Source of the DNA: Candidatus Acidiferrales bacterium
GTDB taxonomy: Bacteria; Acidobacteriota; Terriglobia; Acidiferrales; UBA7541
DNA: 45,776 bases
Direction: 5' to 3'
NCBI GenBank assembly: GCA_030037355.1
Contig: JASHRL010000301.1
Location: 1-45,776, forward strand
Shown: positions 1 to 45,776 of the stretch, in pieces
Numbering within the stretch: the stretch's first letter is position 1
Layout of the letters: every line of letters starts with the position of its first letter
The notes under the pieces: generated by a model
Seen by the model: only the letters and a program-made list of their open reading frames with translations
The model's database searches: none
What the model was told of the DNA's origin: nothing
Position numbers and translations under genes: made by a program

Positions 1-50
1 CCGCAAAAGTTCACGCCGGCGGGTCAAAGCACGAGAAACCGCAAGACAAG

Positions 51-833
51 CTATGCGGAATTCCATTCCTTGCGGATCCGCGCGCGTTCCGTTTCGCTCA
101 GACTGAACCAAGACTCAGCGATGTCACGCACGCGCTCGAGCGAAGCTTGCATCTCGGCGTGCTTCTGTTCCATCACTTCGCGCGAAGCATCAGGCGCAAC
201 GTAAATCACTGGCGCGACAACCATCACGGCACGTGAGAAGAGATGCGGGACCTGAAAAAGATCCCAGGATTTTTCGAATGTCGTGGCGCGCTGAAGGCCG
301 ATGTGAAACATGAAAATCGGCTGGCCGGTCTTTCGCGCGAGCATGACGGGGCCGGGCTTGGCGATGTAGCGCGGGCCGCGCGGGCCATCAATCGTAAACG
401 CAACATCTTTTCCTTCTTCGAGGCGCTGCGCCATCACAACCAGGCCCTTCAGACCGCCGCGCGATGAGCTGCCCTGCGCCGTGCCGAAACCCAGACGCTC
501 GATAACCCGGCGCGTCCATTGGCCATCAAAGTTTGTGGTGTTCATGACGACGACGCCACGATTGCGCCACCACCAGATGGCCGAGAAAATCGAGCGATGC
601 CAGAATGTGCCAATCAACCGCTCGCCTCGGTCGTAAGCGCGCTGGGCGTGCTGCCAGCCGAGTACTTCGAAGCGCAGCGTGGGGCCGATGATACGCAGGG
701 CGAAATACACAACCCAGGCGATGACGGGAATTTGCATCTGACGCCAGCGGGACAGTTTTGGCAGACGAGTGTCGTAATGAAGGTTAACGGATTCCGGCTC
801 GCGCTCGAGGCCGGATGTGGCTGGCTCGCTCAT
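51..833 (-). CDS. DUF374 lysophospholipid acyltransferase-like protein
   Basis: This 260-aa protein resembles the DUF374 branch of the lysophospholipid acyltransferase superfamily, which transfers acyl chains onto lipid A-type or phospholipid acceptors at the inner membrane. An N-terminal hydrophobic segment (about residues 33-50) would anchor it. The motif FWHRS near residue 77 fits the acyltransferase histidine block, and FTIDGPRGPRY near residue 146 is the DUF374 hallmark. It is transcribed divergently from the FecR-like gene at 883, with about 50 bp between the starts. The length matches the family. The substrate cannot be read from the sequence. Confidence 0.82.
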   Translation of the reverse strand: MSEPATSGLEREPESVNLHYDTRLPKLSRWRQMQIPVIAWVVYFALRIIGPTLRFEVLGWQHAQRAYDRGERLIGTFWHRSIFSAIWWWRNRGVVVMNTTNFDGQWTRRVIERLGFGTAQGSSSRGGLKGLVVMAQRLEEGKDVAFTIDGPRGPRYIAKPGPVMLARKTGQPIFMFHIGLQRATTFEKSWDLFQVPHLFSRAVMVVAPVIYVAPDASREVMEQKHAEMQASLERVRDIAESWFSLSETERARIRKEWNSA

Positions 834-882
834 TCACGTATAGTATAGCAACCGTGCGCACGGCTGATTCACAGCTCGTGAA

Positions 883-1989
883 ATGCGGATGAAAAAGATA
901 AACGCGGCGACGTGCAAAGGCGGGATATTTGCGGCGGGGCTCGTTTTTTTTCTCTCGCTCACCGCTACGAATGCGCGCGCTCAAGACATGAGTGCGACGC
1001 AAGCGGTGACGCTCGGGCAAGTGACCGGGAGCGACGTCACTGTAACAGGGCCAGCAAGCGCGGCGGCAGAAACTGCCGAGAGTGGAGCGCCGGATGTGTA
1101 TTCAATTATCGATGGAAGTACGATTGTGGTGCATTCTGGGACCGCGCGGCTGGATTTCGCTGGTGGAGGCGAGGCCGATATTTGCGGCCCGGCGAAACTT
1201 ACCGTGCTAGCTTCGGGCGAAGCCCTCACAATAGCGCTCAGCTTCGGACGCGTGCACGTGAAGATTGATGCGCTGCGACCTATCACGGTCTACACACCGG
1301 CCATCCTGGCGACGCCGATCTCCATTCAAGAACAACCACGCGAGATGACGCTGGGTCTCGCGAATACGGGAGCGATGTGCGTGGCGGCGATGCACGGCGC
1401 CGTGCAGGTACAGCAGCAATTGAGCGGCGAGACGCTGATGATTCCTGAGCCGAGCGCCGTGCAGTTGGAAGACTCGCCATTTGGCGCCCGTCCGATGACG
1501 ACGGGATCATGCACATGCGATTACGAGCAGACGGTTGCGCAACGAGAGGCGACCTCGCCAATCACTGCGGCTCAGGGTCAGACGACAACAAGCTCGCCCG
1601 AGGCTTCTGCGCCATCAACACCAGTGAAAACGGCAACGCCAACGGCGGCAGAAACGCCTGCACCGTCCCCGAGCAAGACGGCACCACAACCGCCTTCTGC
1701 GAGGCGCGAAGTTGCCACGTACACAGCCACAAATCCGACTCTTAAGACGTCCTATATGCGGATCGGGGATGATGTGGAAAGTGGAACGGTCTCCGCAGTG
1801 CCGCTTAGTGTTGCGACACTCATGCTGGCGAAGGAAGTAAATGTCCAAGCGGGATGGACTTTTCAGGGAACAGTGATCGGCCCACCAACTGCCGTGAATC
1901 AAGCCACACAACCGCAGAGCGCAACACAACAAAACAAGCGGGGATTCTGGAGCCGGTTGCGATCATTTCTCTTTGGAAGCAAGAGTTGA
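883..1989 (+). CDS. secreted FecR-like protein of unknown function
   Basis: This 368-aa protein begins with a clear signal peptide (basic MRMKK, a hydrophobic stretch to about residue 27, then an ARAQ cleavage region). An ATG two codons later (889) is an alternative start. The mature part starts with beta-rich sequence (about residues 70-190) whose alternation of glycine and short hydrophobic strands resembles FecR-type domains. A Pro/Thr/Ala-rich low-complexity linker follows (about 215-275), then a short C-terminal domain ending in a basic tail. I infer an exported or envelope protein. No catalytic motif is visible. The next gene is convergent, with only about 50 bp between them. Confidence 0.7.
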   Translation: MRMKKINAATCKGGIFAAGLVFFLSLTATNARAQDMSATQAVTLGQVTGSDVTVTGPASAAAETAESGAPDVYSIIDGSTIVVHSGTARLDFAGGGEADICGPAKLTVLASGEALTIALSFGRVHVKIDALRPITVYTPAILATPISIQEQPREMTLGLANTGAMCVAAMHGAVQVQQQLSGETLMIPEPSAVQLEDSPFGARPMTTGSCTCDYEQTVAQREATSPITAAQGQTTTSSPEASAPSTPVKTATPTAAETPAPSPSKTAPQPPSARREVATYTATNPTLKTSYMRIGDDVESGTVSAVPLSVATLMLAKEVNVQAGWTFQGTVIGPPTAVNQATQPQSATQQNKRGFWSRLRSFLFGSKS

Positions 1990-2038
1990 GAATGAGAGGC
2001 TCGCGGAGGGGAGGTTGATTGCGCAGCGCCGCGAGCAT

Positions 2039-3706
2039 CTACATACCCTCGTAGTTCGGGCCGCCTCCGCCCTCCGGAGGAATCCAGGTGATTATCTGAT
2101 AGGGATCGGCTATGTCACAGGTTTTGCAGTGCACGCAATTGGACGCGTTGATTTTCAGGCGCGGCTCGCCTTTGTCGAGAACCATTTCGTAAACTGCAGC
2201 GGGACAAAAATACTGGCAGGGGTTGCCGTACTCGCGAACGCAGCGATCCGAGCAAATCGCCGGATCGGAAACGACAAGATGGCAGGGCTGATCCTCCTCG
2301 TGACGCGTGCCGGAGTGATAGACATCCGTAAGCCGGTTGAATGTCAGCGTGCCGTCGCCTTTGAATCGCGTGGATTGATCGACGAGTTCGCGAGGACGGT
2401 CGAGTTTGCAATAATCCTCGTAGCCCGGCTGGCAATGCATCGGATCCATCAGCCCTCGCCCGCCGCTGATGAATTGCAAACCGGCATGAAAAAGGCCTTT
2501 CCACATGCCGCCATGAAAGCTCTGGTGGAAATTTCGAATGGGCCAGAGTTCATCTCGAATCCAGCTTGATTCCAACCTGCGCGAATAGGAGCTGAGCGCT
2601 TTTGCAGTTGTGTCGCCGGCGACGAGCGCGTCGTAAATTGTCTCCGCTGCGAGCATGCCGCTCTTGAGCGCGGTGTGGATGCCCTTGAGGCGCTGCGAAT
2701 TGAGCAGACTCGCGGAGTCGCCGATAATCAATCCACCGGCAAAATTATTTTCTGGGCGCGAATACCAGCCGCCATAGGGCACAGTCTTTGCGCCGTAGCG
2801 GACAAGCTTGCCGCCCTCGAGAATGCGGCGAACCCACGGGTGTGTCTTGAATCTCTGAAAGGCTTCATGTGGATCGAAGAGCGAGTCCGCATACTCGAGG
2901 CTGATGACCATGCCGAGGGAGACGCGATTGTCGCGCATGCCATAGGCCCATCCACCGCCATATTTGTGCGAATCGAGCGGCCAGCCGGCGGTGTGCGCGA
3001 CGAAACCCGTTTCGATGCGGCCCGGCTGCACATCCCACAATTCCTTGATGCCGATGCCGTAAATTTGTGGATTTACGCCCTCGAGATGAAAATGATTGAC
3101 GAGGTCTTTGGTGAGCGAGCCGCGCGGGCCCTCAGCGAGTACGGTGATTTTCGACCGCAGTTCGTAGCCCGGCGTGAAATTGTCCTTCGGCTTGCCGTTC
3201 TTGTCGACGCCCTTGTCTTCCGTGATTACGCCCGCAATTCCGTGGCCTTCATAAATCAGGGAAACCCCGGCGAATTGTGTGAAGATGTTTATGCCGGCTT
3301 TCTCAACGAGCCCGCCAAGCCATTTGACCAGACGATTGAGAGAGACCACATAGTTCCCGTAATTCTTAAAGGGAGGTGGCGTGATGGGCAATTTCCATTG
3401 GCGATTTTGGGTCAGGAAATAAACGGCGTCGCCAGTGACTGGAGTGTCGAGCGGCGCGGATTTTTCGAAGTCGGGGACGAGTTCGCGAAGTGCGCGTGGG
3501 TCCATAATGGCGCCGGAAAGCTGGTGTGCCCCGAGCTCGCGCGCTTTCTCAAGGACATAAACATTTTCAGGCGAGAGCCTTGGCGTATGTCCGGCGGCGT
3601 TGTGCTGTTCGATCAGGCGCGAGAGGTGAAGAGCGCAGGCAAGCCCAGCAGGGCCGGCGCCGACGATAAGGACGTCGGCTTCGAGCGTTTCGCGTTCGAC
3701 GGGCAT
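2039..3706 (-). CDS. electron transfer flavoprotein:quinone oxidoreductase (ETF-QO)
   Basis: This 555-aa protein passes electrons from reduced ETF to the membrane quinone pool. The N-terminus has an FAD-binding beta-alpha-beta motif (VGAGPAGLACALHL, residues 15-28). The body contains the long quinone/FAD domain, with a GDSASLLNSQ-type second flavin motif near residue 345. The C-terminus has the Fe-S domain, with cysteines in NCVHCKTCDI near residue 532 and an upstream CxxxC-rich segment. Full length agrees with the bacterial/mitochondrial ETF-QO family. It lies 120 bp downstream of etfA on the same strand, which supports a shared ETF electron branch, probably fed by acyl-CoA or amino-acid dehydrogenases elsewhere. 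Confidence 0.93.
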   Translation of the reverse strand: MPVERETLEADVLIVGAGPAGLACALHLSRLIEQHNAAGHTPRLSPENVYVLEKARELGAHQLSGAIMDPRALRELVPDFEKSAPLDTPVTGDAVYFLTQNRQWKLPITPPPFKNYGNYVVSLNRLVKWLGGLVEKAGINIFTQFAGVSLIYEGHGIAGVITEDKGVDKNGKPKDNFTPGYELRSKITVLAEGPRGSLTKDLVNHFHLEGVNPQIYGIGIKELWDVQPGRIETGFVAHTAGWPLDSHKYGGGWAYGMRDNRVSLGMVISLEYADSLFDPHEAFQRFKTHPWVRRILEGGKLVRYGAKTVPYGGWYSRPENNFAGGLIIGDSASLLNSQRLKGIHTALKSGMLAAETIYDALVAGDTTAKALSSYSRRLESSWIRDELWPIRNFHQSFHGGMWKGLFHAGLQFISGGRGLMDPMHCQPGYEDYCKLDRPRELVDQSTRFKGDGTLTFNRLTDVYHSGTRHEEDQPCHLVVSDPAICSDRCVREYGNPCQYFCPAAVYEMVLDKGEPRLKINASNCVHCKTCDIADPYQIITWIPPEGGGGPNYEGM

Positions 3707-3826
3707 GAGCGGCTATTGTAACAGAAGAGGAGTGGCGGTCTTTTCTGCTGCGATGGAAAGACTGTAAGAAATTAAATGTGAGCATCCCGGAATACAGAAA
3801 AAGGACGAATCGCGGGCTGCAGGAGG

Positions 3827-4816
3827 CTAGCTGGACTTCGTTTTTTCGACCTCTTCTGTTAGAGCAGGAACGATTTCGAAGAGATCGGCAACGACGCCGT
3901 AATCAGCGATTTCAAAAATCGGAGCGTTCTGATCTTTGTTAATCGCAGCGATGCAGCGGGAGCCCTTCATCCCAACGACGTGCTGAATCGCGCCGCTGAT
4001 ACCAAGAGCGAGATAAAGCTTGGGCGAAACGGTCTGCCCGGAACTACCGATTTGCCGCTCCATAGGCAGCCAGCCTTCGTCGCAAATCGGACGAGAAGCG
4101 GAAAGTTCCGCGCCAAGGGCTTTGGCGAGCTTTTCAGCTAAGGGAATGTTTTCGGGAGCTTTGATTCCTCGGCCGATGGAAACCAGAATCGGGGCCTGCG
4201 TCAAATCCACGGCCTGCTTCGCCTCGCGGAAAAGTTCGAGCGGCTTGGTGCGAATCTGCTCGAGCTTTAATTCGACGCTGACCGGCCTAATCGCCACTTT
4301 GCCGTCTTCTTTCCTGCTGGCGAGATCCGCGCGAAATGCGCCGGATTGAAAAGAGACGAACCACGGAGCGGCGCCCTGAAAAACAACGTCGGCGGCAGTG
4401 CGACCCTGAAACATCTGGCGCACGAAAGTGAGCTTGTTGTTCTCGTAGCGATAGCCGACGCAGTCGCCGATCATGCCCTTGCCCAGCGACGCGGCGAGTT
4501 TCGGAGCGAAATCGCGAACCTGATATGTGTGCGGGAAAAGGACAAGGTCAGGTTTCGCTTGCTCGATCACTTGCTTGAGCGCGATGGAGTATGCGTCAGG
4601 AGTGTATTTATCGAGGAGGGCATCTTCGACGAGGAGAACTTCACCGAGTTTGAACTCAGCCAGTTCATCTGCGAGACCAGCGATTCCCTGGCCAATTACA
4701 ACGCCCGAGAGTGACCCGCTCGTCTGCGAGGCGATTTGCTGCGCCGCAGCAAGCGTCTCAAAACTGATCTTGTTCCATTTGCCTTCGCGCTGCTCGGTAA
4801 TCAGAAGAATTTTCAC
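3827..4816 (-). CDS. etfA: electron transfer flavoprotein alpha subunit
   Basis: This 329-aa protein is the FAD-carrying alpha subunit of ETF (FixB type). The N-terminal domain is a Rossmann-like half. The C-terminal FAD domain shows the diagnostic order: GRGIKAPENIPLAEKLA (about residue 215), SRPICDEGWLPMERQIGSSG (about 240-259), then LALGISGAIQHVVGM and AINKDQNAPIFEIADYG. It works with EtfB as a heterodimer delivering electrons to the quinone oxidoreductase encoded just downstream. A gene for an exported protein sits between etfB and etfA, an unusual break in a normally adjacent pair. Confidence 0.95.
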   Translation of the reverse strand: MKILLITEQREGKWNKISFETLAAAQQIASQTSGSLSGVVIGQGIAGLADELAEFKLGEVLLVEDALLDKYTPDAYSIALKQVIEQAKPDLVLFPHTYQVRDFAPKLAASLGKGMIGDCVGYRYENNKLTFVRQMFQGRTAADVVFQGAAPWFVSFQSGAFRADLASRKEDGKVAIRPVSVELKLEQIRTKPLELFREAKQAVDLTQAPILVSIGRGIKAPENIPLAEKLAKALGAELSASRPICDEGWLPMERQIGSSGQTVSPKLYLALGISGAIQHVVGMKGSRCIAAINKDQNAPIFEIADYGVVADLFEIVPALTEEVEKTKSS

Positions 4817-4856
4817 TTTGTCTCCAATATCAACTGTGCAGAACCTTGGTACAGAG

Positions 4857-5513
4857 CTACCTCGCGTCCGCGTCTGACTCGAGATACTGAACTCTTCCGC
4901 TCAACTTCCAGTCTTTTGACTCGTCTAAACGAACAAGAAAATAGTTTCCAGTCCACGGAACGCGCTCGGTGTTTGATGCGAAGACAACAAACACGATAGC
5001 CTCTGTTCTTTTCGAATTGAAACCCACTCGCGAAAAGAAAAATGTACCACCATGCGAATCTTGTTTTTTGATATCGCTACGCGAAATATCTTCGCCAACG
5101 ACATCATGCTTTAACAAAGTGTTGAAATGATCTTGTAGCTTGGTGCTCTTCGCATTCACCCTTTCAAAGTCATCCCACGTTTCCTGTTCCATTTTCGGCC
5201 AGCTCTGTCGAAGCATCTGGTTGATCGTTTTCGGCGTGTCGGGCGGCATTATCATTCCGCCGCATCCATTGAAGTAGATGGGATTCCCGGAGTCCATACC
5301 GCACTTGAAATTCAATGTCTTGTCATAAATCGCAGCTGGAGCGTCCTGGGGGAGGTGAACAACGTTCAGCACAGCATCATAAACATTGTAATCCGTTGCC
5401 GTGACGTCGTCAGTGTCGGCAGCTGCAAGAGGAGATGGTAATGTTGCGACGATGATGATGAATAGGGTCAGCGTGCTACATATCGCTACCAGTTGCGTTG
5501 GATTTCGCCTCAT
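4857..5513 (-). CDS. exported protein of unknown function, coupled to etfB
   Basis: This 218-aa protein has an N-terminal signal peptide: basic MRRN, a hydrophobic core to about residue 28, and a PLAAAD cleavage region. I do not recognise the mature domain. It contains two cysteines in a FKCGMDSG...NGCGGM segment (about residues 69-85) and a tryptophan/aromatic-rich C-terminal half that looks beta-rich. Its start overlaps the etfB stop (TGATG) by one base, implying translational coupling. It separates etfB from etfA, although its product should leave the cytoplasm where ETF acts. Base composition seems slightly more AT-rich than its neighbours, so a late insertion into the operon is possible. 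Confidence 0.75.
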   Translation of the reverse strand: MRRNPTQLVAICSTLTLFIIIVATLPSPLAAADTDDVTATDYNVYDAVLNVVHLPQDAPAAIYDKTLNFKCGMDSGNPIYFNGCGGMIMPPDTPKTINQMLRQSWPKMEQETWDDFERVNAKSTKLQDHFNTLLKHDVVGEDISRSDIKKQDSHGGTFFFSRVGFNSKRTEAIVFVVFASNTERVPWTGNYFLVRLDESKDWKLSGRVQYLESDADAR

Positions 5514-6283
5514 CAGAGCACTCGCGCTTCGTGCTGCAACTTTTCCACGAGCTTTGCGGCGATCTCCTTGGGCGATCCGGTGATGAATTCCGTCTTCTTC
5601 GTTTTCTGCGGCAGGTAAATGCGCTCGACGCGCTGCGTAAGTTCGCTCGAGACACCGAGCGAATCGCGCGCAATTGTCGCGATCTCTTTTTTCTTGGCGG
5701 CCATAATGCCTTTGAGGGTGGCGTAGCGAGGCTTATTGATGCCGGATTGAATCGTCAGAACAGCGGGAAGCGGCAGCTCAACCCACTGAAACCAGCCGGC
5801 CTCGAGTTCGCGCTTCAAGCGCAGATGTTCTCCCTGCACTTCGATCGACATGATGATGGTCGCATGCGGCAGGCCGAGCAATTCCGCAAGCAGCACACCC
5901 GTCTGGCCAAAGCCGTGGTCATCACTCTGGAGGCCCGTGAGGATCACATCGAATCGTTCTTTCTGGATTGCCGCGGCAAGCGAGCGCGCCGAGGCCAGTG
6001 GATCGAGCGCAAAAAATTTGTCGTCTGCGACATGAATGCCGCGGTCCGCGCCCTTTGCCAGCGCCTCCTTGATCGTTTGCTTCACACGCTCCGGCCCCAT
6101 CGAAATGGCGACGACTTCGCCGCTGTGCTTTTCCTTCAGCCGCAGTGCTTCTTCGAGCGCGAAGCTGTCCGGCTCATTTGTTTCAAAACTGATGTCCGTT
6201 TCGCGGATCCACGATCCGCTTGCGTCGATAACTAGCGGCGCGTCCTTCGCCGGAACCTGCTTCACGCAAACGGCGATCTTCAC
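5513..6283 (-). CDS. etfB: electron transfer flavoprotein beta subunit
   Basis: This 256-aa protein is the AMP-binding beta subunit of ETF (FixA type). It starts MKIAVCVKQVPAKDAPL and contains the family blocks NEPDSFALEEALRLKEKH (about residue 36) and DVILTGLQSDDHGFGQTG (about 113), followed by the ETF-beta signature region around VELPLPAVLTIQSGINKPRY (about 168-187). It overlaps the fabF stop region by four bases (ATGA) upstream and shares one base with the exported protein downstream, so it sits in a tightly coupled operon. It pairs with EtfA, encoded one gene further on. Confidence 0.95.
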   Translation of the reverse strand: MKIAVCVKQVPAKDAPLVIDASGSWIRETDISFETNEPDSFALEEALRLKEKHSGEVVAISMGPERVKQTIKEALAKGADRGIHVADDKFFALDPLASARSLAAAIQKERFDVILTGLQSDDHGFGQTGVLLAELLGLPHATIIMSIEVQGEHLRLKRELEAGWFQWVELPLPAVLTIQSGINKPRYATLKGIMAAKKKEIATIARDSLGVSSELTQRVERIYLPQKTKKTEFITGSPKEIAAKLVEKLQHEARVL

Positions 6284-7524
6284 TGCCCCTCCCAGGTCTT
6301 GAAAACGAGCGAGGCGTTGGTGCCGCCAAAACCGAAGGAATTTGAAAGCGCATACCGCATATTCACTTTGCGCGCCTGGTTCGGAACATAGTCGAGGTCA
6401 CATGCCGGATCGGGGTTTTCATAATTGATTGTGGGCGGCAAGATTTGATCGCGCAATGCGAGTACGCAGATGCCCGCTTCGATTCCACCAGCTCCGCCCA
6501 GCACGTGTCCGGTCATCGATTTCGTCGAACTGACCGGAATTTTCTTCGCGTCTTCACCAAACGTGCGCTTGATGGCCAGCGTTTCGAGCGCGTCCCCGAT
6601 GGGCGTGGAAGTGCCGTGTGCGTTCACGTACCCGACTTCGCTCGGAGCAATTCCAGCATCTTTCAGCGAAGCGCGCATCACGCGATAGGCCCCATCGCCA
6701 TCTTCGGAAGGCTGCGTCATGTGATACGCATCTGCAGACATACCATAGCCCACGATTTCGGCCAGGATCTTCGCGCCGCGCTGCTGTGCATGGTCCAACG
6801 ATTCCAGAATCAGCATGCCCGATCCTTCGCCGATCACGAAGCCGTCGCGCTGGGCGTCAAACGGGCGGCTTGCGCGCTCCGGCTCGTTGTTGCGCGTGGA
6901 GAGGGCCTTCATTGCTGCGAATCCACCGACGCCCATCGGCGTGATGGCCGCTTCGGAACCGCCAGCGATCATCACTTCCGCGTCGCCACGCTCGATGATC
7001 TTGAAAGCGTCGCCAATCGCATGGGCCGAAGCAGAGCACGCCGTCGCGGTGGCTGAGTTCGGGCCCTTCGCGCCCAGCCGAATAGAGACTTGTCCGGAAG
7101 CCAAATTGATAATCGCGGACGGAATGAAAAAAGGGGAGATCCTGCCTGGGCCGCCTTGAATCAGCTTGCTGTGCTCGCGTTCGATGACGTCGAATCCGCC
7201 GATTCCCGAGGCGATGTATACGCCGGTCGAGGTCCCGTTTTGCTCATTGATTTCCAGTCCTGCCATCTTCACGGCGAAATCCGTTGCCGCGATTGCGATC
7301 TGGATGAAGCGGGCCATCTTTTTGATTTCTTTTTTTTCGATCCACTGCAGAGGATCAAAACCCTTTACTTCACCCGCGAACGTGCAGTCGAATCCTGTGA
7401 CGTCGAATTGGGTGATCGGCGCGATGCCGCTTTTGCCCGCAATCAGGTTTTTCCAGACTTCCTCTGTCCCAATGCCGCAGGCGCAGACCAGTCCGACTCC
7501 CGTAACGACAACTCGGCGATTCAA
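6280..7524 (-). CDS. fabF: beta-ketoacyl-ACP synthase II
   Basis: This 414-aa condensing enzyme elongates acyl-ACP with malonyl-ACP in type II fatty-acid synthesis. The active-site cysteine lies in ATACSASAHAIG (about residue 162). The catalytic histidines lie in NAHGTSTPIGD (about 302) and SMTGHVLGGAGG (about 339). The C-terminal NSFGFGGTNASL motif is complete. It is 40 bp downstream of acpP and overlaps etfB by four bases, so elongation and the ETF genes are on one transcript. Confidence 0.96.
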   Translation of the reverse strand: MNRRVVVTGVGLVCACGIGTEEVWKNLIAGKSGIAPITQFDVTGFDCTFAGEVKGFDPLQWIEKKEIKKMARFIQIAIAATDFAVKMAGLEINEQNGTSTGVYIASGIGGFDVIEREHSKLIQGGPGRISPFFIPSAIINLASGQVSIRLGAKGPNSATATACSASAHAIGDAFKIIERGDAEVMIAGGSEAAITPMGVGGFAAMKALSTRNNEPERASRPFDAQRDGFVIGEGSGMLILESLDHAQQRGAKILAEIVGYGMSADAYHMTQPSEDGDGAYRVMRASLKDAGIAPSEVGYVNAHGTSTPIGDALETLAIKRTFGEDAKKIPVSSTKSMTGHVLGGAGGIEAGICVLALRDQILPPTINYENPDPACDLDYVPNQARKVNMRYALSNSFGFGGTNASLVFKTWEGQ

Positions 7525-7564
7525 TGCGGAGTTTTCTCCTCGTGGGATTTCTGAGGCCGACGAA

Positions 7565-7810
7565 TTACTTCTTCGCCTGGGCGTGTTTGTCGATGTAGGC
7601 GATGGCGTCTTTCACCGTGGCGATCTTTTCCGCGTCCTCATCGGGGATTTCAATGCCGAACGCCTCTTCAAATGCCATCACCAGCTCAACGATGTCGAGC
7701 GAATCAGCGCCCAGGTCGTCCACAAAGGAAGCCGTTGGCGTCACTTCGCCCTCATCCACACCCAGCTGCTCGACGATAATCTGCTTCACGCGTTCTTCAA
7801 CGCTGGCCAT
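7565..7810 (-). CDS. acpP: acyl carrier protein
   Basis: This 81-aa acidic protein carries growing acyl chains on a 4'-phosphopantetheine arm. The attachment serine is in [11 protein letters not shown] (Ser about residue 38). The rest follows the four-helix ACP pattern and the length is typical. A GGAGGAA-type Shine-Dalgarno precedes the ATG, and a strong sigma70-like promoter (7892-7920) lies about 80 bp upstream, which fits the need for very high ACP expression. fabF follows on the same strand. Confidence 0.97.
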
Positions 7811-7891
7811 TCTCTCTCTTCCTCCGGTTTCGGCGTTCGGTGAATCTCCTGCGAACTACTGCGCGGCTGCCCCGACTCTTACTCCAGGTTC

Positions 7892-7920
7892 ATTCTATGC
7901 GGGCTGCGAAATCAGGTCAA
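7892..7920 (-). promoter_or_regulatory. sigma70-type promoter ahead of acpP
   Basis: On the minus strand the sequence reads TTGACC, 17 bases, TAGAAT. Each hexamer is one mismatch from consensus and the spacing is optimal. The predicted start site leaves a leader of about 75 bases before the acpP ATG at 7810. The 244-bp gap between map and acpP holds no other gene I can support, so this internal promoter probably boosts acpP-fabF-etf over the upstream part of the run. Confidence 0.7.
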
Positions 7921-8054
7921 CCAAAGAGAGCCAAAGATGCCCGACCGGGACGAGCCGCACGAGACATCCTTATCTGGCCGCGTTTTGAGCCCACATTTCT
8001 TACCGCCACTCGGCCCCGCGCGTCAATCCTCAGACGACGACTCTTGCTCGCAAA

Positions 8055-8801
8055 TCACGCTGCGGTAAGCAGAATTGGCTCGCTATCGGTGATGACGAGC
8101 GTATGCTCGTAATGGGCGGAAAGGCCTCCATCCACGGTCTTCACCGTCCAACCGTCCCCGCCGTCCACCGGTTTGCCCGAGCCCATAGCAATGATCGGCT
8201 CGACGGTGATGACCAAACCCTTGGTCAGAAGCTGACGCGCCGAGGGATCATCAAAATTGGGTACCGTGGGCGTCTCGTGAATCGTCCGGCCGATGCCGTG
8301 GCCGCCGAGCTCACGAATAACGCGAAAGCCGCTATCGCGTACCTCGTGTTCGATCGCGCGGCCAATTTCGTTGACGCGGCAATTTGCGCGGGCGAATTGC
8401 ATCGCCTTCCCAAAAGCGCGTTCCGCGCAGGCCGCGAGGCGGCGGGCATCTTCCGAAACGGGCTCGACGGGAACGGTCAAAGCGGCGTCGGCCATATAGC
8501 CGTTCTTCTCAAAGGTCACGTCCAGTTTCACCAGGTCACCGGCGTGGATCGTTCGCGAATACGAAGGAATACCGTGCACCGCCTCATCATTGAGGCTAAT
8601 CAGCACATCTCCCGGAAAGCCGTAAACCATGCGCGGCGCTGAACTCGCTCCATTTTCGCGCATCACTTTGCCACCAATTTCAGCGAGCTTGCCGGTGGTG
8701 ATTCCTGCCCGCACGCGGTGCGCCATGGCCGTGAGCGCGAGGCGCACGATGCGTCCAACTTCCTTCAAGGCCAGCAAATCGTTCTGATTCTCGATCGACA
8801 T
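8055..8801 (-). CDS. map: type I methionine aminopeptidase
   Basis: This 248-aa enzyme removes the N-terminal methionine from nascent proteins. The five metal ligands of the pita-bread fold are visible: two aspartates in KLDVTFEKNGYMADAAL, His in GGHGIGRTIHE, Glu in VITVEPIIAMGSG and the last Glu in YEHTLVIT. There is no N-terminal zinc extension, so it is a short type Ia form. Its position between fabG and acpP is not part of the classical fab order but the strand and spacing suggest cotranscription. Confidence 0.95.
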   Translation of the reverse strand: MSIENQNDLLALKEVGRIVRLALTAMAHRVRAGITTGKLAEIGGKVMRENGASSAPRMVYGFPGDVLISLNDEAVHGIPSYSRTIHAGDLVKLDVTFEKNGYMADAALTVPVEPVSEDARRLAACAERAFGKAMQFARANCRVNEIGRAIEHEVRDSGFRVIRELGGHGIGRTIHETPTVPNFDDPSARQLLTKGLVITVEPIIAMGSGKPVDGGDGWTVKTVDGGLSAHYEHTLVITDSEPILLTAA

Positions 8802-8861
8802 TCACTTTCCTTGCGCAGCGATTATGAAATCGTGGGGCTCACGAATCGAATGCCGCTGGAA

Positions 8862-9608
8862 CTAGCCCATGTGCATGCCGCCGTTGACATCGAGCACATG
8901 TCCGGTGATGTATCCTGCCTCTTCGCTAGCGAGAAAGACAATCGCGGCGGCAACATCGTTTTCGGAGCCGAAACGCCCCAGCGGAATGCGGGATTTCATT
9001 TCTTCCTTCACTTTGTCGGGCAGCGGATCCGTCATGGGCGTGGCGATGAAGCCGGGCGCGACGGCGTTGACGGTGATATTTCGCGAAGCCATTTCCGTCG
9101 CAATGGCGCGTGTCAGGCCAATCAGACCCGCTTTTGCCGCGACATAGTTTGCCTGGCCGGCGTTCCCCGTCTCTGCGACAACGGAGGTGACGTTGATGAT
9201 GCGTCCCCAGCGCTGTTTCATCATCACGGAAAGAGCCTGCTGTGTGCAAAGATGCGCGGCGGTCAGATTCGTGCGCAGGACGGTTTCCCAATCTTCGAGC
9301 TTCATGCGCAGGGCAAGACCGTCGCGCGTAATCGCCGCGTTGTTGACGAGAATGTCGAGCCGGCCAAACTTTGCCAAAGCCTGCTGGAAGCCCGACTTGA
9401 TTTGTTCCGGTTCGGCTACGTCCATTTTCACGGCGAGTGCTTCGCCACCTACAGCTTCAATTTGCTTCACAACTTCGACCAGGTTTTGTTCGTTGCGCGC
9501 CGCAGCAGCAACGCGTGCGCCAGCGGCCGCCAGGGCGATTGCCGTCCCTCGGCCGATTCCCTGGGACGCGCCCGTAACCAATGCAACTTTGCCTTGAAGT
9601 GAAAGCAT
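8862..9608 (-). CDS. fabG: 3-oxoacyl-ACP reductase
   Basis: This 248-aa short-chain dehydrogenase reduces 3-oxoacyl-ACP with NADPH. It shows the TGASQGIGRGTA cofactor motif (about residue 12), the NNAAITRDGL motif, a catalytic serine in INVTSVVAETG, the YVAAK Tyr/Lys pair, and the C-terminal GHVLDVNGGM signature. I chose the ATG at 9608 because the family starts with MLSLQGKVALVTG. An in-frame extension to 9713 overlaps the end of fabD and has no family support. It lies between fabD and map. Confidence 0.96.
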   Translation of the reverse strand: MLSLQGKVALVTGASQGIGRGTAIALAAAGARVAAAARNEQNLVEVVKQIEAVGGEALAVKMDVAEPEQIKSGFQQALAKFGRLDILVNNAAITRDGLALRMKLEDWETVLRTNLTAAHLCTQQALSVMMKQRWGRIINVTSVVAETGNAGQANYVAAKAGLIGLTRAIATEMASRNITVNAVAPGFIATPMTDPLPDKVKEEMKSRIPLGRFGSENDVAAAIVFLASEEAGYITGHVLDVNGGMHMG

Positions 9609-9636
9609 TGTAGTCTTCAATTCCTCTTGGATGAAA

Positions 9637-10596
9637 TCACGCTTCGGCCGTCTCAGAACGCGCTTGCGCGATTTTCTCGATCGTGGATTGCAAGCTCGTT
9701 GAATCTTCGACATTTAGGCAACGCACGGAGCGGTCAATCTGACGGAGCAAGCCACTCAGGACGCGCCCGGGGCCGACCTCAACGAAAATGCGCACGTCTT
9801 GTGCAATCATCTCGCGAATGGAATCTTCCCAGCGCACCGGCGCACACACTTGGCGAATGAGCGCGGCGCGGGCCTCGTCGCCTTGGGTAATCGCCTCGGC
9901 GTCCACATTGGTAATCAGAGGAAAACGCAAATTGCTGAACTTCGCTGCCAGCAGGTCCGCTTCCAGACGCTTCTCGACAGGCTTCATCAACTCGCAGTGG
10001 AAGGGAGCAGACACAGCCAGGACGACGGCGCGCTTCGCTCCACTCTGCGAGGCTATCTCGACGGCGCGCTTTACAGCGGCGGCGTGTCCGGAGATGACCG
10101 TCTGCTCGGGCGAATTCAAATTTGCAGGGATGACGACCTCGTTGCCGGCAGCTTTCTTGCAGATGTCGGCAACTTCCGCCGGGGCAAGTCCGAGGACTGC
10201 GGCCATTGCACCGTCGCCGTGCGCGACAGCTTCCTGCATGTATTGCCCGCGGTTGCGGACGAGCTTGATGGCAGTGGAAAACTCGAGGCTCCCCGCGGCA
10301 ACGAGCGCTGAATACTCGCCCAGACTGTGGCCCGCGACGTAATCGGGAACAACGCCATTCTCTTCCAACACGTGTTCAGCAGCGACCGATACCGTGAGGA
10401 TCGCCGGCTGCGTGTTTTCGGTGAGCTTCAGTTCGTCTTCCGTGCCCTCAAAACACAGATGGGACACGGAAAAGCCCAGAGCGACGTCGGCGGACTCGAA
10501 AATGCGGCGCGCCGCGGGAAATTTCTCCGCAAGATCGCGCCCCATGCCGGAATATTGGGACGCTTGGCCTGGAAATAAGAATGCGAGCTTGCTCAT
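9637..10596 (-). CDS. fabD: malonyl-CoA:ACP transacylase
   Basis: This 319-aa enzyme loads malonyl groups onto ACP. It starts MSKLAFLFPGQASQYSGMG (PGQ motif), has the nucleophile elbow GHSLGEYSALVAAG (Ser near residue 94) and the catalytic His in APFHCELMKPVE (about residue 202). It is 28 bp upstream of fabG and about 90 bp downstream of plsX, the usual fab order. Confidence 0.96.
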   Translation of the reverse strand: MSKLAFLFPGQASQYSGMGRDLAEKFPAARRIFESADVALGFSVSHLCFEGTEDELKLTENTQPAILTVSVAAEHVLEENGVVPDYVAGHSLGEYSALVAAGSLEFSTAIKLVRNRGQYMQEAVAHGDGAMAAVLGLAPAEVADICKKAAGNEVVIPANLNSPEQTVISGHAAAVKRAVEIASQSGAKRAVVLAVSAPFHCELMKPVEKRLEADLLAAKFSNLRFPLITNVDAEAITQGDEARAALIRQVCAPVRWEDSIREMIAQDVRIFVEVGPGRVLSGLLRQIDRSVRCLNVEDSTSLQSTIEKIAQARSETAEA

Positions 10597-10689
10597 GCGC
10601 AGTTCCGTTCTCGATGCATCTCGGCCGCAAAGCCGATTGCGGTTCTAACTCTCTTTGGGAGGAAAGTCCAGCGCGTCGCCGTCTGAGAT

Positions 10690-11703
10690 TCAAGCGCGAG
10701 CGCTGGCAACCGCCGCGGAAAGTTCCTGTTCGATCTTCTCGTTTGCTTTGGCCCGGCAAAGCTCAGACGCGACGCGAATCGCGTTCTTAATCGCGTTCGA
10801 GTTGGAGCGGCCGTGGCCAATAATGGTGATGCCTCGGACGCCTAACAAAGGCACGCCGCCATACTCGGAATAATCAATCTTCTTGCGAAATTCGGCGAAC
10901 GCGTGCCGCGAGAATACGTAACCTACCTGTGCGCTCAGGCTGCTTTGCAACGCCTTCTTCAGCATTCCACCGACATGTTCAACAAGGCCTTCGCTGATCT
11001 TTAGAACAATATTGCCGACGAAGCCGTCGCACACGATGACGTCTACGTTGCCCTTGAAGAAGTCTTTGCCTTCGACGTTGCCGACGAAATTCAGCGAACT
11101 GTGCTTGAGACGATTCGAAACCTCGCGCGTCAACTCGTTGCCCTTCATTTCTTCTTCGCCAATCGAGAGTACGGCGACGCGAGGCCGCCGGACGCCGAAA
11201 ATTGTGCGGCAGTAAATCTCCCCCATGATGGCGAATTGCTCGAGATGTTCAGGTCTGGAGTCCACGTTGGCGCCGACATCCAAGAGAACCGCCGCGCCGC
11301 CCTTCGCTGTCGGAAAGGGCGCGGCGAGCGCCGGGCGGTCAACAGAAGGCAGCGTACCCAAGATAAACCGCGCGACGGCCATCACAGCACCGGTATTTCC
11401 AGCGCTCACAATCGCGTCCGCCTGCCCCTGACGCACCAATTTGGCCCCAACATGCACCGAACTGTCGCGCTTCTTGCGGAAAGCCAGGGAGGGCGAATCG
11501 TCCATGGTGATTACTTCCGTTGCGTTCACGACTTCAAGGGGAAGGCCGCGCCACGACTGACGGTTGAGTTCAGCGCGCACCTTTGATTCCACGCCGACGA
11601 GGAGAATGCGCACACCGTATTGGCGCGCCGCAAGCACGGCTCCTTCGACTTCCGCACGAGGAGCGTGGTCGCCACCCATGGCGTCCAACGCAATGGTTAT
11701 CAT
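10690..11703 (-). CDS. plsX: phosphate acyltransferase PlsX
   Basis: This 337-aa enzyme makes acyl-phosphate from acyl-ACP for phospholipid synthesis. The N-terminus MITIALDAMGGDHAPR and the later SAGNTGAVMAVARF and CDGFVGNIVLK blocks are diagnostic. I chose the ATG at 11703 because the family begins with ITIALDAMGGD. A TTG six codons upstream (11721) is possible. It follows rpmF in the usual rpmF-plsX-fab arrangement. Confidence 0.96.
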   Translation of the reverse strand: MITIALDAMGGDHAPRAEVEGAVLAARQYGVRILLVGVESKVRAELNRQSWRGLPLEVVNATEVITMDDSPSLAFRKKRDSSVHVGAKLVRQGQADAIVSAGNTGAVMAVARFILGTLPSVDRPALAAPFPTAKGGAAVLLDVGANVDSRPEHLEQFAIMGEIYCRTIFGVRRPRVAVLSIGEEEMKGNELTREVSNRLKHSSLNFVGNVEGKDFFKGNVDVIVCDGFVGNIVLKISEGLVEHVGGMLKKALQSSLSAQVGYVFSRHAFAEFRKKIDYSEYGGVPLLGVRGITIIGHGRSNSNAIKNAIRVASELCRAKANEKIEQELSAAVASARA

Positions 11704-11759
11704 CGGCTCGTACCCGCTCAAATTGACTTGGGAGACTCCGAGATTCCCAAGCTCGGAGA

Positions 11760-11939
11760 TCAGGCTTCCGTGTCCACAACTGCCCGGCCCTTATAATACC
11801 CGCAATGGGGGCAAGCGCGATGCGCGAGCTTCGGCTCGTGGCAGTGCGGGCACTTCGCGATGGACGGTGTTTTCAGATGGTCGTGCGCACGCCGCGTACT
11901 GGTGCGTTTCTTCGAGTGTCGTCGCTTTGGATTCGGCAT
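11760..11939 (-). CDS. rpmF: 50S ribosomal protein L32
   Basis: This 59-aa ribosomal protein starts MPNPKRRHSKKRTSTRRAHD, the conserved L32 N-terminus, and has two CxxC pairs (KCPHCHE and RACPHCGYY) forming a zinc ribbon. I chose the start at 11939 over an upstream in-frame extension because L32 proteins begin MPNPKRR. It sits between DUF177 and plsX, the standard arrangement. Confidence 0.97.
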   Translation of the reverse strand: MPNPKRRHSKKRTSTRRAHDHLKTPSIAKCPHCHEPKLAHRACPHCGYYKGRAVVDTEA

Positions 11940-12000
11940 TCTAACTCCTCGCGCGGAGGACGCACGGCGCCCTTCCGCCAAATTTGGATCTCAATATTTT

Positions 12001-12534
12001 TTATTGCTTTTTCGACCAGTCCTGCTTGAGACGTGCGAGCGGCGCCAGGCGCGGGTCGGCGGCATGGGTTTCGCAGCGGCACTCTTCCTGGTTCAAATTC
12101 ACCCCGCAGTGCGGACAGAGCCCCCGGCAATCGCTGCGGCAAATCACCTTCATGGGAAGCGACAAATTGACCTGTTCGGCGAGGACGTCGGCAAGGAAAA
12201 GACCGTCTCCTTCGAAAAATGCCACGTCCGTATCATCCAGGTTCAACCGGACTTCCTCTTCCCGGCTGATGGAAGTCATCGGCCTGTAAAAAAGGTCGAA
12301 ATTCTTGCTCACTTCCTCGACCACTGTCTCCAAGCAGCGCGCGCAATTCAGCTCTAGACGAGTGTGAAACGCGCCGTAGATGCGAATCTGGTTGTCGACC
12401 AGCTCCGCCGTGGCACGTACGTCCAGCGGCTCGATTTGGCGGAACTCACCAGAATGGAAATCGAGGGTACCCGGAGCGTAATTCCGCCGGATACGAATCT
12501 TGCGCGTGGCCAGTTCGTGTACGTCGAGAAACAT
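12001..12534 (-). CDS. DUF177/YceD family protein
   Basis: This 177-aa protein belongs to the DUF177 (YceD) family, which is genetically linked to rpmF in many bacteria and implicated in 23S rRNA accumulation. Visible features are a conserved CARCLE segment (about residue 74) and a C-terminal cysteine cluster (CRSDCRGLCPHCG...CRC), which probably binds a metal. It is the first gene behind a consensus promoter at 12565-12592, so it leads the DUF177-rpmF-plsX-fab transcript. Confidence 0.9.
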   Translation of the reverse strand: MFLDVHELATRKIRIRRNYAPGTLDFHSGEFRQIEPLDVRATAELVDNQIRIYGAFHTRLELNCARCLETVVEEVSKNFDLFYRPMTSISREEEVRLNLDDTDVAFFEGDGLFLADVLAEQVNLSLPMKVICRSDCRGLCPHCGVNLNQEECRCETHAADPRLAPLARLKQDWSKKQ

Positions 12535-12564
12535 GAAAATCCCAGGGAAAGCGAATGAAACCTC

Positions 12565-12592
12565 ATTATAAGGTGCGGTCAGGCAATGTCAA
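12565..12592 (-). promoter_or_regulatory. consensus sigma70 promoter of the DUF177-rpmF-plsX-fab run
   Basis: The minus strand reads TTGACA, 16 bases, TATAAT, with both hexamers a perfect match. The predicted start site is about 20-25 bases before the DUF177 ATG at 12534, where only a weak Shine-Dalgarno is visible. It is the only strong promoter-like site in the dgt-DUF177 gap (12535-12712), which otherwise holds nothing I can name. Confidence 0.75.
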
Positions 12593-12712
12593 GGAAACGA
12601 CCTGGAAACCATAGGAATGGTGCGAATCGGATACTTACCCTTCCAGACAGAGGATCAGGACAGGTCTCGCCTCCCCTGTTCTAGATCAGGAAACACTGAA
12701 CCGACAATCGGC

Positions 12713-13861
12713 TCAATTCGCAGGCTTTGCTTGCCTACCGATCTGTATTCGATGCTGTTCGAGCAAGAAATGATCGGTCATGCCGGCAATGTACTCGCAG
12801 ACGACGCGGTGCCGGGGCTCCCTGTGGGTCTTTTCGGCATAAGCGACGGGCATTCTTTCCGGATATTGCAGATAAAACAGAAATAACTCATCGAGGGCCG
12901 CCACGGAACGTTCGCGATCCTCCGTGATCACCGGGTTTTCATAGAGCCGCATGCTCAGAAAGCTCTTGAGCGCCATGTCCTGCGCAGCGACTTCAGATGA
13001 AAAGCTTGCAAGCCTTCTGGCATGGCGGCGGACATCTTCGACGGTCGTAACCCCTGCGCGAGCTACCTCGGAGCGCGTATGTTCGATCAAATCCGTGGCC
13101 AGAGTGTCCAAAACTCGCTTGAGAGCTTCGTTGAATTTCAGTTTCTTGCGTCCGTTTGGATGCAAACGGTCAACGTCGCTATAAGCGCGTCCAAATATAG
13201 GTACCGTAGACACAAGATCATCGAGCTGCAAAAGGCGCGCTTCAAAGCCATCGTCAAGATCGGCAGTGTTGTACGCGATCTCGTCGACCAAGTCGATGAG
13301 CTGTGCTTCGAGCGGAGGATGCTGATCGAGAAGGTATTCGGAAAGCTCAGGAAACTCCGCTTCGGAATAGTCGCGGGAATGTTTGATGATTCCCTCGCGC
13401 ACTTCGAAAGTCAAATTCAAACCCGGAAAATCCAAATAGCGCTGCTCGAACTGTTCGACGATATAAAGCGCGTGCAAATTGTGATTAAACCGATCGCCAT
13501 GCTCGCGCATGCGGCGATCGAGCTGGCGTTCACCGGCATGGCCAAAGGGTGGATGGCCGATGTCGTGCACAAGGGCCAGAGCTTCAACGAGATCGGTGTT
13601 CAAGCCTAGCGCACCCGCGACCGTTCGGGCGATCTGGGCGACCTCGAGAGTGTGCGTCAATCGATTGCGGAAGTGATCCGAATAGCGCGTGGTGAAAACC
13701 TGCGTCTTCGCTTCCAGACGCCGGAAAGCGCGCGAATGTACTACGCGATCGCGGTCACGAGCGTAATCGTTGCGATAGGGATGCGGGGGCTCGGGATAGC
13801 GCCGACCGCGCGTTTGGCTCACATCCATCGCATAAGGGGCCAAATTCAAATCAGCGTCCAT
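12713..13861 (-). CDS. dGTPase-like dNTP triphosphohydrolase (HD family)
   Basis: This 382-aa protein resembles deoxyguanosinetriphosphate triphosphohydrolase-like proteins, which hydrolyse dNTPs to nucleoside and triphosphate. It carries the family N-terminal blocks VVHSRAFRRLEAKTQVF and NRLTHTLEVAQIAR, the HD metal site VHDIGHPPFGHAGE (about residue 104), and a later DEIAYNTADLDD segment. On the minus strand TACAAT lies 8 bases before the ATG, so the message may be nearly leaderless. It is upstream of the fatty-acid run and divergent from the lactate permease. Confidence 0.92.
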   Translation of the reverse strand: MDADLNLAPYAMDVSQTRGRRYPEPPHPYRNDYARDRDRVVHSRAFRRLEAKTQVFTTRYSDHFRNRLTHTLEVAQIARTVAGALGLNTDLVEALALVHDIGHPPFGHAGERQLDRRMREHGDRFNHNLHALYIVEQFEQRYLDFPGLNLTFEVREGIIKHSRDYSEAEFPELSEYLLDQHPPLEAQLIDLVDEIAYNTADLDDGFEARLLQLDDLVSTVPIFGRAYSDVDRLHPNGRKKLKFNEALKRVLDTLATDLIEHTRSEVARAGVTTVEDVRRHARRLASFSSEVAAQDMALKSFLSMRLYENPVITEDRERSVAALDELFLFYLQYPERMPVAYAEKTHREPRHRVVCEYIAGMTDHFLLEQHRIQIGRQAKPAN

Positions 13862-13968
13862 GGCCGCTATTGTAGCGGAACACCGCAGCGCTTCCCATTG
13901 CCGCTGTTCCCGGGCGCCTTCGATGTTAGAATCGCGGCCCGGCGCCCAATCGTACTTGCGATCTCACG

Positions 13969-15588
13969 ATGCCTCTTGCACTCGCTTTCATTTGGCCGCA
14001 GCCGCTTGACCCGCTGCATTCGCTCGGGCTCTCCGCGCTTCTGGCGATTATTCCGCTGCTGGTTGTTCTGTCGCTGATGGGTGGATTACGCAAGAGCGGC
14101 CTTTTTTCTTCTGCCTGCGGCCTAGTCGTGGCTGGGGCCCTAGCGATCATGGTCTGGCGCATGCCGGTCGTGCTTGAGGCTTGGAGCGTTGTATACGGCG
14201 TGATCTATGCGCTCTGGTCGATCCTGTGGATCGTGTTCGCTGCGCTCTGGCTCTATAACCTCACGGTCGAAACAGGCCACTTCGAATTGCTGCGACGCTG
14301 GATGACGCAGAATGCGTCCGGGGACCCTTGTATTCAGGCCGTTCTCGTGGCATTTTGCTTCGGTGCGCTGCTGGAAGGCACGGCTGGTTTCGGCGCGCCG
14401 GTTGCCATCACAGCTTTTCTTCTTGTCGGCATGGGATTCGCACCTCGCCGAGCCATTCTGGTTTCCCTTATCGCCGATACGGCGCCTGTGGCGTTCGGCG
14501 CGCTTGGCATTCCTATCGTCGCGCTGGCCGGTGTCACTGGGATTGACTTGATGAAGCTTTCCTCGATGGAGGGCCGCCAACTCCCCTTCCTCTCCGCTAT
14601 CCTGCCTGCATATCTTGTTTGGGTCGTGGCGCGTGGCAAGGGGTTGAAACGTGCCTGGCCGGCGGCTTTCGCGGCAGGAATCAGTTTTGCTCTCGCGCAA
14701 TATTTCGTCTCGAATTTCTGGGGTCCTTGGGCGGCAGATATCATCGCCGCACTAGCGTCGATTGCCGCTGTAGTCGCCTTGCTCCGTTTCTGGAAACACG
14801 GTGCGGCATCCGATTCCGACACGGCGAACCCTCCCGGCGGGGAGAGCGTTTCTGTTTCCTCATCTGAAGCGTTCATTGCTTGGCTGCCGTGGATTCTTCT
14901 TTCCGGCGTGATGGTTCTGTGGTCGTACCTGAAGGTTTTTTCGAAAGGCCAAGTTACCTTCGAAATCCCTCATCTCCATAATGCGATTCTCATTACACTC
15001 TATGGCCAGCCTTACGCGGCGCGCTATTCCTTTCAGCCGCTGGCCACAGGTACTGCGGTTCTCACGGCAGCTATTCTTACAGCGCTGTGCCTTCGTGTGC
15101 GGCCCAAGACGTTCGCCCTAGCTGGTGTGAAAACGCTGCGCCAGCTTCGCGTCGCGGGTCTTACCGTGCTTCTCATCGTCGCGCTGGCCTATCTTTACAA
15201 CTATTCTGGGATGGCCTACACGCTCGGCGCTGCGGTCGCCCATGCAGGCAGCTTCTTCCCGTTGCTCAGCAGCTACCTCGGCTGGGTCGCGTGCTTTCTG
15301 AGTGGGAGCGACACGGCGAGCAATCTGCTTTTCGGCAATTTGCAAGTGGCTGCTGCGCATCAATTGCATTTGAATCCTGTGCTGATGGCCGCGACCAATT
15401 CCTCCGGCGCGATTACCGGTAAAATGATCTCGCCGCAAAACATCGCGGTGGGCGTCACCACCGTCGGCCTCATCGGCGAAGAGGGCAAAGTCCTTCGCTC
15501 CACGTTCTGGCACAGCTTGTTCTTCGCCCTACTGATCGGTCTTTTGGCGCTCGCGCAGGTCCACTGGCTTGGCTGGATGGTTCCATAA
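13969..15588 (+). CDS. lldP: L-lactate permease
   Basis: This 539-aa polytopic membrane protein matches the LctP/LldP lactate permease family, which imports lactate or glycolate with protons. It has about 12-14 hydrophobic segments. The conserved block FGALLEGTAGFGAPVAI (about residue 120) and the C-terminal ATNSSGAITGKMISPQNIA (about 475) are family signatures. Length is typical. It is divergent from dgt with about 107 bp between. No lactate dehydrogenase is adjacent, so the physiological substrate is inferred from the family. Confidence 0.92.
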   Translation: MPLALAFIWPQPLDPLHSLGLSALLAIIPLLVVLSLMGGLRKSGLFSSACGLVVAGALAIMVWRMPVVLEAWSVVYGVIYALWSILWIVFAALWLYNLTVETGHFELLRRWMTQNASGDPCIQAVLVAFCFGALLEGTAGFGAPVAITAFLLVGMGFAPRRAILVSLIADTAPVAFGALGIPIVALAGVTGIDLMKLSSMEGRQLPFLSAILPAYLVWVVARGKGLKRAWPAAFAAGISFALAQYFVSNFWGPWAADIIAALASIAAVVALLRFWKHGAASDSDTANPPGGESVSVSSSEAFIAWLPWILLSGVMVLWSYLKVFSKGQVTFEIPHLHNAILITLYGQPYAARYSFQPLATGTAVLTAAILTALCLRVRPKTFALAGVKTLRQLRVAGLTVLLIVALAYLYNYSGMAYTLGAAVAHAGSFFPLLSSYLGWVACFLSGSDTASNLLFGNLQVAAAHQLHLNPVLMAATNSSGAITGKMISPQNIAVGVTTVGLIGEEGKVLRSTFWHSLFFALLIGLLALAQVHWLGWMVP

Positions 15589-15681
15589 ACACCGCGCCCT
15601 AAACATCGCGAGACTTCAACACCTATGGCGCCAGACGGCGTTCTCGCCTTACACTATCTGCGCAGTTCTGAGGAGGAAATC

Positions 15682-16125
15682 ATGGCAAGAAAAGCTACGG
15701 CAGTCTGGAATGGCATGCTTCGCGACGGCAACGGCACGATTTCGACGGAAAGCGGCGTGCTTTCGAAGGCGAATTATTCCTTCACTTCGCGGTTTGAAAA
15801 TGGCAAAGGAACAAATCCGGAGGAATTGATTGCGGCGGCGCACGCAGGTTGCTTCAGCATGGCTCTCTCCGCGCAGCTCGGAAATGCTGGGCTTAAGCCA
15901 GAGACGATTGAAACGACCGCTGCAGTCACGCTTGAGAAGCAGGGGGACAGTTTCTCGATTACGAAGATTCATCTCGACGTAAAAGCGCGTATTCCCAATG
16001 CCGACCAGGCCGCCTTCGAGAAAGCCGCTGAGGCAGCCAAGGCGGGTTGCCCGGTCTCGAAAGTGTTGAAAGCGAATATCACGATGACGGCGCAACTCGA
16101 AAGTCAGCGCGCCAGCGGAGCGTGA
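15682..16125 (+). CDS. OsmC/Ohr-family peroxide-detoxifying protein
   Basis: This 147-aa protein is of the OsmC type, a thiol-dependent peroxidase that reduces organic hydroperoxides. The two redox cysteines are visible in [10 protein letters not shown] (about residue 57) and [10 protein letters not shown] (about 122). The start at 15682 is preceded by GAGGAGGAA. A longer in-frame version from 15625 lacks such a site. It stands alone on this strand between the lactate permease and two acetyltransferase genes. Confidence 0.92.
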
Positions 16126-16167
16126 ACCTCAATGGGGCTGCGGCACAGCGTTGAGATTCCAGATTAA

Positions 16168-16626
16168 TTACTTCAGATATTTGTTGTATTGGACGAAGCC
16201 GGAACGTTGTGCAATGCGATCGTAAAGCAGCATTGCGTCAGTGTTTGTTTCGTGGGTCAACCAATAAACGCGCGAGCACCCAGCCGCGAGCGCGACGGCG
16301 TATACATGCTCAATGAGTTTGCGCCCGATTCCCATGCCGCGCTTGTCTTCGACGACAAAAAGATCCTGCAGATAGCAATAATTTTCCACGGTCCAACAGG
16401 AGCGATGGAAGATCCAGTGGACGATACCAACAGCACTATCACCGCTCAATGCAATGGCACCGAACATCGGCTCACGCGGGTCGAGAAGCCTTCTCCAGGT
16501 CATGCGAGTCGTTGTCTCAGGAATCTGCTCCTTATAAAACTTCTGATAGCCGTGCCATAGAGGGAGCCATGCCTCGTGATCGGTGATCTGCAGCGGCCTC
16601 ACTTTGAATACGTCTGCGGAACTCAT
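16168..16626 (-). CDS. GNAT family N-acetyltransferase
   Basis: This 152-aa protein has the GNAT fold. The acetyl-CoA-binding loop is DKRGMGIGRKLIEHV (about residues 94-108), preceded by the LQDLFVVE strand and followed by WLTHETNTDAMLLYD and a C-terminal YNKYLK. The substrate is unknown, but this subtype often acetylates small amines or peptides. It overlaps the upstream acetyltransferase gene by four bases, so the two are translationally coupled. Confidence 0.88.
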   Translation of the reverse strand: MSSADVFKVRPLQITDHEAWLPLWHGYQKFYKEQIPETTTRMTWRRLLDPREPMFGAIALSGDSAVGIVHWIFHRSCWTVENYCYLQDLFVVEDKRGMGIGRKLIEHVYAVALAAGCSRVYWLTHETNTDAMLLYDRIAQRSGFVQYNKYLK

Positions 16627-16961
16627 CCATTCGTCTCCTCGGCAGGCTCCGCCAAAAGGCGTTCTCGCTCGTTCGGTGGAAGCAAATCCTGATCCTCAGC
16701 ATGTTTGCGGATGTAGCTTGCCACAAATGGGCACAATGGAACGACTCGAAGATGATTCGAGCGTGCAAAATCTAGCGCTGCCCGAACAAGCTTTCCGGCA
16801 ATACCTTTCCCCTCGAATCCGATCGGCACCTCCGTATGCAGAAGAACAATCCGATCGCCTCTGCGCCGATAAGTGATCACGGCAACTTCATCGCCGAGCT
16901 TCGCTTCGAAACGATGGGCTGCCTCGTTGTGTGTGACAAGCACTTGGTCCAGAGACTTCAT
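16623..16961 (-). CDS. short GNAT (YjdJ-type) acetyltransferase
   Basis: This 112-aa protein matches the compact GCN5-related family of YjdJ type. It shows the strand ITYRRRGDRIVLLHTEVP, the acetyl-CoA loop FEGKGIAGKLVRAALDFAR (about residue 49) and LRVVPLCPFVASYIRKH, the usual ending of this family. A C-terminal acidic extension follows. It overlaps the downstream GNAT gene by four bases, suggesting a two-enzyme unit. Confidence 0.88.
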   Translation of the reverse strand: MKSLDQVLVTHNEAAHRFEAKLGDEVAVITYRRRGDRIVLLHTEVPIGFEGKGIAGKLVRAALDFARSNHLRVVPLCPFVASYIRKHAEDQDLLPPNERERLLAEPAEETNG

Positions 16962-17361
16962 TGTGCGCTCATTTTCTTCGCAAACTTCTCCTGTAGAACA
17001 TGGACTTACGGAATCAGCGCAGAAGGTACGAACGCTGGAAGAATTGCCGTCTCCTCAGAGGATTCATTCTCTTCGATGTATGCCGATCCGGTTAACAACA
17101 TCAGTCCGTGAATTGTTACCTCACCCAAGGCGCTTCGCAGCGGGCAGAGTATACCCGAAACGAGTCCGAAACCGGGGGCATGCAATTTGCAAAGTTTTGC
17201 ACGATGCGGGAAACCGACAGGCAGACGAGCCAAGTAAATTTCGGCTAACTGGTTATATTTCAGTTGATTAGATTGGCATGTTGTGTGCTCCATTAAGGAC
17301 AGACCTCGCTGAGAGGCAAAGTAATGCCCGGCGCAGAGCGTACAGTTTGGGAGAGATTTGC
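16962..17361. other. 400-bp intergenic region upstream of the PilZ gene
   Basis: I see no supported gene here; open frames are short or lack start signals. The only recognisable element is the sigma54-type site at 17273-17289. The gap contains several TTTGCAAA-like short palindromic patches near 17180-17200, without a clear function. Confidence 0.5.
17273..17289 (+). promoter_or_regulatory. candidate sigma54 (-24/-12) promoter
   Basis: The sequence TTGGCATGTTGTGTGCT has GG and GC separated by exactly 10 bases and fits YTGGCAYG-N4-TTGCT with one mismatch in the -12 block. It would start transcription about 60 bases before the PilZ-protein ATG at 17362. Sigma54 control of envelope or motility genes is common, but an activator-binding site was not identified. 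Confidence 0.5.
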
Positions 17362-17757
17362 ATGGGCTTGGGAGTTAATCAGCAGAACCAAGACTCAGTG
17401 TTTTCGACGCCTCAGCTGCGTTCCGAGCGCAGGCGCACACGGCGCGTTCGCGTCGGAGTCTACGCACGCGTTCGTCGCTACAACTCCAATGACAACACGG
17501 AAGAAGTTCGGCCCGCAGTCAACGTCTCGCGAGACGGCGTATATTTCATTGCAAATCGGCTCGAGTACAAAGAGCACATGCATCTTTATGTCGTCTGTCC
17601 AGATTCCGAATCTCGCGGAGATCTTGAGAAAGAGATAGGGCGCGTCGTCCGCGTCGATCCACTCGCGAACGGAATGTGCGGCGTTGCAGTGAGTTTCCTT
17701 CGCAGCCCCACATTTCATAGCAGGAGCGGGCTTTCCACAAGGGGACGAGAACGATGA
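17362..17757 (+). CDS. PilZ-domain-like protein
   Basis: This 131-aa protein resembles a stand-alone PilZ domain, a c-di-GMP receptor module. The basic RRRTRRVRVGVYARVR stretch (about residues 24-39) supplies the RxxxR part, and AVNVSRDGVYFIANR (about 52-66) matches the [DN]xSxxG part. The start at 17362 has a GAGAG ribosome site and removes an unlikely N-terminal extension from 17278. It overlaps the next gene by four bases. The sigma54-like site upstream suggests regulated expression. Confidence 0.72.
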   Translation: MGLGVNQQNQDSVFSTPQLRSERRRTRRVRVGVYARVRRYNSNDNTEEVRPAVNVSRDGVYFIANRLEYKEHMHLYVVCPDSESRGDLEKEIGRVVRVDPLANGMCGVAVSFLRSPTFHSRSGLSTRGRER

Positions 17758-18116
17758 CAAACATGAAGAGCGCAATCTTCACATTCTCGTTATTGCTGTT
17801 TGCTATGCCAGCGCACGCGCAGAAGCACGCCGATGTTGGCGGCGGTGCGTCGCCCTCGTCGGCTCTGAATTATTCCGGTGGAGGCAGTGCCGGGGCGGGG
17901 GCGGGAGGGATGGGGTTCGGATTCGGCTTTCTCCAGCCCACAAACCCCACCAGGTTTCAGATTGTCAGCGCGCACGGCTCCAGCACGTACCAACCTTCTA
18001 CTTTCGTTCCTTACAAGGAAGCAGTCGCAATGGGAATCGCAGCTATGACCTTCAAGCCAAAGAGCATTGTCGAAATTGCTGCGGAGTGCCGCGCGAGCAA
18101 GCAGAGCACGAAATAA
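17754..18116 (+). CDS. small secreted glycine-rich protein
   Basis: This 120-aa protein has a signal peptide (MTNMKSAIFTF, hydrophobic core, PAHAQ cleavage near residue 23). A glycine-rich low-complexity stretch with short GAGAGG and GFGFGF repeats follows (about residues 31-61), then a short C-terminal part with KEAVAMGIAAMTFKP. No domain is recognised. It is translationally coupled (ATGA) to the PilZ gene, so it may be an exported component of the same envelope function. Confidence 0.7.
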   Translation: MTNMKSAIFTFSLLLFAMPAHAQKHADVGGGASPSSALNYSGGGSAGAGAGGMGFGFGFLQPTNPTRFQIVSAHGSSTYQPSTFVPYKEAVAMGIAAMTFKPKSIVEIAAECRASKQSTK

Positions 18117-18208
18117 CCACACCTTTTGAAGATCTGGTTCGGGATCTGGATTCCCGGAGACACGCCAAACCCCAAGGGAATCAATCGTCTTAAATGGGGG
18201 ACGTATCT

Positions 18209-18225
18209 TGGTAGCGATACCGGGA
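18209..18225 (+). repeat. left attachment-site core (17-bp tRNA 3' fragment)
   Basis: TGGTAGCGATACCGGGA here is identical to 44773-44789, the 3' end of tRNA-Glu on the complementary strand including the CCA. Identity stops at both sides of the 17 bases. This is the expected footprint of integration into the tRNA 3' end, with the full tRNA restored at the right end. Confidence 0.9.
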
Positions 18226-18355
18226 TTGGTATGCGCCACTTTCAGAAAACCAAGCAAAACCGGGGAAGTTCTGCTTTTTCCATCGCTTCAGTCGGTGACG
18301 GTTTAGCTTAGTTTAGCCTGCAATCGTCGCCAAAACGGCGGAACTCTATCGAAAT

Positions 18356-18374
18356 TGGCAACACTTGGCAACAC
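18356..18374 (+). repeat. left arm-type integrase-binding repeats (candidate)
   Basis: TGGCAACAC occurs twice here (18356-18364 and 18366-18374), 10 bp apart, one helical turn. The same motif occurs twice inside the right end (44703 and 44724) in the same orientation. Such short direct repeats flanking the core are typical arm sites bound by the N-terminal domain of tyrosine integrases. Confidence 0.6.
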
Positions 18375-18526
18375 AAATTGGTATCGAATCGCCGATACGA
18401 GCCATAGGGGAAATTAGGCGGATGTTGCATTCCTGCGCTCGAATTCCTCGACGGTCGCGATTGGGATTTTCCCGTTCTCATCGAAACGTAGGAGCCTTGC
18501 ACTTCGCGCATGGACGACACGATATA

Positions 18527-20707
18527 CTACGCACCACACGGCTTGAGAAACACTTCAAATGCCTCGCGCAACATTTCACGGTATCGTCGCCGGTCATATC
18601 CATGCCATCCTTCCCACCGCGAGTACGCACGCACACGGTCGTTGGGAATCCGCGCCTCTGAGTCCGTAATGATGTACTCGACCGTCTGTCCGGGGCGGAG
18701 TCGGACGCCGCTGCCGTAAAGCTGCTGCGCGGCAATCGCCGTATGGCAGGCTTTCCGATAATCGCGCACGGGGCGCGTGAGGCGCTTGCTAACAATCAAG
18801 TCCTCGACGGCAATCGCGCCATTTTCAAGGTTCTCTTCGTATTTCCGTTCCACGGCACGGGCCTCTTCAACCTTGCGGCAATAGCTGTCGTAGTCGTGAG
18901 CCTCCGCGAGAATGTCCAAGACCTGCCCCTGCATACGTGCAATCAACGGGGGCGTGTCATGCCTACGCAGTTCGAGGCCACGAACTTTCAAGCTGCCACC
19001 GTTGCTCACAGCAAAGAAGCGATTGGGAACTGGAACATCCTCAAACTGCCGCGAGGGAAGGAAAACGATGTAGCGATAAACGGCTTCGATTGCCAAAGGA
19101 AGCCGCGTCTGCCGCTCAATCTCCCGCGCCAGTTGCTCGTAGTCTTCACGGCTGGCTTGGTCTTTCCAGACATAGAGCGAGTCTACGAGCGCGTGGAGCA
19201 ACTCGAATCCACGGGTTTCGGCGATTTCTTTCGCCACGAGCAGCGTCTCCCGCGCCACGGCATTGATGGCTTCGTGAGCCTCGATTTTGCCGAAGCGGGC
19301 GTTCTTGTAGCCTGTGTACCCAAAGCAGCAAACGAGCAGCCACTTCAAGGCATCGCGCTGCAATTTGTATCGCTGCGCTGTCGATGAAGACACTTCGGGC
19401 TGGCGCTGCTTCAATTCGGTTCTCTTCGAAATGAGCCGCTCCACCACGCGGCTCGTGATGCCGCGCCGTTGCTGGCAAATGCGGTAGCCGAGTTCGGGGA
19501 CGCGGGGCGCGTCCGGGCAGCAGGGGCAATTGACCGTCTCGGGTGAAACATTGAAGCGGGCCATGATGGACGGATACTCGCTGACAAAATCGAGTTCGGC
19601 CACGTTCGTGAAAAAGCCTAGTTTCGGCGTGAATACCAACCCGCCCCTATCGGCGGAGAGAAGCGCGTCGGGCGGCTTTGGGTCTTCCGGTTCCGCCTTT
19701 TGCGATGGAATGAGAACGCCGTCACGGTAAGCGAGTTCCATTTGCATGTACGAGATGCCCGTTCCGGTCGTTGTCCTTGCGCAGTACTGCACCGGCAGCT
19801 TAGTGACGCGTGCCAGTTCCCACAATCCCGCAAGGTCGCACTTGTTGGCGATGAAGGAGTTGCGGGTGTCCACATGCAGGCGGCCAAACAAAGTTGTCGC
19901 ACTATTCTTGAACAAGATGCGGCCATAGCTCATGAAACTTCGTGCTTTGCTCTGCTGCACTTGTGCATCGGGGTCGCGATTGAACTGCAACGCAACGCCA
20001 AGCTGTGCAGCCTGCTGGCGCAAACGCGGCAAGATAGCGGCATCGCCCCAATCCGTCAGGATAAGGTCGGGGTCATGCCATTTGAGGAGGCGCTCAAGAG
20101 CCACGGCAGCAGGCTCACCGGATTCATCCAACTCATATTCCCGTTCGCCCACTTCGACTTCGAGCGCAGTCTGCCGTCCGTGCACCGGGTCTATGCGCGG
20201 CAATCCGCCTAGCCGCACGTGCATGATTTCGAGCGGCGGGAGTTCGTAGTCGAAAGACCATTCACTGTCCCGGCATTCGATGTGTTGCACCTGCCCATCT
20301 TCATCCGCGTCAACTTCGACGAGAGCGAGTGGGAAGACGTTCTTCTGCCAGCAGTAGAGAGAGGCGAGCATGAGGTCGCTGTTATACAGCCGCAGTGCAG
20401 AGTCGAATCTTTGCACCCATCGTGTCCAAGAAGAGTATTGCGTGGGGTGCTGCACGGAAATTTCCAAGACCTCACGCGATTCTCTTTCCCAAATGTCCGT
20501 GCGTTCCGTCATGCGGCACACGAGCGCCGAGTGTTTCGGCTCAAGCGCACCATGAAGCCGCCGCAAACTATCGGGCGAACCGGAAACGTAGAAGGCAGGC
20601 GTGAAGCTGTCAATCAGCCGGTGGCGGTTCTGGTTCACTTCCATCAGCCACAATTTCATCCCCTGTGGAGATGGGTAGAGGTCGAGAATCCATCCCTGTA
20701 GTCGCAT
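18527..20707 (-). CDS. B-family DNA polymerase of the PolB2 (Dpo2-like) type
   Basis: This 726-aa protein has B-family polymerase architecture: an N-terminal domain, a degraded exonuclease-like region (about 125-330), then palm and fingers. Motif A is DFVSEYPS (Asp373). Motif B is KWLLVCCFGYTGY (Lys455), replacing the usual KxxxNSxYG. Motif C reads HALVDSLYV: Asp509 is kept but the first Asp of DTD is Leu507. Cysteines 394, 396, 397 and 411 look like a zinc site. An altered motif C is the mark of the archaeal PolB2 clade, first called inactivated (Rogozin et al. 2008) and later linked to damage tolerance in Sulfolobus. The start at 20707 gives GWILDLYPSPQG, typical of the family. It ends a DUF72-RecA-like-small gene-PolB cassette. 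Confidence 0.85.
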   Translation of the reverse strand: MRLQGWILDLYPSPQGMKLWLMEVNQNRHRLIDSFTPAFYVSGSPDSLRRLHGALEPKHSALVCRMTERTDIWERESREVLEISVQHPTQYSSWTRWVQRFDSALRLYNSDLMLASLYCWQKNVFPLALVEVDADEDGQVQHIECRDSEWSFDYELPPLEIMHVRLGGLPRIDPVHGRQTALEVEVGEREYELDESGEPAAVALERLLKWHDPDLILTDWGDAAILPRLRQQAAQLGVALQFNRDPDAQVQQSKARSFMSYGRILFKNSATTLFGRLHVDTRNSFIANKCDLAGLWELARVTKLPVQYCARTTTGTGISYMQMELAYRDGVLIPSQKAEPEDPKPPDALLSADRGGLVFTPKLGFFTNVAELDFVSEYPSIMARFNVSPETVNCPCCPDAPRVPELGYRICQQRRGITSRVVERLISKRTELKQRQPEVSSSTAQRYKLQRDALKWLLVCCFGYTGYKNARFGKIEAHEAINAVARETLLVAKEIAETRGFELLHALVDSLYVWKDQASREDYEQLAREIERQTRLPLAIEAVYRYIVFLPSRQFEDVPVPNRFFAVSNGGSLKVRGLELRRHDTPPLIARMQGQVLDILAEAHDYDSYCRKVEEARAVERKYEENLENGAIAVEDLIVSKRLTRPVRDYRKACHTAIAAQQLYGSGVRLRPGQTVEYIITDSEARIPNDRVRAYSRWEGWHGYDRRRYREMLREAFEVFLKPCGA

Positions 20708-20963
20708 GGCGGTTCTCCGCAATATGCAATGCGCATTCGAGCGCATCGAGGCGCTTTTCTTGGTTAAGGACGATGGACAGCAGAACGGACTCCATCGGGT
20801 TGTCGCTGGCTTGATACGTGGCGGCCTGCGTGTAGCAACGGGCATGACGAAACAAACGGTCGAAGCATTCTTGGTCTTCTCGCCGCAATGCACGGCGGAA
20901 TTTCGACCACCTTGCGGCGGTCTCTTCGAGAAGCTGACGGAATGTGGGAACCGTGCGGCCCAT
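20610..20963 (-). CDS. 117-aa protein of the PolB2 cassette, function unknown
   Basis: This small protein starts MGRTVPTFRQLLEETAARW and is predicted helical over most of its length. Conserved-looking features are WSKFRRALRREDQ, FDRLFRHARCYTQAA and NPMESVLLSIVLNQEKRLD, a helical pattern that could form a bundle or partner interface; the tail is acidic and proline-rich. The start at 20963 lies 11 bases past the RecA-like stop; an in-frame extension to 21059 would overlap that gene. Its end overlaps the polymerase start by about 98 bases. I take it as the third partner of the polymerase and RecA-like protein; no catalytic motif is visible. Confidence 0.72.
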   Translation of the reverse strand: MGRTVPTFRQLLEETAARWSKFRRALRREDQECFDRLFRHARCYTQAATYQASDNPMESVLLSIVLNQEKRLDALECALHIAENRHATTGMDSRPLPISTGDEIVADGSEPEPPPAD

Positions 20964-20974
20964 GATGTTCTCGG

Positions 20975-21604
20975 TTACGGCAATGCGCGTGGTTTTGACG
21001 CCGTACTTTTCTCGCTGTTTAGGTAGAGTTTGCCTTCTTCGTTCTCCGCGAACTTCCACACATGATTCGCCTGCGCTTTGAGTTGCTGGAAGAACTTACG
21101 ACGCTCCGTCTGGAAGAAATCCGCACCCGAAAATACGGCCACAACTAAGCGAAGCGGCTCAAGCACACGCAGGGCTGCAAGTGCTTGGCGAAAGGAAGCG
21201 GCTGCCTCGACCTCACGCACGTCTTCATCGAAATACAAATCCGGGAGGGCCGTGACGATGAGCGCCTCGGCAGGAAAGTCCCGCAGCAAGCGCGGGGCAC
21301 GCACGAGCAGTTCCGTCAACTGAAAGCATGTGAACGCTCGTGCGACGCGCAATTGCTGGTGAAAAGGGAGCGATTTAGTTCGACGGGCAAAGCGGGCAAT
21401 CAGTAAAGGGTCAAATCGGTTCGCGCCGTCCAGACAGAGAATCCTCTTGCCCTGTCTGACCAATCCGGGAAGAAAATAATGGAACAGTCGCGGTGTCTCT
21501 GGGTGCCCGTGAAATACGCTGAGACCCAATTCTGACAACGCCCAGAGCTTCGGCGGCGACGCCGAAGATACGGCCAATGCATCCGTGCTTGAAGGGACGG
21601 CCAT
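20975..21604 (-). CDS. RecA/RadA-like protein lacking a P-loop
   Basis: This 209-aa protein looks like a degenerate RecA-fold ATPase. At the P-loop position after the first strand it has GHPETPRLFHYFLPG (from about residue 33) with no GxxxxGK[ST]. The next strand (KRILCLDGANRFDP), the Walker B-like strand ALIVTALPDLYF, and the late strand LRLVVAVFSGADF keep the alternating RecA pattern. Loss of nucleotide binding recalls ImuA, the RecA-like partner of the bacterial ImuB/DnaE2 mutasome, and the RadA-like gene reported near archaeal PolB2. I chose ATG 21604; a TTG at 21631 is possible. No strong ribosome site is visible for either. Confidence 0.65.
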   Translation of the reverse strand: MAVPSSTDALAVSSASPPKLWALSELGLSVFHGHPETPRLFHYFLPGLVRQGKRILCLDGANRFDPLLIARFARRTKSLPFHQQLRVARAFTCFQLTELLVRAPRLLRDFPAEALIVTALPDLYFDEDVREVEAAASFRQALAALRVLEPLRLVVAVFSGADFFQTERRKFFQQLKAQANHVWKFAENEEGKLYLNSEKSTASKPRALP

Positions 21605-21675
21605 GACAGTGGGTGCGGATAAGCGGGTCAATGGTAGGCGAACAAAAGGCGAATGTCAAATCAGGGGTGAAGGCC

Positions 21676-22593
21676 TTATCTCGCCTTCTTCGGTGGAGGA
21701 AATAAGGACGGCTCGCGCAGCGGTTGGGTGGAGATTTCTTCCAGTTCTGGGTAGCGTGCCAGCAATGGCTCAGGGATTTTCTGTTTTTGACGAGTGAGCC
21801 GATAAAGAATCTGAAACGCATTCACCAGAGCCTTCGCTTCGGGGTGATTGTTCAGGATGACGAAGATTGTGGAGGCATCTTCTTCCAATCTTCGAATCCG
21901 CTCCAGCCAAGGCTCAAGCTCTTCGCTTGAGTACAAATAGTTGTACCGCTCGAACGACAGTTTCTCAGGTTCATCCGCAAACCATGTGTCGTAGCGCCGC
22001 CCGTGCAGGCGAACGTAGCCGATTGGCCCAGTTGTTTTTTCCGAAGGTTTGAGCGAGCGCCCGATGATGGGCTGGTCGATGTTGCAGAAGCTGACACCCC
22101 GCTCTGCAATCAGTTCATGGAATTTCGGCTCATTCCACGTGGCATGGCGTACCTCCACGACTAGCGGATAATCGGCGAATCTCTGCATGAGCTTCTTCAA
22201 ATAAGCGAGGTTCTCCTTTGTGTGGTGAAAGGAGAACGGGAATTGAAGCAAAACAGCGCCCAGTTTTCCGGCTTCGCGGAGTAGGTCGAACCCGACACGG
22301 ACAGCACGCTCGTCCTCCGCGTTGGAACTTAGTTCATGCGTGAATTTCTGCCAGAGCTTCGCCGTGAAAAGGAATCGTGGGTTGGCAGACACTTGCTCCA
22401 GCCATTGCTTGCAATTCTCCGGTCGAAGTGGCTGGTAGAAAGACGTGTTGATTTCAATCGTGTCGAAATATCCGGCGAGGTACGCCGCTTCGTGAAATTC
22501 AGGCGGCTTTCTCTTAGGGTAAGCGATGCCGTTCCAATCCGCATACGACCACCCAGCAGGCCCGATGCGAATCTTGGTCACTCCCATGAGCAT
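21676..22593 (-). CDS. DUF72 (YecE-like) protein
   Basis: This 305-aa protein is a DUF72 TIM-barrel family member. It starts with IRIGPAGWSYADWNG, followed by DTIEINTSFYQPLRP (about residues 48-62), FLFTAKLWQKFTHE, GAVLLQFPFSFHHTKENL, and YVRLHGRRYDTWF (about 199). The biochemical role of DUF72 is not established, but the family is often found beside DNA-repair genes. It is first in the leftward run with the RecA-like protein, the 117-aa protein and PolB. A GGGGAT ribosome site precedes the ATG at 22593. Only 17 bp separate it from a rightward small ORF. Confidence 0.88.
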   Translation of the reverse strand: MLMGVTKIRIGPAGWSYADWNGIAYPKRKPPEFHEAAYLAGYFDTIEINTSFYQPLRPENCKQWLEQVSANPRFLFTAKLWQKFTHELSSNAEDERAVRVGFDLLREAGKLGAVLLQFPFSFHHTKENLAYLKKLMQRFADYPLVVEVRHATWNEPKFHELIAERGVSFCNIDQPIIGRSLKPSEKTTGPIGYVRLHGRRYDTWFADEPEKLSFERYNYLYSSEELEPWLERIRRLEEDASTIFVILNNHPEAKALVNAFQILYRLTRQKQKIPEPLLARYPELEEISTQPLREPSLFPPPKKAR

Positions 22594-22610
22594 ATAATCC
22601 CCGCAATCCG

Positions 22611-22742
22611 ATGAAACCGCAATTTGACGAAACTCTCATCGAAGTCTGGCGGCAGACTCTCATCGAGAACGCCAATGCGCTTAGCAAGGGAATGAGCGTT
22701 ATCCTGTCCGGCAGATTCCCAAGCGTGGCCTGCGATAAGTAG
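22611..22742 (+). CDS. 43-aa ORF divergent from the PolB2 cassette
   Basis: This short frame encodes MKPQFDETLIEVWRQTLIEN followed by a less ordered tail. A TATAAT at 22593-22598 lies 12 bases before the ATG. The N-terminal half has the look of a conserved amphipathic helix (TLIEVWRQTLIEN). The abrupt change after residue 27 suggests it may be the truncated remnant of a longer protein. It is followed after 27 bp by the 22770 gene. I do not know a function and regard the call as tentative. Confidence 0.4.
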   Translation: MKPQFDETLIEVWRQTLIENANALSKGMSVILSGRFPSVACDK

Positions 22743-22769
22743 GAGACATTCGCAGCGAGAAAGGCAAAC

Positions 22770-23513
22770 ATGGACAGGACGAGTTCGTTTCCAAAGCAAG
22801 ACTTTGAAGGCATGGCGGCCGAAATTTGGCAAGGGCTGAACATCTGCCTTTACCATGCGGCATACGTAAGGATTTACGCCAACACGACTGCAATGCACTT
22901 AGCCGGTAGCAAGCCTCGCCAAACAGTCATCCAACAAATGTCACAGGCTGACCGCGACTGTCTTCAGGAAGACGTGGACGTATTTCGTGCGCACTTCGCG
23001 GGCGTCCTGTGGCAGCTTCACCATCTTGCGGATGAGCTTCTGCGGGTGACGTACAGACGCTGCAAGGAAGAAGACATCGTGACAAAACAGCGATATGACG
23101 ACCTCGTCAGGGCACTGGACGATGACCCGCTCCTCCAAGAGATTCGCGCATATCGAAATTTGTCTCACCAACTTGCCGGAGTAATCGTCACTTACCACGA
23201 CCAATCTGACGCATTTATAGCCCATGCTTTCCCACCCTTGGATGAGCATCCAGAACGAAGTCAAGCGGAGGTTTCTCTCGACAATCCGGGGATAAAGGAA
23301 CGAGAAGTAAACACGAAGTTGCAGGCGTATTGCAATCGTCTCGGAGGATATTGCGAAGGTCTTTTCAAAATCATCGACACCAAATACGGCAAGACCATGC
23401 TTCCTCGCAGTCGCGGATTTGTACTCACGATTCCGCACTCCTATCAAGGACAACTGCCGGAAGGGGCGAGGGAGGCCATTTACGTGAGAATTGACGGTTC
23501 AACTGCTCCCTAA
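22770..23513 (+). CDS. hypothetical protein, possibly HEPN-like
   Basis: This 247-aa protein is not recognised. It is predicted mostly helical, with regions LNICLYHAAYVRIYAN (about 25-40) and WQLHHLADELLRVTYRRC (about 82-99). The stretch RAYRNLSHQLAG (about residue 125) has an R-x6-H spacing like the HEPN RNase motif, but the rest of the fold cannot be confirmed. A GAGAAAGG ribosome site precedes the ATG. It is expressed away from the PolB2 cassette, after the 43-aa ORF. Confidence 0.65.
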   Translation: MDRTSSFPKQDFEGMAAEIWQGLNICLYHAAYVRIYANTTAMHLAGSKPRQTVIQQMSQADRDCLQEDVDVFRAHFAGVLWQLHHLADELLRVTYRRCKEEDIVTKQRYDDLVRALDDDPLLQEIRAYRNLSHQLAGVIVTYHDQSDAFIAHAFPPLDEHPERSQAEVSLDNPGIKEREVNTKLQAYCNRLGGYCEGLFKIIDTKYGKTMLPRSRGFVLTIPHSYQGQLPEGAREAIYVRIDGSTAP

Positions 23514-23543
23514 TATCAGAATTGGTGCGACGATTCGTGAGCT

Positions 23544-23894
23544 TTAAGAGCGGCTAAATTTGGTTCGGGGGACGATGTCCGTGGCTTTCCGATTCTTCGC
23601 CTTCCTGATGACCCGACCTATTATCGAATCTTCGCCTTCGAGAAGCCTCTGAGCTTCCGTGAATGCCGCGACGGAACGGTTCAGCACGTTAGCCCAAACG
23701 AGCAGCATAGCCACCTTTTCTTCGAAGTCGCCTTCAGCCCAAGGACTCGGTTCATAAACGGGCCGACCAGAACTGTAGTGCTCAGAACCGAAAAGGCGAT
23801 TCTTGTCGGAATCATGGAGCGAGAAGTCCGTCTCGTGATATGCGGCGTAATTGATGCCTTCGATGACCAAGTGGCGAGCTTCATCGGGCGTCAT
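23544..23894 (-). CDS. hypothetical 116-aa protein
   Basis: I do not recognise this protein. It starts MTPDEARHLVIEGINYAAYH and has a central segment EGDFEEKVAMLLVWANVLNR (about 54-73) likely to be helical, with a basic C-terminal tail (RKAKNRKATDIVPRTKFSRS). No strong ribosome site is visible. It faces the 22770 gene, with only 30 bp between the stops. Confidence 0.5.
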   Translation of the reverse strand: MTPDEARHLVIEGINYAAYHETDFSLHDSDKNRLFGSEHYSSGRPVYEPSPWAEGDFEEKVAMLLVWANVLNRSVAAFTEAQRLLEGEDSIIGRVIRKAKNRKATDIVPRTKFSRS

Positions 23895-23965
23895 ATAAGG
23901 CAGGACTTTACACTCGTGACGACCAAGTTTCCATGCCCCATTTCTGCGTTTTCAAAACCCTTGTT

Positions 23966-23973
23966 GGTATAAT
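23966..23973 (+). promoter_or_regulatory. extended -10 promoter of the small-gene run
   Basis: GGTATAAT preceded by TT gives TGGTATAAT, an extended -10 with a perfect hexamer (23968-23973). An ATG (23978) begins only 4 bases later, opening a 34-codon frame, and the TTG-started gene at 24031 follows. No convincing -35 is present, as expected for an extended -10. It probably drives the 24031-24995 run and perhaps the serine recombinase. Confidence 0.5.
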
Positions 23974-24030
23974 TACGATGGGGCAATCTCGGCTTTCCCC
24001 GGCGAAGCGCACAGGGAGCGAGGACTCGGA

Positions 24031-24318
24031 TTGGACGAGGAACAAAGCAGGCCCAACAGGCACGACGCCGCCAGCGAGCTAGAGGATGCACGGCTTCGAG
24101 TCATCGTCGCTTTTGCTTATTGGTTTTGGTGCCAGAGGCGATTGAAGGACTTGGTGAAGTCGTTCGATTCGTTCGAGGACAGTGCCATGTGGCTGGCATC
24201 GTTTTCGCAACTACGGCGAGCGGCAAGGAACGCAGAAGTCAGGTGGGTCGCCGCCATTTACGCCTTCAAGCGACTCGTGGAAACGGCGGTCGAAAATTCA
24301 AACAGATGGGAGCACTGA
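24031..24318 (+). CDS. hypothetical 95-aa protein, first of a coupled run
   Basis: This protein begins at a TTG with a GGGAGCGAGGA ribosome site upstream. It is helical, with a tryptophan-rich centre (IVAFAYWFWCQRRLKDLVKS, about residues 24-43) and RRAARNAEVRWVAAIYAFKR near residue 62. No family is recognised. Its stop shares one base with the next start (TGATG), so it is translationally coupled to the 82-aa gene. Confidence 0.55.
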   Translation: MDEEQSRPNRHDAASELEDARLRVIVAFAYWFWCQRRLKDLVKSFDSFEDSAMWLASFSQLRRAARNAEVRWVAAIYAFKRLVETAVENSNRWEH

Positions 24319-24566
24319 TGGAGGAACAACGCCGCAGCGAATCAAGTGCCAGAGAAACTCGCGGGAGTAGCTTACGAATACTGCATTTCACGGCCCACCT
24401 CGATGAGAAACGAGGACTCTACCGATTTGTTTGCGACTCGCAGCCGCTGATGACCCTGACAAGTCACGGACTTCCGAAACGCTGTCCCCTGTGTGGACAG
24501 CATTACCCGATTAAAAGTGAAGGACTAAGCATGAGAGGAGAACAAGATGCTCGTCAGCAGAGATAA
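24318..24566 (+). CDS. 82-aa protein with a CPLC motif
   Basis: This small protein starts MEEQRRSESS and contains FTAHLDEKRGLYRFVCDSQP and RCPLCGQHYPI. The CPLC pair plus a preceding cysteine and nearby histidines could form a zinc knuckle. A longer in-frame extension to 24120 lies inside the previous gene and is not supported. It overlaps the previous gene by one base and the next by about 20 bases. Function is unknown. Confidence 0.55.
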   Translation: MEEQRRSESSARETRGSSLRILHFTAHLDEKRGLYRFVCDSQPLMTLTSHGLPKRCPLCGQHYPIKSEGLSMRGEQDARQQR

Positions 24567-24747
24567 CGGCGGCAACGTGATTGGTTGGATGGAGACCTAT
24601 TTCGGCGACAACAGAACCGTGACCGTGAATGTCAGTCCCAATTTCACAACGATTTTGACGCAGGACAGGACGACGGGACAGGTGAAGTCCGAGACGTTCG
24701 TCGGCAAGCCTCCGCTGCCGGGCGCATTCGAAGCAGGGAACAAATGA
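24547..24747 (+). CDS. hypothetical 66-aa protein
   Basis: This small protein (MLVSRDNGGNVIGWMETYFG...) has a beta-rich look, with alternating hydrophobic residues in RTVTVNVSPNFTTILT. The start is preceded by GAGAGGAGAACAAG, a good ribosome site. It overlaps the end of the previous gene and its stop overlaps the next start (ATGA). No family is recognised. Confidence 0.55.
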   Translation: MLVSRDNGGNVIGWMETYFGDNRTVTVNVSPNFTTILTQDRTTGQVKSETFVGKPPLPGAFEAGNK

Positions 24748-24995
24748 ATACCGCCAAGGAACTAATCGTTCAGCAGAAGGCAGAGGCGCTCCATGAACTT
24801 GCTCGGACTACGGTCGCCTTGGCTCGACTCCGAAGACTGATTCGAGAACAGGAGAGCTACGAGCCTGCCGCATTCGAGGAAAGTGCCAAGGCTTTGATGG
24901 GCACTTTGGGTGAGCGAGGCCGAAGATTTGCGGCACACGTCTCCATTCTTGTTGCTTTGCGATGTGGGCGGGTGAAAGGTGTTCAAAACGAATGA
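24744..24995 (+). CDS. hypothetical 83-aa protein
   Basis: This protein starts MNTAKELIVQQKAEALHELA and is predicted to be a long helix pair (arginine/leucine-rich ARLRRLIREQESYEP). Its ATG overlaps the previous stop (ATGA). It ends 17 bases before the serine recombinase start, so the two may be cotranscribed. No family is recognised. Confidence 0.55.
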   Translation: MNTAKELIVQQKAEALHELARTTVALARLRRLIREQESYEPAAFEESAKALMGTLGERGRRFAAHVSILVALRCGRVKGVQNE

Positions 24996-25012
24996 ATCTC
25001 AGGGAGGCGATT

Positions 25013-25615
25013 ATGAAAAAAGCGGTTCTCTATGCAAGGGTGAGCACGCCCGACCAGCACCTTGAGACGCAGCTTTACGACTTGCGAAAGCTCGCGGTGC
25101 AGCGCGGCTTTGAAGTCATCCGCGAGTACACCGACCGAGGAATTTCTGGCAGCAAGGCGAAGCGTCACGGCCTCGACGCCATGATGGCCGACGCAAGGCG
25201 AGGAGAATTCTCGGTCGTGCTAGTCGCAGCATTCGACCGCATCGCCCGGAGCACTAAGAGCTTTCTTGAGGTCGTGGATGAACTCAACAGTCTCGGCGTT
25301 GAATTCATCAGCGCCAGAGAAGCAATCGACACGAGCGGGCCGATGGGGCGCATGTTCATCACGATGGTCGGCAGCATCGCCGAACTCGAACGGAGCCTAA
25401 TTGTCGAGCGCATCAAGGCGGGCATGAGAAGGGCAAGGCTGGAAGGTCAGCGCCTCGGTCGTGTGCCGCTCGACATCGACCGCGACGCGCTCGTGCGCGA
25501 CCGTGTGAGCGGGTTGAGCCTCACCGAGACCGCAAGGCGGTACAAGGTTTCACGCGCAACAGTCGTGAGACTAGTGCGACAAGCAAGCCAACAACAGACA
25601 GTCGCAGCCGCGTGA
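25013..25615 (+). CDS. serine recombinase (resolvase/invertase type)
   Basis: This 200-aa protein is a small serine recombinase. The catalytic serine lies in YARVSTPDQ (Ser11), followed by REYTDRGISGSKAKRHGLDAM, AAFDRIARSTKSFLEVVDEL and the ITMVGSIAELERSLIVERIKAGMRRAR helix that precedes the DNA-binding part. The C-terminal helix-turn-helix is LSLTETARRYKVSRATVVRLV. A GGGAGGCG ribosome site supports the ATG at 25013. It could resolve multimers of a replicating element or invert a segment. No transposon ends were found around it. Confidence 0.93.
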   Translation: MKKAVLYARVSTPDQHLETQLYDLRKLAVQRGFEVIREYTDRGISGSKAKRHGLDAMMADARRGEFSVVLVAAFDRIARSTKSFLEVVDELNSLGVEFISAREAIDTSGPMGRMFITMVGSIAELERSLIVERIKAGMRRARLEGQRLGRVPLDIDRDALVRDRVSGLSLTETARRYKVSRATVVRLVRQASQQQTVAAA

Positions 25616-25681
25616 GCCGCACAAGCTCGCATCCGAGGCATATAGAGACCCCCATTTCTCGATAGCCACGAGAGGAGACGA

Positions 25682-25912
25682 ATGAAGACCCGAATCAAAG
25701 TTCCACCGCCGCACAAGGTACGCCGAGCGTTTCGCCGCGCAGTACGTCCGGGCTTCGGCGCTGCTTGCATTTGGTGTGGGCATGGCTATCGTCTCGGGCA
25801 ATACACTCACGCGGCGGAAGACGCCCACTTGCTCAAGTGCCCCGGATTCCCGGAAAAGGGGAAGCAGCAAATTCGTGACATGCAAGAGCCGAAGCGAGAA
25901 TCAAAATGCTAA
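25682..25912 (+). CDS. 76-aa protein with zinc-finger-like cysteines
   Basis: This small basic protein has CIWCGHGYRL (about residues 29-38) followed by TH...DAHLLKC, giving a C-x2-C plus H/C pattern compatible with a single zinc finger. A GAGAGGAGACGA ribosome site precedes the ATG. It follows the serine recombinase by about 65 bp on the same strand. A zinc-binding DNA-contacting role is possible; no family is recognised. Confidence 0.5.
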   Translation: MKTRIKVPPPHKVRRAFRRAVRPGFGAACIWCGHGYRLGQYTHAAEDAHLLKCPGFPEKGKQQIRDMQEPKRESKC

Positions 25913-26079
25913 GTTGTTGAAAACAGGTTCTGGTCAGAAAGGGTCGTTGCGCAGCAGGCCGTAAGTCTTGAATTTGTAGCGTCGGTTTTTCGTGCAGTGC
26001 ATGGTTCGGAGACTAATGTCTAGTGACCACACGCCGTTGTGAAGCAAGCACGGAGGCCCAAAGACGGTCAGATTACGAA

Positions 26080-27198
26080 CTATGCGAAGAGTGGTTCGGG
26101 TTCAGGAATTTTGATTTGAATGCTCGAATCCACATGACCTTGTAGATTTCTCAGAAGCCTCGCAACTGTGTTTCCGCAAGCCTTCGGGGCGAGATAAACA
26201 CGCATGAAGTGGGGAGCAAGGTCAAATCTAAGACGGCTTCCCGTGTGCAGGTCTACGCCCTCTATCTGAACTTGCTGTTTTCCAACGTCCTCGACGATGC
26301 CCCAAGTCTTGAGCGGCTCCCTGCAAGAGACCAATTCCTTGACGAATGTTTCAAAGTTCCGCAGAGGCTTGGGAAATTCCAGCACTAAAGGCTCGCCCAA
26401 AAGGGTCTTTCCATGTTCGGAGATACCGGGCCGTATTCGAGCGAACTCCTCGATGGCCAATATCAAAGACTTGTATTCGTGAAGAAGCGTGGACACAACT
26501 TGCAGGTGCAGATTGATGGAATTACCGGCAGCCTTTAGTCTTCCCCACTCGTTCAATTCCTGAATAATGTATGACCGTGTGTTCTTGTCCTCATGGGCAA
26601 ATTTAACCATGGAGAAAGCCAAAGCGTTCGGTGCAAATTTCTCCAGTTGGTTTATCCAATTTTCAGCCCCCGTGCCCGAATGCCGGATTCTGACAACCGT
26701 GTTCGGCTCATCAATCAAATTCGTTTCCGACGCAGGCAAGAATTCGGTTTCATCAAAATCAACTCCAAAACCCATAGACCGACCGTTCCGCTGAATTGAA
26801 CGCATCATGTCAGAGGGCGGCCAAGCGTAGTCGAGGTTGTGGTTTTCTTCCACCACCGTACCGAGCACTTCTTGCGCCACATCCACGTTGGACATCGTGT
26901 GCGCCACCCAAAATCGAGCGTCCAACAGGTCGAAGAAAAAGCCGACATCACCCTTGGAGGCTTCGAAGAGCCTTTTGTCCTGAGTCTCCCGAACCTTCAA
27001 ACCAACCTTTTCTGTTGCTTCGGACAAAATCTCAGGTGCAGTCTTGGAGTTGAGCGTATCGCCGTTTCCGGCGTGGGCCTCCAAGAGGTAAGTTTTCAAA
27101 GGCCCGCGCCCCTTGGGGAACTCTCTTTCCCGGTCGAAATACACGTTTACGTTCCGTAGATGCTCTTCCAAATGTAGGGCCATCTCTTTTCTGTCCAT
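26080..27198 (-). CDS. unknown 372-aa partner of a PD-(D/E)XK protein
   Basis: I do not recognise this protein. It starts at 27198 behind a GAGGGGGCG ribosome site; an extension to 27354 would run far into the upstream gene. Features are an N-terminal charged segment, a middle GFFFDLLDARFWVAHTMSNV stretch (about residues 90-109), an NWINQLEKFAPNALAFSMVKF helix (about 188) and a beta-rich C-terminal third (QVQIEGVDLHTGSRLRFDL). No nuclease or ATPase motif is visible. It lies 13 bp after the PD-(D/E)XK gene, so the two form a unit, divergent from the Mod-Res genes. Confidence 0.7.
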   Translation of the reverse strand: MDRKEMALHLEEHLRNVNVYFDREREFPKGRGPLKTYLLEAHAGNGDTLNSKTAPEILSEATEKVGLKVRETQDKRLFEASKGDVGFFFDLLDARFWVAHTMSNVDVAQEVLGTVVEENHNLDYAWPPSDMMRSIQRNGRSMGFGVDFDETEFLPASETNLIDEPNTVVRIRHSGTGAENWINQLEKFAPNALAFSMVKFAHEDKNTRSYIIQELNEWGRLKAAGNSINLHLQVVSTLLHEYKSLILAIEEFARIRPGISEHGKTLLGEPLVLEFPKPLRNFETFVKELVSCREPLKTWGIVEDVGKQQVQIEGVDLHTGSRLRFDLAPHFMRVYLAPKACGNTVARLLRNLQGHVDSSIQIKIPEPEPLFA

Positions 27199-27211
27199 GA
27201 TGCCGCCCCCT

Positions 27212-28135
27212 CTAGGAAATGGACTCGGGAGGAAAGAGCCAACCGCTTTCCGGTTCTCTTGCCGGTTCAAAGGGCCGATTACTTTCCAATCGCTCGACAA
27301 ATCCGTAAGCGAGTCGCTCGAACTTCTGAAACGTTTTGGTGCGTGCGCTCGCATCCCGTCCGAGCAGTCCCGCCGTAAACTCTACGAAGAATTCTTTCGG
27401 GCTGTGCGTTGCCCTCACTATCTGTGCGAACTCCTGAAGTTCATTCTTGCAGACTTCGAGCAGGATTTCTTTGACCATTTCTGAAAGGTATCGTCTCAGG
27501 TCGGTGCCCATACAGGCCCAATCGTTGAAAGTCTCTTCCAACACTTGATGGGGTGAAACTCGGCCCACCTGCCGCCGCAACAATGAGACTAAGGTTGGAA
27601 ACACCAACCGCGCCAACTCGGGCTTCTTTGTCTGCGTATTCGCCAGCAAGAACCGGGGAACTTCTTCCAACGGCGGCAAAGCCACTCCAGCCATAAACTT
27701 CTTGGAGAGCGCCGTGTCTTTTACTTGCCCGAAACTGAGTTCCGCGTTAGTTCCCAATGAAACCACCGGAATGGGCAATCCCATTTCTCTAATCGCAGTG
27801 GAGACAGTCTTTGAGTCCCCTGCCAAGCAACAATAAACGACCTCGACAGATGCTGAGTCTGGCTGCGGAAACGTCACGTTGCCAGTCCGCTGTACGTCGG
27901 TGGCTGAAATCGCCGCATACACCCGAGCCTGTTTCTCCTCAACTGTCCGCCCGGATTTGCACTCCCAAATAATTGCGTGGTTTCTTGCCCGGTTTAGGCA
28001 AATGATGTCTGCCTCGACGATTCCTACGTTTGGCACGGAAACGGGTTGCTCTATCATTGTCAACCGATACCCGCTTTCATACAAGATGGATGGCCAGTGA
28101 GTATCGCGCTTTAGGAAACCAAGCACCGCGTTCAC
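27212..28135 (-). CDS. PD-(D/E)XK nuclease-like protein
   Basis: This 307-aa protein has a PD-(D/E)XK-like core in its first quarter: Glu20 in YESGYRL, Asp43 in IVEADIICLN, and Glu58-Cys-Lys60 in IIWECKSGRT, with the right strand spacing. The rest (about 90-300) is unrecognised and helical. A catalytic DNase is likely, but it could also be a binding-only fold. It starts at ATG 28135 and faces the methyltransferase gene across a 234-bp divergent region. The partner gene follows immediately. The pair is probably a defence or anti-element module. Confidence 0.7.
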   Translation of the reverse strand: MNAVLGFLKRDTHWPSILYESGYRLTMIEQPVSVPNVGIVEADIICLNRARNHAIIWECKSGRTVEEKQARVYAAISATDVQRTGNVTFPQPDSASVEVVYCCLAGDSKTVSTAIREMGLPIPVVSLGTNAELSFGQVKDTALSKKFMAGVALPPLEEVPRFLLANTQTKKPELARLVFPTLVSLLRRQVGRVSPHQVLEETFNDWACMGTDLRRYLSEMVKEILLEVCKNELQEFAQIVRATHSPKEFFVEFTAGLLGRDASARTKTFQKFERLAYGFVERLESNRPFEPAREPESGWLFPPESIS

Positions 28136-28369
28136 GGGAATGAGGTCTCGTTGCAGGGTCTAATTTCCTTCGAGGCGAGGCTCGGACATGCTCCTCCTCC
28201 CCGCAAACTGATTTCGGGATTATCTCCGCAACGAACCCGCACGGCAAGGTCTTGCTTTCGCCGCACTGCGTACATAACGGGTAATTGTCCGAGGCTTAAT
28301 GGGCGTCACCGACGACGAGGGTGATAGAATTGCGCCCGTAATTCTTCATTTACTGAGGGAGCGGGACTG

Positions 28370-31090
28370 ATGGCAGCGAGGGCAAAAGCTCCAAAGACGA
28401 AGTCTGCCAAGAATTACCACCATCCTGAATCCGAAAGCCCGATGCGGCCCGAGGTGGGGACGCAGGCGCAATTCAAGAAGAAGCTACCTCCCAAGACCTA
28501 CCGCTACGATTCGTCGCTCTCGCCTGCGCTTGATTGGGACGGAAAAAACTCGGCGCGAGAACAGGGCGAGGCCCAACTCGCAATCGCCGAAGCCGAACTC
28601 AAAGGACTGCATTCCAAGCTCAGCGTGAAGGCGGAAGTCTGGAAAGAGGTCGCCGGGCAAGTCGGGAAGGCGCAGGAGTCGGTACGGAAGTTGAAAGCGA
28701 TGAGCAAGCCGTTCCTGAATTGGGCTGGCAAAGCGGAGCGGCTTTCTTTTGATGTGCCGTCGCTGCCGCTATTCATTCACGAGCGGCTCTCGACCAAAGC
28801 CATTCTCGAAACGCTCAAGGGGCATCGCTTCAACCGCAATCAGGCGACGATGTTCGACCTTTGGGGCGACCCGCAGCACTCGGTGACCGACCAAGTGCTC
28901 CGCGCCTACGAACACAGGGACAAATGGGTCAATCGGATGATTCTGGGCGATTCGCTCGTCGTCATGAACTCGCTCCTCCACTATGAGGGCCTCGGTGGCC
29001 AAGTCCAGATGATTTACATTGACCCGCCCTACGGAATACAGTTCGGGTCAAATTTCCAACCCTTCATCCGCAAGAGAGATGTTGGCCACAACGATGATGA
29101 GGATATGACCCGTGAGCCGGAGATGGTACAAGCCTACCGCGACACTTGGCAGCTTGGATTGCACTCATACCTGACCTACCTACGTGACCGGCTTCAAATT
29201 GCACGCGACCTACTGACTCCGTCCGGGAGCATCTTCGTGCAAATTGGAGATATGAATCTTCATCATCTTCGAGAGGTCATGGACGAGGTTTTTGGCGCTG
29301 ACAACTTTTGTGCACTCATCGCCTTTAGAACCTCTGTTCCCTTGAAATCCACCGGGTTGGCCAGCATCGCTGACCACATTATGTGGTATTCGAAAGACGT
29401 TGAGCGTGTGAAATACAGGGACATGTTTGTCCCGAGAGAAATCGGCGAGGGAACTGTCTATACATCCGTTGAGTTGTCAGATGGCACGCGGCGGAAGATG
29501 ACCTCAGAGGAGCGTGCGGAGCCATCGTTGCTCCCGAAGGATTCGCGGGTTTTCTGCACAGAAAACTTGGTGTCGAGTGGCTACACGCCGACATGCATCT
29601 TCGAGTTCGAATACGAGGGGGAAAAATACAATCCGACCTCCGGTAAGAGCTGGAAAACAAATTTAGATGGTATGAAAGTATTGGCGACAAAACGACGGCT
29701 CGATGCGTCTGGCGATACTCTCAGATATGTCCTCTACCTCGATGATTATCCAGTCATGAAGCTAACCAACCTTTGGACAGATGTTAAGGGCGAAACGGAC
29801 AAACTCTATGTCGTCCAGACCCCGTCCAAAGTGATACAGCGATGCATCCTTATGACGACGGAACCCGGTGACCTAGTGCTTGACCCGACCTGCGGAAGCG
29901 GAACCACAGCATACTGTGCGGAGCAATGGGGTAGGCGTTGGATAACCATCGACACCAGCCGCGTGCCCCTCGCCCTTGCTCGGCAGCGTATTCTAACTTC
30001 GACATTTCCATGGTACGAACTGCAAGACGAGTCTCGCGGGCCAATCAGTGGTTTTGTCTACGAGCGCCCTCGGAGACGCGAAGAAATCGGCGGCATTGTA
30101 CCTCACGTAACATTGAAGTCCGTCGCGCACAGCGAACCCTCTGAAGAAGTTGTTCTAGTGGACAAACCAAGGGAGAACTCCAACGTTACACGAGTGACCG
30201 GCCCGTTCTGCTTTGAGGCGACGATTCCTACCCCTCTGGATTTCGAGGAGCGGAAGTCGGAGACCGCTGCGACCGAGAAGGAAGCAGAACTCTCTTTTGT
30301 TGACCGAATGCTCGAAGTTCTTCGCAAGTCACCTGTACTGCGCCTCGAAGGCAACAAAACTGTCACACTGAAAAATGTTCGGCCACCGGCAAAAACCCTT
30401 TCACTCTCAGCCGAGGCGATGGTGCCGAACGGAGCGGAGAAGCCGGTGGCTTTTGTATTCGGCCCGGAGAACGGCGCGGTGAGCGAGAAGCTGGTGTATG
30501 AAGCCGCTCGCGAGGCGCACGCCAAGAGCTACTCGCATCTGTACGTCATTGGCTTTGCCGTTCAACCGAACGCACGGATGCTCATCGACAAATCTGCCGA
30601 AGTCGTCGGCATTCCCGCTACCTATGTGCAGGCGACGCCAGACCTGATGATGGGCGACCTGCTGAAGAACATGCGCTCCAGCCAGATTTTCAGCGTGTGC
30701 GGATTGCCGGAAATCGAAGTGCGAAGACTCAAGTCGAAGAACGGCGCAGCGAAACAATATGAAGTGGAATTGCTGGGCCTCGACGTGTTCGACCCCGTCG
30801 AGATGGTGAACCACAAGAGCAAGGGCGATGATGTGCCTGCGTGGTTTCTGGACGTGGATTACAACGACCTGTGCTTCCACGTGAGCCAAGCATTCTTTCC
30901 CCGGACGGGCGCATGGGAAAGCCTAAAAAAGGCGCTGCGCGGGGAATATGAAGAGAACGTATGGGAGCATCTGGCGGGAACGGTCAGCGCACCATTCGAG
31001 GCAGGCGACCAAGGCCAAATCGCCGTCAAGGTGATTGACGACCGGGGGAATGAATTGCTGGTGGTGAAGAACCTGAAAGAGGCGAAGTAA
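28370..31090 (+). CDS. type III-like DNA methyltransferase (Mod)
   Basis: This 906-aa protein is a beta-class amino-methyltransferase, most like type III Mod subunits. DPPYGI (Asp218) comes first and the AdoMet site LDPTCGSGTTAYCAEQWG (Asp505) later, which is the beta-class order. A large segment between them (about 260-490) would hold target recognition. The C-terminal third is unrecognised but continuous. A GGGAGCGGGAC ribosome site lies upstream and a TAGAAT hexamer near 28325 may be its -10. It ends 3 bases before the Res start, so the two are coupled. It should methylate adenine (or cytosine N4). Confidence 0.88.
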   Translation: MAARAKAPKTKSAKNYHHPESESPMRPEVGTQAQFKKKLPPKTYRYDSSLSPALDWDGKNSAREQGEAQLAIAEAELKGLHSKLSVKAEVWKEVAGQVGKAQESVRKLKAMSKPFLNWAGKAERLSFDVPSLPLFIHERLSTKAILETLKGHRFNRNQATMFDLWGDPQHSVTDQVLRAYEHRDKWVNRMILGDSLVVMNSLLHYEGLGGQVQMIYIDPPYGIQFGSNFQPFIRKRDVGHNDDEDMTREPEMVQAYRDTWQLGLHSYLTYLRDRLQIARDLLTPSGSIFVQIGDMNLHHLREVMDEVFGADNFCALIAFRTSVPLKSTGLASIADHIMWYSKDVERVKYRDMFVPREIGEGTVYTSVELSDGTRRKMTSEERAEPSLLPKDSRVFCTENLVSSGYTPTCIFEFEYEGEKYNPTSGKSWKTNLDGMKVLATKRRLDASGDTLRYVLYLDDYPVMKLTNLWTDVKGETDKLYVVQTPSKVIQRCILMTTEPGDLVLDPTCGSGTTAYCAEQWGRRWITIDTSRVPLALARQRILTSTFPWYELQDESRGPISGFVYERPRRREEIGGIVPHVTLKSVAHSEPSEEVVLVDKPRENSNVTRVTGPFCFEATIPTPLDFEERKSETAATEKEAELSFVDRMLEVLRKSPVLRLEGNKTVTLKNVRPPAKTLSLSAEAMVPNGAEKPVAFVFGPENGAVSEKLVYEAAREAHAKSYSHLYVIGFAVQPNARMLIDKSAEVVGIPATYVQATPDLMMGDLLKNMRSSQIFSVCGLPEIEVRRLKSKNGAAKQYEVELLGLDVFDPVEMVNHKSKGDDVPAWFLDVDYNDLCFHVSQAFFPRTGAWESLKKALRGEYEENVWEHLAGTVSAPFEAGDQGQIAVKVIDDRGNELLVVKNLKEAK

Positions 31091-31093
31091 GCG

Positions 31094-34000
31094 ATGGCCG
31101 GTTATCCCGAGGTTGGAGAGCCAATCCAGAACTCGCCGTTCGAGGAGCCGACTCGCTATTGGTACATCCGCGAGGGCGAGCAGCCGCAGCTTGTCGAGGG
31201 GCGGCGGCGACCTGCGATTGTGTTCGCTCCTCGCGAACAGAAAAAGCCGTGGCAAACGGACGAGCGGCTGTTGCGGCCTTCGAAGCAGTACCCAACAGGA
31301 TTCGAACTCGCGTTGGTCAACCTGATTCGAGAGCGCGTAGCCGAATGGCAAAAGCAGGGCTATCCCGGCACGACACGAACAACTCTCGAACTCATGCAAT
31401 GGTGGAGGCGCGAGGGGCGCGAAAAGCGGCTCTTCTTCGCTCAGCTTGAGGCCGCAACCTCCGTAATTTTTCTGAAGGAGGCGCGAGCCGATTTCCTGCA
31501 AGGCGTTTCCATCCCGCGAGACGAGCCAAGCGACGACCGCAAGGAAAAAGACGGATACACGGGATTCGAGCGGTACGCCTGCAAGATGGCGACCGGCTCC
31601 GGCAAAACGACGGTGATGGGGATGCTGGCGGCGTGGAGCATCCTGAACAAGGTGAACAACCGAAGCGATGGACGGTTTTCAGACACAGTGCTGGTTGTCT
31701 GTCCGAACGTGACCATCCGGCAGCGGCTCGCCGAACTCGACCCGTTGCTCGAAGAGGCTAGCATTTACCGGACGCGAGACCTCGTCCCGGCGCACTTGAT
31801 GCCGCTGTTGAGCCAAGGGAAGGTCATCGTTACGAACTGGCACGTGTTCGAGCCGCAGGGAACGCAGACGGACGGCGTTAGCTCGAAGGTGGTGAAGGCA
31901 GGCAAGGAAGTGCGGGTCAAAGAGACCATCAACATCGGCTCGAAGACGACTACCGCCCACGGAAAGCGTTACCTCAGCCTGAAGGATTACGAATTGCAGG
32001 TTGCGAACGGAATGCTGACCGTATTGCCAGACGGAGAAGCACGAGACAAAGATGGCAGCCTGAAACGAGTGAAGGTCGAGTCCACGCGATACGTCGAGAG
32101 CGACACGGCCCTCATCAATCGAGTAATTGGGCGTGAGGTTGGCGGGAAGCAGAATCTTCTTGTGCTGAACGACGAGGCGCACCACGCCTACCGCATCAAG
32201 CGCGAGGAGCCTGACGAGGAAGAAGAAGACGAATTCGGCGAGCAGGAAGAGGCGGACGAATTCTTTCAAGAGGCGACCGTCTGGATTGACGGACTGGATA
32301 AGCTGCATAAGCAGCGAGGCATCAATTTTTGCGTTGACCTGTCGGCGACTCCATATTTCCTCGGTAGAGTCGGGCAAGAGTCGAATAAGCCCTTTCCGTG
32401 GGTCGTGAGCGACTTCGGTCTGATTGATGCCATCGAGTCAGGGCTGGTGAAGATTCCTCAGTTGGCCGTCCGCGACACGACCGGAGAAGAAATTCCCGGC
32501 TACCTGAATATCTGGCAGTGGATTCTGGAAAAGAAGCTCACTCCAGCGGAACGTGGCGGCAAGAAAGGAAGCCCGAAGCCATCTTGAAGTACGCCCACCA
32601 TCCCATTGCGATGCTAGGCGGACTTTGGGAGAAGGAAACTGTTGATTGGGCAAAAAACGAAGCTGACCCACGACCGCCTGTCTTCATTCTCGTCTGCAAG
32701 AACACGAAGATTGCGAGGGCAATTTACGAATGGCTCGCCGAGGACAAAGCACCGACTGGGATTCCATCTGCGCGTGTCGCGGGCTTCCTCAACCAGAACG
32801 GTCAGGTGAACACGATTCGGGTGGACACGAAGGTGATACACGAGACGGACGTGGAGGGCGCTAAGGGAGACGAGGTTCGGTGGATGCGGTTCACGCTGGA
32901 CACCGTGGGGAAGACTGGTTGGCCCGGCGACCGGCAGGGACGACCGCTCTATCCAGAGGGGTTCGAAGAACTGGCAAAAAAATTGGAGCGGCCACTCCAT
33001 CCTCCGGGACGGGACGTGCGCTGCATCGTGAGCGTCGGGATGCTCACTGAAGGATGGGACTGCAACACGGTCACGCACATCATTGGGCTGCGCCCGTTCA
33101 TGTCACAGCTTCTGTGCGAGCAGGTCGTGGGGCGAGGACTCCGACGAGTGAGCTACGAACTCGGCAAGAACGGGCACTTCACTGAGGAGGTTGCCAAGGT
33201 GTTCGGTGTGCCGTTCGAGGTCATCCCGTTCAAGGCGAATCCGCAGGGCGCTGCGCCGCCGCGAGTGAAGAAATATCACGTCCATGCGATTCCCGAAAAG
33301 GCGGAATACGAAATCCAATTCCCGAGAGTCGAGGGCTACACGCAAGGGATTCGGAACCACGTGACGGTGGATTGGGCGAACGTGCCGCGCATGGTGTTGC
33401 AGCCCGACTTGATTCCTCCCAAGGTGGACATGAAAGGGCTGAGCATCTCGGACACCGGGCGATTGAGCTTGGCGGGGCCGAATCGCTTGGACGAAGTCAC
33501 GCTGAAAGAGTATCGGGCACGGATGAGATTGCAGGAGCTTGTATTCGATTTGGCGAAGGGCCTGACCAAGGAATATGTTTCGCAGCCGCAGTGCCACGTG
33601 CCCGCCCACGTTTTGTTTCCGCAACTGGTCAGAATCATCCAGAAGTACATGGCAGAGAAAGTGGAAGTCCGCCCTCCTGCCGACCTCAAGGATTTGGGTC
33701 TTGCGCCGTATTACCCTTGGCTGGTCGAAATCTTGACCGAAAATATCCGGCCCGACACAGCAGGCGGTGAGGCACCAGAGATTCCCCGTTACGAATCGAG
33801 CCGAGGCCCCGGCTCCACTGCCGAAGTGGATTTCTGGACGAGCCGGGAGCCACGGGAAGTCGTGAAATGCCACCTGAACTATGTCGTTCCTGACACTCAG
33901 AAGTGGGAGCAGGCCGCTGCTTACTACATTGATTCGCACGATGCCGTGGATGCGTTCGTGAAAAACTCGGGACTCGGATTCGCAATCCCGTACCTGCACA

Positions 34001-34236
34001 ACGGACAGATGCACGACTACATTCCCGATTTCATAATCCGGCTCAAGAGCGACCCGCAGGTTCACCTGATACTAGAAACCAAAGGTTATGACGAGCGCGA
34101 AGAGGTTAAGGCTGCGGCGGCGAAGCGCTGGGTGGATGCCGTGAACTCGGATGGCTCTTATGGAAAGTGGCGCTACGAACTAGTGAAGAAGACCACGGAT
34201 GTTCCGAAGAAAATCAGTGAGGTTTCTGGGGCGTAG
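31094..34236 (+). pseudogene. type III-like restriction helicase-nuclease (Res), frameshifted
   Basis: The Res partner reads in two frames. The first, 31094-32587 (497 aa), has Walker A ATGSGKTT (about residue 166), DEAH box NDEAHHAYR (about 360) and the SAT motif LSATPYFLGR (about 416). The second, ending at 34236, continues with KYAHHPIAMLGGLWE, helicase motif VI QVVGRGLRRV and a C-terminal PD-(D/E)XK nuclease (DYIPDFIIRL then LILETKGYD). The break lies in AAGAAAGGAAGCCCG (32562-32576). One missing base would restore GGKKGxPEAILKYAHHP. No slippery heptamer is apparent, so a mutation or a sequencing error is more likely than programmed frameshifting. It resembles the family named BPTD_3080 in some databases (recalled, not checked). 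Confidence 0.85.
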
Positions 34237-34268
34237 AGAGAGACATCCCGGTAAACGGAGGAGCGTGC

Positions 34269-34736
34269 GTGAAGATTGCGTTGAAATGGGAAAAGCCGCT
34301 GCGTTTGAAAGACGGTTCACGTTTGAATCAAATCTATCTTTGTTCCGGTCTCGACGATTTACCGAAAAAGCCCGGCGTCTACGTATTCGCTCGAAAGTTT
34401 GGAAATAATATCGCCCCTCTCTACGTGGGTCAGGCTTCCAAGCTGAGAGGGCGAATTGAAGGGCAATTCAACAATCTGCGACTTATGATGGGAATTAAGA
34501 ATGCCCCGGCAGGCAAGCGCATTCTGCTGGCCGCACGTCTTTACTTGAAGCGAGGACAGCAAATGAGTAAGGTGCTCGACATTGTCGAGTCTGCCTTGAT
34601 TAAGAATGCTCTCGCGCAGGGGCACGACTTGCTGAACCAACAGGGCACGAAGACCAAGGTGCACGTCATCAGGTCTGAGGGGAACAGTTCGTCGCGGCAG
34701 GTTGCGCCCCTTACGATGCTTGCGGAGCGGAAATAG
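34269..34736 (+). CDS. GIY-YIG nuclease-like protein
   Basis: This 155-aa protein has a GIY-YIG-type core: GVYVFA (Gly36-Tyr38), LYVGQASKLRGRI (Tyr52, Gly54, Arg60/62) and a later glutamate in DIVESALIKN (about residue 107). That order of catalytic residues is complete, so a metal-dependent single-strand nicking activity is plausible. It follows the Res gene by 32 bp, with the start preceded by a GGAGGAGC-type ribosome site. Its stop overlaps the convergent TM0106 gene by 26 bases. It may be an accessory nuclease of the restriction block. Confidence 0.8.
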   Translation: MKIALKWEKPLRLKDGSRLNQIYLCSGLDDLPKKPGVYVFARKFGNNIAPLYVGQASKLRGRIEGQFNNLRLMMGIKNAPAGKRILLAARLYLKRGQQMSKVLDIVESALIKNALAQGHDLLNQQGTKTKVHVIRSEGNSSSRQVAPLTMLAERK

Positions 34737-36207
34737 TCTCACCAGTCTTGCTCTGCAACCACCGAAACACTGCCCACATCGCGGAGAGGTCTTCTTCGTT
34801 ATAAACGAGGATTTCGTTCATCAATTCCTTTCGCTTTGCCTCGTCTGCGGTTTCAGTGGCTTCAATGAATTTCGCCATCGCCCATTGACCATTGCCCTCG
34901 GTCAGCTTGCGCTCGTAGCCAACGTGTTGCTCGATGACCTTGAGACTGAAACTCGGGACAGGCAGGATAACGGATTCTCTCGTAATTGGAAGGAGGTCAA
35001 GCAAGTTCGCCATCACGCGGCACGCGACACCGTCAGGGTCACCATACCGCTGAATGTATTTCGCCAGATACGTTTTCTCGTAACTCGCCCAATGGACGAA
35101 CGGCACATCGCCGCAAGTCTCGAAGACTTTTTTCGCGTTTGCCAAGAACGCGAGCCAACCGTCGCGGTCGCCATCGGAGCCGAAGCCCGAAACTGCTGGC
35201 ATGAACTCGCTTGGGTTCTCGCCAAACACCTGAACGCCCCACAGATATATTCTGTCGAGTTCGTCGAGATGCGGCGGCATCCCTTCAAGGTCAAACATCG
35301 CGTAGTTCGGGAGCGCAGGAATTGCGGGCGTGCACAGGATTCTCTCGGTTCTTTGCTCCATCGCCTCGGCGAATTGGAGTATGCGCTCGGCCTTCTTGCC
35401 GACTCGCTGCTGCCTGTTTCCAACGGGCCGCTTCAATTCGCTTAGGCTCGCGAAATCGAAGTTGTGCAAGAGTTCCCGTCTCGTGCGAATACCGATGCTG
35501 TTGAGCGTTCGGGCAAGGCTCTGGTCAACATCTGGGACGAGGGCGACATCGCCGTTCGCTTCGGCCTGATTCCAGCATCGCTCGTTGTAACCGCAAGGGC
35601 CGCATTTAGTCCACCCGACCGGCTCGTATGCTTCCTCCTGTGTCCGTTTGATTGCAGCAATTCGTTCCAGCGCGACTAATGCCGATGCGCCGTCGTGGGC
35701 AACAGGCACGATTTCCTCCATCCCGTTAAATACTTGAAGGATTTTCGGAGCGACGCCAACGCTCTGCTCAAACAGCCAGCCGTAAAGCTGGACTTGCAAC
35801 AAAATCTCGGGGTGATTTTCCTCGTCGATTCGCCGTGCCATCTTGGCATCGCGGACGATGTAACCGTCGCTGTCGTGAATCAGGAAATCGGGATAGCCGA
35901 CAATTTCAGCTTCGATGTCACCGAATCGTTGCATCACTCGAAACGCAGGCTGATAAATGACAGGAACTCTAGTCGCAATAGCTTCGGATGTTCGTCGGAT
36001 GCGCTCTTCTTCAGCTACTCCGCTCAAATCGAGGCACTCACCCAATGTCGCGAGATGCTGCTGTTCATGCCGGTTGCCAAGCCTGCGCAGGACAAGCTCA
36101 TACTCGGTCTCCTCGCGTTCCAGTGCGTCATGATGCCGGAGCCAGACGCGCAGGTCGCAGAGGCTTGGTCGAAATCGCGTGATGAAATCAGAAGCGATGA
36201 GGCGCAT
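34711..36207 (-). CDS. TM0106-type RecB-like and RNase H-like double nuclease
   Basis: This 498-aa protein joins two nuclease parts. The N-terminal Cas4/RecB-like part has Asp107 in GYPDFLI and Asp120-Ala-Lys122 in VRDAKMA, with cysteines 17, 202, 205 and 211 (KCGPCGYNERCW) fit for a 4Fe-4S cluster. A helix-hairpin-helix-like LNSIGIRTRREL follows (about 234). The C-terminal part is a DEDD-type RNase H-like exonuclease, with AMFDLEG (Asp305, Glu307), FVHWASYEKTY and VYNEEDLSAM. Family relatives are called TM0106-like RecB nucleases. It converges on the GIY-YIG gene. Confidence 0.85.
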   Translation of the reverse strand: MRLIASDFITRFRPSLCDLRVWLRHHDALEREETEYELVLRRLGNRHEQQHLATLGECLDLSGVAEEERIRRTSEAIATRVPVIYQPAFRVMQRFGDIEAEIVGYPDFLIHDSDGYIVRDAKMARRIDEENHPEILLQVQLYGWLFEQSVGVAPKILQVFNGMEEIVPVAHDGASALVALERIAAIKRTQEEAYEPVGWTKCGPCGYNERCWNQAEANGDVALVPDVDQSLARTLNSIGIRTRRELLHNFDFASLSELKRPVGNRQQRVGKKAERILQFAEAMEQRTERILCTPAIPALPNYAMFDLEGMPPHLDELDRIYLWGVQVFGENPSEFMPAVSGFGSDGDRDGWLAFLANAKKVFETCGDVPFVHWASYEKTYLAKYIQRYGDPDGVACRVMANLLDLLPITRESVILPVPSFSLKVIEQHVGYERKLTEGNGQWAMAKFIEATETADEAKRKELMNEILVYNEEDLSAMWAVFRWLQSKTGETISAPQAS

Positions 36208-36453
36208 GTGGAGTGCAGCCTAGCACTCGCTCCCGGAAGGCGGAATCCATCGAAAGTACTGGCTCCGACGATTCGACCCGACTTTTTGGTGCTAGTCGCA
36301 GGCAATTGGCGTTGAAAAACCTTGACAACACGCCAAGGGCTTCTGCCCAAACAGCCATTAACTCATCGTGATAGTACCATTGGCATGTTTTCGGGGGTTT
36401 CATACCCTTGGACGTAATAAGAGGGCGACCGTCCAATCTAAGGAGAGAGACCG

Positions 36454-36792
36454 ATGCCTACACTCGAACAATACAGTAAGAGCCTAACCGTGCAGCAAAA
36501 GCTGTACTTCCAAGAGAAATATGACAAGGAGAGCAGAAGCCCTTCCACAGCCTTGGTATTGGCACTGCTGTTAGGAGGGGCCGGTGCCCATCGATTCTAC
36601 CTCAAACAGTGGGGCTGGGGCATAGCCTATTTGCTGTTCGTATGGACATTCATCCCCGTTATTGTGGCGCTGGTCGAATGCTTCGTCATTAGAAAGCGCA
36701 CGCAGAAGTACAACGAAGAGGTCGCAAAACAGATAATTCAGAAGATGACTGTGGTCTTCTCGGAGCAGGTGCCAGTGGCTGCCACAGCATGA
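36454..36792 (+). CDS. TM2-domain membrane protein
   Basis: This 112-aa protein has a TM2 domain: two transmembrane segments (about 32-45 and 55-73) joined by AGAHRFYLKQWGWG, the conserved TM2 loop. A soluble N-terminal part and a C-terminal tail follow. AAGGAGAGAG precedes the ATG. A TTGGCA at 36380 with TACCCT 17 bases later is a weak promoter candidate in the 246-bp gap from the TM0106 gene. The TM2 family has no firm function. It overlaps the next small membrane gene (ATGA). Confidence 0.85.
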   Translation: MPTLEQYSKSLTVQQKLYFQEKYDKESRSPSTALVLALLLGGAGAHRFYLKQWGWGIAYLLFVWTFIPVIVALVECFVIRKRTQKYNEEVAKQIIQKMTVVFSEQVPVAATA

Positions 36793-36953
36793 ATGACATC
36801 GACAAACTGATTGAACTGACGAACAAAGAGCACGAGAGGAACGAGTCGTCGGCACGGTTCTTTTGGTTTGTGTTCTTGCTGGACAAATGGCTTGGGGTGG
36901 CAGTGCTGCTGGCGGCGCTCGCCATCCTAATCCTTTGGTACCTCCATGGATGA
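36789..36953 (+). CDS. 54-aa single-pass membrane protein
   Basis: This small protein has a charged N-terminus (MNDIDKLIELTNKEHERNE) and a C-terminal hydrophobic helix (WLGVAVLLAALAILILWYL, about residues 34-52). The ATG overlaps the TM2 stop (ATGA), so translation is coupled. A 15-codon frame starting at 36946 overlaps its stop, but is too short to support. It likely forms an envelope unit with the TM2 and SPOR proteins. Confidence 0.6.
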   Translation: MNDIDKLIELTNKEHERNESSARFFWFVFLLDKWLGVAVLLAALAILILWYLHG

Positions 36954-37013
36954 CAAAAAGCAATCCTTGTTGTTTTCACGATTTGGAGGCTAAGACGTTT
37001 GGAATGTGAACCT

Positions 37014-37934
37014 ATGAAATCACGTTTCTCACTAATCTTGCTGACTCTCGTCGTATTCGTGACGGCGACATGCCTTGCGCAACAGCCGGACGCTTCGCAC
37101 GACAGTGCACCGGAAGCACAAATCGCTGAAAAAGACAGTCAGGGCCTCGGGACTTATCTTTGGCTGGGTCGGTACGAGACGGAAGAGCGGGCACAAGCGG
37201 TCGCCAAGAAGCTCGAAGACCTTGGGTTGCCGGTCGTCGTTCAGCCGAAACGCAGCATGGCCGGTGGCTTTTTCGTCGTCGTGTCAGGGCCGTTCGATGA
37301 ACGGCGTGCCGGGAGCGTACAGAAGTGGCTAGAATCGCAAGGTTTCGTGAACGTCCGCCCAATGAAACTACCGTCTCAGGAAGCCAAAGCCAATCCGTCA
37401 AGCCAAAACAAGGAAATCAAAGAACAGCAAGATGCGGGCAGTAGTAAGCCGTCAGTGGTGTCGGCCATTGGCTCGCCAAAGCAAAACGAGGGTCGTCCGG
37501 CAGCAACACCGCAAACACGACGCATTACATCGGTGACAAGCAAGCTAATCGCGACGATTAACAACGATTTGATACAAGCGTCTCCACACCTGCTTGAGAA
37601 TGGCTCGCTGATTTCCCAGCATTTTTCTTTGGCAGGCGGCATCATGCGGCAATCGATGCTAAGGACAATCGACGGCAACCCGAGGGAAGTGAGTTACGTC
37701 CAATCTGTGCGCGTGGACGAACTCGATGTCTCGACTGTGAATTCAATGGGTGGCATGAACGTGCAAATTCAGTGCCGGAACGGCGAGGCGTGCGTAAACG
37801 TCACGATGGACGGCGCTCCACTCCAAACAGCGCACGAACTTGTGCTCTTGGTTCCTGAAGGCAAAGCGAAACAACAAGTCGCCGATGCCCTCAGCGCACT
37901 CATTTCCCCACAGTCAGAGGCGGGTGCCCGTTAA
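37014..37934 (+). CDS. secreted SPOR-domain-like protein
   Basis: This 306-aa protein has a signal peptide (MKSRFSLILLTLVVFVTATC with cleavage near CLA|QQ, no lipobox). A SPOR-type fold follows (about 48-115): YLWLGRYETEERAQAVAKKL and FFVVVSGPFDERRAGSVQKW, a peptidoglycan-binding pattern. A low-complexity linker leads to an unrecognised C-terminal region with beta-like strands and two cysteines (QIQCRNGEACVNV). I chose ATG 37014 as it begins the signal peptide. It follows the small membrane gene by about 60 bp and completes an envelope trio. Confidence 0.75.
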   Translation: MKSRFSLILLTLVVFVTATCLAQQPDASHDSAPEAQIAEKDSQGLGTYLWLGRYETEERAQAVAKKLEDLGLPVVVQPKRSMAGGFFVVVSGPFDERRAGSVQKWLESQGFVNVRPMKLPSQEAKANPSSQNKEIKEQQDAGSSKPSVVSAIGSPKQNEGRPAATPQTRRITSVTSKLIATINNDLIQASPHLLENGSLISQHFSLAGGIMRQSMLRTIDGNPREVSYVQSVRVDELDVSTVNSMGGMNVQIQCRNGEACVNVTMDGAPLQTAHELVLLVPEGKAKQQVADALSALISPQSEAGAR

Positions 37935-38340
37935 CGGCCAGCCTTGAGGAACGCGGTGCGTGCAGAGCGTGAGGCTGAGGTCGTCCGCGCAGTCGCGGGA
38001 ACGGACAAACACATCACAAGTCTTCAGTAGCTTTGTATCTGCGCAGTCAGCAACCTCTGCTCAAAAGCAATTACCGTGAAATTCAATTGAAGTGCACTTC
38101 CTAGACGGCAGAACAGGCTGGTACAAAAAGTCCGCATCGCCCTCGAACCAGCCGCCAGCGCCCGCAAGCCGATGCGCTGCCGGTGGGGCGTTCCTTGCGG
38201 CTTGTAGCGAGGATATGGCATCTCTGCTGCGTCACACACAACCTGCACCAGCAGGTCGTAACACACACCCTTGTTGCCTTGGGCATGAGAGTCCCCCTCG
38301 ATGATAGACGCCACCAACGGCTAGGTGCTCGAATGTTGCC
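37935..38340. other. 406-bp intergenic region upstream of the Dam-like gene
   Basis: No gene is well supported. On the minus strand a 97-codon frame (38024-38317) begins at a TTG/GTG with no good ribosome site, and a second overlapping frame reads MPKATRVCVTT behind GAGGGGGAC. The two share fragments that look like a decayed coding region. No hairpin, repeat or RNA gene is evident. Confidence 0.4.
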
Positions 38341-39216
38341 ATGGACACTTATGCTTCTTTTGAGCGAGGAGATTCGCTCCGACCGTTTCACATTTTCCGC
38401 TACCCCGGAGGAAAGCGGTGGCTGTCACCTGACATCTCTTTTTTGAGTTTTACATTTGGGCGTTATATCAATCTGACCTATGCGGACGGAGGGTCGGGCA
38501 GAATCCATCTCACGCCAACTTTCCTGCTCGAACCGTTTGCTGGAGGCGCAGTCGTGGGGCTTAGTCTCCTCGACCAGAATTTGATAGAGCACCTAGTGCT
38601 GGTGGAGAAAGACCCGCGAGTTGCTTCGTTTTGGAGGACGGCGCTCTCTGACTCTCGTTTCGCAGACCGCGTAGAGAGATTTCGATGCACGAGGAAAAAT
38701 GTCGAAGCGGTCTGCGCCAATCCTGACCGAGACCCTGCATTCTGGACGCTCGTGAAGAACCGTTGCTCCGTGGGCGGAAACCTCAAAGGCGGCCTCATGA
38801 GGGACGTTTCCTGCCGGTGGAATGGCAAGGTGCACGCAGCGGCTCTTCGGAAAATTTGCAGTTTGTCGTTTAGGATTCAGTGCATCGAAGGCGACGGCAT
38901 CGATGCGCTGCGCAAACATGCCGACGACCCCAGTGCAGCAGCGTTCGTTGACCCTCCATACGTGGCGGCTGGGAAAAGTCTCTACAATCAGTGGCAGGTT
39001 GACCATGCGGCGATATTTGACGTGCTCGCAAAGTGGAAGGGCTTGTGGGTGATGAGCTACGACTCCGCCCCGGAAATCAGAAGACTCCTCAAGAAACATC
39101 GATTTGTCTATCGAGAAGCACCGATGAGAACGAACAAGGGCAAGGTGAAGAAGGAACTCATCATGAGGAGTATTCCCGTGTTGCGGCACGAAAATCCGAA
39201 GTGGAAGAAGACCTGA
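38341..39216 (+). CDS. Dam-like adenine DNA methyltransferase
   Basis: This 291-aa protein is an alpha-class N6-adenine methyltransferase of Dam type. It has FRYPGGKRWLSP (about residues 19-30), the AdoMet motif LLEPFAGGAVVGLSLL (about 62-77) and catalytic DPPYV (Asp204-Tyr207), in the alpha order with the target-recognition part between. A C-terminal basic segment follows. No restriction enzyme partner is adjacent, so it is an orphan methyltransferase, as in many phages and satellites that mark their DNA. Confidence 0.85.
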   Translation: MDTYASFERGDSLRPFHIFRYPGGKRWLSPDISFLSFTFGRYINLTYADGGSGRIHLTPTFLLEPFAGGAVVGLSLLDQNLIEHLVLVEKDPRVASFWRTALSDSRFADRVERFRCTRKNVEAVCANPDRDPAFWTLVKNRCSVGGNLKGGLMRDVSCRWNGKVHAAALRKICSLSFRIQCIEGDGIDALRKHADDPSAAAFVDPPYVAAGKSLYNQWQVDHAAIFDVLAKWKGLWVMSYDSAPEIRRLLKKHRFVYREAPMRTNKGKVKKELIMRSIPVLRHENPKWKKT

Positions 39217-39461
39217 CATGAAATCCATTCATCGACCTGCATGGCTCAGGGCGTAGCATCCGTCAGGTTCTCCGTCTTGCTTCCGAGGCTTTGATGTCGT
39301 CGTAGATTCCTTGAACCAAGTGCCGGTGCTTCACGTCAGGGTCGTGAGGGACGACGCAGCCTCTGTCACCCTTCAATCCGACCGACACAACACTTCTCGT
39401 TTAGAGCGTTTTGTCCTCCGCTTTGCGCTGAACTATGTTCGCCGAGACTTTCCATAGACGA

Positions 39462-39866
39462 CTAAAAGCTCGGGTCGGCGAAGATTCTTGCGGCCAAGTC
39501 CCGAAGGAGGCGGGACACGGTGCCGCGCACGCCGCCGTCGCCGTGGGCGTCACGATGCTCCGGGGCATACTTGAGGCGCGACTTTGCGTCGTACACCTTG
39601 CCAACCACTTCGTTTTCCTCGGGGTTGAACTCGACGATGACCATGGGACGGGCTTCCGCGACAGGGGGGCGGGCGAAGCTGAGAATCGCAATGGAATCAT
39701 TGTTGCCTGTGAAATCGAGCGCGGTCGGCACGAGGCCCTGCTCCAAGGTCTCACGCAGGGTGTCCAGCGTGCGGGCATCGAGGCCATGCAGGAAAATGTC
39801 GCTTCGGACAGGAGCGGAATTTCGGTCGAACAGCTCGGGTCTCTTGAGTTGTGGTGAGTTCATCAT
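39462..39866 (-). CDS. hypothetical protein downstream of the replication gene
   Basis: This 134-aa protein is unrecognised. It starts MMNSPQLKRPELF behind a GAAGGAGAGAA ribosome site, and has a mid region with SIAILSFARPPVAEARPMVIV (about 57-75) and a C-terminal helix RGTVSRLLRDLAARIF. An ATG further upstream (39929) is possible. It is downstream of the replication gene on the same strand, 148 bp away, so it may be a replication or copy-control accessory, but no evidence is direct. Confidence 0.55.
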   Translation of the reverse strand: MMNSPQLKRPELFDRNSAPVRSDIFLHGLDARTLDTLRETLEQGLVPTALDFTGNNDSIAILSFARPPVAEARPMVIVEFNPEENEVVGKVYDAKSRLKYAPEHRDAHGDGGVRGTVSRLLRDLAARIFADPSF

Positions 39867-40014
39867 CTTCTTCTCTCCTTCTATGAATCTACTGCGGTTC
39901 CACACTCGTTCGAGTTGCGCTCGATTCATCGGATTGCCGGTGCGCAATGCAGGCAGCGTGGGCGAAGTGGTTGAGGCGAGCCGCTTCAGTGAGAACTTGG
40001 CCCCACTTGGGTAA

Positions 40015-41304
40015 TCATGCTGCCTCCAGTTGCTTCCGCTTCTTGTCGCGCTTTCGACGCCACATGCGAGCAAATTCAGTCTGACAGCTCTCGCGCTCGC
40101 GACGCCAAATCTCGATGGCGGACATTTCAGCCATTCCATACTCGTCTCTTACCTTGATGAGGCCCGACTCAAAGGGTTTCCGCTGTTCGATGGTCAAGTC
40201 AACCCACCACCACATCGCGTCCTCTCGGTCTTGCTCATCGTCGGCCTGCTGTGGGGTGAGCTTCGACTTTCGAGCGAACTCGGCGCGGCGCTCCTCGACC
40301 TGCCGATGGCTGCGACCCGCGAAGGTTTCAAACTTGCAGCCCGGATTCCAGTAGGCCAAGAACTCGGGGTTGTGGTTGGCGAACGTCATGTACGCCGTCA
40401 GGACGTTGGTGCAGGACTCACCTTTGCCCTCCCCATTCAGAATAGTCGCTATGTGTGTATAGGTCTGCAAGGTCTCGATTAAGTCTCGTGGGCAGCCGTG
40501 GGCGAGAAGGGTCTCCACGACTTCCGACTTGAGCACGACCTTGCCGCCGTGGCGTGGTCGCGGGCACGCGGGAACGGACGGTGCAGGGGTGGCACTCGCC
40601 ATCTGTACCCCGTCCGACAGGACGGGGGCTGTTGCTGTTGCCTTTGGTTTTCCTTCCTTCATTGAGGAAGAAAAGGAAAAAACCGGGTTTTGACTTGAAG
40701 CACTTGTGTTCTCTTCTCCTGTAATGAAGGAAGGTACCCCACTACTGTGTATGGACTTCTTGTCGAGTGGCTTCTCGACTTCTTGTCGAGTGGCCTCTGG
40801 ACTTCTTGTCGATAAGCCTTTGGACTTCTTGTCGAGTGGCTGCTCAGGCGATGTCTTTGCGGCATCCAGATTAACCAGCGACTTCTGGCGTGATTCCTCG
40901 CTCTTGCGGGCACCACGGGACGGCAGCTTGGCGCGGATAAATTCGTCGTCCTCGTCCTTCGCCATCGCTCGGGCCTTGATGGCGGCAAGCTGTTCCTTCG
41001 TGATTGTGTACCAGCACCGCAGGTAGCCACGGTCATCGTGGAATCTCTTCACCTTCAGCCAGCCATCAGCCTCGTACATCTGCGTCAGCTTGCAGACGGT
41101 GTCCACAGAGATGCCGTGCCATGCGGCGAGCGTCTCCTGACGCGAGATACACCACCCGAGAGTGTCCTCCGAGTACTTTTGCGCCTTGACCCATTCAGGG
41201 TCATCCAAAATCAGGGAGGCAATGCGCTCTAACAGGGACTTCGCGACGCCCTTGTATTCGTAGAGATTCGAATTACGGACTGCGGCTGCGTGTTCGCTAC
41301 TCAT
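40015..41304 (-). CDS. replication initiator-like protein with in-gene iterons
   Basis: This 429-aa protein resembles the lambda O type of phage and plasmid initiators in layout. An N-terminal winged-helix DNA-binding domain (about 30-100, including SRQETLAAWHGISVDTVCKL) is followed by a charged linker, then a helical C-terminal domain (DLIETLQTYTHIATIL, WWWVDLTIEQRKPFESGL) that may contact the helicase. In the linker the DNA holds four 23-bp direct repeats and an inverted repeat (40652-40845). The ATG at 41304 has a GGGAGGT ribosome site; a 38-codon frame overlaps it and suggests coupling. No catalytic replication motif is visible, so initiator function is inferred. Confidence 0.7.
   Translation of the reverse strand: MSSEHAAAVRNSNLYEYKGVAKSLLERIASLILDDPEWVKAQKYSEDTLGWCISRQETLAAWHGISVDTVCKLTQMYEADGWLKVKRFHDDRGYLRCWYTITKEQLAAIKARAMAKDEDDEFIRAKLPSRGARKSEESRQKSLVNLDAAKTSPEQPLDKKSKGLSTRSPEATRQEVEKPLDKKSIHSSGVPSFITGEENTSASSQNPVFSFSSSMKEGKPKATATAPVLSDGVQMASATPAPSVPACPRPRHGGKVVLKSEVVETLLAHGCPRDLIETLQTYTHIATILNGEGKGESCTNVLTAYMTFANHNPEFLAYWNPGCKFETFAGRSHRQVEERRAEFARKSKLTPQQADDEQDREDAMWWWVDLTIEQRKPFESGLIKVRDEYGMAEMSAIEIWRRERESCQTEFARMWRRKRDKKRKQLEAA
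40652..40734. repeat. 12-bp inverted repeat flanking a purine-rich tract
   Basis: CCTTCCTTCATT (40652-40663) and AATGAAGGAAGG (40723-40734) are perfect reverse complements, 59 bp apart. The spacer is purine-rich on the plus strand near 40664-40682 (GAGGAAGAAAAGGAAAAAA). Together with the adjacent iterons this resembles an origin with a DNA-unwinding tract. Confidence 0.65.
40754..40845. repeat. four 23-bp iterons inside the replication gene
   Basis: GACTTCTTGTCGAGTGGC-type units start at 40754, 40777, 40800 and 40823, an exact 23-bp period. The first 13 bases are invariant; the third unit differs at three positions in the next block. 23 is not a multiple of 3, so the repeat falls in all three frames and encodes different peptides (PLDKKS, TRQEV, STRS). 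Conservation is therefore at the DNA level, as expected for initiator-binding iterons. Confidence 0.85.
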
Positions 41305-41413
41305 CCGCGACCTCCCGCCACCGCGCGGTCGCGGCCATTTGATGAACACTGAACTGCGTGCCCCGTAGTGTTAAGCATTCGCGCTTGGCGACGTGACTGT
41401 GTTGGTATTTCAT
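41297..41413 (-). CDS. 38-aa ORF overlapping the replication gene start
   Basis: This short frame (MKYQHSHVAKRECLTLRGTQ...) has a GAAGGGACACGA ribosome site. It ends at 41297 so that its final codons GAT GAG TAG overlap the initiator start ATG AGT AGC. Such overlap is typical of translationally coupled leader or small regulatory proteins. Function is unknown. Confidence 0.4.
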   Translation of the reverse strand: MKYQHSHVAKRECLTLRGTQFSVHQMAATARWREVADE

Positions 41414-41588
41414 TCGTGTCCCTTCGCTTTCACCGTTGTGTCCTTTTCGCACCTTTTGGTAAGAACGGTGGGCGGCGGGTGGAACACAGAGACCCGCCGC
41501 CTAGACTCCGGGAGCAACCCCGACGTATGCGGGTATAATACGAACCCCGCCGAGAAAATTCGGAACGATTCCGGGGCTACAAGCGTCC

Positions 41589-41831
41589 TCACGGCGTTGG
41601 CGAGTTTAGCTGCGGAGTTCCAGCGTTCTCGCGATGCGCCGCCCATTTGCGCGGTCTCCCCGGAGGAGGGATTTTGCATCCTCGAATGCCGAGCAAATTT
41701 TCGAGTTCGGCGAGTTCCAGCCGGTCGGCCTGCGTTGCTTGCCCGGCCTGAGCTTTGAGCCACAGCTTCCGCGTCTTGTGCCGGTATGCCGCGATTGTGC
41801 TCGGCGCGAGTTCTGCCAACGGTCGTCTCAC
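41589..41831 (-). CDS. 80-aa small basic protein upstream of the replication module
   Basis: This protein starts at a GTG behind GAGGAGGGG and begins MRRPLAELAPSTIAAYRHKT. It is helical (LWLKAQAGQATQADRLELAEL) with a C-terminal basic, proline-rich tail. The promoter zone contains a TAGACA/TGTCTA inverted repeat (41857-41887). It could be a regulator or a replication accessory. No family is recognised. Confidence 0.55.
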   Translation of the reverse strand: MRRPLAELAPSTIAAYRHKTRKLWLKAQAGQATQADRLELAELENLLGIRGCKIPPPGRPRKWAAHRENAGTPQLNSPTP

Positions 41832-41856
41832 GTCCCCTCCTCAATAGCGAGGGTCG

Positions 41857-41887
41857 TAGACAGTTTCTTTATTTCTTAAAATGTCTA
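41857..41887. promoter_or_regulatory. candidate operator (TAGACA-N19-TGTCTA)
   Basis: A perfect 6-bp inverted repeat with a 19-bp AT-rich spacer lies upstream of the GTG-started gene at 41831. Symmetry and position fit a dimeric repressor site, but there is only one copy and no adjacent repressor gene, so this is tentative. Confidence 0.35.
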
Positions 41888-42047
41888 TTTGCGGGCGGGA
41901 GATACAGCACGAGTCAAAAGTGCGTATCGGACGAAGTAGGGGAATCGGGCGGGTTTTGCACTTCGGAGCACCTCTGATGCCCCGAAGGAACACCGGCTTG
42001 GTCAGTCCTTCTCCTCAACCTCCCATGTGTCGTAGAGTTCCCACTCG

Positions 42048-42785
42048 TCAGAGTTTACTCTTCCGTCCTTGAGGAAGCAGGGCCCGATAGCCATCATCCG
42101 CAAGAAGTACGGCCCACGCGGCAACGTGCTCGGCGACCGGAACGACGATGCTGTTCCCGAGACAGCGATGTCTGTCCATCCGGTTGGGAACCCCATCATC
42201 CACTCGGAATACTCCGGGCTTAGGCGTCTCTTGGAAATGGCGGTGCCACGACTTGCGCAGGCCTTCCGTTGATTTGACCCACCGCATGTATCTGACGATT
42301 TCGCCGTGGGTGTCGGCCACCAAGAGCACTCTTTTCCGCATGTGTGGAGCGCCAAAGGCGCACGCGGGGAGAACCGACCACCATGCATCATACCCGAGGG
42401 CGGCAAGGCCTTTGAGGACTTCATCCAGTCCTCGACTGAGAAGGTCGGCAGAGATTTCGGCACATACGACACGAGGCCGGATTTCCTTGATGACTCGGAG
42501 CATCTCGAAGAAGAGGCCGGACTCTTTCCCCCGGATGCCCGCTTTCCTTCCTGCCGGGCTGATGTCCGTACAAGGGAATCCGCCGCTGATGACATCAACA
42601 GGCCCGAGATTGTGCAGACCAACTTCCCGGATGTCCCGGAATCTTTTCGCTTTGGGGAACCGTTTTTTGAGGACTTTCGTCGCATAGTCGTCTATCTCCA
42701 CCTGCCATTTGGTCTGGATTCCGACCCTCTCGAACGCGAGGTCAAATGCCCCGATGCCTGAGAACAGGCTTCCGTGGGTGAGCAT
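42048..42785 (-). CDS. m5C DNA methyltransferase (Dcm-type)
   Basis: This 245-aa protein has the C5-cytosine methyltransferase motifs: GSLFSGIGAFDLAFE (motif I), the catalytic Pro-Cys in SGGFPCTDISPAG (Cys72, motif IV), AEISADLL (motif VI, Glu110), HMRKRVLLVA (motif VIII) and CLGNSIVVPVAEHVA (motif X). It is short, with a reduced target-recognition domain, as in phage-type enzymes. A matching endonuclease is not adjacent. It lies between the replication module and the xis gene on the same strand. Confidence 0.9.
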   Translation of the reverse strand: MLTHGSLFSGIGAFDLAFERVGIQTKWQVEIDDYATKVLKKRFPKAKRFRDIREVGLHNLGPVDVISGGFPCTDISPAGRKAGIRGKESGLFFEMLRVIKEIRPRVVCAEISADLLSRGLDEVLKGLAALGYDAWWSVLPACAFGAPHMRKRVLLVADTHGEIVRYMRWVKSTEGLRKSWHRHFQETPKPGVFRVDDGVPNRMDRHRCLGNSIVVPVAEHVAAWAVLLADDGYRALLPQGRKSKL

Positions 42786-43003
42786 GGTCTTAGGATACCG
42801 ACCGCCACGACCGACGGACGGATTTCACGAATTACTGGTCGCTAATTGGTTAGTGAAGTGTAGGAACCGCATTGTTTCGACCGAAGCAGTTGTGGACGAC
42901 CGACAGGTGCTTGAGTCTTAGTCCGCATGGCGTCCCGCACACCGCTGACTTCGACCCGGGGGGCTGCCGCCCGCCGGGCAGGGCGTGCCCCATTCCATTC
43001 GGT

Positions 43004-43234
43004 TCACGCAGCCCACCGCCAATACTTGTCTTTTGCGACCCGCTCTTCGGTCTCTCTCGTGACCAACAGGTCTGTCTTGGGAATTAGGTTCTCGATGGCC
43101 GATGCGGGTACACGAACGAGGTAGCCGATGCGCACTACCGGCAGCCGACCACGTTTAATCCATCGGTAGATAGTGTTCGGGGTGACCCGCAGGATTGTAG
43201 CGACTTCTTGGACGGTCAAGAGTTTTGGAGCCAT
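43004..43234 (-). CDS. excisionase-like MerR/HTH_17 DNA-binding protein
   Basis: This 76-aa protein is an excisionase-family helix-turn-helix: LTVQEVATILRVTPNTIYRW (helix pair, residues 6-25), then IKRGRLPVVRIGYLVRVPAS (wing). The start at 43234 is preceded by GAAGAGGCAC. It lies between the m5C methyltransferase and the integrase gene on the same strand, the classic position of xis, which directs integrase toward excision. Confidence 0.88.
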   Translation of the reverse strand: MAPKLLTVQEVATILRVTPNTIYRWIKRGRLPVVRIGYLVRVPASAIENLIPKTDLLVTRETEERVAKDKYWRWAA

Positions 43235-43357
43235 GACGTGCCTCTTCGGTTTGAACCTGCCCGAAGCGACACGCACTAAGATTCGACGTGAACTTCTTCT
43301 TGGCTTTTCGAGTGACGTTACACGCGCTAGCTTTCGCCGCCTTCTGTTTCACTCGAC

Positions 43358-43379
43358 AGCGCCGGTGGTCGGCGCTTTT
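43358..43379 (+). terminator. hairpin with T-run between int and xis (plus-strand orientation)
   Basis: AGCGCCG, a 5-base loop GTGGT, CGGCGCT then TTT: a 7-bp GC-rich stem followed by T's on the plus strand. For the leftward int and xis genes it lacks a T-run, so it would stop rightward (antisense) transcripts entering int. It may instead be a simple hairpin. Confidence 0.35.
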
Positions 43380-43451
43380 GTCATCAGCGAATTGCTCGCC
43401 TTCGACGATGATTCGATTCTATGCAGGAGGAGGCGGACGCGGCCCACCTCT

Positions 43452-44615
43452 CTACGCTGCCGCGTCGTTCACCTGCTTGCGTAGCGTGGGGTCGGTTCGC
43501 TTGACCGCCCGCAAATAAGACATCGTTGTTTCAATGTCGGCGTGGCCGAGCAGCTTTTGAATCGTGTAGATGTCCACGCCAGCGCGGCAAAGAGTGGTCG
43601 CGTACAGGACTCTGAAACTGTGCATCGGCTTTGTTGGAACATCGACTCCGGCACGCTTCGCCACCCGCTTCACGATGCGGTCAATATGGATGTCCGGCTT
43701 TCCATCACTTCTTGCGAAAAGCAGAGAACCGCTCAGCGTCGCCACGTAAGCTGCTAGGGTCTCAATCAGGCGGTCATTAACCGGGACGGTTCGCTCCTCG
43801 CAATCCTTCGTCTGAAATCCCAATTCGGGCTTTGACCGAGTGCGGATTGTCTTCTCCGCAAAGTTGATGTCGGACTCTTGGGAGTGAACGATTTCGCCTT
43901 TTCGGAAGCCCGACCCTCGGGCGAGCAGGATAAGGACGCGCTCCTTGTCGGCCTTGCAGACCGCCAGCATTTTCCGAATGTCTTCGTCAGTCCAAGGCTC
44001 ATATTCATGATGCTCGGCCTTTGGCCAATCGGTCTGTTTGACGAGTCCGCGTTTCCCATACCGATTCAGGAATGTGACGACGTAGGCGAACAGATTCCGG
44101 GCAGTGTAGCCGCGGCCGTGCTCGGTTTCGCACGTCGCCTTGAAATTCATGACGCAGGGTCGTTCGATTTCGTCTACGTACTCGACCTTGCATCTTCGTT
44201 GAAACAGTTTGATTGCGTGGCTGTACGCATCATAGGTTTTCGGACGCTTGTGCTCTTGAATTTCGACAAGATATTCGTTGGCCGCATCACGAAGGCGGGT
44301 TCGTTGTCCGCCAACTTCTTTCGAGTCCTCGTTGAGAGGGATGCCGAAAGACTTGGCATTCAGGGCGGCTTCCATCCGGCGCATCGCGTTCAGCGCCTTT
44401 GGCGCGTCGCTTCCGGCAGGTTTCAGGATACGCTTGCCCTTGTCGGTGTAGCGGAGGTAATAGCCAAACGTCCGCTCGACCGCGACTTCCTCTCCTCCAA
44501 TGATGGCGACTCCCGATTTGATTTTCCCGTTTTTCGTGAATGCAGGACTCACGAAGCTCGACTTGCGGTCTCCAGCGTTGACCTTTACTCTGACTTGCAG
44601 CTTGACCTTGCTCAT
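43452..44615 (-). CDS. tyrosine recombinase / integrase
   Basis: This 387-aa protein is a phage-type tyrosine integrase. All catalytic residues are present: Arg238 in SGFRKGEI, Lys270 in GFQTKDCEE, His332-x-x-Arg335 in MHSFRVLYAT, His358 in LLGHADIET and nucleophile Tyr367 in MSYLRA. The N-terminal arm-binding and core-binding domains occupy about 1-200. It starts at 44615, about 160 bp from the tRNA-Glu 3' end, the position expected for an integrase using that tRNA. It recombines the 17-bp core. Confidence 0.95.
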   Translation of the reverse strand: MSKVKLQVRVKVNAGDRKSSFVSPAFTKNGKIKSGVAIIGGEEVAVERTFGYYLRYTDKGKRILKPAGSDAPKALNAMRRMEAALNAKSFGIPLNEDSKEVGGQRTRLRDAANEYLVEIQEHKRPKTYDAYSHAIKLFQRRCKVEYVDEIERPCVMNFKATCETEHGRGYTARNLFAYVVTFLNRYGKRGLVKQTDWPKAEHHEYEPWTDEDIRKMLAVCKADKERVLILLARGSGFRKGEIVHSQESDINFAEKTIRTRSKPELGFQTKDCEERTVPVNDRLIETLAAYVATLSGSLLFARSDGKPDIHIDRIVKRVAKRAGVDVPTKPMHSFRVLYATTLCRAGVDIYTIQKLLGHADIETTMSYLRAVKRTDPTLRKQVNDAAA

Positions 44616-44702
44616 GTGCTTTTCCTTTCCCTGAATAGTACTGAGCGAAAGGAAAAAGCTCCGGGCCTACTTTTGAGAATCTAGCAAAGTGCTCGAAAAA
44701 AG

Positions 44703-44732
44703 TGGCAACAGTGCTCTCAAAAGTGGCAACAC
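44703..44732 (+). repeat. right arm-type integrase-binding repeats (candidate)
   Basis: TGGCAACA occurs at 44703-44710 and TGGCAACAC at 44724-44732, in the same orientation as the pair inside the left end (18356-18374). They lie between the integrase start and the tRNA core, where integrase arm sites are expected. Confidence 0.6.
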
Positions 44733-44772
44733 ACTTTTGTAAACCCTCGGTTCTATTGGCTTTCTGAAGATA

Positions 44773-44789
44773 TGGTAGCGATACCGGGA
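44773..44789 (+). repeat. right attachment-site core (within tRNA-Glu)
   Basis: TGGTAGCGATACCGGGA at the tRNA 3' end, identical to 18209-18225. The element is joined here so that the tRNA stays complete. Confidence 0.9.
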
Positions 44790-44847
44790 ATCGAACCCGG
44801 ATTTGAGCCTTGAGAGGGCTCCGTCCTAACCGTTAGACGATATCGCC
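44773..44847 (-). tRNA. tRNA-Glu (anticodon CTC)
   Basis: The minus strand folds as a tRNA: acceptor GGCGATA/TATCGCT, D arm GTCTAACGGTTAGGAC, anticodon stem GAGCC/GGCTC with loop CTCTCAA (anticodon CTC), T arm CCGGG-TTCGATT-CCCGG, and an encoded CCA end. It is the integration target: its 3' 17 bases are repeated at 18209. Because the tRNA is complete, the element replaced its own 3' end. Confidence 0.96.
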
Positions 44848-45051
44848 CCACGGACAATCAGCCGGCAAGGCAACAGATTTAACTCAGCCTCGCAATGCAA
44901 TGCCGCAATTTTCGCATGCCTGTACGTTAGCCGCAAGTAGGGCCAACCACCCGTCGAAGTCACGCGCATGAATCTGCCTTCTGTTATGATTCCGCGAAAC
45001 CCTGCAGGGCTGGAATCCGTCTGTCTTGGCACACGAAAAGGGGTGGATCCT

Positions 45052-45776
45052 ATGACGAAAAAGAGTTCTTTTTCGAAGTTGGTTGCCTGTCTCGCGATTT
45101 TGGTCTTGCCATTGTTTCTCTTCACGCGGAAGGGTCACGCAGATGGTTCCGCTGCGGCCAAGTCCGCCCACAAAACGTCGAAAGACACGAAAAAGAAGAA
45201 GAGTGCCGAGCCTGCGGCGCAGCCAATGGACGCGGACTACACCGCGAAGATCAAGGAGTACACGACCGAGCCTTATCTATCCACGCCGTTGGTTGACCAT
45301 CTTCCCGCATCGAGCACTGTGCCTACGCCCGACAAAGTTCTCGGCTACATCATCGGCACGCCCAACAAGCTCACACATGTCGCCGATATTTACCGCTACT
45401 ACCACGCGCTCGAAAAGGCTTCGCCGCGCGTCCGCACATTTATCACCGGCAAGAGCGAAGAGGGACGCGATTTTATGGTTGTTGCTATCAGCGATGAACA
45501 GAATATCGCGCAGCTCGATCACTATCGCGACATCACGGCAAAGCTCGCAGACCCGCGAAAGATCAGTTCTGAGGAAGCGACGGAACTCGAGCAAACCGGC
45601 AAGCCCTTTTACTGGCTGTCCGGTTCGATTCACTCGCCGGAGACCGGCTCTCCGGAAATGCTGATGGAGCTGGCCTACCGGCTTGCGGTCGAAGATTCGC
45701 CGATGATCGAACAGATTCGCAAGAACGTCATCGTGCTCATCACGCCGGTTCTCGAAGTGGATGGCCGCGATCGCGA
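45052..45776 (+). CDS. secreted M14-type zinc carboxypeptidase (partial)
   Basis: The frame is open to the window end (about 241 codons seen). It starts MTKKSSFSKLVACLAIL, a signal peptide or anchor, followed by a lysine/alanine-rich linker. The M14 region shows YRYYHALEKASPRVRTF (about residue 125), SEEGRDFMVVAIS and the zinc motif SGSIHSPETGSPEM, with His194 and Glu197 of HxxE, then NVIVLITPVLEVDGRDR. The rest of the active site is beyond the window. A GAAAAGGGGTGG ribosome site lies upstream. It is chromosomal, on the far side of the tRNA from the element. Confidence 0.88.
   Translation, partial: MTKKSSFSKLVACLAILVLPLFLFTRKGHADGSAAAKSAHKTSKDTKKKKSAEPAAQPMDADYTAKIKEYTTEPYLSTPLVDHLPASSTVPTPDKVLGYIIGTPNKLTHVADIYRYYHALEKASPRVRTFITGKSEEGRDFMVVAISDEQNIAQLDHYRDITAKLADPRKISSEEATELEQTGKPFYWLSGSIHSPETGSPEMLMELAYRLAVEDSPMIEQIRKNVIVLITPVLEVDGRDR

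Follow-up and report, generated by a model that had tools for sequence, protein, structure and literature searches.

A putative iteron origin inside a winged-helix initiator-like gene on an integrated element of a Candidatus Acidiferrales bacterium

Introduction

The gene at positions 40015-41304 (minus strand) of contig JASHRL010000301.1, from a Candidatus Acidiferrales bacterium (assembly GCA_030037355.1), contains in its interior an array of four identical 13-mers at a period of exactly 23 bp. The whole stretch of 45,776 nt that was analysed is hereafter referred to as the window. We read the array as the origin from which a 26.6-kb integrative element replicates, located within the gene for the element's own initiator; that protein would bind the repeats and start replication from them. 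To this reading we assign a probability of roughly 0.83. It is built on what was observed here, namely the repeats, their distribution over three reading frames, an AT-rich tract, a winged-helix fold, a mobile element and the same architecture in phage initiators.

Several replication systems provide a frame for comparison. The origin of phage lambda inside gene O is established (PMC6022878). SPP1 has its oriL, consisting of direct repeats and an AT-rich unwinding element, inside the gene of initiator gp38 (PMC6316719), and the oriL of P1, an AT-rich region, lies inside the gene of initiator RepL (PMC9948254). The winged-helix N-terminal domain (NTD) of pSK41 Rep binds four boxes that are located centrally in the rep gene, and the encoded linker is dispensable (PMC5703833). 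RepA of the PLE satellite is an initiator with a winged-helix NTD on an integrated island, where the origin is found in a non-coding region (PMC7145576). Here we describe the array, the protein that is encoded around it and the element that carries both, and compare the architecture with that of distant winged-helix initiators.

Results

An iteron array read in three frames

The 13-mer GACTTCTTGTCGA, which reads TCGACAAGAAGTC on the coding strand, occurs in four exact copies that start at 40754, 40777, 40800 and 40823. In the direction of the gene, on the minus strand, these are iteron 1 (40823-40835, frame 1), iteron 2 (40800-40812, frame 0), iteron 3 (40777-40789, frame 2) and iteron 4 (40754-40766, frame 1), which are translated as LDKKS, STRSP, TRQEV and LDKKS, respectively. 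The array is found ~470 nt into the gene, in the linker that follows the winged-helix N-terminus and precedes a helical C-terminus predicted at low confidence. None of the 13 core positions is variable, versus six of the ten positions in the three internal spacers (Fisher p=0.002), and the four units with an invariant 13-mer that had been described in the initial annotation were all recovered as perfect copies. Nearby pairs of 9-mer repeats within the initiator gene amount to 52, where the maxima obtained by shuffling were 14 (synonymous-codon, n=500) and 13 (codon-order, n=500). The count hence lies above every codon shuffle and the further claim, that the same DNA is read in all three frames, stands as well. 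Since the copies occur in all three frames, selection on the protein cannot maintain the array.

Outside the array, the 13-mer does not occur as an exact copy in the 3.75-Mb genome, and the exact iteron pair is absent from all viral and genome contigs searched. Other ori-like repeat families with more than two copies are lacking from 21000-45776, and the window has no DnaA box.

Disordered linkers tolerate insertions and 23-bp slippage arrays do occur, by which the array might be a recent tandem duplication in a tolerant linker that has no function. A duplication of this kind is at odds with an invariant core between spacers that do vary and with the use of all three frames, which excludes protein selection as the force that keeps the array, as well as with the fact that most analogous genes have an array at this place (60/70 versus 9/200, see below). 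We consider it very improbable.

In phage lambda each iteron forms an inverted repeat to which a dimer binds. Iteron 3, the sole copy that is extended to TCGAC-N5-GTCGA, together with some of the relatives, raised the idea that the window iteron is a dyad bound in the same way. This found no support in the present array, in which the arms measure 3 bp (p=0.50). By the same measure the lambda iteron itself reaches only p=0.19, and the dyad is significant (p<0.05) in a minority of the surveyed arrays (13/56).

The AT-rich tract and its inverted repeat

A tract at 40652-40734 (minus strand), framed by a 12-bp inverted repeat, is proposed as DNA unwinding element. Its GC content is 0.42 versus 0.57 for the gene, and at 42% GC it is modest in AT content. 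It belongs to the gene's AT-richest stretch, which directly adjoins the array on the C-terminal side: the 100 nt past the array correspond to the 2nd percentile of the gene in GC and the AT minimum is located about 60-80 nt past the array. The arms of the inverted repeat (40723-40734 and 40652-40663) are perfect and span 83 bp end to end. An equal or better repeat arose in 6 of 500 dinucleotide shuffles of the gene, hence its presence is moderately surprising, no more. The initial annotation had the perfect repeat right, yet its description of the enclosed tract as purine-rich applies to one half: between the arms, the first half of the coding strand is rich in purines and the second half in pyrimidines.

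The encoded protein

The open frame encodes 429 aa (hereafter P0001) from an ATG at 41304, with an alternative GTG at 41349, and is proposed to be a replication initiator gene. A winged-helix DNA-binding domain was assigned to residues ~15-104 (40993-41262, minus strand), based on an AlphaFold2 model and matches by Foldseek and VIA-align. With a 32-row alignment AlphaFold2 yields a winged helix with a mean pLDDT of 73.7, and about 81-88 over residues 50-110, by which the fold of the N-terminus is supported at the level of a model. The C-terminal region (40018-40542, minus strand), which is proposed to contact a helicase or primase, is predicted to be helical in a low-confidence single-sequence model, and the single-sequence model of the entire P0001 has a pLDDT of 47.6, too poor for use. 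Of the two domains that were claimed to border the linker, the winged helix is therefore borne out by a model with a well predicted core, and the helical C-terminus is seen only in the poor single-sequence model.

Foldseek and VIA-align returned many generic winged helices for the N-terminal model, including the RepA_N NTDs 4pql and 4pt7 and DnaD 2v79, which appear mixed among unrelated winged helices (E about 0.02, TM 0.33-0.47). Viral fold matches include several replication initiators, one of which is annotated as lambda GpO N-terminal domain. At the sequence level the N-terminus shows weak matches with PHROGs 428 (E=0.0024), 678 (O-like, 0.13), 270 (0.24) and 186 (DnaD-like loader, 0.17), and all annotated PHROG matches of P0001 concern replication initiation or helicase loading. 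The Pfam lambda O family (Phage_rep_O) gave no match at E up to 10, with phrog_678 at E=0.13, nor did the RepA_N profile (PF06970) match P0001, and the C-terminal region matches no family.

No homologues of P0001 were found in its own genome, in 60 relatives, in 396 genomes of the phylum or in 89 of the family, and none among viral contigs or genome contigs, nor in phages or plasmids. A single linker match of 66 residues at E=1e-3 was not credited as a homologue. No helicase-loader gene was recognised adjoining the initiator gene, and the downstream ORF at 39462-39860 matches no family.

A profile made from 17 winged-helix ORFs of the class (the genomic set described below) recognises P0001 with an E-value of 6e-8, versus 0.31 for the best shuffle. 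A viral-initiator profile yields 0.073 versus 0.091 for the best shuffle, and two LexA-like controls score higher. Since the latter profile fails on P0001, we restrict our claim to the broad winged-helix class. Given the kinds of domains and annotations with which it matches, we infer that P0001 is a replication initiator.

An integrative element at tRNA-Glu

The initiator gene is part of an element that has integrated at a tRNA-Glu(CTC) gene (44773-44847, minus strand), identified by ARAGORN and Rfam. A tyrosine integrase (43452-44615, minus strand; Phage_integrase E=1.1e-23, phrog_1 3.5e-43) adjoins this tRNA and is accompanied by an Xis/AlpA-like helix-turn-helix protein (43004-43237, minus strand; HTH_17 1.1e-14, phrog_66 excisionase 5.1e-11). 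The repeat search revealed a 17-bp att repeat, TGGTAGCGATACCGGGA, that is equal to the 3' end of the tRNA-Glu (44773-44789, minus strand) and recurs as a direct repeat of 17 bp, TGGTAGCGATACCGGGA, at the left end of the element (18209-18225, plus strand). In a sister species of the same genus (G004), the match with the right flank starts exactly at 44773 and the left flank is ~120 bp away, which means that the intervening 26.6 kb is absent there and the site is empty. An integrase adjoining a tRNA, direct att repeats and an empty site in a relative are thus all present.

A member of another genus of the family (G602) has a decayed relative of the island at the same tRNA-Glu (L150, 6068-11138), with the same far-end sequence. 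Its integrase is the closest relative of the element's integrase, and is broken into frames. An Xis remnant is present as well. This island has neither initiator nor iteron, as a result of which iteron conservation could not be tested there.

Among the other genes of the element are those of a type III restriction-modification locus and of further methylases, as well as genes for a resolvase and a family B polymerase. Virion and packaging families were not recognised among the island ORFs scanned, which form part of all its ORFs. Several other observations were made on the gene content. Two overlapping frames, 31094-32587 and 32518-34236, share the type III restriction subunit between them, suggesting a frameshift or a sequencing error. 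The C5-methylase ORF at 42048-42785 matches the N-terminal half of its family only, and the frame 42002-42685 that overlaps with it reads like the missing C-terminal part, hence this gene may be frameshifted. Beside the restriction-modification locus, the N-terminal half of 34711-36207 resembles Cas4-like PD-(D/E)XK nucleases. Just inside the far att, 18527-22593 encodes the family B DNA polymerase, a 218-aa protein and a DUF72 protein; homologues of the polymerase and the 218-aa protein (69% and 51% identity) occur in another genome (G571, L151), with DUF72 matches nearby and close to another integrase. The genome under study carries a second island on contig C52 (L157), with an integrase that is ~35% identical and an Xis-like protein, adjoining a tRNA-Ser.

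Centromeres and incompatibility iterons likewise typically have direct repeats about two helical turns apart. The array might then serve as a partition, incompatibility or copy-control site with centromere-like repeats and not as the origin itself, to which may be added that winged-helix centromere-binding proteins (4rs8, 5k5q) are among the fold matches. The island ORFs scanned include no ParA-like gene, however, and that the repeats are located within the linker of a replication-like protein and next to an AT tract fits initiators. Of the explanations other than an origin, we find this one the hardest to credit.

Survey of winged-helix initiators

Since P0001 is an orphan, conservation was tested as architecture in distant winged-helix initiators. 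For the genomic set, the PHROG 428 profile was used to collect winged-helix ORFs from genomes of the class (loci L007-L032). For the viral set, an alignment of six ORFs from the genomic set was scanned against viral contigs, which resulted in 80 loci (L058-L137) with 70 usable genes.

Most initiator-like ORFs of the genomic set have arrays of related 12-mers just past the winged helix, usually 21-24 bp apart, and the AT minimum of the gene lies 0-110 nt past the array in 13 of 17, versus 2.2 expected. Phage relatives of this set carry the annotation replication protein O or DNA replication initiation protein. The initial annotation had proposed conservation in homologous initiator genes as a check; run on distant analogues, this showed for the viral set that intragenic repeats exceed both shuffles in 60/70 genes versus 9/200 control ORFs of the same contigs, counts that overstate the sample somewhat, since several contigs are near-identical and the loci partly non-independent. 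Spacings are mostly 22 (61), 23 (32) or 21 (23) bp. The AT minimum is found past the array in 43/63 cases (11.3 expected), and within 110 nt upstream in a single one; the enrichment may in part reflect linker composition but is one-sided nonetheless. These data suggest that related phages as a rule have their origin inside the initiator gene.

Analysed by the same measures, lambda O shows spacings of 20/24/23 and an AT minimum at +35, and the window gene 23/23/23 and +62. The comparison with lambda O that the initial annotation had drawn was in this way supported: both have a winged helix, iterons in the linker and an AT tract on the C-terminal side.

The survey also bears on the possibility that the repeats are sites for the encoded winged-helix protein, or for another regulator, in intragenic transcription control and not in replication. 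The fold is common to repressors, with MarR, PadR and CRP among the fold matches of P0001, and iterons often double as sites of autoregulation. Nevertheless, LexA-, BlaI- and ArsR-like winged-helix matches from the same search (L024, L028, L029, L033, L034) have no such arrays, the sites of the window gene are distant from the gene start, and an AT minimum adjoins the array as it does in origins. We therefore regard transcription control as improbable.

Discussion

A replication origin inside its initiator's gene would work as follows. Upon excision of the element, the winged-helix domain of P0001 would bind the four iterons, which at ~2.2 turns apart would be exposed on nearly one face of the helix. 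The resulting nucleoprotein complex would put strain on the AT-rich tract that lies on the C-terminal side and thereby open it, after which the C-terminal region would bring in the replicative helicase or the primase of the host, for replication of the theta type. That host factors are recruited directly is the simplest guess, given that no helicase loader is recognised beside the gene. The linker encoded by the array is probably a tolerant spacer that has no sequence need of its own, as is the case for pSK41 Rep.

The layout resembles that of lambda O in that four iterons separate the N-terminal DNA-binding domain from the C-terminal one and that an AT-rich tract follows on the C-terminal side. 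Unlike in lambda, the iteron shows no significant dyad (p=0.50), no P-like helicase loader was recognised beside P0001 and no virion genes were found among the island ORFs scanned, while P0001 itself has no recognisable sequence relation with lambda O. With pSK41 Rep the gene shares centrally placed repeat boxes that follow a winged-helix NTD, but P0001 has no PF06970 match and its likeness to RepA_N is at the level of generic winged helices, with TM below 0.5. The layout may be said to work like that of lambda O or pSK41 Rep; both profile tests being negative, we do not claim membership of either family. SPP1 gp38 and P1 RepL equally have the origin inside the initiator gene, a likeness of layout with other phage types and hosts. 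The initiator of PLE, RepA, is encoded on an integrated island as well, but there the origin is non-coding whereas the window array is intragenic. In PHROG 428 initiators and their relatives, the winged helix, the 21-24-bp iterons and the AT minimum follow one another in the same order, although the linker and C-terminus of P0001 are unrelated to theirs by sequence and homology is demonstrable for the winged helix only.

A more far-reaching version is that the island replicates by itself and represents an undescribed lineage of non-viral or satellite elements, with type III restriction-modification as defence. It would amplify from the origin inside the gene of its orphan initiator, a winged-helix protein that would have arisen independently of lambda O and RepA_N, with convergence of the layout; out-of-frame iterons would then generally be what most phages and islands with winged-helix initiators use as their origin by default. 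We put this forward tentatively and, taken as a whole, think it rather doubtful.

A private origin makes sense for a gene that is carried by an integrated element, and on the tRNA-Glu island it predicts excision and multiplication, not passive inheritance. Initiator genes with internal iteron origins are already known and here one is found on an integrated island; the generality that emerges from the survey is the more useful part. In phages with winged-helix initiators the origin can usually be located as 21-23-bp repeats that come just past the DNA-binding domain and ahead of the AT-richest stretch of the gene, by which the origins of many uncultured phages and islands would be directly predictable from sequence.
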